Assembly: GCF_964204645.1 (NCBI RefSeq)
Contig: NC_134026.1
Location: forward strand, 24,074,650 to 24,138,649
Length of the DNA: 64,000 nucleotides
Source of the DNA: Tubulanus polymorphus
Lineage: Eukaryota > Nemertea > Palaeonemertea > Tubulaniformes > Tubulanidae
Direction of reading: 5' to 3'
Every line of letters begins with the position of its first letter. The first letter of the stretch is position 1. The notes beneath the pieces are model-generated. The model ran no database searches. It had not been told where the DNA came from and saw only the letters and a list, made by a program, of their open reading frames with translations. Below are positions 1 to 64,000 of this stretch, piece by piece. Made by a program: the position numbers and the translations under genes.

Positions 1-207
1 GGGTATACAGTACTTTACCAGCTGGCACCATCTTCGCTTGCTGGGGTTTTTTTAAGTCTGACTACCAGTCCAGTCGTTACGGGTTACTAGACCACTTTTT
101 AGTAGTCGTATCGTTGCCTCCCGCTGATGCTGCTTGTGAGGTATGGCGAGAGGCAATCCAACTCTGGCAAGCGAGGATAGCTATATAGCTTACCCCGAAC
201 ATATAAA
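1..207. other. Left-edge non-coding sequence with hairpin-like repeat
   Basis: No coding signal. Around 49-100 there is a segment (aagtctgactaccagtcc followed by tactagacc) that resembles the inverted-repeat segment in heparanase intron 1 at 3484-3556, so it is probably a fragment of the same short repeat family. The left boundary lies outside the window. Confidence 0.35.
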
Positions 208-210
208 GGC

Positions 211-552
211 CTTATAGGCCTTTTTATGAACACTCGATTAGTATATTCGAGTATGCAAAACGTTTTTATGAGCATGGATTATGTCATAATCCGTCATTTT
301 TATGAACATTGGTTATCATAATCGATTAGCATACTCAGCATACTCGCTCGGCGAGCAAGTATGCCGATTATCTAATCCAACCGATTATGGTGTTCTCGGT
401 AGAAGTCGCTGCTGAGTAGGCCATAATTGAATAATTTCTACCTGGCGTTTTTATCAACCAACATACCCGGTTATGCTAATTGACACTAATCGGCTATATA
501 ATCTAAATAGCTAATCTATTTCGATTTTGCTGGTTCATAAAAAGGCCTATAG
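211..552. mobile_element. MITE-like element with 18-bp terminal inverted repeats and internal palindromes
   Basis: The left end ataggcctttttatgaac (214-231) is the exact reverse complement of gttcataaaaaggcctat (533-550). Inside are several short palindromes, including one around 341-363 (gcatactcgc...gcgagcaagtatgc) and repeated TTTTTATGAACA/GCAT phrases. There is no open reading frame. The structure fits a small non-autonomous DNA element; no transposase or clear target-site duplication was seen, so the superfamily is unknown. Confidence 0.7.
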
Positions 553-693
553 TTTCTTAGGCCCCGAAGTTGCCAATGAAATAAAGATTGAATTGAATTG
601 GTTTTCAGTTCGTGACCGGATCAGCTCTTGTCAAGGTCGGTGCCCGTAGAAGACCGGTTTTTTCATCTAGGGCAATCTTAAGACCTGCTTCAT

Positions 694-3073
694 ATGGCGT
701 CACAAGCCCCGAGGCTTGTCACGCCATATTGGGGCTTGACACGCCATGTGGTAAACATAAAATGAAAATCAAATCCTAGTCGACTACGTCTCGCGGGTTT
801 TTCTTCCGAAGTTGAAATATTCGATTGGATATTTATTTGTCATAGATGATTTACAACGTACTATATATACGTAATAAGAACTACATATTACATCGCATAT
901 ATGAAAATGATTTGATTCAGAAGATTACTTTTAATCAATAACTTATAACGAGTAATGTTTGAATCAAACTTTATTTGATATGAATTTCATATTTTGTAAG
1001 AATCTGATGGAACAGGAAAATTGAATGAGTTTTACAGAATAAAAATTTTTAATTTACTATCTTACATTTCAATGAATCATTCATCTATTTCACATGATTT
1101 GTTGATCAATTAGTCTTAGAAGAACATAGTTAATGTTAGAAAAACATATATGGTGAGCCAGGCTCCAATCTAGTGTGATCTGCAGTCAATATGGCTCCTA
1201 AAATCGCTAAGCCTTCTACATGGCGTGTAAGGCCCCAAATGTTCTGCAGCCAATATGGCGTGTCAAGCCCCAAATTGTCTGCAGAATAGCTTCAATAATT
1301 GAAACATGGTTTGTCAATAATTTAGTCTTAGAAAAAAAGCAATACTGTTAAAAAAAACTGGTCTAAAATCACGCTGTCTTCTACATGGCGTGTCAGGCCC
1401 CAAATATTCTGCAGCCAATATGTCAAAGCCCCAAACGGTCTGCAGAATAGCTTCAATTGAAACATGGCGTGAGAGGACCCAATCGATCGGGTTTCCGTAA
1501 AAACAAATTAATAATTGTCACTATTTTTCTTAACTGTTCAAACATTAATCATTCAACATGGTTTGTCAAGCATTTAGTCTTGACAAGCAAAAACTGTTAC
1601 ATAAAGCTCCTAAAATCACGCTGTCTTCTACATGGCGTGTCAGGCCCCAAATGTTCTGCAGAATGCTTCAATTGAGACATGGCACGAGAGGACCCGAACG
1701 GTTTTCCCTACAAACAAATGAATAATTGTCATTAATTGTCTTAAATGTTCAAAGATTTATCATTCTATATGGTTTGTCAATCATTTAGTCTTAGAAAAAA
1801 GCAAATACTGTTACATAAAGCACCTAAAATCACGCTGTCTTTTACATGGCGTGTCAGGCCCCAAATGTTCTGCAGCCAATATGGCGTGAGAGGACCCGAA
1901 CGGTTTTCTATGGAAGCAATTAAATTATATCTTTAGTTTCAATTAGTTATATATTGTTTATGATTTGATAATCACAAAGTGTTAGAAAGCCAAACAAATT
2001 CTGCTAGAAAAACTGCGATTTGTCTTCTATGTGGCGTGTCAAGCCCCGAACGTTCTGCAGCCAATATGGCGTGTCAGGCCCCGAACGGTTTTCCGTACAA
2101 ACAAATGAATAATGTCATTAATTGTGTTAAATGTTCAAAGATTTATCATTCTACATGGTTTGTCAATCCTTTAGACTTAGACAAAAGGCAAATATTGTTT
2201 CAAAGAACTCCTAGAATCACGCTGTCTTCTACATGGTGTGTCAGGCCCCAAAGTGTTCTGCCGCCAATATGGCGTGAGAGTACGCGATCAGTTTTCTATG
2301 GAAGCAACTAATTGTCACTAATTATATCTTTAGTTTCAATTAGTTATATGTTGTTCATAATCATAAAGTCTTAGAAAACAAAACAAATAGTGCTAGAAAA
2401 ACCGCGATTTGTCTTTTGCATGGCGTGTCAAGCCCCGAACGTTCTGCAGCCAATATGGCGTGTCAGGCCCCAAATTGTCTGCAGAATAGCTTCAGTTTAC
2501 ATGGTGTGAGAGGACCCGATCGGTTTTCCGTAGAAATAAATGAATAATTGTGACTGATTATCTTAAATTTCAATCAGTAGTACAATAATCATTAAGTCTT
2601 AGAAATAGGTTTATAAATCGTTGTTTTTATTTTGTTCATATATAAAAATATACAAAAATCGCTTTGGTAAATGTAGCTAATGATCTCCTGATCGTCTCGC
2701 ACCATAACGGAAACCTGCAAAAAACATATTCGAAGAATTTTACATAAAAATCTTAAGTAAAAACGTGATATAATTTTCTTTCAAAGTGGTTGCACTGAAC
2801 GGAATACTTCAAAATAGCGTATAAGTACCGGTACTGGGTATATATTTAGACAATAAGTTAAGAAAAAAAATAGAAATTCATTACACATTGACATACCAGT
2901 ACTTATAATTATCTCATTCAGGTTTTACACGTCGTATCGGACTTAAAAACGTGGTCCGTTCGACGCTAACATATATCTTCGTTCCGTGTGAATTATATAT
3001 AGTCTGCATTTTACTTGGGGTTTGTGACGCATGTCAGATATGGCGTGACAAGCCCCGGGGCTTGTGACGCCAT
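694..3073. repeat. Palindrome-bounded tandem-repeat block
   Basis: Each edge carries a 34-bp near-perfect palindrome built from ATGGCGTNACAAGCCCC and its complement (694-727 and 3040-3073). Between about 1140 and 2640 lie at least seven degenerate monomers 165-250 bp apart. Each contains a version of atggcgtgtcaggcccc, ttctgcag, and a unit reading agaggacccgaacggttttc. Starts of the conserved phrase are near 1219, 1384, 1632, 1845, 2028, 2232 and 2420. Short ORFs here simply translate the repeat. The block ends 115 bp before the heparanase start codon. It may be a satellite or the body of a non-autonomous transposon. Confidence 0.8.
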
Positions 3074-3189
3074 GTTCTGCTGATTCTTAAGATTGACTTC
3101 ACTCTGTTTTTCAATTCCGAAATTCTTTCATCAAAATACAACACGTCTTCAGTCGAGGACAGGGTTGATTTTTGTTTGCCTGGTAAAAA

Positions 3190-5722
3190 ATGGCACGGAT
3201 AAAGTGTTCTAAACAGAAAGTTGTTTTTTTGACCTGGTTTATTATCGCTGCTGTATATGCTAGATCACCGAATGGCGGTAATGTCAATAATGAAGTGAAT
3301 GTAACTGTAGACAATCTTCGTATAACTCAAGTCACTGATGAGCGATTTCTTAGTGTTGCGGTAGATGCTTCGGGTTTGGCAAATCATTGGGCAAGAGTTG
3401 ATTTGAAGTAAGTCACGAATAGGCTAATAGTAGAGATTAACGTTTGGGAAGGGAACAAAGGCAAAGTAGTGATCATAGTGATTCTTAGTCTGAATACCAG
3501 TCGTTGTTGCGGTTCCCTACGTTGTTTGGGGAACGACGGCTAGGTACTAGACTAAGTGATTCTCGATTCCAAGATTTTTAGTGGGTAGCAAGCGTCTGTG
3601 AATATATTCAATCCATGGTGACATTTCAATTTATTTCCCTTTCAGCAATCCTGAACTGTTGGTAATTGCGCAAGCTCTTGAACCGTTGTATCTTCGTGTC
3701 GGTGGCACAGTTGAAGATTCATTGTATTTTGATGAGGAATTCACTGTAACTGAATTTGACAATGTTATAGATGATGAGTTGTTAGTTGATGAAAGGAGAG
3801 TTTTACCATTAGACAAAGCAATATTTAATGGTGAGCTAGTATCAAGAAACCTTAGATTGAAATGGTTAAAATCATCTTACTGTTAAAACAAACAAAATTT
3901 TTTTTCATATTTTCAGGAAATGATTGGGATAAACTGAATACATTCATCCAAAAATTGCCTAGGACTGAGCTCTATTTTGGTTTGAATGTCCTAATAAGGA
4001 AAGATGGTGCTTGGGATCCGTCAAATGCACTCAAGCTATTTCAGTATACTGAAAGGAAAAACTATTCTGTAAATTTTCAGCTCGGAAATGGTGAGACCAC
4101 GGAGGAAATTGTAGGGCTTTGAAAGATTTTCTTTGAATTCTACTTCTTAATGTGCTGTGCTGTTTATTTCAGAACCAACTGATTTCAAGCATATATTCCA
4201 TACAGAGTTGACCCCTGAACAAGATGCGGCTGACTTCATTAAACTGCGAAGTATTCTCAACAAATTTCCGAAATTGAAGAACAGTAAATTGGTTGGGCCC
4301 GATTCCAATGACCCAAGAAAACTAAGAAACCTTCAATATTTCACTAAGTATGTTATACATGTAGTTTGTAAGAATATCTTAATGAGTTTTGCTCATCTTC
4401 AAATGATATAAAGAAACTAATTTCAGATTCATCAAACATGCTGCCCCCTATGTAAATGGAACTACCTGGCATCAGTAAGTTTAGATTTTCTCAAAATCCT
4501 ATGTATGGGCATTATTGATAATGGATATATGATAGAAAGAAACTTGTTGATTTATTACAGATATTATACTAATGGAAGGACTGCTACATTGGATACTTTT
4601 GTTGATGCTGATTTGTTAGATACATTAAGAAAGTCAATAGAAAACACGGTATCAGTAGTTCATAATGTGAAACCGAAATGTCAAGTTTGGTTGGGAGAGA
4701 CAAGCTCCACATATGGTGGAGGAACAGAAGGATTGTCTGATCGTTATGTCGCTGGCTTCATGTAAGTTTTTGGCATTATTTTCTGATATTAAAGTGGCCC
4801 GAAAGTCATGATTGTGTCACACACACACTGGAACTTTATTACAGGTGGCTTGATAAACTGGGTTTGTCTGCCAGATATGGACTCAGTGTTGTAGTAAGAC
4901 AGTCTCTCATACATGGACACTATGCACTGATAAATGACGATTACTCTCCACGACCTGTAAGCGCATGTATATAAATTCAAAACTCTTCTATGAAAACATC
5001 CTATAGTATTCCGTGTAGGATATTACATGACAAATACAACTTTTTATTCTTAGGATTTTTGGCTTTCTTGGATCTACAAAAACCTTGTCAGCAAATACGT
5101 CCTGGATGTAATTGTCAAACCCCAAACAAACAAAGTGCGACTGTATGCTCATTGCATAAAATCCCAAGCGTAAGTGTTTATGATACTTAACTTGGATAAT
5201 TTTTGATATTGAAGAAACCACTCATCAGAATAACCATCTGAACTGTGATCTACTTGTAATTATTGCTTGAATGAAATTTTTGATTGTATGATATATTTTA
5301 AAGATCTGGCTATCCAAAGAATACTGTGGTTTTGTATGGAATGAATCTAATGAACAGTGATGTAAATATCAACTTGCCAGTAAAGCTATTTGATAAAGGA
5401 GCATATCTTTATTTGTTGACCCCTCATGGTCCAGAAGGCCTCAGAAGCAAGTAAGTAATAAAAGGCTTTTGACTTTGAGCTTTTGACACCATATTGTCAC
5501 AAACCACTATGAAATTTCAAATGCATTGATTTGCCGTATATTTCCTTCAGATTAGTTGAGCTCAATGGAGAAGCACTTCTGCTGCCAGAGGGTAAATGGT
5601 TTCCACCACTGCAGAGCAAAGTTTATATTCCACCAGGAAAACCTATTCGTATGCCTGCTAAGACGTTTGGTTTTGTAACTCTCCTTTCTAAGACGGACAA
5701 TGTCTGTAATTCTCTAATTTGA
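3190..5722 (+). CDS. HPSE: Heparanase (endo-beta-glucuronidase, GH79)
   Basis: Cleaves heparan sulfate chains of extracellular and lysosomal proteoglycans. Ten exons: 3190-3407, 3646-3830, 3917-4090, 4173-4347, 4427-4474, 4561-4761, 4845-4956, 5054-5169, 5304-5450, 5551-5722. They give 515 residues, against 543 in human. Residues about 10-24 form a hydrophobic signal peptide. The acid/base NEP motif places the proton donor at Glu193, its codon split by intron 3. The nucleophile is Glu313 in WLGETSSTYGGG. Their spacing (120 residues) matches human Glu225/Glu343. The motifs NGRTAT, MWLDKLGLSARYG and DFWLSWIYKNLV and the C-terminal beta-sandwich align with vertebrate heparanase. Both catalytic residues are present, so it is probably an active enzyme. 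Processing of a linker peptide, as in vertebrates, cannot be judged from sequence alone. Confidence 0.95.
3484..3556. repeat. Short inverted repeat in heparanase intron 1
   Basis: CTTAGTCT at the left matches AGACTAAG at the right as an inverted repeat. Further pairing follows between ataccagtcgtt and aacgacggctaggt. A related sequence occurs near position 49. It looks like a small foldback element or the end of a dispersed repeat; no function is visible. Confidence 0.5.
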
Positions 5723-6401
5723 AACATATCAAACCAAGTATCAACGGGGTATTCATGAAATATTTGAAGAGTTTTGATTTCGACTGTGGATGGTATATTA
5801 TAGGATGAAACCATCCAACTTTCAAAGATGAGATTTCATATTCTTTTTCTAATTCTATTGCAAGAGATTTGAGTTATTTATTTATTCTATTTATCAATAT
5901 ATCAAAACTTTTACACATTTATACATGTTTTTAGAAAAATCCTTACATATCGAAGGAATGAAATTCTTTACATCACTGGTAGGATGCTTGTACTTTGTGT
6001 AGGTTATCTTCACTCAAAGTTGATATGATTTTTATGGACTTTCGCTTTAGCGAAGTCCATAGTTTCCATAATAATGTAGTATATGATGATAGTTACATTG
6101 GACTTCAATCGATCAGGATCAAATCAACCCAGATAACCGTTCGATTCAGATGTTTGTTGAAAATCTTTTGACGAAACTATGAAATACATAACATCCAACT
6201 CAGATATCACTTAAGTCTGTCATATCATTACGGCCCCAAAATAAGATTCGGCTCGAGCGGAGTTTAGTGTATTGAGCGAAGAATAAAATCGTGAACATTT
6301 ATTGTTGAAAATAATGTATTAGTCACAACACCGTAGTATGATGATGACTGTTTTAATGTACCATTGAAATCGAATATAATAAAATCGCACATTTATAAAG
6401 A
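5723..6401. other. Heparanase 3' flank with hairpin and old repeat copy
   Basis: AT-rich heparanase 3' sequence. At 6034-6060 is a hairpin with nearly matching arms atggacttt-cgct and agcgaagtccat. From about 6120 to 6355 the sequence is a diverged copy of 7890-8120; both share cataacatccaactc, gaataaaatcgt and agtatgatga. The pair flanks the pearl-like element. No coding exon was recognised. Confidence 0.5.
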
Positions 6402-7652
6402 ACTAGGGTTCCAGGGACACCATGCCCACTTGGGAAGTGGTTCCAAATGCTCAACAATCTAACAATTTCAATATTCAACGCCCCCTGACCATATACAAAA
6501 ACCAATGCGAAACCTTGAAACTCGCCACAATCATAGAACATGTCAGCAGCTACGATTTTGTAATTGATTGTGATAACAAAATATGCCTCGTTACCAATTT
6601 AATATGGAAAAACTAAGTTATTCTACTATTTAACGCCCCCTGGTGACCATATTCAAAACCCAATGACCTCGAAACTTATCACATTCATAGAACATGTCAT
6701 GAACTACAACTTTGCAATTGATCATGGTAACAAAATATGCCTAGGTACCAATATAATAAGGAAATGTTAAGTTATTCTACTATTCAACGCCCCCTGGTGA
6801 CCATATAGAATAACCAATGTCCTTAAAACTCGCAACAATAGTAGATGATGTCATGAGCTACAACTTTCCAATTGATTGTGGTTACAAAATATGCATAGGT
6901 ACGAATATAATATAGAAATGCTAAGATATTGCATTATTCAACGCCCCCTGGTGGCCATATACAAAATCCAATGACCTTGAAACTCACTACAATCATAGAA
7001 CACGTTATGAGCTACAACTTTCTAAATGATTGTGGTAACAAAATACGCTAAGGTATCAATATAATGTGGAAAAACTTTTTCCCACTTACGAATGAGTACT
7101 GGTGACACCAAGATGGCCGCCAATTGCGTCATAATTGGCTGATGAAAAATAACTGTCTCAGGTATAAAACATCCCTTTCCAAAGAATACCCATCACAAAT
7201 TGCAATGAGAAATGGTACAAAAGCTACAGGACCCCGAATTCGGGCCAAAATTAACATTTTTGGGCACTAAAAAGGTCATAGGACGGCCATCTTAAGTCCG
7301 ATCGACCCAATTTTTGTTATGCTGATGGGCCCTGGGGGGATTCACATATATCCGAAAGATCAAGGTAATTGATCAAAGCGTCTTCAAAATTTCCCTCAAT
7401 AAGTTCAAAAATGTGTAAAAAGTGCTGATTTTGGCGAACAACAATGGCTGCCAGTCGGCCATCTTGATTCTGATAGGGCCAGTTTTTGGGCTGAAGATGT
7501 GTCTAGGGTAGATACATGTGTAACCCAAATATCAAGACATTACCTTGAAGCGTCTTCAAAACTTCCCAAAATAACTGGATTCCGTCTACGGACGGACGAC
7601 GGACGAAAAGTGAACGCAATAGCCCGCTGGGACTAAAGTCCCAAGTGGGCTA
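6402..7652 (+). mobile_element. Pearl/Helitron-like non-autonomous element, copy 1
   Basis: About 1.25 kb, non-coding. It begins ctagggttccagggacacc and ends in a hairpin-forming tail (agcccgctgggac, then gtcccaagtgggct) followed by aa. A 12-bp inverted repeat gcccacttggga (6424-6435) matches tcccaagtgggc (7639-7650). The core has four tandem units of about 154 bp, each carrying acgccccctggtgaccatat (starts near 6478, 6632, 6787, 6941). Near the 3' end is an acggacg-type microsatellite tract (about 7590-7606). Core tandem repeats plus an ACGG microsatellite are typical of pearl-type elements in molluscs. The second copy lies at 20560-21814. Confidence 0.75.
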
Positions 7653-9917
7653 AAAAATTGAAACTTAGTTTTATTCGTCGTAAATATGTTCATTAGTCCA
7701 TGTTTGAAGTTAGTTTTGTGGAAGCACATAGTTCTTCGGTCTTCACTTTGGTCATGAATAGTTTTAGTTTTTCGTGAGAGGGTGTTACTAAAACGAAGAA
7801 CTATGCACACCAGTTAATTTTTGTTAATTCCGGGTAATTTATTGTCGCAGCAAGATAGTATGATGGTAGTTTATGTGCTACTTTATGTACTACAGTAGAC
7901 TCCGCCCGAATAGGATCCGATTAACCTGGAAAACCACTCAAATCGGATGTTCGATGATGCATAACATCCAACTCGGGTATCCCACAAGTCAATCAGATCT
8001 TTACGGTCCCAAGATGAGAGCCGACTCGGCAGAGTCTAGAGTATTGATCAAAGAATAAAATCGTAAGCATTTATTGGTGAAAAGAATGTATACAACAACG
8101 AAGTATGATGACAGTCTGTTATTAAAAAAACAAGGGTGGCAACTAATCTTTAATCTCAAAATGACCTCTCCACTGCAATCGCCTGTAATTCCAAACATTC
8201 TTAACCAATTCACATGAAATCAGCTTTAATACAAACTACTGCCGGTATCTAGAATTTCGTTTCTTGTTATGATCTATTTTCATATAAAACAAAATTTCAA
8301 AATTAATGAATTAACGGTATAGATATTTAAGATGTAATTACATAAAATGAAGGACTGCTCTGAAGCTAGTTAGCTAGTAAAAGTTGTATATTACATTTAT
8401 TCATAATTGGGAATTATGTATTCAGAAAATTTCACAATAAATCAGGTTATCATGTCATATTTAGCGTTCTCACTTCTTAAAATCTGTATCCGGTTTTGGA
8501 AATGGACTCGGTGAGGACACTTGACACAATGCAAAATGGAGATTCCTTCAGCCTATGCGCAGTTTATAGCCTGTAATACCATGACACCTCATTCCAGTCG
8601 GAATAGCCGGCTACATGTTGAAAAGTCTCATATATGAAGAATATAGTTTTTTTAGTGATGATATCTTTATTACAATGAAAAATATAAAAAAAACTTTATA
8701 ATAGTTATGAATTCAAATAATTTCATTAGTGGTTCTAATTCATAATACAATTACATAATACATCGACCATATGATAGTACCATATGTATTTCTATTATCT
8801 AGACTCATCATGAATCTTAATAACTTTTTTAGATAAAAATTTTCTAAAACTTACAGCTGATCATATATCAAAAATATATTCAAATAATATAGTTCATAGT
8901 ATTAGAACATGTATATCGAACTCGAGTATTTCGATGGTATTTGATAACATTAATACACCTAAGGAGACGATTTCCGATACCGGGTGTTCCTACCTATGAT
9001 ACACATTATTTCTAAGCATTATGTAGGGAATATATTCAATATTATTTGAAGAATACGTACACTGAATAAATTCTTTGTGTATAGACAGATGATGTATCAT
9101 TATTAGTTAATAAACATTTACAATTACAAGTAATTGAATATCCTTAAAGAGTATTCTTTTCTTTAGTTAGTATTTAACATGTTCTCTGTGATTGATTTTT
9201 ACTTTATAACTTAGTAGCATTGCCATCATATTTCGTGAGCAATATTTTGCAGTAAGGTGAACATTTCAGGATGTAAATTTTTCAATTATATGTGACAAAA
9301 CAATAACACTAACAACAAAATCAGGCAAACAATCACAACCTTTTATGATAAAAACCTTACAACATGATTTCAGGAACCTGCCCGAAATAATGGAATTACC
9401 GAATGAAATACAGAAGTATAACTACTATCGATAAAATCAAAGTATATAGACTTCTCTTAAAACAAAAGGTTTTAACAGTATAAAATTCATCCATCTTGAC
9501 ACAGAATTCATGTCCAAAATATTAAAATATTCACAGCATAATGTACTTAAACAATTACACTACTTTCTAGCTTATAGTAAAAAGTTACAGGAAACATAAG
9601 AAAACTCTCGGCATTCAAAAACAACACAACAGAATAACAGTTATTTTATTGCACTAAATATTTGCAAATTGAAAAGCTTGATGTTACTACATTTGTAGAC
9701 ATGTACAGATTTTCTATCCCTTTATTGAACTTTATGAATATAGTGCCATGGATGCAAAATTTTGACAAATTTTCCAATCATTTGCAGCATTCTCCACATT
9801 TGCTTTTGATTACAGGTATATCAATTTAAGAGTGCTAGAATAATAGCTGTGTGAGTAAGGGGATAATGCTGAAGGACGGTTTTTCTATGATCTTATTACT
9901 TTAGAAACAGTACACTA
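7653..9917. other. AT-rich intergenic region with pogo-like repeat remnant
   Basis: From about 7889 the sequence acagtagactccgcccg starts a segment resembling a pogo/Tigger-type terminal repeat, and 7890-8120 is the partner of the copy at 6120-6355. From 8220 to 9917 the sequence is about 70 percent A+T by eye with no recognisable exon. Its right part probably holds the 3' UTR of the minus-strand phosphatase gene, with a minus-strand AATAAA near 9643. Only spurious short ORFs are present. Confidence 0.4.
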
Positions 9918-12900
9918 TCACGTTGTATCTAGGCGTATCATTCGTAGTTTTAGACTATCAGCTAGTATACATGCAGCTTCATTTGAACCACCGCAGTAAT
10001 GTGACGACGAAAATACAGTCATAAGTTTACCTTTCTGCTGTACCTGTATATATGTGAAAACAAATTACGACATTATATTTATTTTTCTCTTTCATATAAA
10101 AATCTATCCAAGTCCAATTTGATTCATTTCATCATTTCTTTCATTTCTGGAAAGTTGTTAAGCATTGGCTTACATTTATATACTGAATTGACTGAAGATT
10201 AGATGAGTGGACATGCATCTTACCTGGAAGCCAACTTGTTGAACTTCATGAGCTCGCACCACATGAGATAAATTATTCTTTTCAAGAAATGTAATAAGAG
10301 CCTCACAACTGAAGAAATTAGCAGTACCACGTCTAGTATTGTGTATATATCCTCTATTCTTTTCAAGTCTCTCAGTCAGTTCAGGAGTTACATTATCTGG
10401 ACTACAAAAAAATCAATATTTTCTTTGAAAATGTGCTTTCCAATAAATTCTGAATAGATAAACAGTTATGGTACTCACTTAACTGGATCACTCCACAAGA
10501 TTTCCCAGGCTAATCGGCTTTCAGCTTCTGGGTCCTCTAATGGAGCTGGAATACTATTGATATCATCAATACTTTCGCAAACATGAGGAGCTGGAATTCC
10601 ACCATGGACACAAAATATCTGAAAGTCATTCAAAAATTCTCAAAAATTTGAACATTTACACAAAGATTAGCATTGAATTATGATATCAAATAAAATACCT
10701 TGTCATCAACAGTTGCAGCAATGGGCATGGAATCAAATACCGTATTTATTTCATCCCAAATTTGTAAACCTATCGTAGCCCCAAATTTGTCTATACATTC
10801 TCTGAAATGTCATCGAACATCAACAACATTCAATCTCAAATCAATGACAACCGAAATACTAATGCCGGTTAATTATGTTTATGTACTTACTGATGAAAAG
10901 TGAACATTTTCTGCACAGTTCGAACTTCATGATTGCCCCTCAGCAGATAGAACTTTTTGGGTGCAAGCAGTTTTTGAGCAAGCAGATAAGCAACCACCTA
11001 AAGAATTACCAGTGTGTAGAACAAAATTACGCTTTGTAGGACAAGTGGATATGTATTTCATACATTCGCAAGAAAAAATTTATTCGCCTATGATAAAAGT
11101 TAGTAATTGTACCTCTACACCACAAGTTCCACGGTCAACATAATCTCCAAGAAAAAGAAAATTGGCAGGAGTTAAATGTGGACCCATACGCCATAAAACC
11201 TTTTCGAAGCATACAAGATCTCTGAAGTTTCCATGTATATCCCCTAGAAAACGAATATTACGACTGAATGATGCGGCTAAAAGACGATGTAACATTTTCT
11301 TTCATCAATATTAACTTACCAAGAATGTAGGTAGGAGACTTCACTTTAATCAGTCGTGGTTCATCTAACATGATTTCTTTAACTTTTCGGCACAAAGCTA
11401 ATAGACATTTTGCCAATGCCCTTTTCTCTACATTACCCCAGTCAAATGGTGGCTAAAGTGTAAAGACAATATCGTGTGCACAGTTGTGAGACGTGGGTAA
11501 ATGTAATTCGCCAAACTTCAGAAAGAAACTCACCTTTCCCTCACCATCTTTGTCTGATTTAATTTGCCGTTCAAAATATCGTAAACCAGTCAACATTTCA
11601 TTGGCATGAGACCTCTGACAAAAACATTAAGGTATTCTAATTCAGAAAATGCTAAAAATGTTACTCTCTACTACATTTAACTATACCTTGACATGATATA
11701 TGAAAAATTCAACAGTAAAGTTCAATTCCAGCCCGCTTCATCATTCGAACAAACCTGATTAAAAGTATCCATGGAAGACATTCTTTCAAACCTCGATTTA
11801 TTGCCTTCCAGTTCAACTTGAGTACTATCACTAACAGCTGTGGTACCTGAACACAAACACACATACATCAATGTTAATAAACACTCTACCCCCGTACATC
11901 AGATATCATGTACCGGTATGTCACATTTTTTGAAGAGGAAAATTACCTGCTAATTCCCAGATGGCCATGACATCAGACAATGTGCCAGTGCGACGTACTT
12001 TGATAGCATGAGTAGCAAGTTCATACGGTCTATCTTTACTAACTGGAGACAGTTGACAGGAGTACGGAAGTTTGAAGCCATCGTCAGATACAATTGAGCC
12101 TGAAAAACATAACAAAATAAACTGAGGCAAAATGTATATCATGAATGCCTGATATATGTTTAATATGTACATGTACCTGGAGGTTTGGAGATCAGATCAG
12201 ATTTTCTTCTTTTTAACGGAGGTTTGAAAATGTTGAACGTGTCTTCTACCATGCTTTCACTTCTAAATGACAACGAAAAGAAAGAATACTTAGAACATAC
12301 AACCAAACCAACTCATTATCCAGTTTTTTTTGTGTTAAAAGTATGACAGATTACTCTTGTTTTCGGTATCCAACTGTGCACGATTCACTGAGACGAAATA
12401 ATACAGAAGTGCCGCGAAATTTCAGCTGGCCAACAGCTAACAGGAAGTCTGACATAGGAAGTTTATCGCGATGCTCATTACCAAAAACCCTGAAAATATA
12501 TCCAGATAACAGCAATTTGTTAACAGCACTAGTATAATTCGATGTCTTCAAAAGTGATATTTTGTTTTTCTTAATTTTTTTAAACACAAAGGTGCAGTCA
12601 CCAGTCAAAAAGTTTACAGCTTGTGAAAATGCATACACAGAACAAACAAAATAAGATAGCGGGTGCAAGATCGCGTTTATGAACATCACCACAAGACTTT
12701 CCTCACTCCCCTAGAGTCTTACTGCTTTACAGACAAAATGATGCATACTGTAGATAGTACCAAATATATTTTTGATAGTACACAAATCATATATGCAAAC
12801 CATACTGCTTTAATCATGCAATAAAATTCCTAAATCACTGTTGGTTAATATTTTAGGATAGTGATTGATATAATATGCAATATATAATATGCTCTTCCAT

Positions 12901-15172
12901 GCATCTTTTTACCAAAGATGGTTAACATCAAAATATCAATCAATAATAATGATGAATATTATAAGCACACAAATGATAAATATAACCTATGTACCAGTTT
13001 TTGTTAGAATCAACTAGAGAATCAGTAGTGCTTTCATCATCACTCCAGAATGTTCTGAAAGGGAAATGTGTTTATAAAGCTTTTCTAAGTTTGCCCCATG
13101 CTTTATTCATAGTGTTATATTTGTCACTTTGCTTATCAATTGTCGATTGTTAATCAAATCATACATCGTTATAGAGAATTATAGTGTACGTAAAGTGTGC
13201 CAATATTTGAAACATAGCTGCAGCGGGTTATCGCTAAGATTCCAAAAGTTTTTAGAGCATCCCCCTCTACAGATATATGTACAAGAAATCAGTAACTTAT
13301 ACGGATTACATGGGAAAATAAGCACAGATACGTTTCTGCAGAATTCATAGTCACAAGACTTAACGAGGAAATCATAATAAAAAATACTACTGAATACACC
13401 TTCAAAAGTGCAACGTTAATAGCTTACTTTGCATTAGCTTCTGCTTCTTTATCAACTGATTCATCATCAAGACTAAGTCCCTTGAATTTCCTTATATCTG
13501 ACACTAAAGATCTGTAAAATACAAAACAAAATTTCTAATGTAAACAGATGTCATAACACACCCACACAAAGTGGTAGGAGTCTAGATAAGTGGATGATGG
13601 TTCCCACTACAAGTATGTGAGGATTAATGCTTTTGTCATTTGTCCGAGGCATTTTTGATACTTTAGAAAAATAATTAATTATTTTTTTCTCGCAGAAAGT
13701 ACCTGAATTCAGAAAAATCGAGCAACCCATCACCATTAACATCGTAATATCTGAAGATATAACGACATCTCATTTCAGCTGGTGTTCCACCATGTTGTGT
13801 ACAAGGTTCCATAGCAGACAATCCATACAGGAAATCGCGGTAACTTAGCATGCTCCTTTTTTGAATATCAAAAGCTCTGTATATAAAAGCAATGAAAATC
13901 ACATTTAACTGACATCTTCAATCCCAAATTGTTTATAGAAATAATCTAGTTGAATTACCTGAATAGGCTTTCAATGAAGTTTTCATTGACACCTTTGGCA
14001 ATCATGCATTTCATGAAATTTTCAAAATTCATCATTGTGCTCGGCGAACTGTGCTTCGAGAAATCTTCATAAATCCATCCTTGCTCTGAAACCAACAAAT
14101 CTAATTTTTTTTCTGTTTTTCTGCTAGCTATAAAGTCCTCAGTAAAGATTTTTACCTTGTTTGTTGAAACGAGCACCCTTCACTAGTTGTTCTTGTGGTG
14201 AAAGTTGAGCCCCATCCACATTAATATTAACAGCTTCAAAATAATTCTCTTGAATTACCGGAACAGGCATTATACTAGCACCTAAAATTTCAAACATTTT
14301 TTCATAATTTAGCCTGTTTGTTCACAATGACAAAAACCATCTCAAAATCAAGATAACTCTCAATTCAGATAGAATTATTAGGTCACAATTGATGTCAAAG
14401 TTAAGAAGGATTTTCTATAGTATTAATCGAATGTGAAAATTACCTTTTTCTAAATATTGTACAAACTGAAGTGGTTCAATACCATGAAGGGAATGTTTCT
14501 CTTCTTCAAGTTCAGTTAAAGAGAACCATCGAGAGAACTCATCAACTGTCTGTACTACTAGTAACGGATGAGTAAGGTATGTAATTTGAGTATACGTGTT
14601 GCTAAGATTATCTCCTGAAGGCAAACGATGCAACTGAACTCGAAGGACACCCTGCAGACTTATTCTTGTTCCAGCAACCTTTTAAAAAGTTATATAAAAA
14701 CCATATTAACAATATTGGAAGCTATTTAACAGATATGCATGAAAGAGGTGCTGAGCACATGATTAAAATCGCAATTCATGCGCATATGCAATTCAAAATC
14801 AAGTGCCCATGTACATTAAACTATAGAAGGGAGATTTCCGAGAACCAGAAGGTAAAGATTTTACCTCAGCTGCAATCCTTAGTGCAGCAGACTTGAAACT
14901 TTCATTGTTCTGAACTGTACCAGTTGGAAGCCACCATCCCAGCGCTGATTGTTTCACTAGCAGGTACTTTCCATCCTCTTCCCGGGGTATCAATACACTC
15001 ACAACGTTACTGAAAACCATCACAGTTCATCTAGCTAACTGAAAATTAATTGAATTATTAGTCAATTAACAAATTGAATAGACATAGGCCTAGTTACCTT
15101 GTCATCCAAGACTTACACCTTGACTAGAACAATGCTAGAAAAATTTTACCTGGTGAAATAATAATTTGACAT
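9918..15172 (-). CDS. Nudix-like / EF-hand / PPP-family Ser/Thr phosphatase fusion protein
   Basis: Twenty coding exons (15172-15150, 15009-14865, 14678-14444, 14281-14156, 14085-13959, 13876-13703, 13511-13428, 13054-12995, 12489-12355, 12259-12177, 12099-11947, 11846-11755, 11614-11534, 11452-11320, 11243-11113, 10997-10891, 10801-10699, 10618-10479, 10401-10224, 10043-9918) sum to 2436 nt, 811 residues. Residues 9-130 look like a Nudix fold: GWWLPTG, then box G38-x5-E44-x7-R52-I-A-A-E56-V-A-G59. The canonical REUxEE reads RIAAEV, so hydrolysis is doubtful. An EF-hand pair spans about 205-280; the second loop D264-E275 is canonical and the first degenerate. The PPP domain (545-811) keeps GDIHG (551), GDYVDRG (583), LRGNHE (613), HGG (669), RAH (760) and HYC (785). 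It probably dephosphorylates proteins under Ca2+ control. Exon 1 and the exon 9/10 junction are the least certain. Substrate unknown. Confidence 0.85.
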
Positions 15173-16009
15173 TCACTCATGCAGTCACCAGTTGAACAGG
15201 TTTTAGCAGAGACCAAGACAGTACCAAGATCAACGACAGTCTAGCGGATAAGAGGAAAACATGTCAAAATATCTCAGTCAGAAATTTGCGCATATTCCCC
15301 GCATAACATCCACAGCACAACAGGTATGTAGATGATGGCGATGCATCGCTGCACTGTACAGTACATTTTTTATGGAGTCAAAGGCCCAGGCCTGAGCAGA
15401 GAGAGTAGCAGAAGCATCCTCCCTCGGCAGGGATTCGAACCCGATGACATCGAGAAGTACAACAGCGAACAACTACTAATTACAACAGAAGTGTGAGTCA
15501 GCCTCCAACAAGCCAGGAGACCTCCTTGGCTTAGGTTAGTCTATAGCTAGTAAACAATTCAAAATGTAGCAATTTCTAAATGTGTAGGATCGACCACATA
15601 TTAGGTCTAGCTTTATTTCAACTCTTATGCCTATGTAGTAGGCCCTAGGCCTATATCATCTTAATTACCACAACGTTGCTGTGTTATACTTTGCTCTGCT
15701 TGTTCAACCGTGTCCAAGCTCTTTTTTGGCTTTCCTAATTGATGGCTATTAGACTTGGACTTTGATCCGGTCTAGTCACTTCATTCAAGTAAACGATTCT
15801 GACTCTTTGAATAAAGCATGCATATATATATATATCTGATAACTAGATTGTCTCAAATATTTGCCGGCCACAGAGAATCACAGTATATTCACATTTATAC
15901 AACTCGGCGTAGGTAAATCTTGTAGCCGACAATTAGTGAACGCCACCGGCACACAAAATTACGTCATTGTCGGAATTCCCTTTTCGTTTCCGGATTCCCT
16001 ACTGTCGAA
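15173..16009. promoter_or_regulatory. Divergent spacer between the phosphatase gene and GPATCH3
   Basis: The 837-bp gap separates two start codons facing apart. It contains a (TA)n run near 15822-15834, a minus-strand Pol III B-box-like word (gggattcgaaccc, 15430-15442) suggesting a tRNA-derived SINE insertion at about 15400-15480, and an ETS-like gtttccgga close to the GPATCH3 start (about 15986). No TATA box is obvious. It probably serves both genes, but transcription starts were not seen directly. Confidence 0.5.
15400..15480 (-). mobile_element. Probable tRNA-derived SINE fragment
   Basis: On the minus strand the sequence reads cgggttcgaatccctgccgag, matching the tRNA T-loop/B-box consensus. 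The A-box side is weak and no cloverleaf could be drawn, so this is more likely a SINE than a tRNA gene. Boundaries are approximate. Confidence 0.4.
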
Positions 16010-18147
16010 ATGGAAATGAATGAGTTTGTTTATGCTGTTGTTAGAAATATTCCAAAGACTTATCACACCAGCGACCTGCGAAATTATTTCTCCCAGTTCA
16101 TAGAATCTGGTGGATTTGACTGTTTTCACTTTAAACACCGACCTGAGAAGACTTCGACGTACTCTTCGGAAAACATTCCTTCTTCAACAACAACCAGTTC
16201 CTCTTCTGTTGACGCTGCTAATACTGGTGCATGTAATAACTACCAAATGTACAATGATGACAGTGCGAGGCAACGTAAAAAAACCAGTGGATCTGATAGT
16301 TTAATGAAAACGTATTGTTGTATTGTACGAATGTCCCCAGAAAATCTAAAACGATTGCTGAAAATGTATAACAGAAAACATTGGTTGGATATAAATGGTG
16401 ATTCAATTGCCAGCCTTTGTCAGATATCAAAGATTAAAGTCAAGGATATCGGTGAGAGTCTCCAAGATAATTGTAGAACCTAGTTCATCATCGGGAATTT
16501 CTATTAGGCATGATGGTATTTGTTTACATTCTTACTTCCACACTAATGTCAATTCACAAATTTAGTTTCAGATTCTAAAACTAAAGATTACAAAACTCGC
16601 ATCGAAGAAAAACAGATTCCAACAGATCGTGAAGAATTCACCAAATCAGATCTTAAGACCATGAGGGAATTACACCCACCTCCGCTTATGAAAAATGGAA
16701 ATGTTGGCACACCTACAATGGTGTTCATGGACCTGATAAAACAGTGCAAATTACCCTCGAAAATTATAAAAAGTTTAGGATTAAAGTTCCCTAGATTGCG
16801 GTTAAATAAGCGTTATGGAAAGGTACCATTTGATTATGGAGGCACAGTAGTTGCCGGTACTCTTCCAGATGATGTAGTGTTGAGTGGTGAAGGAACAGAG
16901 ATCATATCTACCGATACGTGTACTCCTATGGTAACTGAGGATGAGAATAGGAAAGCAGAAGAAAATATTTCAAGTAGCTGCGCCACTGGAGAGGACAGTG
17001 ATCCAGATAACGTAAGCATAAATGAAAATTAGAAAATGTTTTATCTCCCTTGAGATAAATATTCAATACAAACTAATGTCATGAGAACTGAATCTACTTA
17101 CTGATAGGATGATGATACATGTGAAGAATGGGAGCGTCATGAAGCCTTATACGATGATCCTGATAACCAAGAAAGAAATAAGGAACGATTGTTCGAGGAA
17201 GAAATTGAACTGAAGTGGGAGAAAGGAGGATCTGGTTTAGTGTTTTATACCGATGCCCAATATTGGCAAGAAAAAGAAGGAGGTATAATGAATTGCAGTA
17301 CTAGTTTATGTTATCAATGAAATTAAGTTTTTTTTGGAGGCATCTTATTACTTCCCAACGCATTTACCATGAGGTAATTTAATTTCGTATGTTTTCATTC
17401 AATTTCTAGATTTTGATGAACAAACTGCAGATGACTGGGACATCGATATGAGTGTTTACTATGAAAAAAATGCTGGCGATAAGGATGCCCGAGATATAAT
17501 GATGATGAGACGAGAGCAGAACCGTCATCAGGGAATTTTCGACAAAGATGATAATACTTTCAGACCATGGAAAAGGATAAAGCAAAAATATTCATGTGAC
17601 AGCAATGATGAGGATGAAATATCAACAAAAAGGATTGGTAGTTTTGAAAAGTTCACTAAAGTAAGTTTGCGTTGATTAATTTAAAAAAAGCTTAAGTAGC
17701 ATGCATATGGGCCTATATTCTTTTCTAGCTGTATCTAAATTTTAGGGTTTTGGTCGTAAACTGATGGAAAAACAAGGCTGGAAAGATGGTCAAGGCTTGG
17801 GCTCTAGTTTTCCTGGAATGGCCGAGGCTCTGGAAAATGATGGACAGAATCCTAAATGTAGACATGGTTTCGGGTAAGTATAAGACATGAAGACAAATCG
17901 AATTGTAAAAAAAATAAATTGTTGATTTATTATCTAAACTATCTTCCTATGTATTTTCAGTTACTACGGCGAAAAACTGACTGATTTCAAAAGTATGAAA
18001 AAGCCAAGAACAGATCGACAATTTATTGTGTCAACAGTTTATGATAAGCATGAAGATACAGATCCACCTGAAACTGTATCGCGTAGAAACAATCATTATG
18101 GACTTAAATACCGCACATCTCGCATTGACTTTGTAAATTCATCTTGA
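16010..18147 (+). CDS. GPATCH3: G-patch domain-containing protein 3
   Basis: Six exons (16010-16451, 16572-17011, 17108-17282, 17410-17660, 17746-17873, 17961-18147) give 540 residues; human GPATCH3 has 525. The N-terminus (FVYAVVRNIPKTYHTSDLRN, then YFSQF) is the RRM-like part typical of this protein. The middle block includes LMKNGNVGTPTMVF and RYGKVPFDY. The most conserved stretches are LFEEEIELKWEKGGSGLVFY, TDAQYWQ and FDEQTADDWDIDMSVYYEK. The G-patch follows at about residues 436-480 (GFGRKLMEKQGWKDGQGLG). G-patch proteins activate DEAH helicases in RNA processing; vertebrate GPATCH3 is nuclear and has been linked to antiviral signalling. The exact role here is inferred by orthology. Confidence 0.95.
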
Positions 18148-20392
18148 CAATAGATTTTTATTTTGATTAGGTATATTTGTTATTTTCACTATTTTTTGAG
18201 CATTTGTAGGAGCCAAGTCCTTTCATCGTAGGATCATTTGAATATTCCTTGTATGATCAGAAATTCTCCAACAGATTGATGAATGCTATGAAATTGATGG
18301 CAACATGTTATGACATACTAAATAATTCACTCCAGGAAGATAGTAGTCAACCCCCGATAATAGGTTATTTACGATGTTGAAAGTGGACAAACCTACTAGT
18401 ATTCGCTGGCATCAGACGGAGTGGATGGTGACTAGTTGCCAATCAAAGACAAAAACAATGAAATACGCTTAATTACTTTTACAGTGAAATTTATTTTGTC
18501 ACATCCACACACAGTGAAAATCGTACACAGCAGTTTGTATATTTGCAACACGAAAGCTTGTGAAATCAACTTAAATAAGCAACCAAGCGACATATTACAT
18601 TAAAGAATAAATGTTGAAATATGATTTATTCTTGTGAAGAGAAAACTAAACATTATTTGCAGTAAGTGAAATATCTCAACACTAGCTAGTTATAACTCAA
18701 TATATTGTTGAATCTAAAGGCTCATCTACACAAGAGGAAAATCCTTTATCTTCTATCTACACAGACAAAATTGACAAAAAACCCCTTTTTAAAAATGCGG
18801 CTCTGCATAGGCCTACTCATGAGTAGGACCCAACGGAGTCACTTACAAAGGGAAGTATAACTCCCACACCACAACGTTTTTGTAACCGAAAACCTGAGAT
18901 TACAACATTTTGTGTAACCGCACTTCCCCAGTACTAATATTCAATCGTGAAGATGTGCACTTTTCAAAATACATTCTCAAAAAAAGCTGGTTCCAATGAA
19001 GTCAGCTTTTTAATGCCTCTGTGTAGCTGAGCGTTTAAAACCTTTAAGTCAAACAAAAACATGTACTGGAAAAAACTATCGAACTGTTTCCGGACTGAAT
19101 GAATCATGGATTTCAGGTAAAATTAGCTTTTTCTTCGAATTGTGATCTTCAGTCAAACAAATCTTTCAACACAGGGATACATCTATTGTAAGCCTCTGGG
19201 GCTGGTTGCATAGTGATGGCTTAGACTTAAGACCAGTCTAAGACCAACTTAGTTCTTTAGCCTATCTAACAACTTAAGACCAGTTTTAAGATTTAAGACC
19301 ACTTTTGGACTTAAGTCACGACTGTGCAACTGGCCCCCAGTAATTCAGTGTCATGGAAACAAATATTCATGAACAAACAATTCAATGTTTGATGAATAAT
19401 AAATGCATGTAAAAAAACATAAAAACCTAAATGTTATGAAAAAAATATCACAATTCATAGCACTTAAGATAGAAAAGAGACAGCTTTAAATCAGCTTATA
19501 AAATAAATATTCAATATCACAATGCTTGAGATGTATCTAAAAATGAGTTAACCAGAGGTTAAACTAGCTGTTGAATTAAGAAAAAACTTTGCTACACTTT
19601 ACATGAGATCCACCAGTACAAAAAAATGTATATAAAATGTAAAGCGTTAAGCCAGATTATAGTTTTTATATGCAGACATGGTATAAACCCTTACATGCAC
19701 GTACCTAACACCTACCAGTACACTACACTATTCACTTAAAGCTTATCAAGAAAAAAAATATGTGCATATATTTAAGAAATCTTATCATCAGTAGTAGTAC
19801 AGTCGTACACGGGAAATCCAAAAGTTCCTTTATATCATTGACGACAATTTATCATAGGTTTCTTTGAAAAAATAGAGTTATAAAATTAAAAGTGGGTTAC
19901 ATACAGTAGAGACAGAGGGTTCTGAGCAACACATTGTACCTCTCCACAGCACTTGAGGTAGAAAATGTTAGAATCAAATGGCCAAAATCATATAAACCGT
20001 AATCAAAACTCTGCATCTGTTTCAATTTCTATGAATTGACTAATAGTAAAACAACAGGAAAGTGCTTTAAGCCACAACTTGTACAAGTGAAAAAAATCTC
20101 ACTGAACTTGCCATTTAGGCAATCACAATCAAAGCAATCACATACTGGGTATTCAAGTCTTTCAATGTTGTAAGAATAGGTTTTTACCAACTGGGAATAA
20201 GAAACAAAAAGTTTCCAAATTATCTACTCTGTTATAATCTCTTGTTTTCACTTTAGTCCATAAACCAAGGATAAAATTATAGACCTTGAAGCCTTTCTTT
20301 ATAAGTGGATTATTCATAAGCCAAATTATTTCTGATTTTTCTCCAGTTACTGTACACAGTTTATGCCAGGGAGATGTGTTGATGACTCGTAT
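18148..20392. other. Convergent 3' region between GPATCH3 and the stathmin-like gene
   Basis: No coding exon found. AATAAA at 18606 may be the GPATCH3 polyadenylation signal. The right part probably contains the 3' UTR of the minus-strand gene ending at 20393. One inverted-repeat element lies inside (19196-19340). The rest is AT-rich without recognisable structure. Confidence 0.4.
19196..19340. mobile_element. Foldback MITE of about 145 bp
   Basis: The left end reads ctggggctggttgcatagtg and the reverse complement of the right end reads ctgggggccagttgcacagt, an imperfect inverted repeat of about 30 bp that continues into cttaagt/acttaag words. The interior is full of cttaagacc and gtcttaa repeats, so the element could fold almost end to end. 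No ORF. Confidence 0.65.
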
Positions 20393-22069
20393 TCAATCTT
20401 TGCCTATTTTACTTGAAGGAGCTGTCAAATTGACATCTTTCTCGATGATTGGAGTGACTTTTTCACACATTTTTTTGCATTCCTTTTCTCTTTCTTGGAT
20501 CCTTTCAATCCTTGCTTTTTCTTGGGCCTACAAAAATGTTTAGTAGAAACAAATGAAAAACTAGGGGTCCAGGGACACCATGCCCACTTGTGTAGTGGTT
20601 TCAAATGCTCAACAATCTAACAATTTCAATATTCAACGCCCTCTGGTGACCATATACAAAAACCAATAACCTTGAAACTCAATACAATCATTAAACATGT
20701 CAGCAGCTACGATTTTGTAATTGATTGTGATAACAAAAAATGCCTCGTTACTAATTTAATATGGAAATACTAAGTTAATCTACTATCCAACGCCCCCTGG
20801 TGACCATATTCAAAACCCAATAACCTTGTAACTCACCATATTCATAGAACATGTCATGAACTACAACTTTTCAATTGATCATGGTAACAAAATATGCCTA
20901 GGTACCAATATAATAAGGAAATAAAATGTTATTCTACTATTCAACGCCCCCTGGTGACCATATAGAATAACTAATTTCCTTAAAACTCACCACAATCATA
21001 GATGATGTCATGAGCTACAACTTTGCAATTGATTGCGGTAACAAAATATGTATTGGTACAAATAAAATATAGAAATACTAAGATATTGTATTATTCAACA
21101 CCCCCTGGTGGCCATATACAAAAAACCATGAACTTGAAACTCACCCCAATCATAGAACACGTTATACGTTACAACTTTCTAATTCATTGTTGTAACAAAA
21201 TATGCTTAGGTAACAATATAATGTCGAAAACCTTTTCCCACCTATGAATGAGTACTAATGACACCAAGATGGCCGCCAATTGCGTTATAATTGGCGGATC
21301 AAAAATACCTATCTCAGGTATAAAACATCCCTTTACAAAGAATACCCATCACAAATTGCAATGAGAAATGGCAAACCAGTAGGAAGCTACAGGACCTAGA
21401 ATTCTGGCCAAAATTGACATTTTTGGGCACTAAAAAGGTCATAGGACGGCCATCTTGAGTCAGATGGACCCAATTTTTCTTATGCTGATGGGCCCTTGGT
21501 AGATTCAAATATATTCGAAAGATCAAGGTAATTGATCATATCGTCTTCAAAATTTCCCTCGTAAACTTCGAAAATGTGTAAAAAGTGCTGATTTTGGCGA
21601 ACAACAATGGCTGCCAGTCGGCCATCTTGATTCTGATAGGGCCAGTTTTTGGGCTGAAGATGTGTCTAGGGTAGATACATGTATAAACCAAATATCAAGA
21701 CATGCGTCTTCAAAACTTCCCAAAATAACTGGATTCCGTCTACGGACGGACGGACGGACGACGGACGAAAAGTGAACGCAATAGCCCGCTGGGACTAAAG
21801 TCCCAAGTGGGCTAATAAAATACAACAGCATTAATCAATTTCTACTACCTTAATGAATCTCAAATACCAGGTTATAAAAGTAAACTGACCTTCCTCCGTT
21901 CTTCGGCTGCCTTTTGCTTTTCATCCAAGACATCTGGAGTAACCGGTCTAGGCATATGATCACTTAGACGCTTTTTCAATTTTTCCGGCATTTGACCTGA
22001 TGTTTTTCCAACTCCACTATCATCCAATGATACGTTGAATGAAACTGGTCGTTCATTTGCTTCAGACAT
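20393..22069 (-). CDS. Small coiled-coil protein with stathmin-like motif
   Basis: Two coding exons (22069-21890 and 20527-20393) give 104 residues. The first half starts MSEANERPVSFNVSLDDSG and has proline-rich MPRPVTPDVLDEKQKAAEE followed by RRK; the second is a highly charged helix (AQEKARIERIQEREKECKKM) ending DVNLTAPSSKIGKD. The phrase KAAEERRK followed by a long charged helix recalls the stathmin domain, which binds tubulin, but the protein is shorter than stathmin (about 149) and the match is limited. I do not recognise the family with confidence. The ATG follows a likely acceptor, and a donor-like GTAAGT near 22502 suggests a non-coding first exon. The 1.36-kb coding intron contains pearl-like copy 2. 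Confidence 0.6.
20560..21814 (+). mobile_element. Pearl/Helitron-like non-autonomous element, copy 2
   Basis: Nearly identical over long stretches to 6402-7652 and in the same orientation. It begins ctaggggtccagggacacc and has four tandem units with starts near 20636, 20790, 20944 and 21098, a spacing of 154 bp. It has the same acggacgg microsatellite tract and the same terminal hairpin ending gggctaa. It sits inside the intron of the minus-strand stathmin-like gene. ORFs within it are by-products. Confidence 0.75.
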
Positions 22070-22757
22070 GATTTCAGGTCTCCTGAAAAATGAACATGGC
22101 AAAATTAGATTGGTGCAACTAAAACGCACAAAGACAAAAAAACCACACCCAGTCTGACAGGTAAGACTACTCACGAGTATTTACATACAAAATAGGATGA
22201 CAAGTGAAACACTTTGACAACCAAGAATGTAAGAAATCACTAAAGAATGAGCTTTTGCGTTAATCCCTAACACAGTAAGAGTTAAGAGATTAAGCACTGA
22301 CTCATCGCCAATTTCCAGACTTGATTTGAATAAAGATAGTTGTAATTTGACTTTGTTACAATTGAATTGATTGAGTTGCAATATTTTGGCCTTTTACCTG
22401 GATTAGTTCAGATCTTCAGATGCTAACTTTTACTTTGTTTGATAAACTGACTACTCAAACATTCAACATTTGTGTATAAACAATCTGAGTTCGATACTTA
22501 CGATAGTTTTGTGACAAATACTACAAAGGTAATTCAATGGAGATTTCACTTCCTGGTTCCAGGTTGAGATTTAATGTCCGTCCTCGTGAGTCATTCGTTA
22601 CCGTTAGATGGCGCTTTATTTATCGCTATTTGCTATAAAAAGATTTTTTGCCACCAGGTAGCGTCAGCCGCTAGTCGATGGGATATAGTCATTATCTTGG
22701 TTCATTGAACCATGCATTGATTGAAAATAAATGGTTGTGCATACTTAAGCTGCATTT
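22070..22757. promoter_or_regulatory. Divergent spacer between the stathmin-like gene and MRPL18
   Basis: This contains the probable 5' UTR intron of the minus-strand gene (donor-like GTAAGT at about 22497-22502) and about 250 bp to the MRPL18 start. Ets-like cacttcctggttcc lies near 22546. No TATA box was recognised. A shared promoter is inferred from layout. Confidence 0.4.
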
Positions 22758-24061
22758 ATGATGGAGAGATTAATAACCAATTTTAGTCGAAGAAATTTTC
22801 CTTTAATTCTTCTGCAATCCTCAAGTAAAAGATTTGTCGGTGAGTTGCCTAACCTAACCGATTAAACCTTGTCCTAGCTTGTGCCTTAAAAGAGTAAATT
22901 CTAGAATTGAATTTACTTTAACTTTAATTCTGTTAAAATGTTTTTTTTTCAATTTCAGGAAACGTTGATGTTAAGTCACAGTTTGAACCTGCAAACCTGA
23001 ATAAAGAAAATGAAACTATAAGTCCAGATTTCATAAATAGAAATCCTAGGTAGAGAATGTTTCTAATTCTTTATTCCATACCAGAATTGTCATATCTCCA
23101 TTATCACAAATCAAGGGCAGGTTTTATCGAGCGAAGTATAAACATTAGTTGAAATATATTCCTCAGAATAGATCAATAGATCTACTTACTTGCAGAAGGG
23201 TCCTTCAGGATGCCCACAGCGTTTATCAAAGGATCTGTGTCTGATTTCATTCAATTTTTCCATATTTACTTTTAGAAATATGGAAATTTTGGGAGTTGCA
23301 CGGAAAAGAGAAGGCTGGCAATTTCAATTTCCTCGGAGGGACTTTTATCATAAGTAAGTTAAAGTGTTCAGACAAAAAGTGGTACAGTATTCTATCATAA
23401 TTCCATCATCAATGAATAATATAATCTAAAAACTTTTCAGATTAATCTTCAATGCTTCAAACCGCAATACCACTGCATCTGTTGTGCACACATCAGGAAA
23501 AGTTGTTGTTTCAGCATCAACAACTGAGTGGGCCATTCGAAAACATCTATATAGGTAAGAATCATATCAAAGTACTTGCATATATGTCCATAATCAAAAA
23601 TACATGATGATGTATGTTTTTTTGCCATTATTCAGTTGGTTGATGCAGTATATTCATTTCAGTTCAACGGATGTTGCAGCTTCTTTGAATATAGGACGAG
23701 TACTTGCTCATAGATGTCTGAAGGCTGGAATTTCTGAAATGCTTTTTGATGAAGAAGAAACTCCACTTGCTGGAGAAAAGGTATGCCCCAGTGTTCCATT
23801 TAAGGATTGAATCGAAGGATTTGTATCATTTATGCAACTTATACTCATGCTCTCTAGGTTTCAAAATTCTACCAAGCTGTCATAGATGGAGGAGTTAGTC
23901 TAGAAGAAATAGAATATCAACCAGCAGAAGAGAAGATTGGGATGGATTACGAAAACTTACCTAAGCAACCAAAAATTAAAGAATTCAGAAAGCCAAATCC
24001 GGGCACTAGAAGACCCGGCAAAAGTAAATACTTGAAGATTTCTGACAAAAATATGATATAG
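22758..24061 (+). CDS. MRPL18: Mitochondrial large-subunit ribosomal protein uL18m
   Basis: Six exons (22758-22839, 22959-23049, 23276-23353, 23441-23554, 23663-23780, 23858-24061) give 228 residues; human MRPL18 has 180. The first 25 residues are Arg/Ser/Leu-rich with no acids after Glu3, as expected of a mitochondrial targeting peptide. The uL18 core includes NRNPRNMEILGVARKREGW, FPRRDFYHKL, TSGKVVVSASTTEWAIRKHL and NIGRVLAHRCLKAGI, close to the human sequence. It binds 5S or equivalent RNA in the mitoribosome central protuberance and in vertebrates also imports 5S rRNA. The C-terminus is about 45 residues longer than human, ending in a basic tail (RKPNPGTRRPGKSKYLK). AATAAA at 24086-24091 is a probable polyadenylation signal. 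Confidence 0.93.
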
Positions 24062-24644
24062 AACATCTGTAGAAAAGGGATTTTTAATAAAAAATATGTT
24101 CATTTATTAGAATTGTTGTATTGGTATTTTTTTTGTATTGGCATCTTTTCATTCTTAATCAAGGAAGTTCTTAATGGAACAATCACTTCTGTATCATTCG
24201 GTTGAAATTCTGTTGTCTTTTTCCACGTTGCCAAGCATATCGCTTGTCCACAGCAAGTTGACTTTGAATTCTTCTGGATCATTTTGTAAATACAATCAAG
24301 ACCGAACATTGTGGGAATATTCACTCAGTAAATCTATGTACAGTCACCTTTTTAAAGTCATGAATCATGGAGTTCGCACAAATTGTAATGTCCCAATAGT
24401 CTTACTTCAAATAACCTTTAAAATCTCTCTAAAGGGCGCTTCTTTCTAAGTCACATAAAAAGACTGGTTCCCTTCAGGTGACATTCAGTTCCCAAGTACG
24501 TGGAGGTTGACCGTATAAAATTTTTCCTTTGAAACAAATGAACTCTACGTACAAAATCAATAAGTTAAAAGTAGATATCTTTTTCGGTTTCATTCACGAA
24601 CCAATGACATATAATTAATGAAATAGAAATAACACTTGACTACA
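24062..24644. other. Convergent 3' region between MRPL18 and NSRP1
   Basis: Contains the MRPL18 AATAAA (24086-24091) and a minus-strand AATAAA (TTTATT near 24104) that could serve NSRP1. The two 3' UTRs may overlap. No exon was recognised. Confidence 0.4.
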
Positions 24645-27217
24645 TTAATCAGAATCTGGTGCAGTAACAGATACATGCGAAGTTGCTGCTTTTCTCGCAA
24701 GATATCGTGCTTTAGCATCACTAATTGTGCTATCATTATTACGCCGCGCATATTTTTCCGCATGAGTCTTTTCCTTCACAGGTTCTGGCTGTGGTTTAAT
24801 TTCGACCACATTTTCTGTTTCATCGGCACTATCGCTATCATCTCTATCGGGATTTATATCAGTTTCAGCTGATTTAAGGATTGGTTCTATGGTATCCGGC
24901 TCTAGTTCATCACTATTATCCTTGTTTCGTTGATGTTCCTGATTTATGTTTGTCCTATTACTGTCATTATCTCGATGATGTCTACCGTGACTCGGTTTAT
25001 CGAGATGTCTTTCTCTGCTTCTCTTTTTCATCGATCCAGAATCCCTGTCTCTACTCTTTCTACTGCGACGATCGGGTGAATGCCTTCGACTAGAATCATG
25101 TCTGCGATGGCTTTCACGATCATGGCCGAGTTTTTTTCTTGTGGACGAAACTCTTTCCCTATGTAGTGAAAATATCCAGATATGTTTGAAAGAAATTTTC
25201 ATATTTTGAAATGGAATGAACGGTTATGATACTGAAATGTCATGATATTTTAACTTACCCATCACTACTGCTACCAGAGTCATGATGTGAGCGATAATTC
25301 CGTCTTCTGGTACTCTCTTCATTTTTGACTTTTGACCTATAAGCAATGAGAATAATCATAAATCTTATAATCTAAGGGAATAATGTTACTGAAAAACAAA
25401 ACCTATCTATATTCGGAATAAGAGTAAAACTCACTCAATTCGGATGACTGAGGACTGTCCAGATTTTTCTGAATTAGGAATACTAGTTTACATGGTTCCA
25501 AGTTAACTGGACAAAAGTATTTCATGCGAATTAAGCGAGTATACCGGGACAGATTGAACTGAGGTTTACTGTAGTGATATATGCAGATGTGCAAGACATC
25601 TTCACCATATTACAGCATAGGAAACTAACCTATTCAACTTTTCCTCCGAGCCTGATTTAACTGGACCTTGATCTTCTTCAGTCACTTCTGTTTTAACACT
25701 GAAAAAGGATCAAATTTTATATAAGCTTTCTTTTCCATTGGTGAATTTTACAGTATATTCATAGACTGGAATGATAGTTACCTAACAGTTGCATCCGGTT
25801 CTTCTTTAATATTCACATCTCCAGTTGTTTGTTTGTATAAATTTCTGTAGAATCCACTGAGATCTTTCTGTTTCGTTACATCCAACATTGCTACAAACAT
25901 AAGCAATTAAATCGTATGATACACCCGCAATAATCTCTCCGTTACTATTGATTTATATGACCATGGCCTATAGTTACATACCTTCCATTTCAGCCTCTCT
26001 TTTCTCTTTAGCTTCTGCTTCCTTCATGTCTTCAAGCTTTTTCTTGTAAGCAGATGTCACAAACTCTTCCTTGTCTGCAAATTCATTACCCTCGGCATCT
26101 CTTTCCTTTTGTATTTTCCTCTCTAGTCTTCGCTCATCCTCTTTTTTGCGAGATTCAGCCATTTTCAGCAGCCCAGTGATGTATTTTGGCTACAATGAAT
26201 TAACCACATAATACAGAAAACCTTGAGTTGACTTACCGTAATACAGAACATAGCTAAAATGCGATCAGTGACTTACTTTTCGTTCAGCCTTTTTTTCCTT
26301 CAATTTAGGATCGTTTTTCTGTTTTTGCGACTTCATGTCATCATACACATTGTCGTATTCATAAACACTAGGGTCTTCCGACAGAGCCTTTTCAATTTGT
26401 AGCTGCGTCTACAAATATGAAGTCATACCTTAAGGTTCTGGATCATATACAAACTGACATTTTTGAGGGGTCCCATAAGTCAAAATTTTCAAATACAGTG
26501 ATAATGAGAGTGGCATGCGTGAGAAGTATTGAACATTGAGAATTATTAGATTGAAGATTAATAGGCCTAACATAATATAAATTCACAATGGACATACCTA
26601 CCTGCTTCTTGAAAAGACTCTTTGAAGACTCCTTTTTGATGGCCGATTCAACTTTGTTTTTACCCTGAATTGTAAATTGATTCTATGAAGAATTTCTTTA
26701 TCAAATACAAAATATAGAATTGTTCATCATTGATGATTGGTATGGAATTTACCTCCTCTTCATCGCTGTCATCTTGAAAAGCAGCAAGACGATTTTGTAG
26801 GAATGGGTTATTCACGGATTTAACAGTGGCTGATGATGATGGTTTCTTCTTCAGAATTAATCCATATCTGAAACGGAAAAGATTAAATGATATTAGGACA
26901 CGAAAAGACAAAAGACTTCAAAAAAACTTTCGATTTGATAATTTCAATCTTTAAAAATTGTATATAGGCTCAGGCTTAGTGGGTAATCTAATTCTATTAA
27001 CCGCAAAAACACATAGCCAGCAGGTGCTGCCACCGTGTGACCAAGGAAGAAATGTTGCAAAATAGGCTGAGTCGAACATCGTTTGAGTTGACTTCAAACC
27101 AACCAATTTTATGCCCGTTTTCAAAAATGATAAAAAATATTGTGGACATTTAGATCCACGCACGAGACACTGTTTAGATACGTACTTCTTACCCGTTTTA
27201 CCAATTTCAGCATTCAT
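24645..27217 (-). CDS. NSRP1: Nuclear speckle splicing regulatory protein 1
   Basis: Nine exons (27217-27186, 26867-26753, 26664-26602, 26408-26277, 26189-25982, 25890-25782, 25698-25630, 25336-25259, 25158-24645) give 439 residues; human NSRP1 has 558. The conserved N-terminus reads GKKYGLILKKK. Next are ALSEDPSVYEYDNVYDDM, PKYITGLLKMAESRKKE, a charged coiled coil with FADKEEFVTSAYKKKLEDM, and MLDVTKQKDLSGFYRNLYKQ. The C-terminal half is an RS/RD/RH-rich low-complexity domain, ending with the family signature KYARRNNDSTISDAKARYLA. The protein acts in nuclear speckles in alternative splicing. Exon 1 uses a GTACGT donor and supplies only eleven residues, so it is the least certain. The gene is divergent from the ASPHD gene 331 bp away. 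Confidence 0.93.
25422..25573. mobile_element. Small pogo-like MITE in NSRP1 intron 7
   Basis: The left end agagtaaaactcactcaatt and the reverse complement of the right end acagtaaacctcagttcaat form an imperfect inverted repeat. The CAGTAAACCTC start resembles pogo/Tigger-family ends. About 150 bp, non-coding. Confidence 0.55.
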
Positions 27218-27548
27218 TCTTGATGTGTTTCAATCGAGCAAGCTCCATGAATTTTAAAATCATAATCGCGGGAGTGGGCTGGACGAAACGTCATTGAATA
27301 CATGACCCACCCACAAATTCTAATCCATGTGAAAAAAATGATAAAATATCAATATGTAATGGCATGGTCTCAGAAATCCAAATAAACTAGCAATTATGAT
27401 TCTAATCACTGAAATGATAACTAATTGTGGCCAGTAGGTGGCAGCACTCGCAGAACATGTGCCTGTACATGAATCCTTTGACAGATTACAGTCACAACAC
27501 AACGCGTACGATCGCATTACACTGTTCTGATCAGGTTTGTGGCATGAC
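27218..27548. promoter_or_regulatory. Compact bidirectional promoter region, NSRP1/ASPHD
   Basis: Only 331 bp separate the two divergent start codons, so transcription of both genes must begin in or near this interval. I see no TATA box and no clear core motif; the assignment rests on gene arrangement. Confidence 0.55.
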
Positions 27549-28877
27549 ATGGCGTTCTTGTTTACCATAGATTGCTATCATTTACTAGGTTTTGCTTTGG
27601 GAGTGATAACAACAATAGCATTAGTGTGGTCAAAACTGAAAAAAGAGCTAAAACTTTTTGGGGGCACCACAGCTGATGATGATGCCAGCAGCAGCAGAGG
27701 CAATGATAATGATGAGGAGAAAGACGATGATAGAAAGTTCTCTAAATGCAAATCCGCAGGATGTGTTCGATGCAGTCGAAAGAATTCCGTGATTTCAGCC
27801 GCAGCCGAGCTCTTGGACAACTATCAAAGTGAACATCCGAAAAAGTTACCGCGTAGAATCGAATCAGCAGTCGATAATTACGAAGAGATTTTAACCAAAC
27901 TCAAAGGTTCAATGCAACAACCGAATATTTTTTTCTTACCCGGTCTGCGTACGTCTCCGTTTTGGAATAGTAACTCGTTTTCGAAAGACGCGAACGTGTT
28001 GAAAAAAAGTTTCAACGAAATCAATAAGGAATTTTGCACGGCCTATGCTAAAACTGCCGGCTGGATTACAAATGTCGTTCCGACGGGAGAGTGGCACATT
28101 TATCACTTGATCAATCAGGGCCAAGTTGTTGAAGAGAATGCGAAATGTTGTCCGAAAACGATGAAGATCGCGAGACAAATGGATTCAGCTATGAAGAATA
28201 ATCTATTCGGAAATGTTAGCTTTTCTGTGATCATTCCCGGGACGCATATAACTCCGCATTATGGACCGTGTAATTTCCGTATACGTGCTCACTTAGGTAA
28301 AAATTTATGATTAACGTCAAAAATTATCTTTGCCAGACAGTAGCGGTAGTTAGTTTTTTCCTAAATTGTGATAGTCATTATCTGTTGGACATAAAATACT
28401 CAAGCTGTCTCTATTTTCCGTTACAAGGTTATCACCAAGACAAATTGGGCTGACTGGACTCGTGCCAATTTACTAGTCAGTCATAGTAAATTTATTTCTG
28501 TACTATATTTGGCGTGATGCCAGACCGAACTTGTGTCACATTTTTTTTCCGTACCACTAGCTTCTATTATATTATATGATTATTGTACTAAAGTTGATTG
28601 TATATTTTCAGCTTTGCTCGCTCCGACTCAATGCTCATTAACGGTCAGTGGTATCAGTAAAACCTGGAACGCAAAAGATTGCCTTTTTTTTGATGATTCA
28701 TTTTTACACGAAGTTCAACACACAGGCACCGATGATCACGGACCCCGCGCTGTACTTATCATCGATTTATGGCATCCAGATCTCAAGAACGCGGAACGAA
28801 ATGTGATCGACTATATATTCCCTGGTAGTGGTAGTGGCGAGAAAGTTAACGAACATCCTATAAAAAAGAGATTATGA
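27549..28877 (+). CDS. ASPHD2: Aspartate beta-hydroxylase domain-containing protein (ASPHD1/2 type)
   Basis: Two exons (27549-28296, 28612-28877) give 337 residues; human ASPHD2 has 369. ATG at 27549 is preferred because translation from it begins directly with a membrane anchor (LGFALGVITTIALVW, about residues 13-27). An acidic Asp/Glu-rich linker follows. The catalytic domain starts near FFLPGLRTSPFW and continues TAGWITNVVPTGEWHIYHL. It has PHYGPCNFRIRAHLG, with the first Fe(II) His and an Arg for 2-oxoglutarate, and FFDDSFLHEVQH with the second His, then RAVLIIDLWHPDL. As in AspH, only two His ligands are visible. It would be a type II membrane 2-oxoglutarate oxygenase; its substrate is unknown. 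Choice between ASPHD1 and ASPHD2 is uncertain. Confidence 0.9.
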
Positions 28878-31800
28878 TTTCTACGTAGGAGTAGTAGAGA
28901 AATGTTACATAATGTTGTGGTGTCTGGTTGTATTGCACTTTCTAGTTCACTCAATTTTCATATCTCAGGAATTTGCACTGTTTTTTGTTTGTTGCAAGAT
29001 GGAACCTCTTAATGCAAATTGACATCAACTGCCATTGATTTAGCCTATCAGGTTATTTTCTGTAAAATTTATTTACAAAATTTATACCTTCTTTCACATT
29101 CTACTAAGCTTAAAAAGTTGACCCGGCCAGCCGCCTATATTCCCTGTACATAAGTTTTTTGTTAAATCATGATCATGCTAACCATAACATACCTGGCAGC
29201 TATAGAAATGAACGAATTACGAATTTCATTGCATTATACAAATTAAAATGACCCGATTAAGAAGAAACAAGGAATAATTTTTTAGCCTGAATATGGAAAA
29301 ATTGTTCAATATTTTTTCATTTATTCGGGATGAAATTATATTGGTCACTACTGATAAAAATCAAACTGGCCTACTACTGGACTGTTTATACTTACTGGGG
29401 TAGCCTATTATTTTTACTTTCCCTGTTTTTAATAATTATTGTGTCACAAGCGATGTTAAGATTTACTTAATTTTTGCCAGTGTTTTCTCGGTTGAGCATG
29501 TTAGAAATAACTGTTGAAATTGTTAGAGTTTGCATAAACGATTGAATTGTTTTCGACTTACAGGAAATCAAGTTTACAATGGGGCTTGGAATTGAAAACG
29601 ATCTCTACGGTGCTAAAACTGTTAGAAATTCAATACCCGGCGCAGATTTCATAGGACTTAATATATCATTATTGCCAACAGTATTGCGTTACTATGACTA
29701 ATGGAACTTTAAGTCATTCTGTGAAACCGGCCCCTTGTTCCTCATAAACAGCTGATTTTATGTGCTCATAGCATCTGTCTGTCTTCAAACAATAGATATA
29801 TGTATGTCTAATGTGTTGTCCTCTATGCAAACATGATTCTTGCCTTAGATGCTTCTGTCCAAAGATTTGAATGTTTTAGAATCAGTATTCTAATTAATTG
29901 ATTTACATTTTAATGTATTGAATATTCATTGTGTACTTTTCTTCATCTTAAAAATGTATTTTTACAGCGTTGTGATTGATTTGGATTTTTCATTAAGGTC
30001 AATATGTCACTTATGATTCACAATTAAAATTAGTATTTAATTTCCGAGTAAATGAAGTTAACATAATGAATAATATCAGATATTCGCTTGTTCTTTCGTT
30101 CAAATCTTAAAGGGATCTATAGATCTAGGGATCTATAGATCTAGGGGTCTATGTTGAGGCAGCTCTGCTACTATCACTTTCATGGTAGTAATCTTTTTGA
30201 TTGATCAAGCATATTGCACCAAAGCACATCTGGAGCTAGAGCTCTTAAAATTGATTTTCTATTGGGGGTCGAAAGAGGAAAACATAACGGGACACGGCCA
30301 CATATGGCAGTGAATTAAATATTCCATAATCCCGTGGCTTGTCTGTCGATCAAACTTGGAAATGAGCCAACAAGAAATTTTCCATAGAGATAGCAACACC
30401 CTTTTCCCAGACCTGCCACCTACACAGAAATCTTATCTCTAAGAATAGCCGACACTGATGATCTTTTTAACATCGGGCCATTTTTAGGTAAAGAACATAT
30501 TTCAATCGTTCATCAGTGGTGTCTATCCTTTAGTTTGAAACATTCAAATAATCAAGTCATTGATTTGTGTTATTTTAACAATGCTCTTCAAGATGAATAT
30601 TTTATTCTTTCACAGCGACAGATGATATAATTATCCGAATTAACTCACTTTTATACTTCAATGTTTTACCATCATGAACGTATGTAAATAAATATTAAAC
30701 CACTCTATTAGGTCTCTACACATGTTTCAACAACTTCGCATACAGAATTTACACTAAGTTCTTCAAGCAAACACAAAATTCGGCATTTCATCAAACCAGT
30801 AAGTGTAAATGACCACCCTTGAAAAAAATAACCTAACCTACGATTCAAATTCCTTTTAGTAAGAAATTGAAAATTTCTTCATTACCAGTCCATCGTTAAT
30901 AATTGGAGATCATTATATTTCGGTACAAATTAAAAGAATACCACATATAACAGGTAACCACTTAAGCCTTGAAGATGTTATATGTTCATTATATATTCTT
31001 CCAAACCTATCAAATCAGTCAAAATTATCCTTTTTTAGCAGGAACCCATTCCAAAAAGAAGTGTAACTTGAAATCAAAATGTGAAAAAATGAGGAGTTAA
31101 TGGACTTATATTACCTAATTCAAAACACTAACCGATCCACAATACTGTAACTATGAATACACTGTATACAGTTTTATTCTATAAAAAAGTCAAGGCCCAG
31201 TTTTGCAGTTGTGGAAATTATTTCAATGGAGTTACTGAAAAATGAAATTATTTATTCTCTGCCAGGTAAATCACATCTATGGTTGAAACGGGTTCAGTAA
31301 GCGATGAGCCTGTAACATATTCTATACTGCTCTAAGCTTCTACTCGAGTTTATTTTTGAGACAACACCAACCCACAAGTGTTGAAAGAAGTTTACATCAG
31401 ATTATTAAAAAGATGGGACTCAAAGCAACATCCTTACAATACAATGAGTCTATCAATGATGATAATATTACGTGTTCGAAACAACATTAGGTATCTGATG
31501 GTCAAAAAAAATAAAGAAAATAAAGGTACTATTTACAAGTGCGCCAACGAAAATATACTACAGGTACCAACATCATCCAGAAAACCACGATACAATGGAA
31601 ATTGACATCAAACACGTACCAAATAACAGTACATAAATGCACACAATTGCCTCACCATTTAATGTTTATACATGTAATTATTATTAGTAACTGTCTTCTG
31701 TGAGACAAAACCATCATTGAAAGCTGGAATATTATTCATTAGATTACAATCAAGTACGTCACATACAGTAATTTACGAACAATCGAAACGACATATCTTT

Positions 31801-33868
31801 AGTATACACTACCTACAAACTATAAGAATTTGGAGAGTAAGGTTCTTGATATAACGCAATTCATATTTTCTAGTTTGTGAATAACTGCATATTCCTAATA
31901 TTTTGTGCTATAGAATTAAATTCTTACATACATCGTGTATATAGTCGTTTAAACTGCAATGCACATACAACATACAGAAAATCCAAATCTTTTACAGAGC
32001 ACAACCACCAAGAACCTACGAAGCAGTGTTTTATTCATTCAGTTGATACATTACATGCAACTGCATTAATTTAGTTGTTACCTCGTATAATACGTTAGAT
32101 GTAAGATGCATATACGTGCAAATAACACCAGATAATTCCGAACCAAAGGAAAACACAAAAATTACTTGAATGAAATTGGTTCATAAGCTTATTATGTAGC
32201 TCTTTTAAACAGATTACAATGAATGATTTTTGACAGAAAAGGAAAATATATCGGTTTTTTTAAGTCTGGTGTCTTTTGTGTACTATCAAGAGGCATGGTG
32301 ATATAAATTATTAACCACATCAAAAATCACTTCCATTTATCAAAAAGGTGTTTGAACCAATTAACCATTTATAACTTTAATTTGACACAAGCAAATCATT
32401 CAGATATATCTTGTTTTATGCATGGAATAAAAAGAGTGAGTACCAGTAAATAAACTAAATATCTAACTTGATAGCTTATCAATCATAAATGTGATAATAT
32501 TTACATGTACACAAAAAACTAAGCAAAATCAGCAGCTACCTAACTGCCATAACCATATTTTCATCGAGCATTTTGTGCAATCGATTAAAAAGGTATTGTC
32601 CTCAATATCTTATGGCCTGATAAAAAATTACTACAACTTGAAGTGCGTTACATATAACATATAATGAGTTGTACAATGAATTAATTATTTACATACACAA
32701 TCTACACAGGAAAACCATCTCAGAAATAAGCCTCTTAATGGCACCCATTTTTTCTTTTTTTTTTCTTTCTTACATTTTTACGTATATATCGAAGTTGCAT
32801 TTCGTACTGTACAAACATTTTTTTTGAGTTGAATAATATCCAGCTTAAAGGAATACAAATTTTGAGTTCACCATCAAAATTGGAACAAAATTGTACTTTT
32901 TGTCCATTTCATTCACGAAATGTGGTAATGATTGACCACTCGTCGAAACCACTTATTTGAAAGACAATTTTCTACATACAATATGAACTGGTATGTTTTT
33001 TGACGACAACTAGCTATTTATCAGTACAACATTGTATTTTATTCTATTATTCCATACACAAGTTCGAGATAAAAGTGTGAAAAAGAGCTAGAAAATATTG
33101 TTACTTTATTACGTCATACACAGACCAACAATTAGCACAATAAAATTAACTTAATGACACGAATGATATCACATTTACTTAATTTCAATTGTCCAGTGAT
33201 GCACGGAATGGACAAAAATTTGTAAATAACAGAAATGAAAGCCTAATTATAAATGTTCACCGATTCTACTTGCCCCAAGGCTTGAAATTAAATCAACACA
33301 CAAGTGCATTAAGTACATTATAACGTCAAATGATGGGAAATTGAAGGAAATATTCTGATTAATTAGTACATCTCGAACCAGTCAATGAGTAATCACATAA
33401 ATAGTAACACAATAGAGGTAGTTTTATGTCAAGTTAACTCTAAATGACGGTTCTTCCTAACTCTAAATTCCAATACCGGGGTGATATGTAAACTCAGAAA
33501 AGAAAGATACCCATTGAATAATGTCTTCAGTTGTCTGTCTAACCAAGCACATCCGTGAAGTTTTTCTATTGAATATCAAACGAATTGTAAATGCCGGATA
33601 TCTGTTCGATAGTTAATATAAGATAATCATATATGCATTTAGAATAAGCATAAGAATCCATGGAAAAAAATATAAATGAAACTCTTTTTTCAAGTTATTA
33701 CAAACAGAATATGTTTACATCATTTTATATCATTTTATATCATTATGACACGCAATCAAATCGTTCAAACTTCAATCACATATTTCCACATTTACGAAGT
33801 AACATCATACCAAACACAAGTTATTAATGTAAATCATTATATTTTGCACTCAGTGCTTTGTTAGTGCA
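28878..33868. other. Long convergent gap with presumed 3' UTRs
   Basis: About 5 kb without a recognisable coding exon. The left part probably includes the ASPHD 3' UTR and the right part the minus-strand 4E-T 3' UTR. The sequence is AT-rich throughout. At 30112-30143 the 16-mer gggatctatagatcta occurs twice in tandem, followed by a partial third copy. The longest ORFs here (75 codons or fewer) show no protein-like pattern. Confidence 0.4.
30112..30152. repeat. Short tandem palindromic repeat
   Basis: Two perfect copies of gggatctatagatcta plus a third partial copy ggggtctatg. Each unit contains the palindrome atctatagat. Confidence 0.7.
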
Positions 33869-36800
33869 CTAGGTAACGACCTGCTGACGTCTTTCAATTT
33901 CATCTACAGTCATCACGCGTTGTCCTGGTGCGGGTAACGGAGGCATATTCGGTAGCTGTTGTTTTAACAAATCCATACCAAACCATTTCGTCAGATTTGA
34001 GTCCGTCATATTCGGACTTGCGGCTTTTGGATACACACCCGGTGACAGTGGCCCATTTCTACCATCTGAAAAAGAAATTAAGGAAAATACAATAGTCATA
34101 AGCGAATACTTGAACTCACAGGGTATTTTGACTATACTTCATACTCATAAGTCAATGAGGAAATAGATACTGACGATATAAGTTACTTACCAGCAACAAA
34201 TTGAGAATGAATCTGAGGCTGAGGTGAAAGAGATCGATTGTTCATATTCGGCACACCGAGAGCATTTGGTGAATTAGGAAGGAGACCAGCGCGCTGTCCA
34301 GGAACTAAGTTAGGATAGACACCACGTACTGGCATTCTCGGATCGATAGTTCTCTGCTGTTGCTGTTGAATTGTAGCCAGTGGATTTAAGTTCATATTCA
34401 TCTGATTTTGAAGTGCATTTACTGTAAAATTCATTACAATAAACATTTTTAATTCAATATACATTGTACACAAATTTCAACTAATCAAGCTGAATGAACA
34501 TCGTTGTAAATCTTACCTCTGGCAGCAGCAGCAACAATTGCATTTTGCTGGGTCATGCCTGCTTGCATCATCTGTTGAACTAGAAGTGCATTAGCAGCGG
34601 CTGGGTTCACTATGGCTGGCCGTGTTCCTTGCATCGGTAAACGACCGGCTATTGGTGAAAGGAATGGAGGCGTCGTCGTGTTTGGAAGATGAGGCATGTT
34701 TGGCGGCGTTCGTAGATTATTCATATTTGGTGACTTGGGACATTCGTTTTGTCGTTCATTAGGGGTTGAAGGAACAGCAGCGGCAGCAGTGCCGCTACCT
34801 CCTGCACGTACATTCATTTCATTACCCACTGATAGCGGGCTGTTTTGAGGTGCAGAAACAGTTGGCTGATTCGCAGCTGAAAAACAAATACCTGCACCAT
34901 TTATATCTTCAAGTCATGTCTTCATTCATTTCATTATACTCCATTTGGTTATCTTGTTAGCAATTCAAGACAGATGTTAGTTTAAAAGGCTTTAATTGAA
35001 TATTTAGAAGGCAAATATAACTATGAGATATGGTCAAGAACAGTGCCTCTTAACTCAAAATCCCATACCTGTTGCCTTCATTATAGGCCGTCCTTGTTGA
35101 GACACAAGCGCATTCATTACACCTTGTCCAACTAATGGCCGTCCAGGAATATGTTGCGGACTGACAGGAAGCTGATCTTTCGTCATAATCAGTCGGGGCG
35201 GACTAAGATTTGAATCGTCCAATGACCGAATTTGCTGCTGGAACTGGGGCAAAAGTTGTTGGTTCATCATGTCGATATCTGAAATCAATTGTTGAACAAA
35301 AATCCCTTTACGCCTGAAAATTTGCTAGTTGAATCCAAGAGGTCAACTGCTCAAGTGCTAACATTATACATTAAATACATTGAATGACTTGATGCGAACT
35401 TGAGCAACTGAAGTAAAAGTTATAGTAGCCGTAATAGTAAGGTCTCGCAAGCAAAAACCTTTCTTTACCCGATTCCTCTCTCATCTTCTTCTCTGAAGCC
35501 ATTTTCATAATGACAGATGTAGGAGTGAATGCAGCAGATACACTCTGCGTAGTCGAAGCAACTGGCGTAGTAGGTACTTCGCCCGGTAGTCTCATTGGAT
35601 TCGGTGATTTTCTGTAAATATCAGAATTATAACTTAACCTATTCTTTCTTACTACTATTGGGAATGATTTCCATGAGAAATGATAAAAAAATGATACAGC
35701 CGATTACATGTACATCTTTATATTTCCAACGAGAAACATAAGCAGTTTAATTTCATATGCCTACCGGTTCGGTTCATGTTGTTGTTGTTTCTTGATGAAT
35801 CGTTCTTTCTGATCTTCCAACTGTTTCTTAATAAGAGCATTTTGCATGATCGCCTGCGTATGGAAAACTAACTCCTGTGGAGATGGAACTCGTGGTAAAA
35901 CTGATGGTCGTAATGACGTCGGCGAACCCTGAATATGAACGCACAAAACCCATCAATTTCTATCAGCAAACAAGAGTAACCAAATCCAAACTTTGCCGAA
36001 TTGACTTGGAAGAGTTTAAAACATGAATACTTACAGGTGTAACTTGAAGAGTGTTGACTGAAAGGTTAGCTGTTGGAGAAGCAGTAGTTGACTGTGTTGG
36101 ATGTATAGGTGAAGGTGCACTCAAATGCATTGGTGGTTGAGTTCCGAACACTGAAAGTTAACACAAAATATCCCACCAACTTAACCTCTTAAAATTGTAA
36201 TGGTCATCATGACCGGTAGAGTGTAAATGATGAATATACTTACTGATAGGTGAAGGAGCTCTAGGGGATGAAGGCTGTTGTAACAGTATATTTGGTGACG
36301 GTACATTAGGTGTTGTTGGCTGTTGTTGCTGTGGTACATTAACGACTGGTGATGCTGGCTTCGTTATGATCGTTGGTTTATTCTTTATAATATTTTTCAG
36401 CATCTCTTGTTGTTGTTGATGCTGTAACAATTTTGCTTGGATTTGTTGCAGTTGTTTTTGCTGTTGATTTTGCTCCTGCATCTGGCGTTGTTTTTGTTCT
36501 TGCATTTGACATTGTTGCTGTTCCTGCATCTGTCTGTGTTGTTCATGCAGCTGACGCTGTTGCTGTTCCTGCATTTGACGTTGTTGCACCTGCATTTGAC
36601 GTTGTTGCTCCTGAATCTGGCGCTGTTGTTGGGTCCGTAATAATTCCTAGAATAAACGAAGCGATACGATAGTAATGAGCAAGATCAGTAACTAATAATC
36701 GGCAACTTTCAAGATAAGCGATGCCTTACTTGTAACATATCTTTCTGTGGTGCCTGCTGAGGTTGATGTAAAGAAGGGTCTGATCTGGCCTGTTGTTGTT

Positions 36801-39800
36801 GGGGAGTCATTATAGTAACTGGGACTGGTTTATGCTATAACAAAAAGAAAACATTATAAACAGTTAATTAATCCAAGATTGATGAATCTACCTAACCGAA
36901 TTAGCTACTTACCGGTGCTTGTGGAGAATTCGGCAAAGAACCACTAGCTTTCATCAATCCCAGGAGTTTGTTAAATGCGGTCATATCTTCATTTGAGGGC
37001 TGTTGTTGAGGAGTGTGTTGCTGTGGTTTCATAGGTGTAGATGATACGCCTGCCTCGAGTTCGGCGAGTGTTTTTATACGATCAGTCGGTACACCTGGAA
37101 TTGAAGCTGTGAATTGAAGACCAAGATTAAAACAACATCGAACACACAAAATAATACAGAGATTATAGTACAGAGTGGCCACTTTTATTTGACTTGCTTT
37201 TTCCCTGACATGCACATTGTTTTTCCTGACTCCATCTGCTAAGAATCCAATCAATTAACACAGTCAAATACTTGACTGTTTTATTTCACTTGCGATCTAG
37301 CAATATCAACAAATTTCCTCGTCTCTTAGCTTATTCTATTTTTGGACAAAATTCCCTCACTATTCCCAGACTTTTTTAAAGAAAAGAAAATTCTGACTTT
37401 TCACTGATTTCCAAGTAAATGGCCACCCTGTAGTAGTGGATAAATTAGCGATAATATAGTGGATGTATCAAATTGATCCAATAAACCTAATAAAGGATCC
37501 AGTTCCATTTTCATGAACTCAGGAAACCACCTATTGAATTTTAGATGATAAGACAAAAATTTTCTTGCTGAAGACAACTCAACTCAGTGACTTCCATAGT
37601 ATCAAACTAATGAGTAAGGCAAAAGTCTACTGAGCATTTTAAAGAATTTCTAAATCTTTGCTGGTCTACAATCATCGATATGTTCCATATATCATCGCTC
37701 ATAAGTAAAAATCCACACATAAACAACACCGATGATGAATGAGAATGTCAAATATAAACCCTTAATTGTGCATCAACTTAAATTCTTTTATGTCATAATA
37801 TTTGATCAATGAATTGAATGGTAAAACGCTTGTGAAAAAAATCAAATAAACTTCAGATTGCAACATAAAAAGCTTAGCCAACTAAACTTACAACATGCAA
37901 GATAAAATATGTGATCAACAATCACAATAAGTGAAAAGTGTATAAATAGTGTTTGAAAAAGTGTTAAATTCTGCAGGACATTTGATATGGGACTTGATAT
38001 GACTTGATGATACCAGTTGAGTTGGTACCATATATAGCCAGATATAACAGCTAAGTATTGAACCTAGACATTTTCTTGAAAAGGGACTGACTTCAAAGGT
38101 ATCTTAAGATTTTATGTACAATTTAATGGAGATGTCACTTCACTAATAGCGATATAGGATAAAGAATTTTCAGTTTTTAAACCACAGAATATAGAAAATC
38201 CTCAGATGAAGCTCAATAATTTTGGCCCGAGATATTCATTTTCAAGACTCTAGGCCATACTCACTTTCTTGTATGCTGTCAAGTCTATATCGGTTTCCTT
38301 TAAGGAATATATGGATAGCATTCAATCATATGTATTTCATTAGTGCGCAAACAAATTGTTCAGATATTTGGTGAGTTTCTATACACAGGGAATCTAAACC
38401 GATTTCGAAATCATCTTTGCCAATCAAAAAATACTATTACATAGTGCAACTGCACATGCTCCATAGGAAATAACAATACATAGGCTAAATTCTGATAAAA
38501 TCAGACTGGTTACAACAATACCATAACACAAGGATTTTTAGTCATTTCAACAATTGTTCATTCAATATTGGAAGTGTTTAGTCATACGTAGCCTTAACAA
38601 TTGAAATGAAATTTTATAAGATACTTACTGATAACAGGACGCTGTTGCTGTTGTGAAATTTCAGGTTTCTTGCCGGAAAACAGTAGTGCCTTCAAATCAG
38701 CCTCCATTGCCGATGCTGTGACTGCAATTTAAGAAGTTCCGTGATGAAAATAAACCTTATATATTGTATCGATTTGTGGCCATGTAAAAAAAATGTGTTC
38801 TCTGTAACTCCGAAACAATGTGTAGTGATGCTTACCTTTATCCCTATCCGAAAGTCTTGACATGTGTGTTTGATGAGATGGAGGAGGTACGTGTAAATTT
38901 GGTTTATTGTTCATCATCATCATCTCAAACAGTGACTGCTGTTGTTGTTGTTGTTGATCTTCGATATTTGGAATTGGCGAAAACATACCTGGCGGATCTG
39001 AAGGCGATGGAATTGTAGGACTTCGGTGGCCACCAACGATGTCCGAAAATGAAAGATCTAAAAAAGAATTCATATGGGCCTCAAAACTGTTCTGCTAACG
39101 GATGAAGTATTCTAATAGGCTACACTTAGCTACATTTAGTAAGCAAAAGTTTCATACACCCGTTTTTGCTTTACGAAACATTTAACTCACTAATTACTTA
39201 GCAAGCATAGAATATAACTTTTAGTCGTATAATGTCCCAACTCGTTTAATACTCGATTAAAGATAACTAACCATGTAGATAATTATAGTCATCAGTAAAT
39301 GAAGATCTACGGCTACCATTTCTACTGTTATGAGGGCTATTAGTTTGAAACCATCGAGTGAATCGACTTCCACTTTGAGGCACAGTTGCTTCACTTTCCA
39401 CCGTAGGGTTACTCTACAGATAATTATAATACAGATAATCATTTTACAATGCCATGAAAAAGTCCCCTGTTTAGAATAAATTTTTGAATGAAATCTAAAA
39501 GTTTATGATCCTAGAAGAAAGTAGAACAAAATGTATTGGAGAATGTGCTCACACCAAGTCCTGGAATGGTCTCGAGGTTGAAAAATGCGTTAAAGTCAAA
39601 GTCAGGTCCATTAGGTGCTTGTTCTTGTTGCAGTTCAGCTTTATCAGATGAAGCTGGAGTCGATGGTTTTTCCGGCGTTGTTGATCTAGCTTCATCCAAT
39701 GAACTACTGTCATTGGTTGCAACGCTCTCACCATGCCCAGTGCGAGCTTGTTTTTCTGAGGCTTTTGTCGCGGACACATCTGTGAAAATATGTAGCATAT

Positions 39801-41362
39801 TTTTAAACAAAATCTTTAACGATGATATAAAGGAAGTTATGTACTTCATACTACAGCTATTCCTGAAAATACAGAACATCCACATCACTGACTGACCTGC
39901 ATCACTACCATTTTCAGTTTTCTCATCATAGACTGGGTCCTCAAATCCCCTCAGCTCAATAGTCTCTAGCTGGTTTGTGGGGCCACTAGTAAACCATTCA
40001 GGCTGTTCCTCCTCACGACGCCTTACAGGACGACGACCTGTTGATTGAAATCAATAAATTGTCAGATTTCAAAATTTACAAAAAAACTGAGCATAATTTG
40101 CACTATCTATAGTTTCTACTCACTACTAAATCGCCGATCCTCATATTCAGATCGTTGACCCTGTAATTGAGAGTTACAAAACATGAATGAAATGACTGTA
40201 TGTATGATAAAATACAATACACCATAGTATTGTCAAACTTAACATATCTATTAACACAACACATACCCGCCTAGTGTCCCTACTGTCTCGATCATGTTCA
40301 TCACTGTCTCGGCTATCTCTGCGATATCTTTCGAATCTCCTCTCATTGAATCGATCCGAACGGAAATCACGATCCCGGTCTCGATCCATCGCCAAACGGC
40401 CACTACCGATACGTCTGTCCGGGTTACGTCGATCCCTTGAAAATGCACAAACAAATAGAATCGTGAAATTTCACCAAAAACTCTGCGAGTTTCATCACCT
40501 TAGCAAAAATTGAGATTGATAAGGAAATGACGTACAGTCAAATTAGGTGCAGAATAGAGTTATAAGATCAGATTTCTAAAGGAATCTTTAACCAGAAATC
40601 AAGAGGGTAAAACAATGTGATAATTTACTGCTACCTTTCAACAGGTTCTCTATATTCCATCGGACTGCTCGGACGACGCTGCTGAGATGATGTGGTCACG
40701 TGACACCCGGTGCCAAAACTTTTCCGCTGAGGACTGAGGATGATGCCATCTCTTTCTTCTCTAATACGCTCTTTTGGGTCTGCAGGAATTAATTGTTACA
40801 ATTGTTTGAGTGAGTTGAGGTACTTTTGAACCAGTCGGAAAGGTACTGCTGGTACCTAAGTGATTTTACTCTTACCGATTGCGCGTCTAGTGAAGTCTCT
40901 GTCGAGGTCAGCCGGACGTCTCTTCTCTCTGCTCGGAACGGTAACAGGTGAATCACCGTGAGGAACGTGGAACGATCGGATCCATTTCTCAGGATCCCAA
41001 TAACCATCAGACCTGAAATTAATTCAACCTTCACATGAGGACCATGAAAACACGTACCCGGTAAACACTGCATGTGTTCGATAGTAGTAAAACTTACGTA
41101 TCAAATTCAATCGAAAGCTCGGCTGGTCTCGTTTTTGAAGCAGGGACCTCTGACAGATCAATCAACTTCCCCTGTATTAATTCAAAATGTTCAATGAATA
41201 AATTCATTTCCTATCATTACCTGCTATCACAGCGCTAATCTTATTTGGACAATGACTAACCCTGGAGTACATGTGCTCTGGCAATGGCCCATCAGAATCT
41301 GCAGTTTCTTCAGTTTCAATAGGAACATTTCCAGCTTCATCTTTATCTTCGGCCTTCTCCAT
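33869..41362 (-). CDS. EIF4ENIF1: eIF4E transporter 4E-T
   Basis: Twenty-one exons from ATG at 41362 to the stop at 33869 sum to 3612 nt, 1203 residues; human has 985. 4E-T binds eIF4E, shuttles it to the nucleus and represses mRNA in P-bodies. The canonical eIF4E-binding motif Y32-S-R-G-K-L37-I38 is split by the exon 1/2 junction (41261/41171). Also conserved are SDGYWDPEKW, ILSPQRKSFGTGCHVT, an RD-rich segment, QPEWFTSGPTNQLETIELRG (Cup-homology side), DFDFNAFFNLETIPGLG and SRFTRWF. Further on are DMTAFNKLLGLMKASGSLP, AFTPTSVIMKM, and near the C-terminus SNLTKWFGMDLLKQQLP with VDEIERRQ. Exon 14 (36646-36244) encodes a glutamine-rich tract of roughly 80 residues built on a RQMQEQQ heptad. 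A splice acceptor just before the ATG indicates an upstream non-coding exon. Confidence 0.95.
36380..36646 (-). repeat. Glutamine heptad repeat within 4E-T exon 14
   Basis: On the minus strand, about ten degenerate copies of a 21-24 bp unit encode variants of RQMQEQQ (for example RQLHEQH, CQMQEQK). Codons mix CAA and CAG, so it is not a pure triplet expansion. The translation suggests a helical glutamine-rich stalk. Confidence 0.8.
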
Positions 41363-43332
41363 AGCACTCTAGGAATATCAATTTATACTTATAACATGCA
41401 TACAGATATTGGTAACATACTAATGGTGACTAATCTTTCAAAATTTTCATAGGAATCGTAATATCTTAATTGCAATCATCGCGGAAATTCGTTTCTTAAA
41501 TTTTCATGTAGGTTTTCAAGCGAATGGCACAAAAATTTAACACATCAAGTTTCACTGATCAAGAATTAATCACTACGCTAACGACAACAAATAATAATAG
41601 ACTTCACCAACATAATTTGACACCTATCCAGGCAAGTTACATTATAACCGCCGATAGCTGGAACCAGGCATCTATTACTCTTTTGAACTCCATATATGGT
41701 CAAATGATAAATCATTACCTTTCCTTTGCCCTATCATCATAAAAACTATCGAATCCAAAAGGGCAGCCTATGTTATAACACAGTTCAACACCTTTAGACA
41801 GTCCACAGAATGGACACCTCAGGTCACTAATTTGAATATCACGTTTAATCCAGTCTTCACATAACTAAATTGCGATCAAGTACTTCCTTTTATCGGCCAC
41901 AACGATATGTAAGTTCATTTATCAACTCAACTGCGGCATTATCATAAATGACGCCCGCTACGTAGGTATTGTTTTAAACATCATATCCGAGTATATTACA
42001 AGACAATATCATAGAGAATTTGCCATGTGTGTCATATGAGCCATGCTCATTGCTGTTACACAGGCCGCTCGCTCGCGAGACAGCCGCATTGCTATTTATA
42101 GACATCTGACATTTAAGGCGAAATGTTGTAGTTTTTCTTATCATTTTTGTGATATGAAGAGTGCATTCTCACACAAGCGCGCTGGCGATTTAACACAATG
42201 AGACGTTTTGCAATCCGTCCTAATGATCTACATACGCACTCATGATTGAATACCAGTTCAATATTCAGTCTGTAGATATCTGATCAGACAAAAAGCCAAC
42301 TAAACACATAATCGGAATTGAAAAAATAATCTTAGAGCCAAGGAGAAATGCATTTTTTTGTAGGCTATCATCTTTGAACACCAAGATTATCAACATCAGC
42401 TCAACAATAATTACTCTTAAGGTAGTCCTAACATTCAATTTAACAAGACTAATATCAGGTCATTCATATTTCAATCATATGATAAATTTCTTAAATGAAA
42501 CTATATGTTTCCTGTTCTGATTTAATAAGCAAGGACACCAAAGAACTCCAATTTTATCACAAGTATCGCATCATCACTGAGTCAGGACCTACTCACAAGA
42601 AGGGCCTGGTCAGGAATGGTGAAATAGAGTAGCCGCTAAAATTAATGTAATTTCAGGACCAGCAGGTTCAGGAAATGTCATTGAATACGGCTGTTTGTCA
42701 TTCAATATGGCTAGATAATATAACAAGAAAACTAAACCTCAATATTTATTGACCTTGAAAAATAATATATAAATTGCTTAAAACAGTGTTCTCCACAACA
42801 GGTTTTAGGGGTCCAGCCACCCCCTTTATGTTTACAACAAGCCCTCTGAAAATCTGCCACCCGTTATCTTCTGCCTATACCACAGTGAAGATTCTATCAA
42901 TATATTGATATTAATTGCTTTGAAATAAATAGAGCTAATGTGTTAGGCTAAAAAGAAGATTGCACCAAAATTAAGCTTGAAAATTTTGTATTTTTTGGAT
43001 GGAAAGCCTTGCTACTTCCGCAGCTATGTCATCATACACCCAACAATGAATGCAGCCCCTTTAAATTTCCAGCATGGTGATTACTGCAAAATATTGTTGG
43101 AGATGAAGAACTCGATGACAAAGATCAAATATCAGGCGAGATTTAACGAATATGATACCAGAACTGTACCACAGTTAATCCTGGCCCGACATTCGTGGTA
43201 CATCAACAATTTGATATAATCTAATTGACCAGCATCCTAGCCTCAATGCTGATACTTAAAATAAATTCATTATTCATAAGACATGAAATATCATGAAATG
43301 GAAAATGAAGGGTTCTGTGGTTCTGTTAATGC

Positions 43333-44100
43333 AATGCCCACAAAAAACCAATGACCTTGAAACTCGCCACAATAATAAAAATAGCAATGATCTAAAACTT
43401 TGCTATTGACAGTGATTACCAAATAAGCATAGGTAACAATATAAATTGTCAATTACGCAATCAATATTAACCTCCTCTGATGGTGAAAACAATATACTGG
43501 GTAATCGTTTGACAAGAATCGTCTAGATTGGCAATGAGTCTCCAAGACTCACAGCTGAAAAAGTGTAAATGTAAATGTAATCCCAAATCCAATATGAGGT
43601 GTAAAGCTGCTGGGGGCGTCAAAATCGAATGAGCTAAAAACCTGTCTGATATGTTAAGGTCTTAATTTCAATGTAATATGACAAACCATGTAGAAGAAAC
43701 CTCCCCTTACTGAGACAAGCCAACTGAAGACTTGCCTAACTCGAGACAAAATGAAATTTTTGTGACATGCTGGGAACGTATTCTCTTATTAACTTGGGAC
43801 GATTTTGCTGGTCCCAGTTCACCTGAGTCAAACAGGCTTTACAGTAGTAAGCTAGAGGCAAGAATTCAGACCTATAATTACCTTTTATGAACAAAAAAGG
43901 TCTCAAGATGGCTATCTTGTTTCCAATCGACAAAATCTTTTCTTGCAAATTGCAAGACCGAGAGGGGAATACACAATACATACTTAGGCTCAAGACAATT
44001 GATTAAAGCGTCTTCAAAACTTCAACAATGCGCAAAGAGCTTATTTAGCCAAATAATAATGGGCACAAGTCTGCCATCTTTATTCCGATCGGTCTAACTA
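43333..44100 (+). mobile_element. Decayed pearl-like element relic with nested insertion
   Basis: Segments match the two intact copies in order: atgcccac, ccaatgaccttgaaactcgc, aaataagcataggtaac, then aaaaggtc/atggctatctt, gattaaagcgtcttcaaaac and tctgccatcttta. It is much more diverged and shorter, with most tandem units missing. A second repeat (about 43690-43855) interrupts it. Confidence 0.6.
43690..43855. mobile_element. Pogo-like MITE nested in the pearl relic
   Basis: The right end, read in reverse complement, starts tactgtaaagcctgtttgac. The left end tagaagaaacctccccttac is a poor inverted match. The TACTGTAAA start resembles the element in NSRP1 intron 7. An 85-codon ORF across it is not protein-like. 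Confidence 0.4.
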
Positions 44101-45840
44101 AAGTAAGTAAAACCGTGCTTACCTGATCAGTAATTATTCTGTTGCTGTTAGAATTTCCCCTTTTCTCCTTAATCACTATGTAGAAGATCGTAGCTCTATG
44201 TTATCATCATTCACTCATATTGCATCAGTTATAGATTGATAATCCAATGTTTCTTGAATGGTCAGTCTTGAAATTTGTTTGTCGAGATTCAAGATTTTCA
44301 GGCAACACACTGGTTAAACCAAGGATAAATAATTTGATTAAGTAGCGATGTAAAATTCGGCTGCCAAGTACACAAAGCTTTAACTACTGCTCACAATAAT
44401 GTTCCAATTGGAAACCTCCACTACTGATCACTTTAATCCAAATTCTTTTGAACGCACCAGCACCACTTGTCTCTTGTCCACAAAAAGTAGGCTATCAGAA
44501 TTTAGTAGATTCAAATTTGTAGAAATTTCTTAAAGGGTTTTTTAAACTAAAAGCCAAATAGATGGACCAAAATAGTAGCCTTAAAATTCAGGGTAAATGA
44601 GACTTCAATTTGTTGAAAACGGAATACAATTTGTCGATAACTTCCAATACGTCAGGATATATTTCTTCCGACCAAACTAAGGTAGAAATGTCTTAAAGAA
44701 GAGCAGCGAATGAAAACTGAGTAGAGTATTTGACAGCAGCAAAATGAGCTCAAGTTTCAGCGTTGTTGTTAACGATACGACAAACCTACAAAAAATACAA
44801 ATATCAATATAATTATGTTTGTGATAGCGTAATTAAGAGAATGGTGCTAAACAAAATAAGGATGCAAGTATGTATTACAGGCGAGTTATAATAGGCCTAA
44901 GTCACCTGCCCACTTATACGTGGCGCTAGGCGATATCAAGGACTTATTAGGGCTATGGTCAGTTCAGGTACAACTAACTATAAGGGCCACCTTAACTACT
45001 GTGAGTTTTGCGTGTGTGGGCGCTGTGTGTAGTAGCCGTTTTATTTAGACATCATTTCAAGGTCTGGCACTGGAATGACTTCTTGCCGAGATGAATACTT
45101 AACTTCAAGGAACATTTCAAACAACTGGCTTTTACCACGCCGTTACATGGCAAAGGATTAAGATCAGGTTAAGCTCTGCTAAATTTACCCCACAATACAG
45201 GAGTTATCTAATATCAATTGGGGTCTCAAGGTAGTGAACATAATAGGAGGCTTAAAAAAGACGATAAAGAGAGAACTCAACTGCCTCTTTCAATAAGCAA
45301 CCTCAAATAAAATGGACAATGTTACTACCCAGCCCAGTCTGACTTTGGCCACGCCTGTTTTCGACAGCTACCGTATCAAATATTCGTCAAATTCATGAGT
45401 TATCGGTTGAGAAGCACGGAATTTCAGCAAATCTGGACGCAGTATTTTTCTCAAGACAAACGCTACAACTACTAAAACCACCGGAAATGATCTACAATGG
45501 CTTACTGCGCACGCGCAACGAATGAACGAATGAGGAAATCCTACTGTGGCAACCAAGGATCCATCAGGTTCGCTAGTAGTTAGTAAAGAAATGCAAAGTG
45601 ATATCTTATTGAAATCTTAATCAACCTATTTAATTACGAAAAATGATGTCTTAATTTCAATTGATTCATTTTCTAATAAATCTCTGAACAGTTTGACTGA
45701 TTCTCGTACGAAGTCACGCCAACGCGAGATTCGCTTTTACTTCCGGGTTGAGAAAAATTTTCGAGCGTGATCCTTGACTTGAATCGGCTATATTCAAATA
45801 ACTACTCCTGTCTTACTTGCCCTAAAAATAAAATATCATC

Positions 45841-47788
45841 ATGGGAATATTGGAAAAAATATCGGAAATTGAGTCAGAGGTAAGCATTCATTTATAATTA
45901 AGTATATGTGCTTGAAATTTGATAGCAGTTGGGAAAATGAGAGCCGGTTTGTGTAGTACAGGTGGCGCCACACAACAATTTGAAGTAAAAATAGTGAAAA
46001 AAAAGAAAACATTTGATTATGGATGATATCATTTCAATTTTCAGATGGCCCGTACTCAAAGAAATAAAGCCACTATGGGTCATTTAGGATTGCTGAAAGC
46101 GAGACTCGCAAAGTTAAAAAGAGAATTGATTGAACCCAAAGGTGGAGGTGGTGGAGCTGGTGAAGGGTTTGACGTAGCTAAAACTGGAGATGCAAGAATA
46201 GGGTTTGTTGGTTTTCCTTCAGTCGGAAAGTCGACTTTACTGAGCAACCTGGCTGGCGTATATTCAGAGGTAGCTGCTTATGAATTTACTACTTTAACCA
46301 CTGTTCCTGGAGTTATTCGTTACAAGGGTGCAAAAATTCAGGTATGTTAAAGCAAGTCGTTTTTGTTTTCCTTGATTTATATGACACACTACTTGTATTT
46401 TTGTTTTCATAATCTATGTTTTATTTTCAGTTACTTGATCTTCCTGGTATTATTGAAGGTGCTAAAGATGGCAAAGGCCGTGGAAAACAAGTTATTGCAG
46501 GTAAATTGAAGCTATGACTGAAAATTTATTTTCTATGCTATTGAGGGGTTATTAGTAAGACTTACGCTCTTATTCTAAATTTCCCAGTAGGAGTCACTGT
46601 CATCTTATTGTTGATATTTGTATTTCAGTTGCACGGACTTGTAACATTATATTTATGGTTTTGGATGTCCTGAAGCCATTGCAACACAAAAAACTTCTTG
46701 AGTATGAATTAGAAGGCTTCGGAATCCGATTAAACAAAGAGCCGCCAAATATCAATTTTCGTAAAAAGGAAAAAGGTGGCATCAACTTGAATGCTACTGT
46801 AAGCATTATCAAGTTTTTCATATTTTTTTCTTCTACAATCACCAATAATACGATATTGAAGTGTGTCTACATTTCGTATTTTGTCTAGTGCTCCCAAAGT
46901 GAATTGGACTCGGATACAGTCAAATCGATACTTGGTGAATATAAAATCCACAATGCTGATATAACGCTGCGAGATGATGCAACAGCTGAAGATTTAATCG
47001 ATGTTATCGAAGGAAATCGTATCTATATTCCCTGTATCTACGTTCTAAACAAGATTGATCAAATTAGTATTGAGGTATGTTTGAAGCTCTGGATGATATG
47101 ATGTCCAATTTATAGCCTATTTTCCTCAGTGCTGCTATATACTTTGCTGATGCTTCCTCTTTCAGGAGCTGGATGTTATTTACAAGGTGCCTCACTGCGT
47201 TCCTATATCTGCTCATCACAAGTGGAATTTCGACGATCTATTAGAAAAAATGTGGGAGTATCTACAACTTGTCAGAATGTAAGTAAAACAATATAATGCT
47301 AACAAAATGGGATATACACTGAACACGTTTTTCACTGTTCTGTTAAATTGGATACAGGATGTGGTAAATAGCGATTTTCACTTAGAATATTTCTCTTGTA
47401 GTTATACTAAACCGAAAGGACAGCTTCCAGATTACTCCGCTCCTGTTGTGTTGAAACTCGGACGTGTGACTATTGAGGACTTTTGTCATAAACTTCACAG
47501 AAATCTTATGAAAGAATTCAAGCAGTATGTGTATGAGAATTAGTTGAAATTTTAGAATCTGTTATGTATAGAAATGTTTAATGATTTTGTCATCTGTTAC
47601 AGTGCTGTAGTATGGGGATCCTCGGTGAAACATCAGCCACAAAAAGTTGGTAAAGAACACGGTCTCAACGATGAAGACGTTGTACAAATTGTTAAAAAGT
47701 ATGTTATAATTTTATACTTGCCTTATTCCTTGTGATCTTCGAAAAATATACATTGTTTGAATCCATGTGTTTTTTCTTCAGGCATTGA
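45841..47788 (+). CDS. DRG1: Developmentally regulated GTP-binding protein 1
   Basis: Nine exons (45841-45879, 46045-46341, 46431-46500, 46629-46798, 46889-47074, 47166-47278, 47402-47524, 47603-47698, 47782-47788) give 366 residues; human DRG1 has 367. The alignment is nearly gap-free. Motifs include G1 GFPSVGKS (69-76), ATTLTTV-type switch I ([12 protein letters not shown]), G3 DLPGIIEGA with the following GKGRGKQ, G4 NKID in [13 protein letters not shown], and the C-terminal TGS domain from [14 protein letters not shown] to the end. DRG1 is a translation-associated OBG-family GTPase stabilised by DFRP1/ZC3H15. The last exon codes only three codon parts (K-H-stop). The start at 45841 gives [13 protein letters not shown], matching the human N-terminus in position and character. 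Confidence 0.97.
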
Positions 47789-48785
47789 TGAAAAGTCCCA
47801 GAATTTTGGAAATAGTTTCAAATTTGGCTGTTTTGAATTCATGAGTTCACATGGATCCTTGCATTTTGTTGGATATCGGCTTTGAGTCATTCAGGAACTG
47901 AAGAAATTCACCCTTGGACTTGGAAGTAGAAGACTTGAGTGGAGGATTAATTTCTTACAATTTCTTTAACCGCATTGTGCTGTATATCGTTTAATCATGT
48001 TATTAAATGAGAATATATTATTCTCTGAATTATAAACAGCGTTTTTCCTTCATCATTTTATCGAATAGGATTTATAATCTTAAGTTAACTCGAAAAAAAG
48101 GCAGTCTAGGTATCAGTAAGTTCTACAGAGGTTGAAAGAGCAATCGATCAAAACGGGAAACTTGGATCCGAAAGTCGTAAAGATGAATAATTTTAATGAG
48201 AAGGATTCGAACCTACCTAATTGGATTCGAATCGTGCAGTACTTTGAGTAGTGTGAATTATCCAGTACCATATCGTAACTAAAAAGTTTATATATATTCC
48301 GATAATTCTTCCTCAAACGTGGAATTAATGCCAGTTTATGACACCAAACACCCCCGGGTCTTACGATTATTGCTCGCAGCCATTCTTGATTTGTAACTGA
48401 TTCGAACCAGAGTGTCTCTTGCGGTATAGAATATTCAATCAATGAAATTTTATTGAACCGTATTTTTGTCTGTCGTGCTAATTACCAAACATTAACTATT
48501 TATACTAACTCACTTTCGCTCTAATGAGTGACAGAATGATATTTGACTGATATCCAAGATACAATTGTGAAACCCTGAAATTATCATATGAGCATTTTGA
48601 AAAAAACTGTATATAAGGAGGTAATTAATTCCACAATAATCTGCTGATTAATGGACCATGATTATGAATAGGCCTATTTTCCCTATCAATAATAATGTCC
48701 ATCATAATTTTCCCTCAAACCATTTTTTCACTAACAGGAAAGAATTGAGAAATAAGAAGAGAAAAACAAAACAAGACATATCATT
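47789..48785. other. DRG1-UBLCP1 intergenic region with SINE-like sequence
   Basis: About 48110-48440 carries three minus-strand B-box-like words (variants of ggttcgaatcc at about 48190, 48222 and 48402), suggesting one or two SINE insertions in minus orientation. An ORF across it is not protein-like. The remainder is AT-rich and includes the DRG1 3' UTR and the UBLCP1 promoter. Confidence 0.4.
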
Positions 48786-50871
48786 ATGGCAAATGATGGC
48801 TTTATCGATTTTATTGTCAAATGGAGTGGTAAAGAATATAAAATTGAAGGCCTTTCAGAATCGGAAACTGTGTATAACCTGAAAGATGCCATCAAGAAAC
48901 AAACAGGCGTAATGCCTGAACGAATGAAACTGATGGGTTTGAAGTATAAAGGTAGAATCAAATTGCTTTCTGAATTCAAATCCTATGATTGTTTATTATC
49001 ACGTGTGACTACACTGTAGGTAAACCTCCTGATGATGATGTTTCCCTGGGTTTGATGAAACTAAAAGCAACAACTCGGGTCATGATGATGGGCACAAGAG
49101 AAGATGATCTGGTAAAGCAGTTTTTTTATAGATAATGCATAATTTACAATAACATAGACTTTACCCCTTTGATGTTATTACATTAGCGACAACTTTCAGG
49201 TTGATATGGAACCTCCGAAGGATTTACCTGAAGTGGTAAATGACTTCGACATTGAGGAAGAGGAAATAGCCATTGAAGACAGGTTTGTAATTTACTTGAG
49301 TTGAAGAGTTTGGTATTATTCTTACTGTCATTTTAAGTGTAGCCTATTAATTAATTTTCAATTGTCTGCATTGTAATTTATAAAGGGAGGAATTCTTATC
49401 AAAAATAGAGAAACGTGTTCGAGACTATAAGATAGACATGATTAATGAGCCTAGACCTGGAAAAAAACTGTTGGTGCTCGATATCGACTACACGTTATTT
49501 GGTAAGTTCCGTTCTGTTAGAAATAAAAACCGAAGTTGATGATATAATGTAGTCGTCATATGTGATTATTGTATTAGATCATCGATCTGTTGGTGAAACT
49601 GGTAATGACCTGATGCGACCATTCCTTCATGAATTCCTTACTTCTGCTTATGAAGATTATGATATCGTCATTTGGTGTAAGTTTATCGTGAAATGATGGT
49701 AAAACATTTAATCATAGATGTGTGACTGTGCTTGTTTCTGTTCCTTATTGAAAATTCATTTACTTTCAGCTGCTACTGGTATGAAATGGATTGAAGCGAA
49801 GATGAACGAACTGGGAGTGTCAGCGAATCCGAACTATAAACTAACTTTCATGTTAGACAGTACTGCCATGATAACTGTGCATAGTCCTAAATATGGCGTC
49901 ATTGATGTATGTTGCTGGTAAATCATGCAAAATTCTTTATCCCAGTATACCAACTACCGGTATATTATGCGAAATCTTATTGTTATTGTAGGTCAAACCA
50001 TTGGGGGTAATTTGGGGTAAATTTTCTTGTTACACGTGCAATAACACTGTGATGTTTGATGATATGCGAAGAAACTTCATTATGAATCCTAAAAATGGAT
50101 TAAAGGTTGGTATACGAATAGAAAGAATGATGTATCCCTGCTCTATTTCTGCCATCATTTCCCCACTTGGCGGGCTTTTGCATTCACTCTTCGTCCGTCG
50201 TCCATCCATTTGTTTGGTTTTTTTTTTAAAGAAAAGGTTTTATGATCATATAGGGGAGTTAAATATTAAATTGCATACAACTGTACAATATTTCGAGTAA
50301 GTACCTACCGGTATGTGTATTTTGTTATCACAACCAAAATTGCATATTCTAGCTCATGACAGGTCTATTATTGTGGTGAATTTCAAGCTCATTGATTATA
50401 TAAAAATTATCAGATCGTCAAGCATTTCACTAAGTGGAAACAGTGTCCCTGAACCTCTAGGTTCGTAATATCCATTTTTAGATTCGACCGTTCAAGAAGG
50501 CTCATTTCAACCGTGATAAAGATAGAGAATTAATCAAATTAGCAAAATACCTAAAAGACATTTCGCAAGAAGAAGATTTCATGAAATTGAATCATAAGCA
50601 TTGGGAAAGGTATTTTTCTGTTCATATATTAAAGGATAATATGATAAATGTAGCTCTTAATTTACGTACAAGTCTCGTTTGTATCTTTTTTATTGGTGCT
50701 CTGTATTATAATGTATTTCAGATATAGACCTCCTTCAGAAAAGTATGTCATAGTTTTATTTGTCTCGTTAGTTTTTAGCCTATTTTCAAATACCAGGTAT
50801 ATTTCAATTCGCGCTGACTTTCTTTTCTTAGAAACAAAAACCTGAGCAGGAGTCGAACCGAAGAGCCATAG
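48786..50871 (+). CDS. UBLCP1: Ubiquitin-like domain-containing CTD phosphatase 1
   Basis: Ten exons (48786-48951, 49020-49111, 49200-49282, 49386-49501, 49578-49676, 49770-49906, 49992-50105, 50482-50609, 50722-50742, 50832-50871) give 331 residues; human has 318. The N-terminal ubiquitin-like domain (1-80) docks on proteasome Rpn1. The FCP/SCP-type HAD phosphatase follows, with the catalytic DxDxT motif D146-I-D148-Y-T150-L-F and the stretches [49 protein letters not shown] and [20 protein letters not shown]. It removes phosphate from the 26S proteasome and limits nuclear proteasome activity. The core ends at NHKHWERY as in human. The last two exons are unlike human; read-through of exon 9 would give a different tail. 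Confidence 0.93.
50159..50212 (-). mobile_element. Pearl-like 3'-end fragment in UBLCP1 intron 7
   Basis: ccccacttggcgggcttttg followed by cattcactcttcgtccgtcg is the reverse complement of the terminal part of the elements at 6402 and 20560 (gtgaacgcaatagcccgctg and gggc). Only the tail is present. Confidence 0.6.
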
Positions 50872-50935
50872 AGAAGTCTTATGAACTGCTGCATTAGGAG
50901 CATCTTTATACCTATGCCATTACTGTAATACAAGT
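50832..50935 (-). mobile_element. SINE-like sequence overlapping the UBLCP1 terminal exon
   Basis: On the minus strand, cggttcgactcctgctcagg matches a Pol III B-box, preceded by gcagcagttcataagacttc, similar in pattern to tRNA-derived SINE heads. The plus strand of this segment encodes the last 13 residues assigned to UBLCP1. Boundaries are estimates. Confidence 0.4.
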
Positions 50936-51061
50936 ACATGCAGGGAGGCTGTTGACCTCAGATTATGCACAAACGATTGAATTTATTCAGAAGCAAACAG
51001 ATAAATTATTGCTAAAATTACATGCATTCCTGTCTAAGAAAAGCAGAATAGGTTATGTTTT

Positions 51062-51433
51062 TAGCTCCGCTGACCTTCGGTCACAGCGGGGGTTAGGGGG
51101 TCAGCCGTCATTGTCCGTCCGTTCGTTCGTCTGTCAATTTTTTCTTCCAATCGCTACTAGTCTTACAGTTTTAATGAGATCAATTCCAAATTTGGTATGA
51201 ATGTTCTATATGGACCAAGGCCTATAAAGTAACAGAGCCATTTTTTGGATTCGTGGAGTTTCTATTTCTTCACATCGCTACTAGTCCTACAGTTTTGATG
51301 AGATCAATTCCAAATTTGGTATGAATGTTCTATGGACCAATACCTACTAAGTACAGCGCTTTTTTGGATTTGGCCAAAAGGGGGCACCCCTAGGTATGCA
51401 GCTTCTATTTCTTCAAATCACACAGCGGAGCTA
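51062..51433. mobile_element. MITE with tagctccgctg terminal repeats
   Basis: tagctccgctg at 51062-51072 and cagcggagcta at 51423-51433 are perfect inverted repeats. Near the left end is a subterminal hairpin (ctccgctgacc...ggtcacagcggg), then a gtccgtccgttcgttcg microsatellite, and two tandem copies of a unit of about 125 bp that includes gatcaattccaaatttggta. It lies in the probable 3' UTR of UBLCP1, before an AATAAA at 51570-51575. Confidence 0.7.
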
Positions 51434-51603
51434 TATAAGCCGATAGGCTCCTTGTTTAAGTAACTGGTTAATGAAAGATATCTGTACTACTGATGTTGCT
51501 GAATATGGTGTAATTTGTGTCTTATCTATAAAATGTATTAAATACATTGTTGTTTATGGTTTTTGCCTTAATAAACATTCTTTTCATTTCTTTAAGTGTC
51601 TCG

Positions 51604-51663
51604 TTCAGTTCTCTTGATATTGGTGGTCTGTATTTCAGTTCTCTTGATATTGGTGGTCTGTAT
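51604..51663. repeat. Perfect 30-bp tandem duplication
   Basis: The phrase ttcagttctcttgatattgg followed by tggtctgtat occurs twice without gap or mismatch, suggesting a recent duplication. Just downstream of the presumed UBLCP1 polyadenylation signal. Confidence 0.85.
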
Positions 51664-53599
51664 TTGCGTGACAATTTCATCACTTATTGTTCTATTACGG
51701 CAGAATAAATATGAATGTGGAATGTCCGGCCTTCATGAGGTTATGGATAAACCAGTTTAAATTTTAGGACTAGAACCCTGGACTTCGCATGTGGACGAGC
51801 TAATCAAACCTAGAAGTGTTGCTCACTTCTGGACTTGGCCCAGGGGTGGCTCCAGGGTTAAACATGGGTGGATTCCAAGCCCCTGACTGGTAATGTAGAT
51901 AAACCTCAGAGGAAGAAGTCGATATGAATATTACACAGAGATGGAGAGAGAACATCATTTATCTTAAGCATCACAGTTTATTGAAGCACATATTATATAC
52001 ATTAATATACTTATCATAATATAATATCTAAACAAAACTCAACAATATCTCAGTAATAGAACTTATTTTAAGGCTTAAATATTAAAACTTGCCTTTTCAT
52101 CATGAATAAAAGTAACAAAAAAAATCAAAATGCAATGCCGCCCAAATGCTCAGTTTTTGAAAATCAGAATAAATAAATGAACATTGTCTGCAAAGAATTT
52201 ACATTAATTGGAATGATTCTTTATAAAGTGCTGCTTCTGTAAAGAATAACATTTTCCTTTCTTCCCTCTTGTGCATGAAAATAAATGAAAGGTTAATACT
52301 CCATATGGTAAAAAAGTCTATGCAAAAGCGGCGCTAGAATGTGATCAGGCGTGGTAAATTTTTTCATTCTAAGAAGCCAAATTACAGAATCATGCAATAG
52401 CAAATGGCACTGTCACCATGCAGGGTTACTCTACTACAATACAGTAGAGTTTGCTTAAGTCGGATATCATAACCGTTCTATTTTTAACTTCTAACCTTCA
52501 AAGTAAATTATGTTTTTCATCTTCTTTATTTTCATTATATATATGCAATACATATATAAAATAATCGTGGAAAGTATGTACTACAGTTGACAAGAGAAAA
52601 TATCAAAATTTCCACGTACGTGCAACTCCGAATACGAATAAGTTGGACTAAAGATTACGGTCACAAGTCATCCAAATATTATGTGCTCTATTGTACAAGG
52701 AAAACCAGCAGAATAACTACAATGCTGCTTATCTAATACATTTATACATTAACAGTCCGAAAAGTGAATACATGTATAAGTCTATCCATCAGGCCCTCAA
52801 AAACCTCTGCTGAAAATATGGAATAGAACATCCTATTGTTCATTACTACACTTTGTTGGCACATATCGGTAATCAAATCTGGTTTTCTAGTGTTACTTAT
52901 GTTGAATATAAGATTTAACAACTTAAATATGAATATTCACGCATTTATGTGTAGTCAACCTATCAATTATACATGTAAATATTGATCATATATATATATA
53001 AAATATGTTTGCCCAGCAAGTATAGACATTAAATGCATATAAAACAGAGCACCATTTATACAGAATATAATACAACACTCATTTTTGACAGTTGTAAACC
53101 ACCTCCAATTTGTAGAATAAGATCTTAGTAATTTGAGCCATGCTGATTGGTACACCCGGTATGTACATATACCTATATTGTATATACTCTCATTATAAGA
53201 TGCAACAGTAAGTGATAATACATAGTAATCACAGAACACTCCATATGAAATTCAATAAGTCAATTTTCCAATTCAAATTTAGAGCCAAGGTAAGCTAAAT
53301 AAAAAATGTAGACCTTACTCAATTTTAGCACCAAATCATTTTCATTTGGAGCTCTGTCTCTCTCCATCTAACCATTTTTTGTTTCCAATTTTGTGCATTA
53401 CATCATCATTCTTGACCATTTCACAACTACATGTACTAACCCTTAAACACAGTCTGAGATACAAACTGACAATATACGTGAACATTTATTCATTATAACA
53501 TGTAAGATATATGCAGTCATAACCAATATATTTCCATACAGAACATCGAACTCAATGGTACATACAGATGTGGATCAGCCTCACAAAGTTCTATGCGTA
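51664..53599. other. AT-rich gap with probable RHOBTB 3' UTR
   Basis: No coding exon recognised. A pogo-like end (acagtagagtttgcttaagt) sits at about 52441, without a visible partner. A (TA)n tract lies at 52988-53001. The right part is probably the 3' UTR of the minus-strand RHOBTB gene. Confidence 0.4.
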
Positions 53600-56500
53600 T
53601 CAATCTTCGACTTCTGAGTTACTAGTGGTAGTAGTTTGGTGATTTACTCTCTGTCGACGACCAATGCATAAACAACCGCTATTCTTTCGCTGGCGTTTAA
53701 GCGATGATATTGGTTGCTGACTGATTCGTTCGCGTTCTTCATCACGACCACGTTTCTCATAATAGTCCAATTCTTTCAGATACCTGAATAATATTCAAAA
53801 CGACAAAACACATATATATCTTAAACATAAGAACGGGTTCCGCAGGTAAGTAAGCCTGACATAAAACTCAAAATATCGGAGTATTCGAATTTAAGTTTTA
53901 AAACTTTACCAAAGTGGTGGCCATCGATTCTTCACCAGATATGTTTGATTATCTGTGTGTAGCATTTTGAAGAATTTGAAATATTTGTTGTGCAAAGTCT
54001 GATAGTTGTTACACAGATATGACAGACACCAAGATGCCAGCTGGACGGCATTAAAGCACTGAAATAGAAGAATGGAAGCTCCAGGTACATCGGCTTAGAA
54101 TGTTATCATTAAAGAAGTCAGAATCCTAGTTCAAAATTCCACCTGTGCAGGTTCAATCAATGCAAGGACATCTTCCATAATATTCTCTCCATCATCATGA
54201 GCTTTCATCAGGTGTTTCACAAGCATGCTCTCTAATAAAGAATGCATGCGAGGCAAACACAAGCGATTCGATAGCTCAATCAATTCAACAGGGTCAACTT
54301 CAGAGAAATCTGGACAACAGTCATCGAGATACAGGTATTCTAGTAGATATGAGAATGGCAACTGTTCCAATCCTGGCATCGGTATCTAAAATAATGAAAA
54401 AACAAAAAACTTTTTTAGAAGGATCATAAACCCATATTGAAAAATTGACATTGATATATACCAAAAAGTGTACATACCACCTCAGCTAAACTCTCTTTAA
54501 AGTTATCAGTGAACAAAGCTAACATCCAATCACAACGAGTGACAAGCAGGGCCTTGTGCGCTGGTACAAATCCATCATCCAGCTGAAAAACCACATCTAG
54601 GGACAACATAAATAGAAAGTTACATGTAAGAAACATATTGGGATACATGTGCAATGAATCCGCAGTAGGACGGATTTATCAACAATTAGTTGAATAGAAT
54701 GTATAAATTAAAAGAAATAAGTTACCTGACAGAAATCCTTGCTGAATTGCAAAGTTCCACATACGTTTAAACCTCTCCTTAAAGAATTTAGCTTCCAATT
54801 CTTGATTCAGAAATGCGTTACCATCCAACATATCATTTATCATATTCACTAAATCTCTAAGTTCTAACCAAACAGCAATTTGTTTGACTTGGAGAAGTAG
54901 TTCACTAATATATGGGGCTTTCCCGGTATATAAGTAATTCAATATGTAACGGAAAACAGCTGGAGTGATATCAGAATTTAAAACTACTGCAATTTTGTGA
55001 GTTTTACTATTCTTAGCTGAGCAATCGCTACCTTCAGCGTCCAATGATTCAAATGAATAAACACATTCAAATGCGGGATGTGAGAAATTAGCAATTGAAT
55101 CACTTTTATTTGACTGCGTTTGTTCTTCTTCGAGTAACTTTTGACGGTCAGAGTTTCCTTTTTGTTCTTTGTCACCATTTGCACCATAAATGCTTCCAGG
55201 CTTTGACACCATTTTAGAAATGGAGGCACGGGTAAGCTGTACTAATTGATTGCTGCAGAAAAGTTGTTGAAAAACAGAAGAAGCGGCAAGCAACATTACG
55301 CAATGAGCATAGATTCTACTTCCACGAGATATGAACACAACATCAGCAAAGTTTTCATCTAAAAGTAACTTTTCACAGTCTGATATGTATGTAGATTCTT
55401 TGACGATTATATCTGGAACAACATGCGGTGGTGGCAAGTATGGTGGCTGACATAACGGATAGTTAATACGCTTTAACTGAGGATTCCAGAATCGCATGCG
55501 CCGTCTTTCAATCAACGCTGCTCTTGTGATATTCTCAAAAAGGTGTTCAACACCGTGCTGTGTTAGTACACTTGTCTCATAATATTCAGCTCCAATATCT
55601 TTTGCTACTTCTCTCCCTTGCTCAGGTGTGATGATTTCAGACTCTTTAATTTCCCTAAAATGGAATATCAATCCTGATGTGATGAAGTTGAGATACTTTT
55701 TTTCACAACCCGTTTTACATACCAGACACAAATCATTGAAAAGATAGCATGTTATCATTTTGACACATGATAAACAATAATCGTTTCATTTGAAGATACC
55801 ATATGACATTCATTATTATATCAATATCACTTACTGAAAGAAAAGTCCTTTATCCATGGCTTTAAACTTCGGGTCTTTGTACAAGTGCCGAAGATCATTT
55901 TGACATCCACAAAGCACAATAGGAGTTCCCGGACAGTAACGTTTTATCTCACAGTACCAGATATTCCAAACGTTTCTCAATGACATCGGACGAACCACAG
56001 AAAAGCATAGTAACACCACATCAGCTCTATAATCATCATAATAAATAATTTCATGTTTTTGTTATGGACTGTGAAGAAAATTACAGGGCACTAGTAGACG
56101 GGATATTCCTTTGATATGCTCCTGTTTAGTATAATCAGGGAGGTGGGAGTGAACTCCCACCTCCCTGGTATAATGGACCAAATTGCCACTGGTATTTCTT
56201 TAACCATGCAGATAGCAATCTACAATGAGCCTCAAGGAAAGGTGGGGCATAAACTATATGATTATGTCATCTAAAATTAACTATAGGGACAAGCGCTTGG
56301 GAGTTGAGTCACAAACCTTGAACAAGCAAATCTCCTGTCCTTATCATGGTAGCCAAAAGTGTCCCAAAGTCGAAGAGACACTGCAACTCCGTCAACATCA
56401 CAGAAAGATAATGACAGTACCTGTAATTAATTGATCAATGCGATACTGATAATAATAATCACTGTCATGATTTCATTGTCTTTATATTAGATTAGCGGTA

Positions 56501-56969
56501 ATATAGGCTACAGCAAAAGCGTGTTATATATCACAAATTGATTTGTGCATATCATCGTGCAGATGAAACATATCGCATTCATGTGTTCTATACAGACGCC
56601 CAACTCATACTCAAACCACTATAATCATGGAAAAATTATTTACACTTTTCACAAATGAATCTTTTTAATATGAATATTTGTTTCCTGATTCTATGCAGGG
56701 TTTATTCTCAAGTATCTGTGGTGGAAAGAATGTGGAGCAAATTTCAACACAAAACTGAATATCAGGCTGAATAATCAAATGCATACCTCACGGTCCATAT
56801 TGTAGTTATCTATGGCCCATACTGTTGGAATATGGGTCTGCATTAGTTGTTCAAGGGAGTATCGAGAATGACATGCCCTTGAACAAACTAATCGCGTCTT
56901 ACCAACTCCCGAATCACCGATTACGACACACTTCACCAATTCCATGTGCGGTTGGTCATACTCAGCCAT
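53600..56969 (-). CDS. RHOBTB: Rho-related BTB domain-containing protein (RhoBTB)
   Basis: Eight exons (56969-56787, 56420-56317, 56026-55835, 55654-54726, 54596-54478, 54385-54143, 54058-53910, 53783-53600) give 700 residues; human RHOBTB1 has 696. The N-terminal Rho-like GTPase domain has P-loop GDSGVGKT (18-25). Its switch II is DTFG rather than DTAG and the base-recognition motif is GCQNDLR, both atypical as in vertebrate RhoBTBs, so little GTPase activity is expected. The first BTB (from [20 protein letters not shown]) is interrupted by a long polar insert. A second BTB begins at [20 protein letters not shown]. The C-terminal RhoBTB helix region has [20 protein letters not shown]. It is a CUL3 substrate adaptor. 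It forms a single invertebrate-type gene, so no 1/2 number is assigned. The leader carries a short upstream ORF. Confidence 0.95.
56136..56167. repeat. Perfect 15-bp-arm hairpin in RHOBTB intron 2
   Basis: cagggaggtgggagt and actcccacctccctg are perfect inverted arms with a 2-base loop (ga). The flanks agtataat and ggtataat form a near direct repeat, as after a small insertion. It lies within the intron between exons 2 and 3. Confidence 0.85.
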
Positions 56970-59046
56970 AACGTCACTTATTAGTCATCTATTATGAACG
57001 GCCATCACTGTTTTACTGTCTTTCTTCTGAAAACATAATTTGTCCAACCTGTTGTCAAACCTGTAATGACTATTTTCCCTAGATTTGAAGTGTCTGATTT
57101 CACATGAAATAAGCATTCTTCTATGAACTAGTTTTTTCAAGAACAGTCTTTGGAACCTAATCGGTGCTCAGTCAAAAGTTATTGCTGACAAACAGTTTCA
57201 CAAATGAACTAACCGTATTGAATGGCTATATAGGGCTACAGGTACAATACACATTTAAGCAGAAATTATTTTAACTCTTATAACAGAATAGCAGAAGTAC
57301 CAGTATTTGTCACTATAATACAGGACAGATGGTTATGTTATGCTGTAAGTAAAAGCTATTTTTAGTATTGATCGGACAAAGAAATGCTAAAACATTTGGC
57401 TCGATGCCATTTTATCTAAAACATGTAAGTCCAATGCTAGTTCAAATATGATGTGTGGATGATATTTCTTTGATCAACATTGGCACATTACAGTACACTG
57501 ACGCATCCGCAATTCATAATTTATTCTGTTCTGAGATTATCTTTCTATAAGCTTACCATGTTCTATCATTGATATTATTGATCACATGGCAAATAGAAAA
57601 CCAATAGAGGCATTCAAATCTCAGCCAATTTATGGCAATTTTGCCAGTTCAGATTCATTACGAATGTGTGAATTTGAATTAACTTTACGTTACTAGTTTA
57701 ACATGAATGGCAGATAATGTATAATGATGTCTATGACGTAAATGATACATCAATGCGATCGATTTCGTTTATGCCAGCACTGCAAATATTGATTTATTGG
57801 ACCTAATCATAAAATTGCGACATCTATAGCCGCATCAAACATTGCGAGTTGTGTTATCCCCATTGTGGGACTTTGTACCCAAACAAATCAGCTTTAATCA
57901 ATATGGACAAAAATACATGAATTTTTGATATGGAGTATAGACCCAAGCCAAAACACTTAAAACAATGGATTTGTGTCAAGTCAACTTGCAAAATATTATG
58001 AGTTAGCCTTAAGGCTATAGCCTATATTATAGGCTGACATATAAAGGTATTTATATATCAAAGAAAATTGAAAAGCTTTGGAAGTGGATATATTTTGCTG
58101 ATGCAGAAAGTTTTGGAAGTGGATATATTTTACGGATGCGGTTATTTAGCAAACGTTATTATTCCACCTTCTATAAGATAAACTATAAAATCAAAAAATC
58201 AATACTAAGTAGGTTTGGGGTAAGGGTCAGGGCTTGGATAGAGTTACTCTAGAGAGTCCAGATGGTAGGACTCATTTTAAGTCGATTAGGATCTAGGGTT
58301 ATAGTCAAAACTATTTCAAGTAATTCAGTTCGCACTCTCAGTAGTCTAGTGGGAAGATGAAGTGGTAGGCCTATTTCGGCCCGGGTTCAAATCCTGAATT
58401 GTCTGCTCTAAGTCACACCGAAAATTTTGAAAGGTATTTTATCGACATCAAGGATAATCATAATAATGGAGACATGAGTAGAAAATATCCCCTGCCTTAG
58501 TTTTCGCAATCAAAACATTAAAATGTCATTCCTACATATGTGGCCAATACATAAGCTTCAATTCAAATCAAATGCAAAATACCCTAACAAACACCAGTAT
58601 GACTCGCATGAGTAGAGTAGGCCTACCTACAGACAGTTAATCATGAGTTTTACAGTCACAGACACGCGTCACCACACAACCTTAGAAAGTGACAGTTGAT
58701 TGGTACAAACAAAAAGGCAACAATTGATTTAACTGCTAGAATGTGACTTAAATCGTTACCTGTTCGTTGCTTCATTTGGTAAAGTCGACTTCGAGTTCGT
58801 TTTTTGCGTTCCTTCATAAACAATTTGACAGCAGATGTCAGCTGTAAAAAGTAAATAAATAATCATACGTCACTTCTTCTTCCGGGTTAACATAAATCTC
58901 CGGTAATGGCGACGGTAACGGCTCAGAATTGGCCTTTTCTCGGGATCCGGCTATTCCACTGTCTTGCTCAAGGTCGTTGAGCCATCTGACATTTCGGGTT
59001 AAATTAAAATAGTGATAAATATTCTGGCAATTATCTGGACAAAATC
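56970..59046. promoter_or_regulatory. RHOBTB leader intron and divergent RHOBTB/TADA2A promoter
   Basis: Upstream of the RHOBTB ATG a splice acceptor lies near 57027. A matching donor at 58758-58759 (minus strand, cag/gtaacg) defines a likely non-coding first exon at about 58760-58850. An ETS-like cttccggg sits at 58879-58886, between it and TADA2A. An upstream ATG at 58906 opens a 24-codon ORF in the probable TADA2A leader. Inside the intron are a tRNA-SINE (58342-58394 boxes) and a 35-bp tandem duplication at about 58079-58148. Confidence 0.5.
58330..58450 (+). mobile_element. tRNA-derived SINE with A and B boxes
   Basis: tagtctagtggg (58342-58353) fits the Pol III A-box and gggttcaaatcc (58383-58394) the B-box. 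Their 41-bp start-to-start distance is near that in tRNA genes (about 30-60). No good acceptor stem was found, so a SINE is favoured over a tRNA gene. Ends uncertain. Confidence 0.5.
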
Positions 59047-61765
59047 ATGCCTCCAAGCAATAAAAACTCTATGTGCCCTGGATGTGGCATCATTTTGAAA
59101 GAGCCATATATCAAATGTGCAGAATGTGTGAAGTCTTTGAGTATTTGTCTCCGATGTTTTGCCAGAGGAATTGAAGTTCGTAAACATAAAAGTTACCACA
59201 AATTTGAAGTTATAGTAAGTACATGTATTCCGTATCCAGGATTTATATGCATATGAAAGTAAGCTAAAGAACCAAGCAGAACGAAGCGGGAGAAATGATT
59301 TATATGTTTAGGGCTAAAAGTTCAATGTCAAAGAGTGTACACACGAATTGGTTAAGATTATTGCTGAGCTCGGCCTCAAGGCTCAAGCGCCTCAGGAGCA
59401 GATGATATCCAGCAATTTATTCCAGTCAAGTGCTGATAATTCGAGGTCGGCGCATTATTATTCAAAGTCTTTTAGGCCTACTTAATGTATTAACAAATGA
59501 AACACTATTGAATTTTTAGAAAAATGACTTCTCACTGTTCGAAGAAAAATGGACCGCCGGTGAGGAACTACATTTATTGGATGCTATATCAGAATGTGGT
59601 ATTGGAAACTGGTAAGGCAAATATGGTAGCATCTGTAAAAATGATAAACTCCTAAATCAATTTAACATAAACCAAATTAATTGAAGAAATTAAATTGATT
59701 TCGGAGTTAGGCTAAACTCCATTTTGTAAAACTGGGTCCTGGCCAGGGCCTCATGTACGATATATTGTATCTGGCTAAGAAATATTGCACATTATTCTAA
59801 ATATAATGTTGGGAATGCATTGTTTTATCGTGTGCATATCTTTAAAACATGTGATGCTACTGTACCTTATCATTCGTAATGTTATCTAATCTTAACAGGC
59901 AAGATGTTGCAAGTCAGCTACAAACAAAAACCAAAGAGGAATGTGAACGCCACTACAATATGTATTATATACATAATGCTAAACCGCCTTTACCAGGTAA
60001 GTGCATGTTCTATGTATTAAATCGTCCTTTGTAATGAGTAATTATTTGCTAGATTTGCATGGTTTTACAATTTACAATTCAATGAACGGTTTACACATTT
60101 TTCAGAAATGCCAGATCCCATCATTAGTTATCCACCACCTGCGATTGTTTTCAAATGTAAGTACTCAAGTGTTTCGTTCATGTACAAAAATTTATATCAT
60201 ATTTGACCGGTAGATCATGTTTTATTCCTTTAAAAGTATCTGAGGATCCACCACGACCACCGGATGGTTCTATGATGCAGATGGATATGTCTGGTTATAT
60301 GGCAGCTCGAGGTGATTTTATGGTTGAACCATGCAATTATGCCGAATCAGAATTAAAAGATATTGAATTCACTGACGAAGATAGCGATGACTGTGAAACT
60401 CAACTTAAATTAGCCGTTGTGGAAAACTACTGGCAAGTGTTGAAAGAGAGACAATGGAAGAAAAAGTGAGTTTTTCTGAATTTAAGTGGGATAAATTAGT
60501 TACACTTAGATTCACTTAATTTTTCACTTTTCTCTTGTTTTTATCTTGTAGAATCATAAGAGATTTTGGGCTTATCAATATCAAAAAAGTTATGGGTAAT
60601 TATTTTGGTGTACGCCATTAGATACCTAATGTATAGCATTATGAAAAATAGCGCAGCATGCTTAATGTATTGATGTACGGTATGCTTTGATTTCAGCCCA
60701 GTATAAACGCTTCGATCCAACCATCAAGACATATCTGGACAGACTTTTGCCTCTCTTGAGACTTTTGTCTCCTGTTGATGCAGATATGTATTTAGAAACA
60801 CTCCATTGTAAGTAAAATATCATTCATGTAACAAGTTAGTATTCATTTTACTATTTGGACATTTTATGGTCTGTAAATCCTTGATTTTAACGAAGGATAT
60901 ATATATTTCTGTAGATGAAGTTCAGTTAAAGAACGAGATCAGAAAATTGCAAGAGTACAGAGAAAATGGCATAACACGAATAAGACTCATACACCTGTAC
61001 GAGTCATTAAAACAACGTCGCAAAGAAGAAAGTGAAAAACCAAAATTTACTACTGAAGTAATGAATCATGTAGAGGTACGTGGAAACTAATTACATCCGA
61101 ATGGAACTGGTCATTTATATCATTTATATAATTTATTGTTTGTTCTCCAATTAATAATTTAAGTACACAGTTCAGCAGGACGGTACTTTTTTCGCTAAGC
61201 TGCATAGAGTTTTTACTAATTTTGCATTGTTTGAACATAGAGAGATGGAGCTTGTCAACAATGGTTACAGAAATCTTTAGCTTCTGAAGATGGTCAAGTC
61301 CCTATACCACCTATGAGTAAGTATTGCTAACTTTTCATCGAATGATGGAAACAACATTTTTTACTTACCGGTAATGGAAACTATGTATTACTTTCAGCTC
61401 GTCGAAGTGCAGCTCCTTTAGATGTGATAGGATTACCTGGTTATGATAAACTGTCAACCAAAGAAAGAGAGGTCAGTACTAATGAGTTAACAGAACCTAT
61501 TAAATGAACTACATGCATGTATACCATAGTAAATTGCTTAAATTTATGTCATTCTCATTCTCTTCATCCACAGATTTGTTCCAAATTCCGCTTGATTCCG
61601 AAATCATATCTGGATTTTAAAGAACTATTGATAAACGAATGTCGTAAACACGGATATCTCAGATTAGCTCAGGCTCGACAACTAATAAAAATCGATGTCA
61701 ATAAAACTCGCAAACTGTTCGATTTCCTTGTAGAAGAGGGAGAAATCAATAAAGAACCGACATAA
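59047..61765 (+). CDS. TADA2A: Transcriptional adaptor ADA2A
   Basis: Eleven exons (59047-59214, 59520-59611, 59899-59996, 60106-60156, 60237-60465, 60552-60595, 60697-60807, 60915-61075, 61241-61316, 61398-61471, 61574-61765) give 431 residues; human has 443. The N-terminal ZZ zinc finger (CPGCGIILKEPYIKCAEC, then CLRCFARG) is followed by a SANT domain (WTAGEELHLLDAISECGIGN, KTKEECERHY). ADA motifs follow, such as YMAARGDFMVEPCNYAE and LKERQWKKKIIRDFGLINI. The SWIRM domain closes the protein (LRLAQARQLIKIDVNKTRKL). It is the adaptor of the GCN5/PCAF histone acetyltransferase in the ATAC complex. The 2A rather than 2B assignment rests on the ACQQWL and GLPG stretches and the SWIRM sequence. 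Confidence 0.95.
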
Positions 61766-63795
61766 ATGATAAATAATATATAACTGTGTCTCAAGCTTTC
61801 ATTCATATGGGCATATTTCCAAATCTCCATCGAAATTATGGCGAGAATCATGTGGGCAATGATTTGCTTATTCTGTCTAGGCAGTAAGCATGTGTTGCTC
61901 GTTAGTTTATCCTCATAACGAATACAAGATGGAAGAAACTCCAAAAGAGTATGAATTGTTTGTACATATACATATGTTTATTATACAAGTTACAGCGCAT
62001 TTGTGTCACACAGGGCTCCCAATAATAATCTTTAATACGTATGATTAATAGTCATCACAGAAAACGTACTAATTATTTCTAACTTTATTACCATGATTTT
62101 CTATGATTCTACAATATCCAAAACATCACCCAGCTAGAAGAGAATTTGGCAGGAGTTGACCAAGCATAGCATTTCATATAAGCTGAGCATAATATCAAAG
62201 ATGAAATTGGCAGCAATGTCATGCAGGATCCCTATCTTTGAACTTAGGTATATTTTAGCGATTTTTTATATTATTGTGTCCACATTGCATTAAGATTTTA
62301 ACTGATATTTCTGTGAATATAAATTTCAACGTAAATATATGTGAACTTGCATTTTGAATATTTCAACCAACAAGCAACAGGTTTAACATTAAAAAAGAAA
62401 TTACGTTAATATAACCATAGCACATTTCTTGTGATTTTCTGGTTAGAATATTAAAGGAAAAATCTACAAAATTAGAGAACTCATTTTAAAACCAATTTAG
62501 GTCCGAAATATCGGACAATAAGTCTATGAAAAAAATGGAAACAATCAATTCTTCACTGTGGCAAGACATGATGATGGTATGATCACTCTGCACTGATGTT
62601 GCACTAAGTACCTGAATATCAATTTCTATTACATGTATATGGAACTGCTGTTAACTTTTAGAACTAATATAAACCTAGTTACAATGACTAGTTCCTTCTT
62701 GATGACAACTGGCTTTTTCTATTCTACTCCAGGAGTTATTAATTGCATCATTACAAGTTCTTAATTTGGTAACATTTCATGGTTCATAGATATAAATGCA
62801 TGAAGTCATTGTCACAATGCAGTTGTTATCCAATAATGATCTATCTATATCTAGCAGTAAAACAACATATAACCACGTAATATACCACTGTTTTATCTGG
62901 TGATTGAGGCAAAAGCAAACTAAAATTGAAGCCAGGGCGATGTTTATGGTACAATAAATCATTTGCATATTCATTGGTCTATCTATGAACAAGTCTTAAA
63001 TTGAGCTTCGGCAAACACTGTTCTTATTATGTTTAATCATGGAAGTACAGTACAGAATATCCCCAGTTAGATACTCCCGAGAGAAGATACATATGAAGCA
63101 AACACATTGCTGTAGCCATGGATGTATGAACTAGTTTATACATCCATGCTGTAACTGTATTGAATGACGAGCACTACTGTAATACCCATCACACAAACAA
63201 ACATATCGTACATACATTTTGTATACAGGTCTAATTCCACAAAACCAATAAGAGACTCTTTTAGTTGCACCTTGATCTGAATCTTATTAATATAACATCA
63301 TGGAATCGGCCCAAAACAAAGTAATTCATTTTTGTATAATTTTTCCAACATGCAGAAGACTATTGAGAGTTTTTTAAACTCTTGATAATTTCCATTATAA
63401 ATCTTTAAGGACTAGACAATGTTCACTTTAGTCAGTCAATATATACAAATACATTATTAATCCAAAATATCCATTGTATGTGACTCCAGTACCTTAAAGG
63501 TACGTGTTCCAGTCAGCAACATAAATCAATGCACGCCCATAACTTCAAAAGCAAATCTCCCAAATCAGCATCATCCAAATAGTACATATCCATTACACCT
63601 CAGATTTGAAATTAACTACAGACTACACTTTTCAAAGAGACAGTAAAGTTAAGTCCCAGAGATGCTGTATTATGAAGTAAGCAATACCTTTTACAAACCT
63701 AAAGATTCGATAACAAATTTGGGTTAAAGTAAGGCATACTCCACCGAATATAACCGTACTACAATATCTATCATATAAGTATATACCATCACAGT
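61766..63795. other. Convergent gap with presumed 3' UTRs
   Basis: Two kilobases without recognisable exons between the TADA2A stop and the last exon of the minus-strand FYVE gene. The sequence is AT-rich; it probably holds the 3' UTR of the FYVE gene. No strong repeat was seen. Confidence 0.35.
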
Positions 63796-63973
63796 TTAAC
63801 AAGGCATCATTAATGCCTCTTGGGATGACTCAACCATAGTCTCAGCGGTGTTATTGTTGCCTGAAAGGTTTCTGAAACAGCTACGGCATACACGGACTGG
63901 TTCCCAGAGTTGTTGCGTTGGAATCGAAGTGAAATAATCAGTGCACTGTCCACAAAATACTTTACCACAGTTT
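63796..63973 (-). CDS. C-terminal exon of a FYVE-domain protein (partial)
   Basis: The last exon of a gene continuing beyond the right edge. An acceptor (gttgtag) precedes 63973, and the exon encodes NCGKVFCGQCTDYF, QQLWEPVRVCRSCFRNLSG and a short tail ending EALMMPC. The CxxC pairs and RVCRSC are the zinc-binding half of a FYVE finger, which binds phosphatidylinositol 3-phosphate on endosomes. A FYVE at the extreme C-terminus with QQLxEPxRVCxSC resembles the myotubularin-related proteins MTMR3/MTMR4, which is only a tentative assignment because the upstream exons are not in the window. If so, it would be a 3-phosphoinositide phosphatase. Confidence 0.75.
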
Positions 63974-64000
63974 CTACAACAAATAACTCTCAAATTAAAA

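Follow-up and report, generated by a model that had tools for sequence, protein, structure and literature searches.

A Nudix-like domain, an EF-hand module and a PPP phosphatase combined in one predicted protein of the nemertean Tubulanus polymorphus

A gene located in the 64,000 nucleotides of the Tubulanus polymorphus genome analyzed here (the window) codes in one frame, and in this order, for a Nudix domain, an EF-hand region and a Metallophos domain. On balance, we favor the view that this is a single-copy animal gene that gives one protein, in which a non-catalytic Nudix-like domain and a module similar to the neuronal calcium sensors (NCS) are followed by a catalytically complete PPP phosphatase of the PP1/PP2B/Bsu1 branch. 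In animals, the catalytic subunits of most PPPs depend on separate regulators, and the known class with fused EF-hands, PPEF, has its sensor at the C terminus. We found no description in the literature of a triple fusion of Nudix, EF-hand and PPP, and to our knowledge there is no protein of this kind among the human PPPs (13 catalytic subunits).

Gene structure and coding evidence

The coding sequence predicted from splice sites, phases and translation extends over 15172-9918 of the minus strand and comprises 20 exons and 812 residues, with a sole stop at the end. All its introns are of the GT-AG type and the exon phases are compatible throughout, in agreement with the coordinates, strand and 20 in-frame exons of the initial annotation; only the protein length given there (811 residues) had to be corrected. 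The exons and the features discussed below are as follows.

Exons 1-7, minus strand: 15172-15150, 15009-14865, 14678-14444, 14281-14156, 14085-13959, 13876-13703, 13511-13428
Exons 8-14, minus strand: 13054-12995, 12489-12355, 12262-12177, 12099-11947, 11846-11755, 11614-11534, 11452-11320
Exons 15-20, minus strand: 11243-11113, 10997-10891, 10801-10699, 10618-10479, 10401-10224, 10043-9918
14444-15009, minus strand: Nudix-like domain, exons 2-3, residues 8-134 (Pfam NUDIX and a weak PDB match)
13703-14281, minus strand: NCS-like EF-hand module, exons 4-6, residues about 163-283 (phmmer match over 163-291, Pfam)
12355-13511, minus strand: acidic stretch (residues 286-325) and candidate fourth EF loop (328-339), exons 7-9 (read from the sequence)
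11534-12262, minus strand: linker, exons 10-13, residues 370-507 (no Pfam match; in-frame coding score)
9918-11452, minus strand: PPP Ser/Thr phosphatase domain, exons 14-20, residues 508-812 (Pfam Metallophos, matches to solved structures)
9645-9726, minus strand: two weak candidate poly(A) signals, AATAAA at 9726 and 9650, 190-270 bases past the stop codon (pattern scan)

To score the coding potential of the exons, we used a codon table derived from further genes of the same genome. All exons except exon 1, which has only 23 bases, scored above the introns, in a comparison that is partly circular because the intron segments were penalized for stops. Most exons have stops in both other frames, and the linker exons 7-13 also have an in-frame coding score. 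The gene would be covered by a single transcript from 15172 to 9918. The exact start is less clear, and the N terminus has an uncertainty of about eight residues. An out-of-frame ATG, 8 nt upstream of the chosen one, opens after splicing a 13-codon ORF that overlaps the coding sequence (15180-15150 and from 15009 on, minus strand), so that either this ATG is bypassed by leaky scanning or the true start is a different one, e.g., that of MVFSNVV in an extended exon 2.

The gene is present in one copy in the genome (268 Mb, 77 contigs), the remaining matches being partial PPP exons elsewhere. A homolog with the same domain order was not found in the collections searched, which hold almost no eukaryotic sequence, nor did viral contigs contain homologs of the whole protein. 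One viral and nine bacterial stretches were matched as HYCG(S/T)NEA-type DNA and none of them is a relative. In the genome itself, COX1, sought for the mitochondrial code, had no match, and aequorin gave none either, although the latter result carries little weight. Predicted proteins with this domain order may well be present already, unremarked, in public databases.

About 840 bases away and in head-to-head orientation there is another gene (window 16010-17029, plus strand) with two long open frames and no Pfam match, whose start presumably resembles GPATCH3; a promoter shared by both genes is possible. Further along the window we observed an aspartyl/asparaginyl beta-hydroxylase domain (27531-28307, plus strand), an open frame matching the eIF4E transporter EIF4E-T (39514-40050, minus strand, E 1.4e-16) and the end of a Ras domain together with a BTB domain in one frame, i.e., a RHOBTB-type gene (54682-55785, minus strand).

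The Nudix-like domain

Searched on its own, the Pfam NUDIX profile matched residues 10-118 with 34.9 bits (curated cut-off 21.1), extending over profile positions 5-123 of 134. This match to the whole domain bears out the Nudix fold that had been proposed for the N terminus, for which a profile search of residues 9-130 had been set beforehand as the refuting test. Matches among the PDB structures were weak (MutT/Nudix 3id9, E 9e-4). Active Nudix hydrolases have a characteristic Nudix box, GX5EX7REUXEEXGU. The box found here (23 residues, 38-60) is degenerate; it keeps G-X5-E-X7-R and continues with IAAEVAGT, the first and third Glu being gone, as judged also by comparison with 3id9. Since it reads RIAAEV instead of REUXEE, hydrolysis by this domain is unlikely, and the functional Nudix enzyme implied by the initial annotation is not supported, these catalytic glutamates being lost.

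Neither a RILGEE box in NUDT9 nor the RILRQE box of human TRPM2 is active, and in the TRPM2 of Nematostella the mutations of the Nudix box that disabled catalysis left the affinity for ADP-ribose (ADPR) not greatly impaired (PMC6461439). In the light of these data it is reasonable to think that the domain described here may have lost activity and kept binding. The NUDT9-H domain of TRPM2 is also similar in having a degenerate box with Ile in the place of the first Glu (RIL in human TRPM2 and RIA in the present protein) and in being fused to an effector module. However, NUDT9-H is an ADP-ribose domain of a channel, and the likeness concerns the box and the fusion rather than any specific kinship.

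The EF-hand module

In the EF-hand region Pfam alone detected one strong hand (EF-hand_7 at residues 254-298, 35.2 bits, cut-off 30; EF-hand_1 was also matched). A phmmer search of the PDB aligned residues 163-291, spanning three hands, with NCS-1, KChIP2, hippocalcin and their relatives (E about 2e-8), and calcineurin B-like proteins appeared also among the matches. The EF-hand region previously noted in the N-terminal half is therefore real, but rather than a plain pair of hands it is an NCS-like module with one canonical loop. Neuronal calcium sensors have four EF-hands, of which the first is usually cryptic. Along these lines, the loop of hand 1 (residues 188-199) is degenerate and cryptic; that of hand 2 (222-233) is also degenerate and has lost its Ca2+ ligands, and the 12-residue loop of hand 3 (264-275) is the only canonical one. 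After the acidic insert, another 12 residues (328-339) possibly represent a degenerate fourth loop, a candidate read by eye that had no profile match in Pfam.

The response to Ca2+ may be weak or absent, because three of the four presumed loops are degenerate. Taken further, the gene could be real and its EF-hand and Nudix parts mere structural remnants that anchor partners, the phosphatase being constitutively active. The degeneration of both the loops and the Nudix box points in this direction, and there is a precedent in Leishmania, where PPEF has EF-hands that fail to bind Ca2+ (PMC1885993). Against this stand the fully canonical loop at 264-275 and a sensor module that can still be recognized across three hands, and we consider this alternative unlikely, although it is the one that survives best.

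The phosphatase domain

The phosphatase appears complete. Metallophos was matched at residues 548-766 with 107.3 bits (cut-off 21.5), and to the motifs already reported for it (GDIHG 552, GDYVDRG 584, GNHE 616 and HGG 670) we can add RAHE at 761. Motifs and alignment together show all metal-binding, catalytic and clamp positions, including both clamp arginines, with HNTRRG (732-737) contributing an Arg.

Its position among the PPPs is most likely within the PP1/PP2B/Bsu1 branch. The highest single-domain match among solved structures was the plant BSU1 with 180.5 bits, and next came PP1 with 172 and calcineurin A with 170; an entry of 247 bits for calcineurin is the sum of two matching stretches and not a single-domain score. 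Sequence identity was also highest with BSU1 (40.6%), ahead of calcineurin A (39.7%), PP1 (39.0%), PP5 (35%) and PPEF (31%). In the alignment the protein shares with BSU1, near residue 638, an insertion of 4 residues that PP1 and calcineurin A lack. In approximately unbiased (AU) tests on a tree of only nine sequences, some of them partial, grouping with BSU1 (p 0.64) and with calcineurin A (p 0.57) were both acceptable and inseparable, grouping with PP1 was rejected (p 0.048), and neither grouping with the PPEF of this genome (p 0.054, marginal) nor with PP5/PPEF (p 0.118) was formally rejected. No Kelch match was found by Pfam in the 812 residues, which have an EF-hand match instead.

This last combination has been described before. 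A survey published in 2021 reports Bsu1-type phosphatases with EF-hands and without Kelch repeats in an apusozoan, two choanoflagellates, a fungus and a stramenopile (Thecamonas, Monosiga, Salpingoeca, Basidiobolus and Nannochloropsis), and its main text makes no mention of Nudix (PMC8249667). The novelty claimed in the initial annotation has thus to be narrowed: the three-domain order in one frame stands, but PPEF/RdgC are not the only phosphatases with EF-hands. Both the EF-hand Bsu1 proteins and the one described here carry EF-hands in the same chain as a PPP of the PP1/PP2B/Bsu1 branch, although the former were reported outside animals and the likeness is drawn from their published description. 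Most likely, the phosphatase belongs with or next to them.

Calcineurin (PP2B A plus B) is another PPP under the control of an EF-hand sensor, and its catalytic domain scored similarly. A fused calcineurin, in which a phosphatase of the calcineurin A type carries in cis a sensor resembling calcineurin B and the Nudix domain is a passenger, would agree with the near equality of calcineurin A and BSU1 in the comparisons above and with the calcineurin B-like proteins among the matches of the EF-hand module. However, calcineurin consists of two chains and has C-terminal B-binding, calmodulin-binding and autoinhibitory parts, and the protein studied here ends at residue 812, soon after the phosphatase. 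With almost no sequence left after this domain, the B-binding helix, the calmodulin site and the autoinhibitory segment are absent from the position that they occupy in calcineurin A. The insertion shared with BSU1, and the presence of a separate calcineurin A gene in the genome, also make this origin a rather poor candidate, somewhat behind the remnants considered above.

Besides calcineurin A, the PPP genes to which the partial matches elsewhere in the genome belong comprise two PP1, one PP1-like, PP2A, PP4-like and PP5 (those of PP2A and PP5 were confirmed against the PDB and the remaining ones, calcineurin A included, were named from their sequence). The PP1-like gene, third and more divergent beside two close PP1 genes, is located at C4:4298000-4307500. 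There is also a separate gene of the PPEF/RdgC type at C5:20604965-20609438, with the motifs NGDFVDRG and SASNYY and C-terminal EF-hands; an approximate PPEF query served only as a lead to this locus, and these features were then read from the locus itself.

The linker and the integrity of the gene

Between the EF-hands and the phosphatase, residues 340-460 (exons 9-12, window 12489-11755) matched no Pfam family and possibly form an undescribed domain. Some stretches of this region look ordered (for example, one of 12 and one of 27 residues), and the linker has a basic cluster, KRRK, at residues 387-390. It is also here that two or three neighboring genes in the same orientation (first Nudix with EF-hand, followed by the phosphatase) could have been wrongly joined, since the two longest introns (13427-13055 and 12994-12490), where the boundary would lie, fall between the EF-hand exons and the phosphatase, and among the further AATAAA motifs that the pattern scan found inside the gene there is one at 13107 on the minus strand. 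Nevertheless, every pair of exons is joined by GT-AG borders in compatible phases, the linker exons are coding by their score without a change of frame, the Nudix region ends in exon 4, which also has the first helix of the sensor, and the poly(A) candidates come after the final stop. A phosphatase-only gene would moreover begin with a linker that matches no known domain. Taken together, these observations make separate genes quite improbable.

PPEF/RdgC phosphatases have an N-terminal IQ motif and a PPP of the PP5 branch. They combine PPP and EF-hands in one chain, as does the protein described here, but their EF-hands are C-terminal (PMC1885993), a contrast already drawn in the initial annotation and which holds, PPEF being a separate gene in the same genome. 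A derived PPEF/RdgC phosphatase with rearranged domains is hardly credible, for despite the shared combination and the marginal AU result, PPEF was the most distant PPP tested, the genome has its own PPEF with EF-hands in the usual place, the EF-hand module matches neuronal calcium sensors and hardly any sequence follows the phosphatase domain.

Possible function and significance

If the gene works as one sensor-bearing phosphatase, Ca2+ bound to the canonical loop of hand 3 would most likely change the packing of the sensor module on the phosphatase. This would be analogous to the action of calcineurin B and of the PPEF EF-hands on their phosphatases, except that the sensor here lies in cis and ahead of the phosphatase. 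The anatomy of the protein allows moderate confidence in such an effect of hand 3 on the adjacent phosphatase. For the Nudix domain our confidence is lower; with its fold kept and its catalytic glutamates lost, it would bind a small molecule (a nucleotide or nucleotide-sugar) or a protein partner without cutting it, and might in this way provide a further input, in the manner of NUDT9-H in human TRPM2.

A bolder proposal, and a doubtful one, is that we are dealing with an undescribed class of animal phosphatases in which two second messengers, Ca2+ acting on the NCS module and a nucleotide (ADP-ribose, for example) acting on the dead Nudix domain, switch within one chain a Bsu1-type phosphatase that was lost in vertebrates. 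A single chain in which a Ca2+ sensor and a dead Nudix domain precede the phosphatase would provide a compact and testable system to see how Ca2+ signals, and possibly those of nucleotides, converge on one phosphatase, and would suggest that a type of phosphatase known from choanoflagellates has survived in animals.
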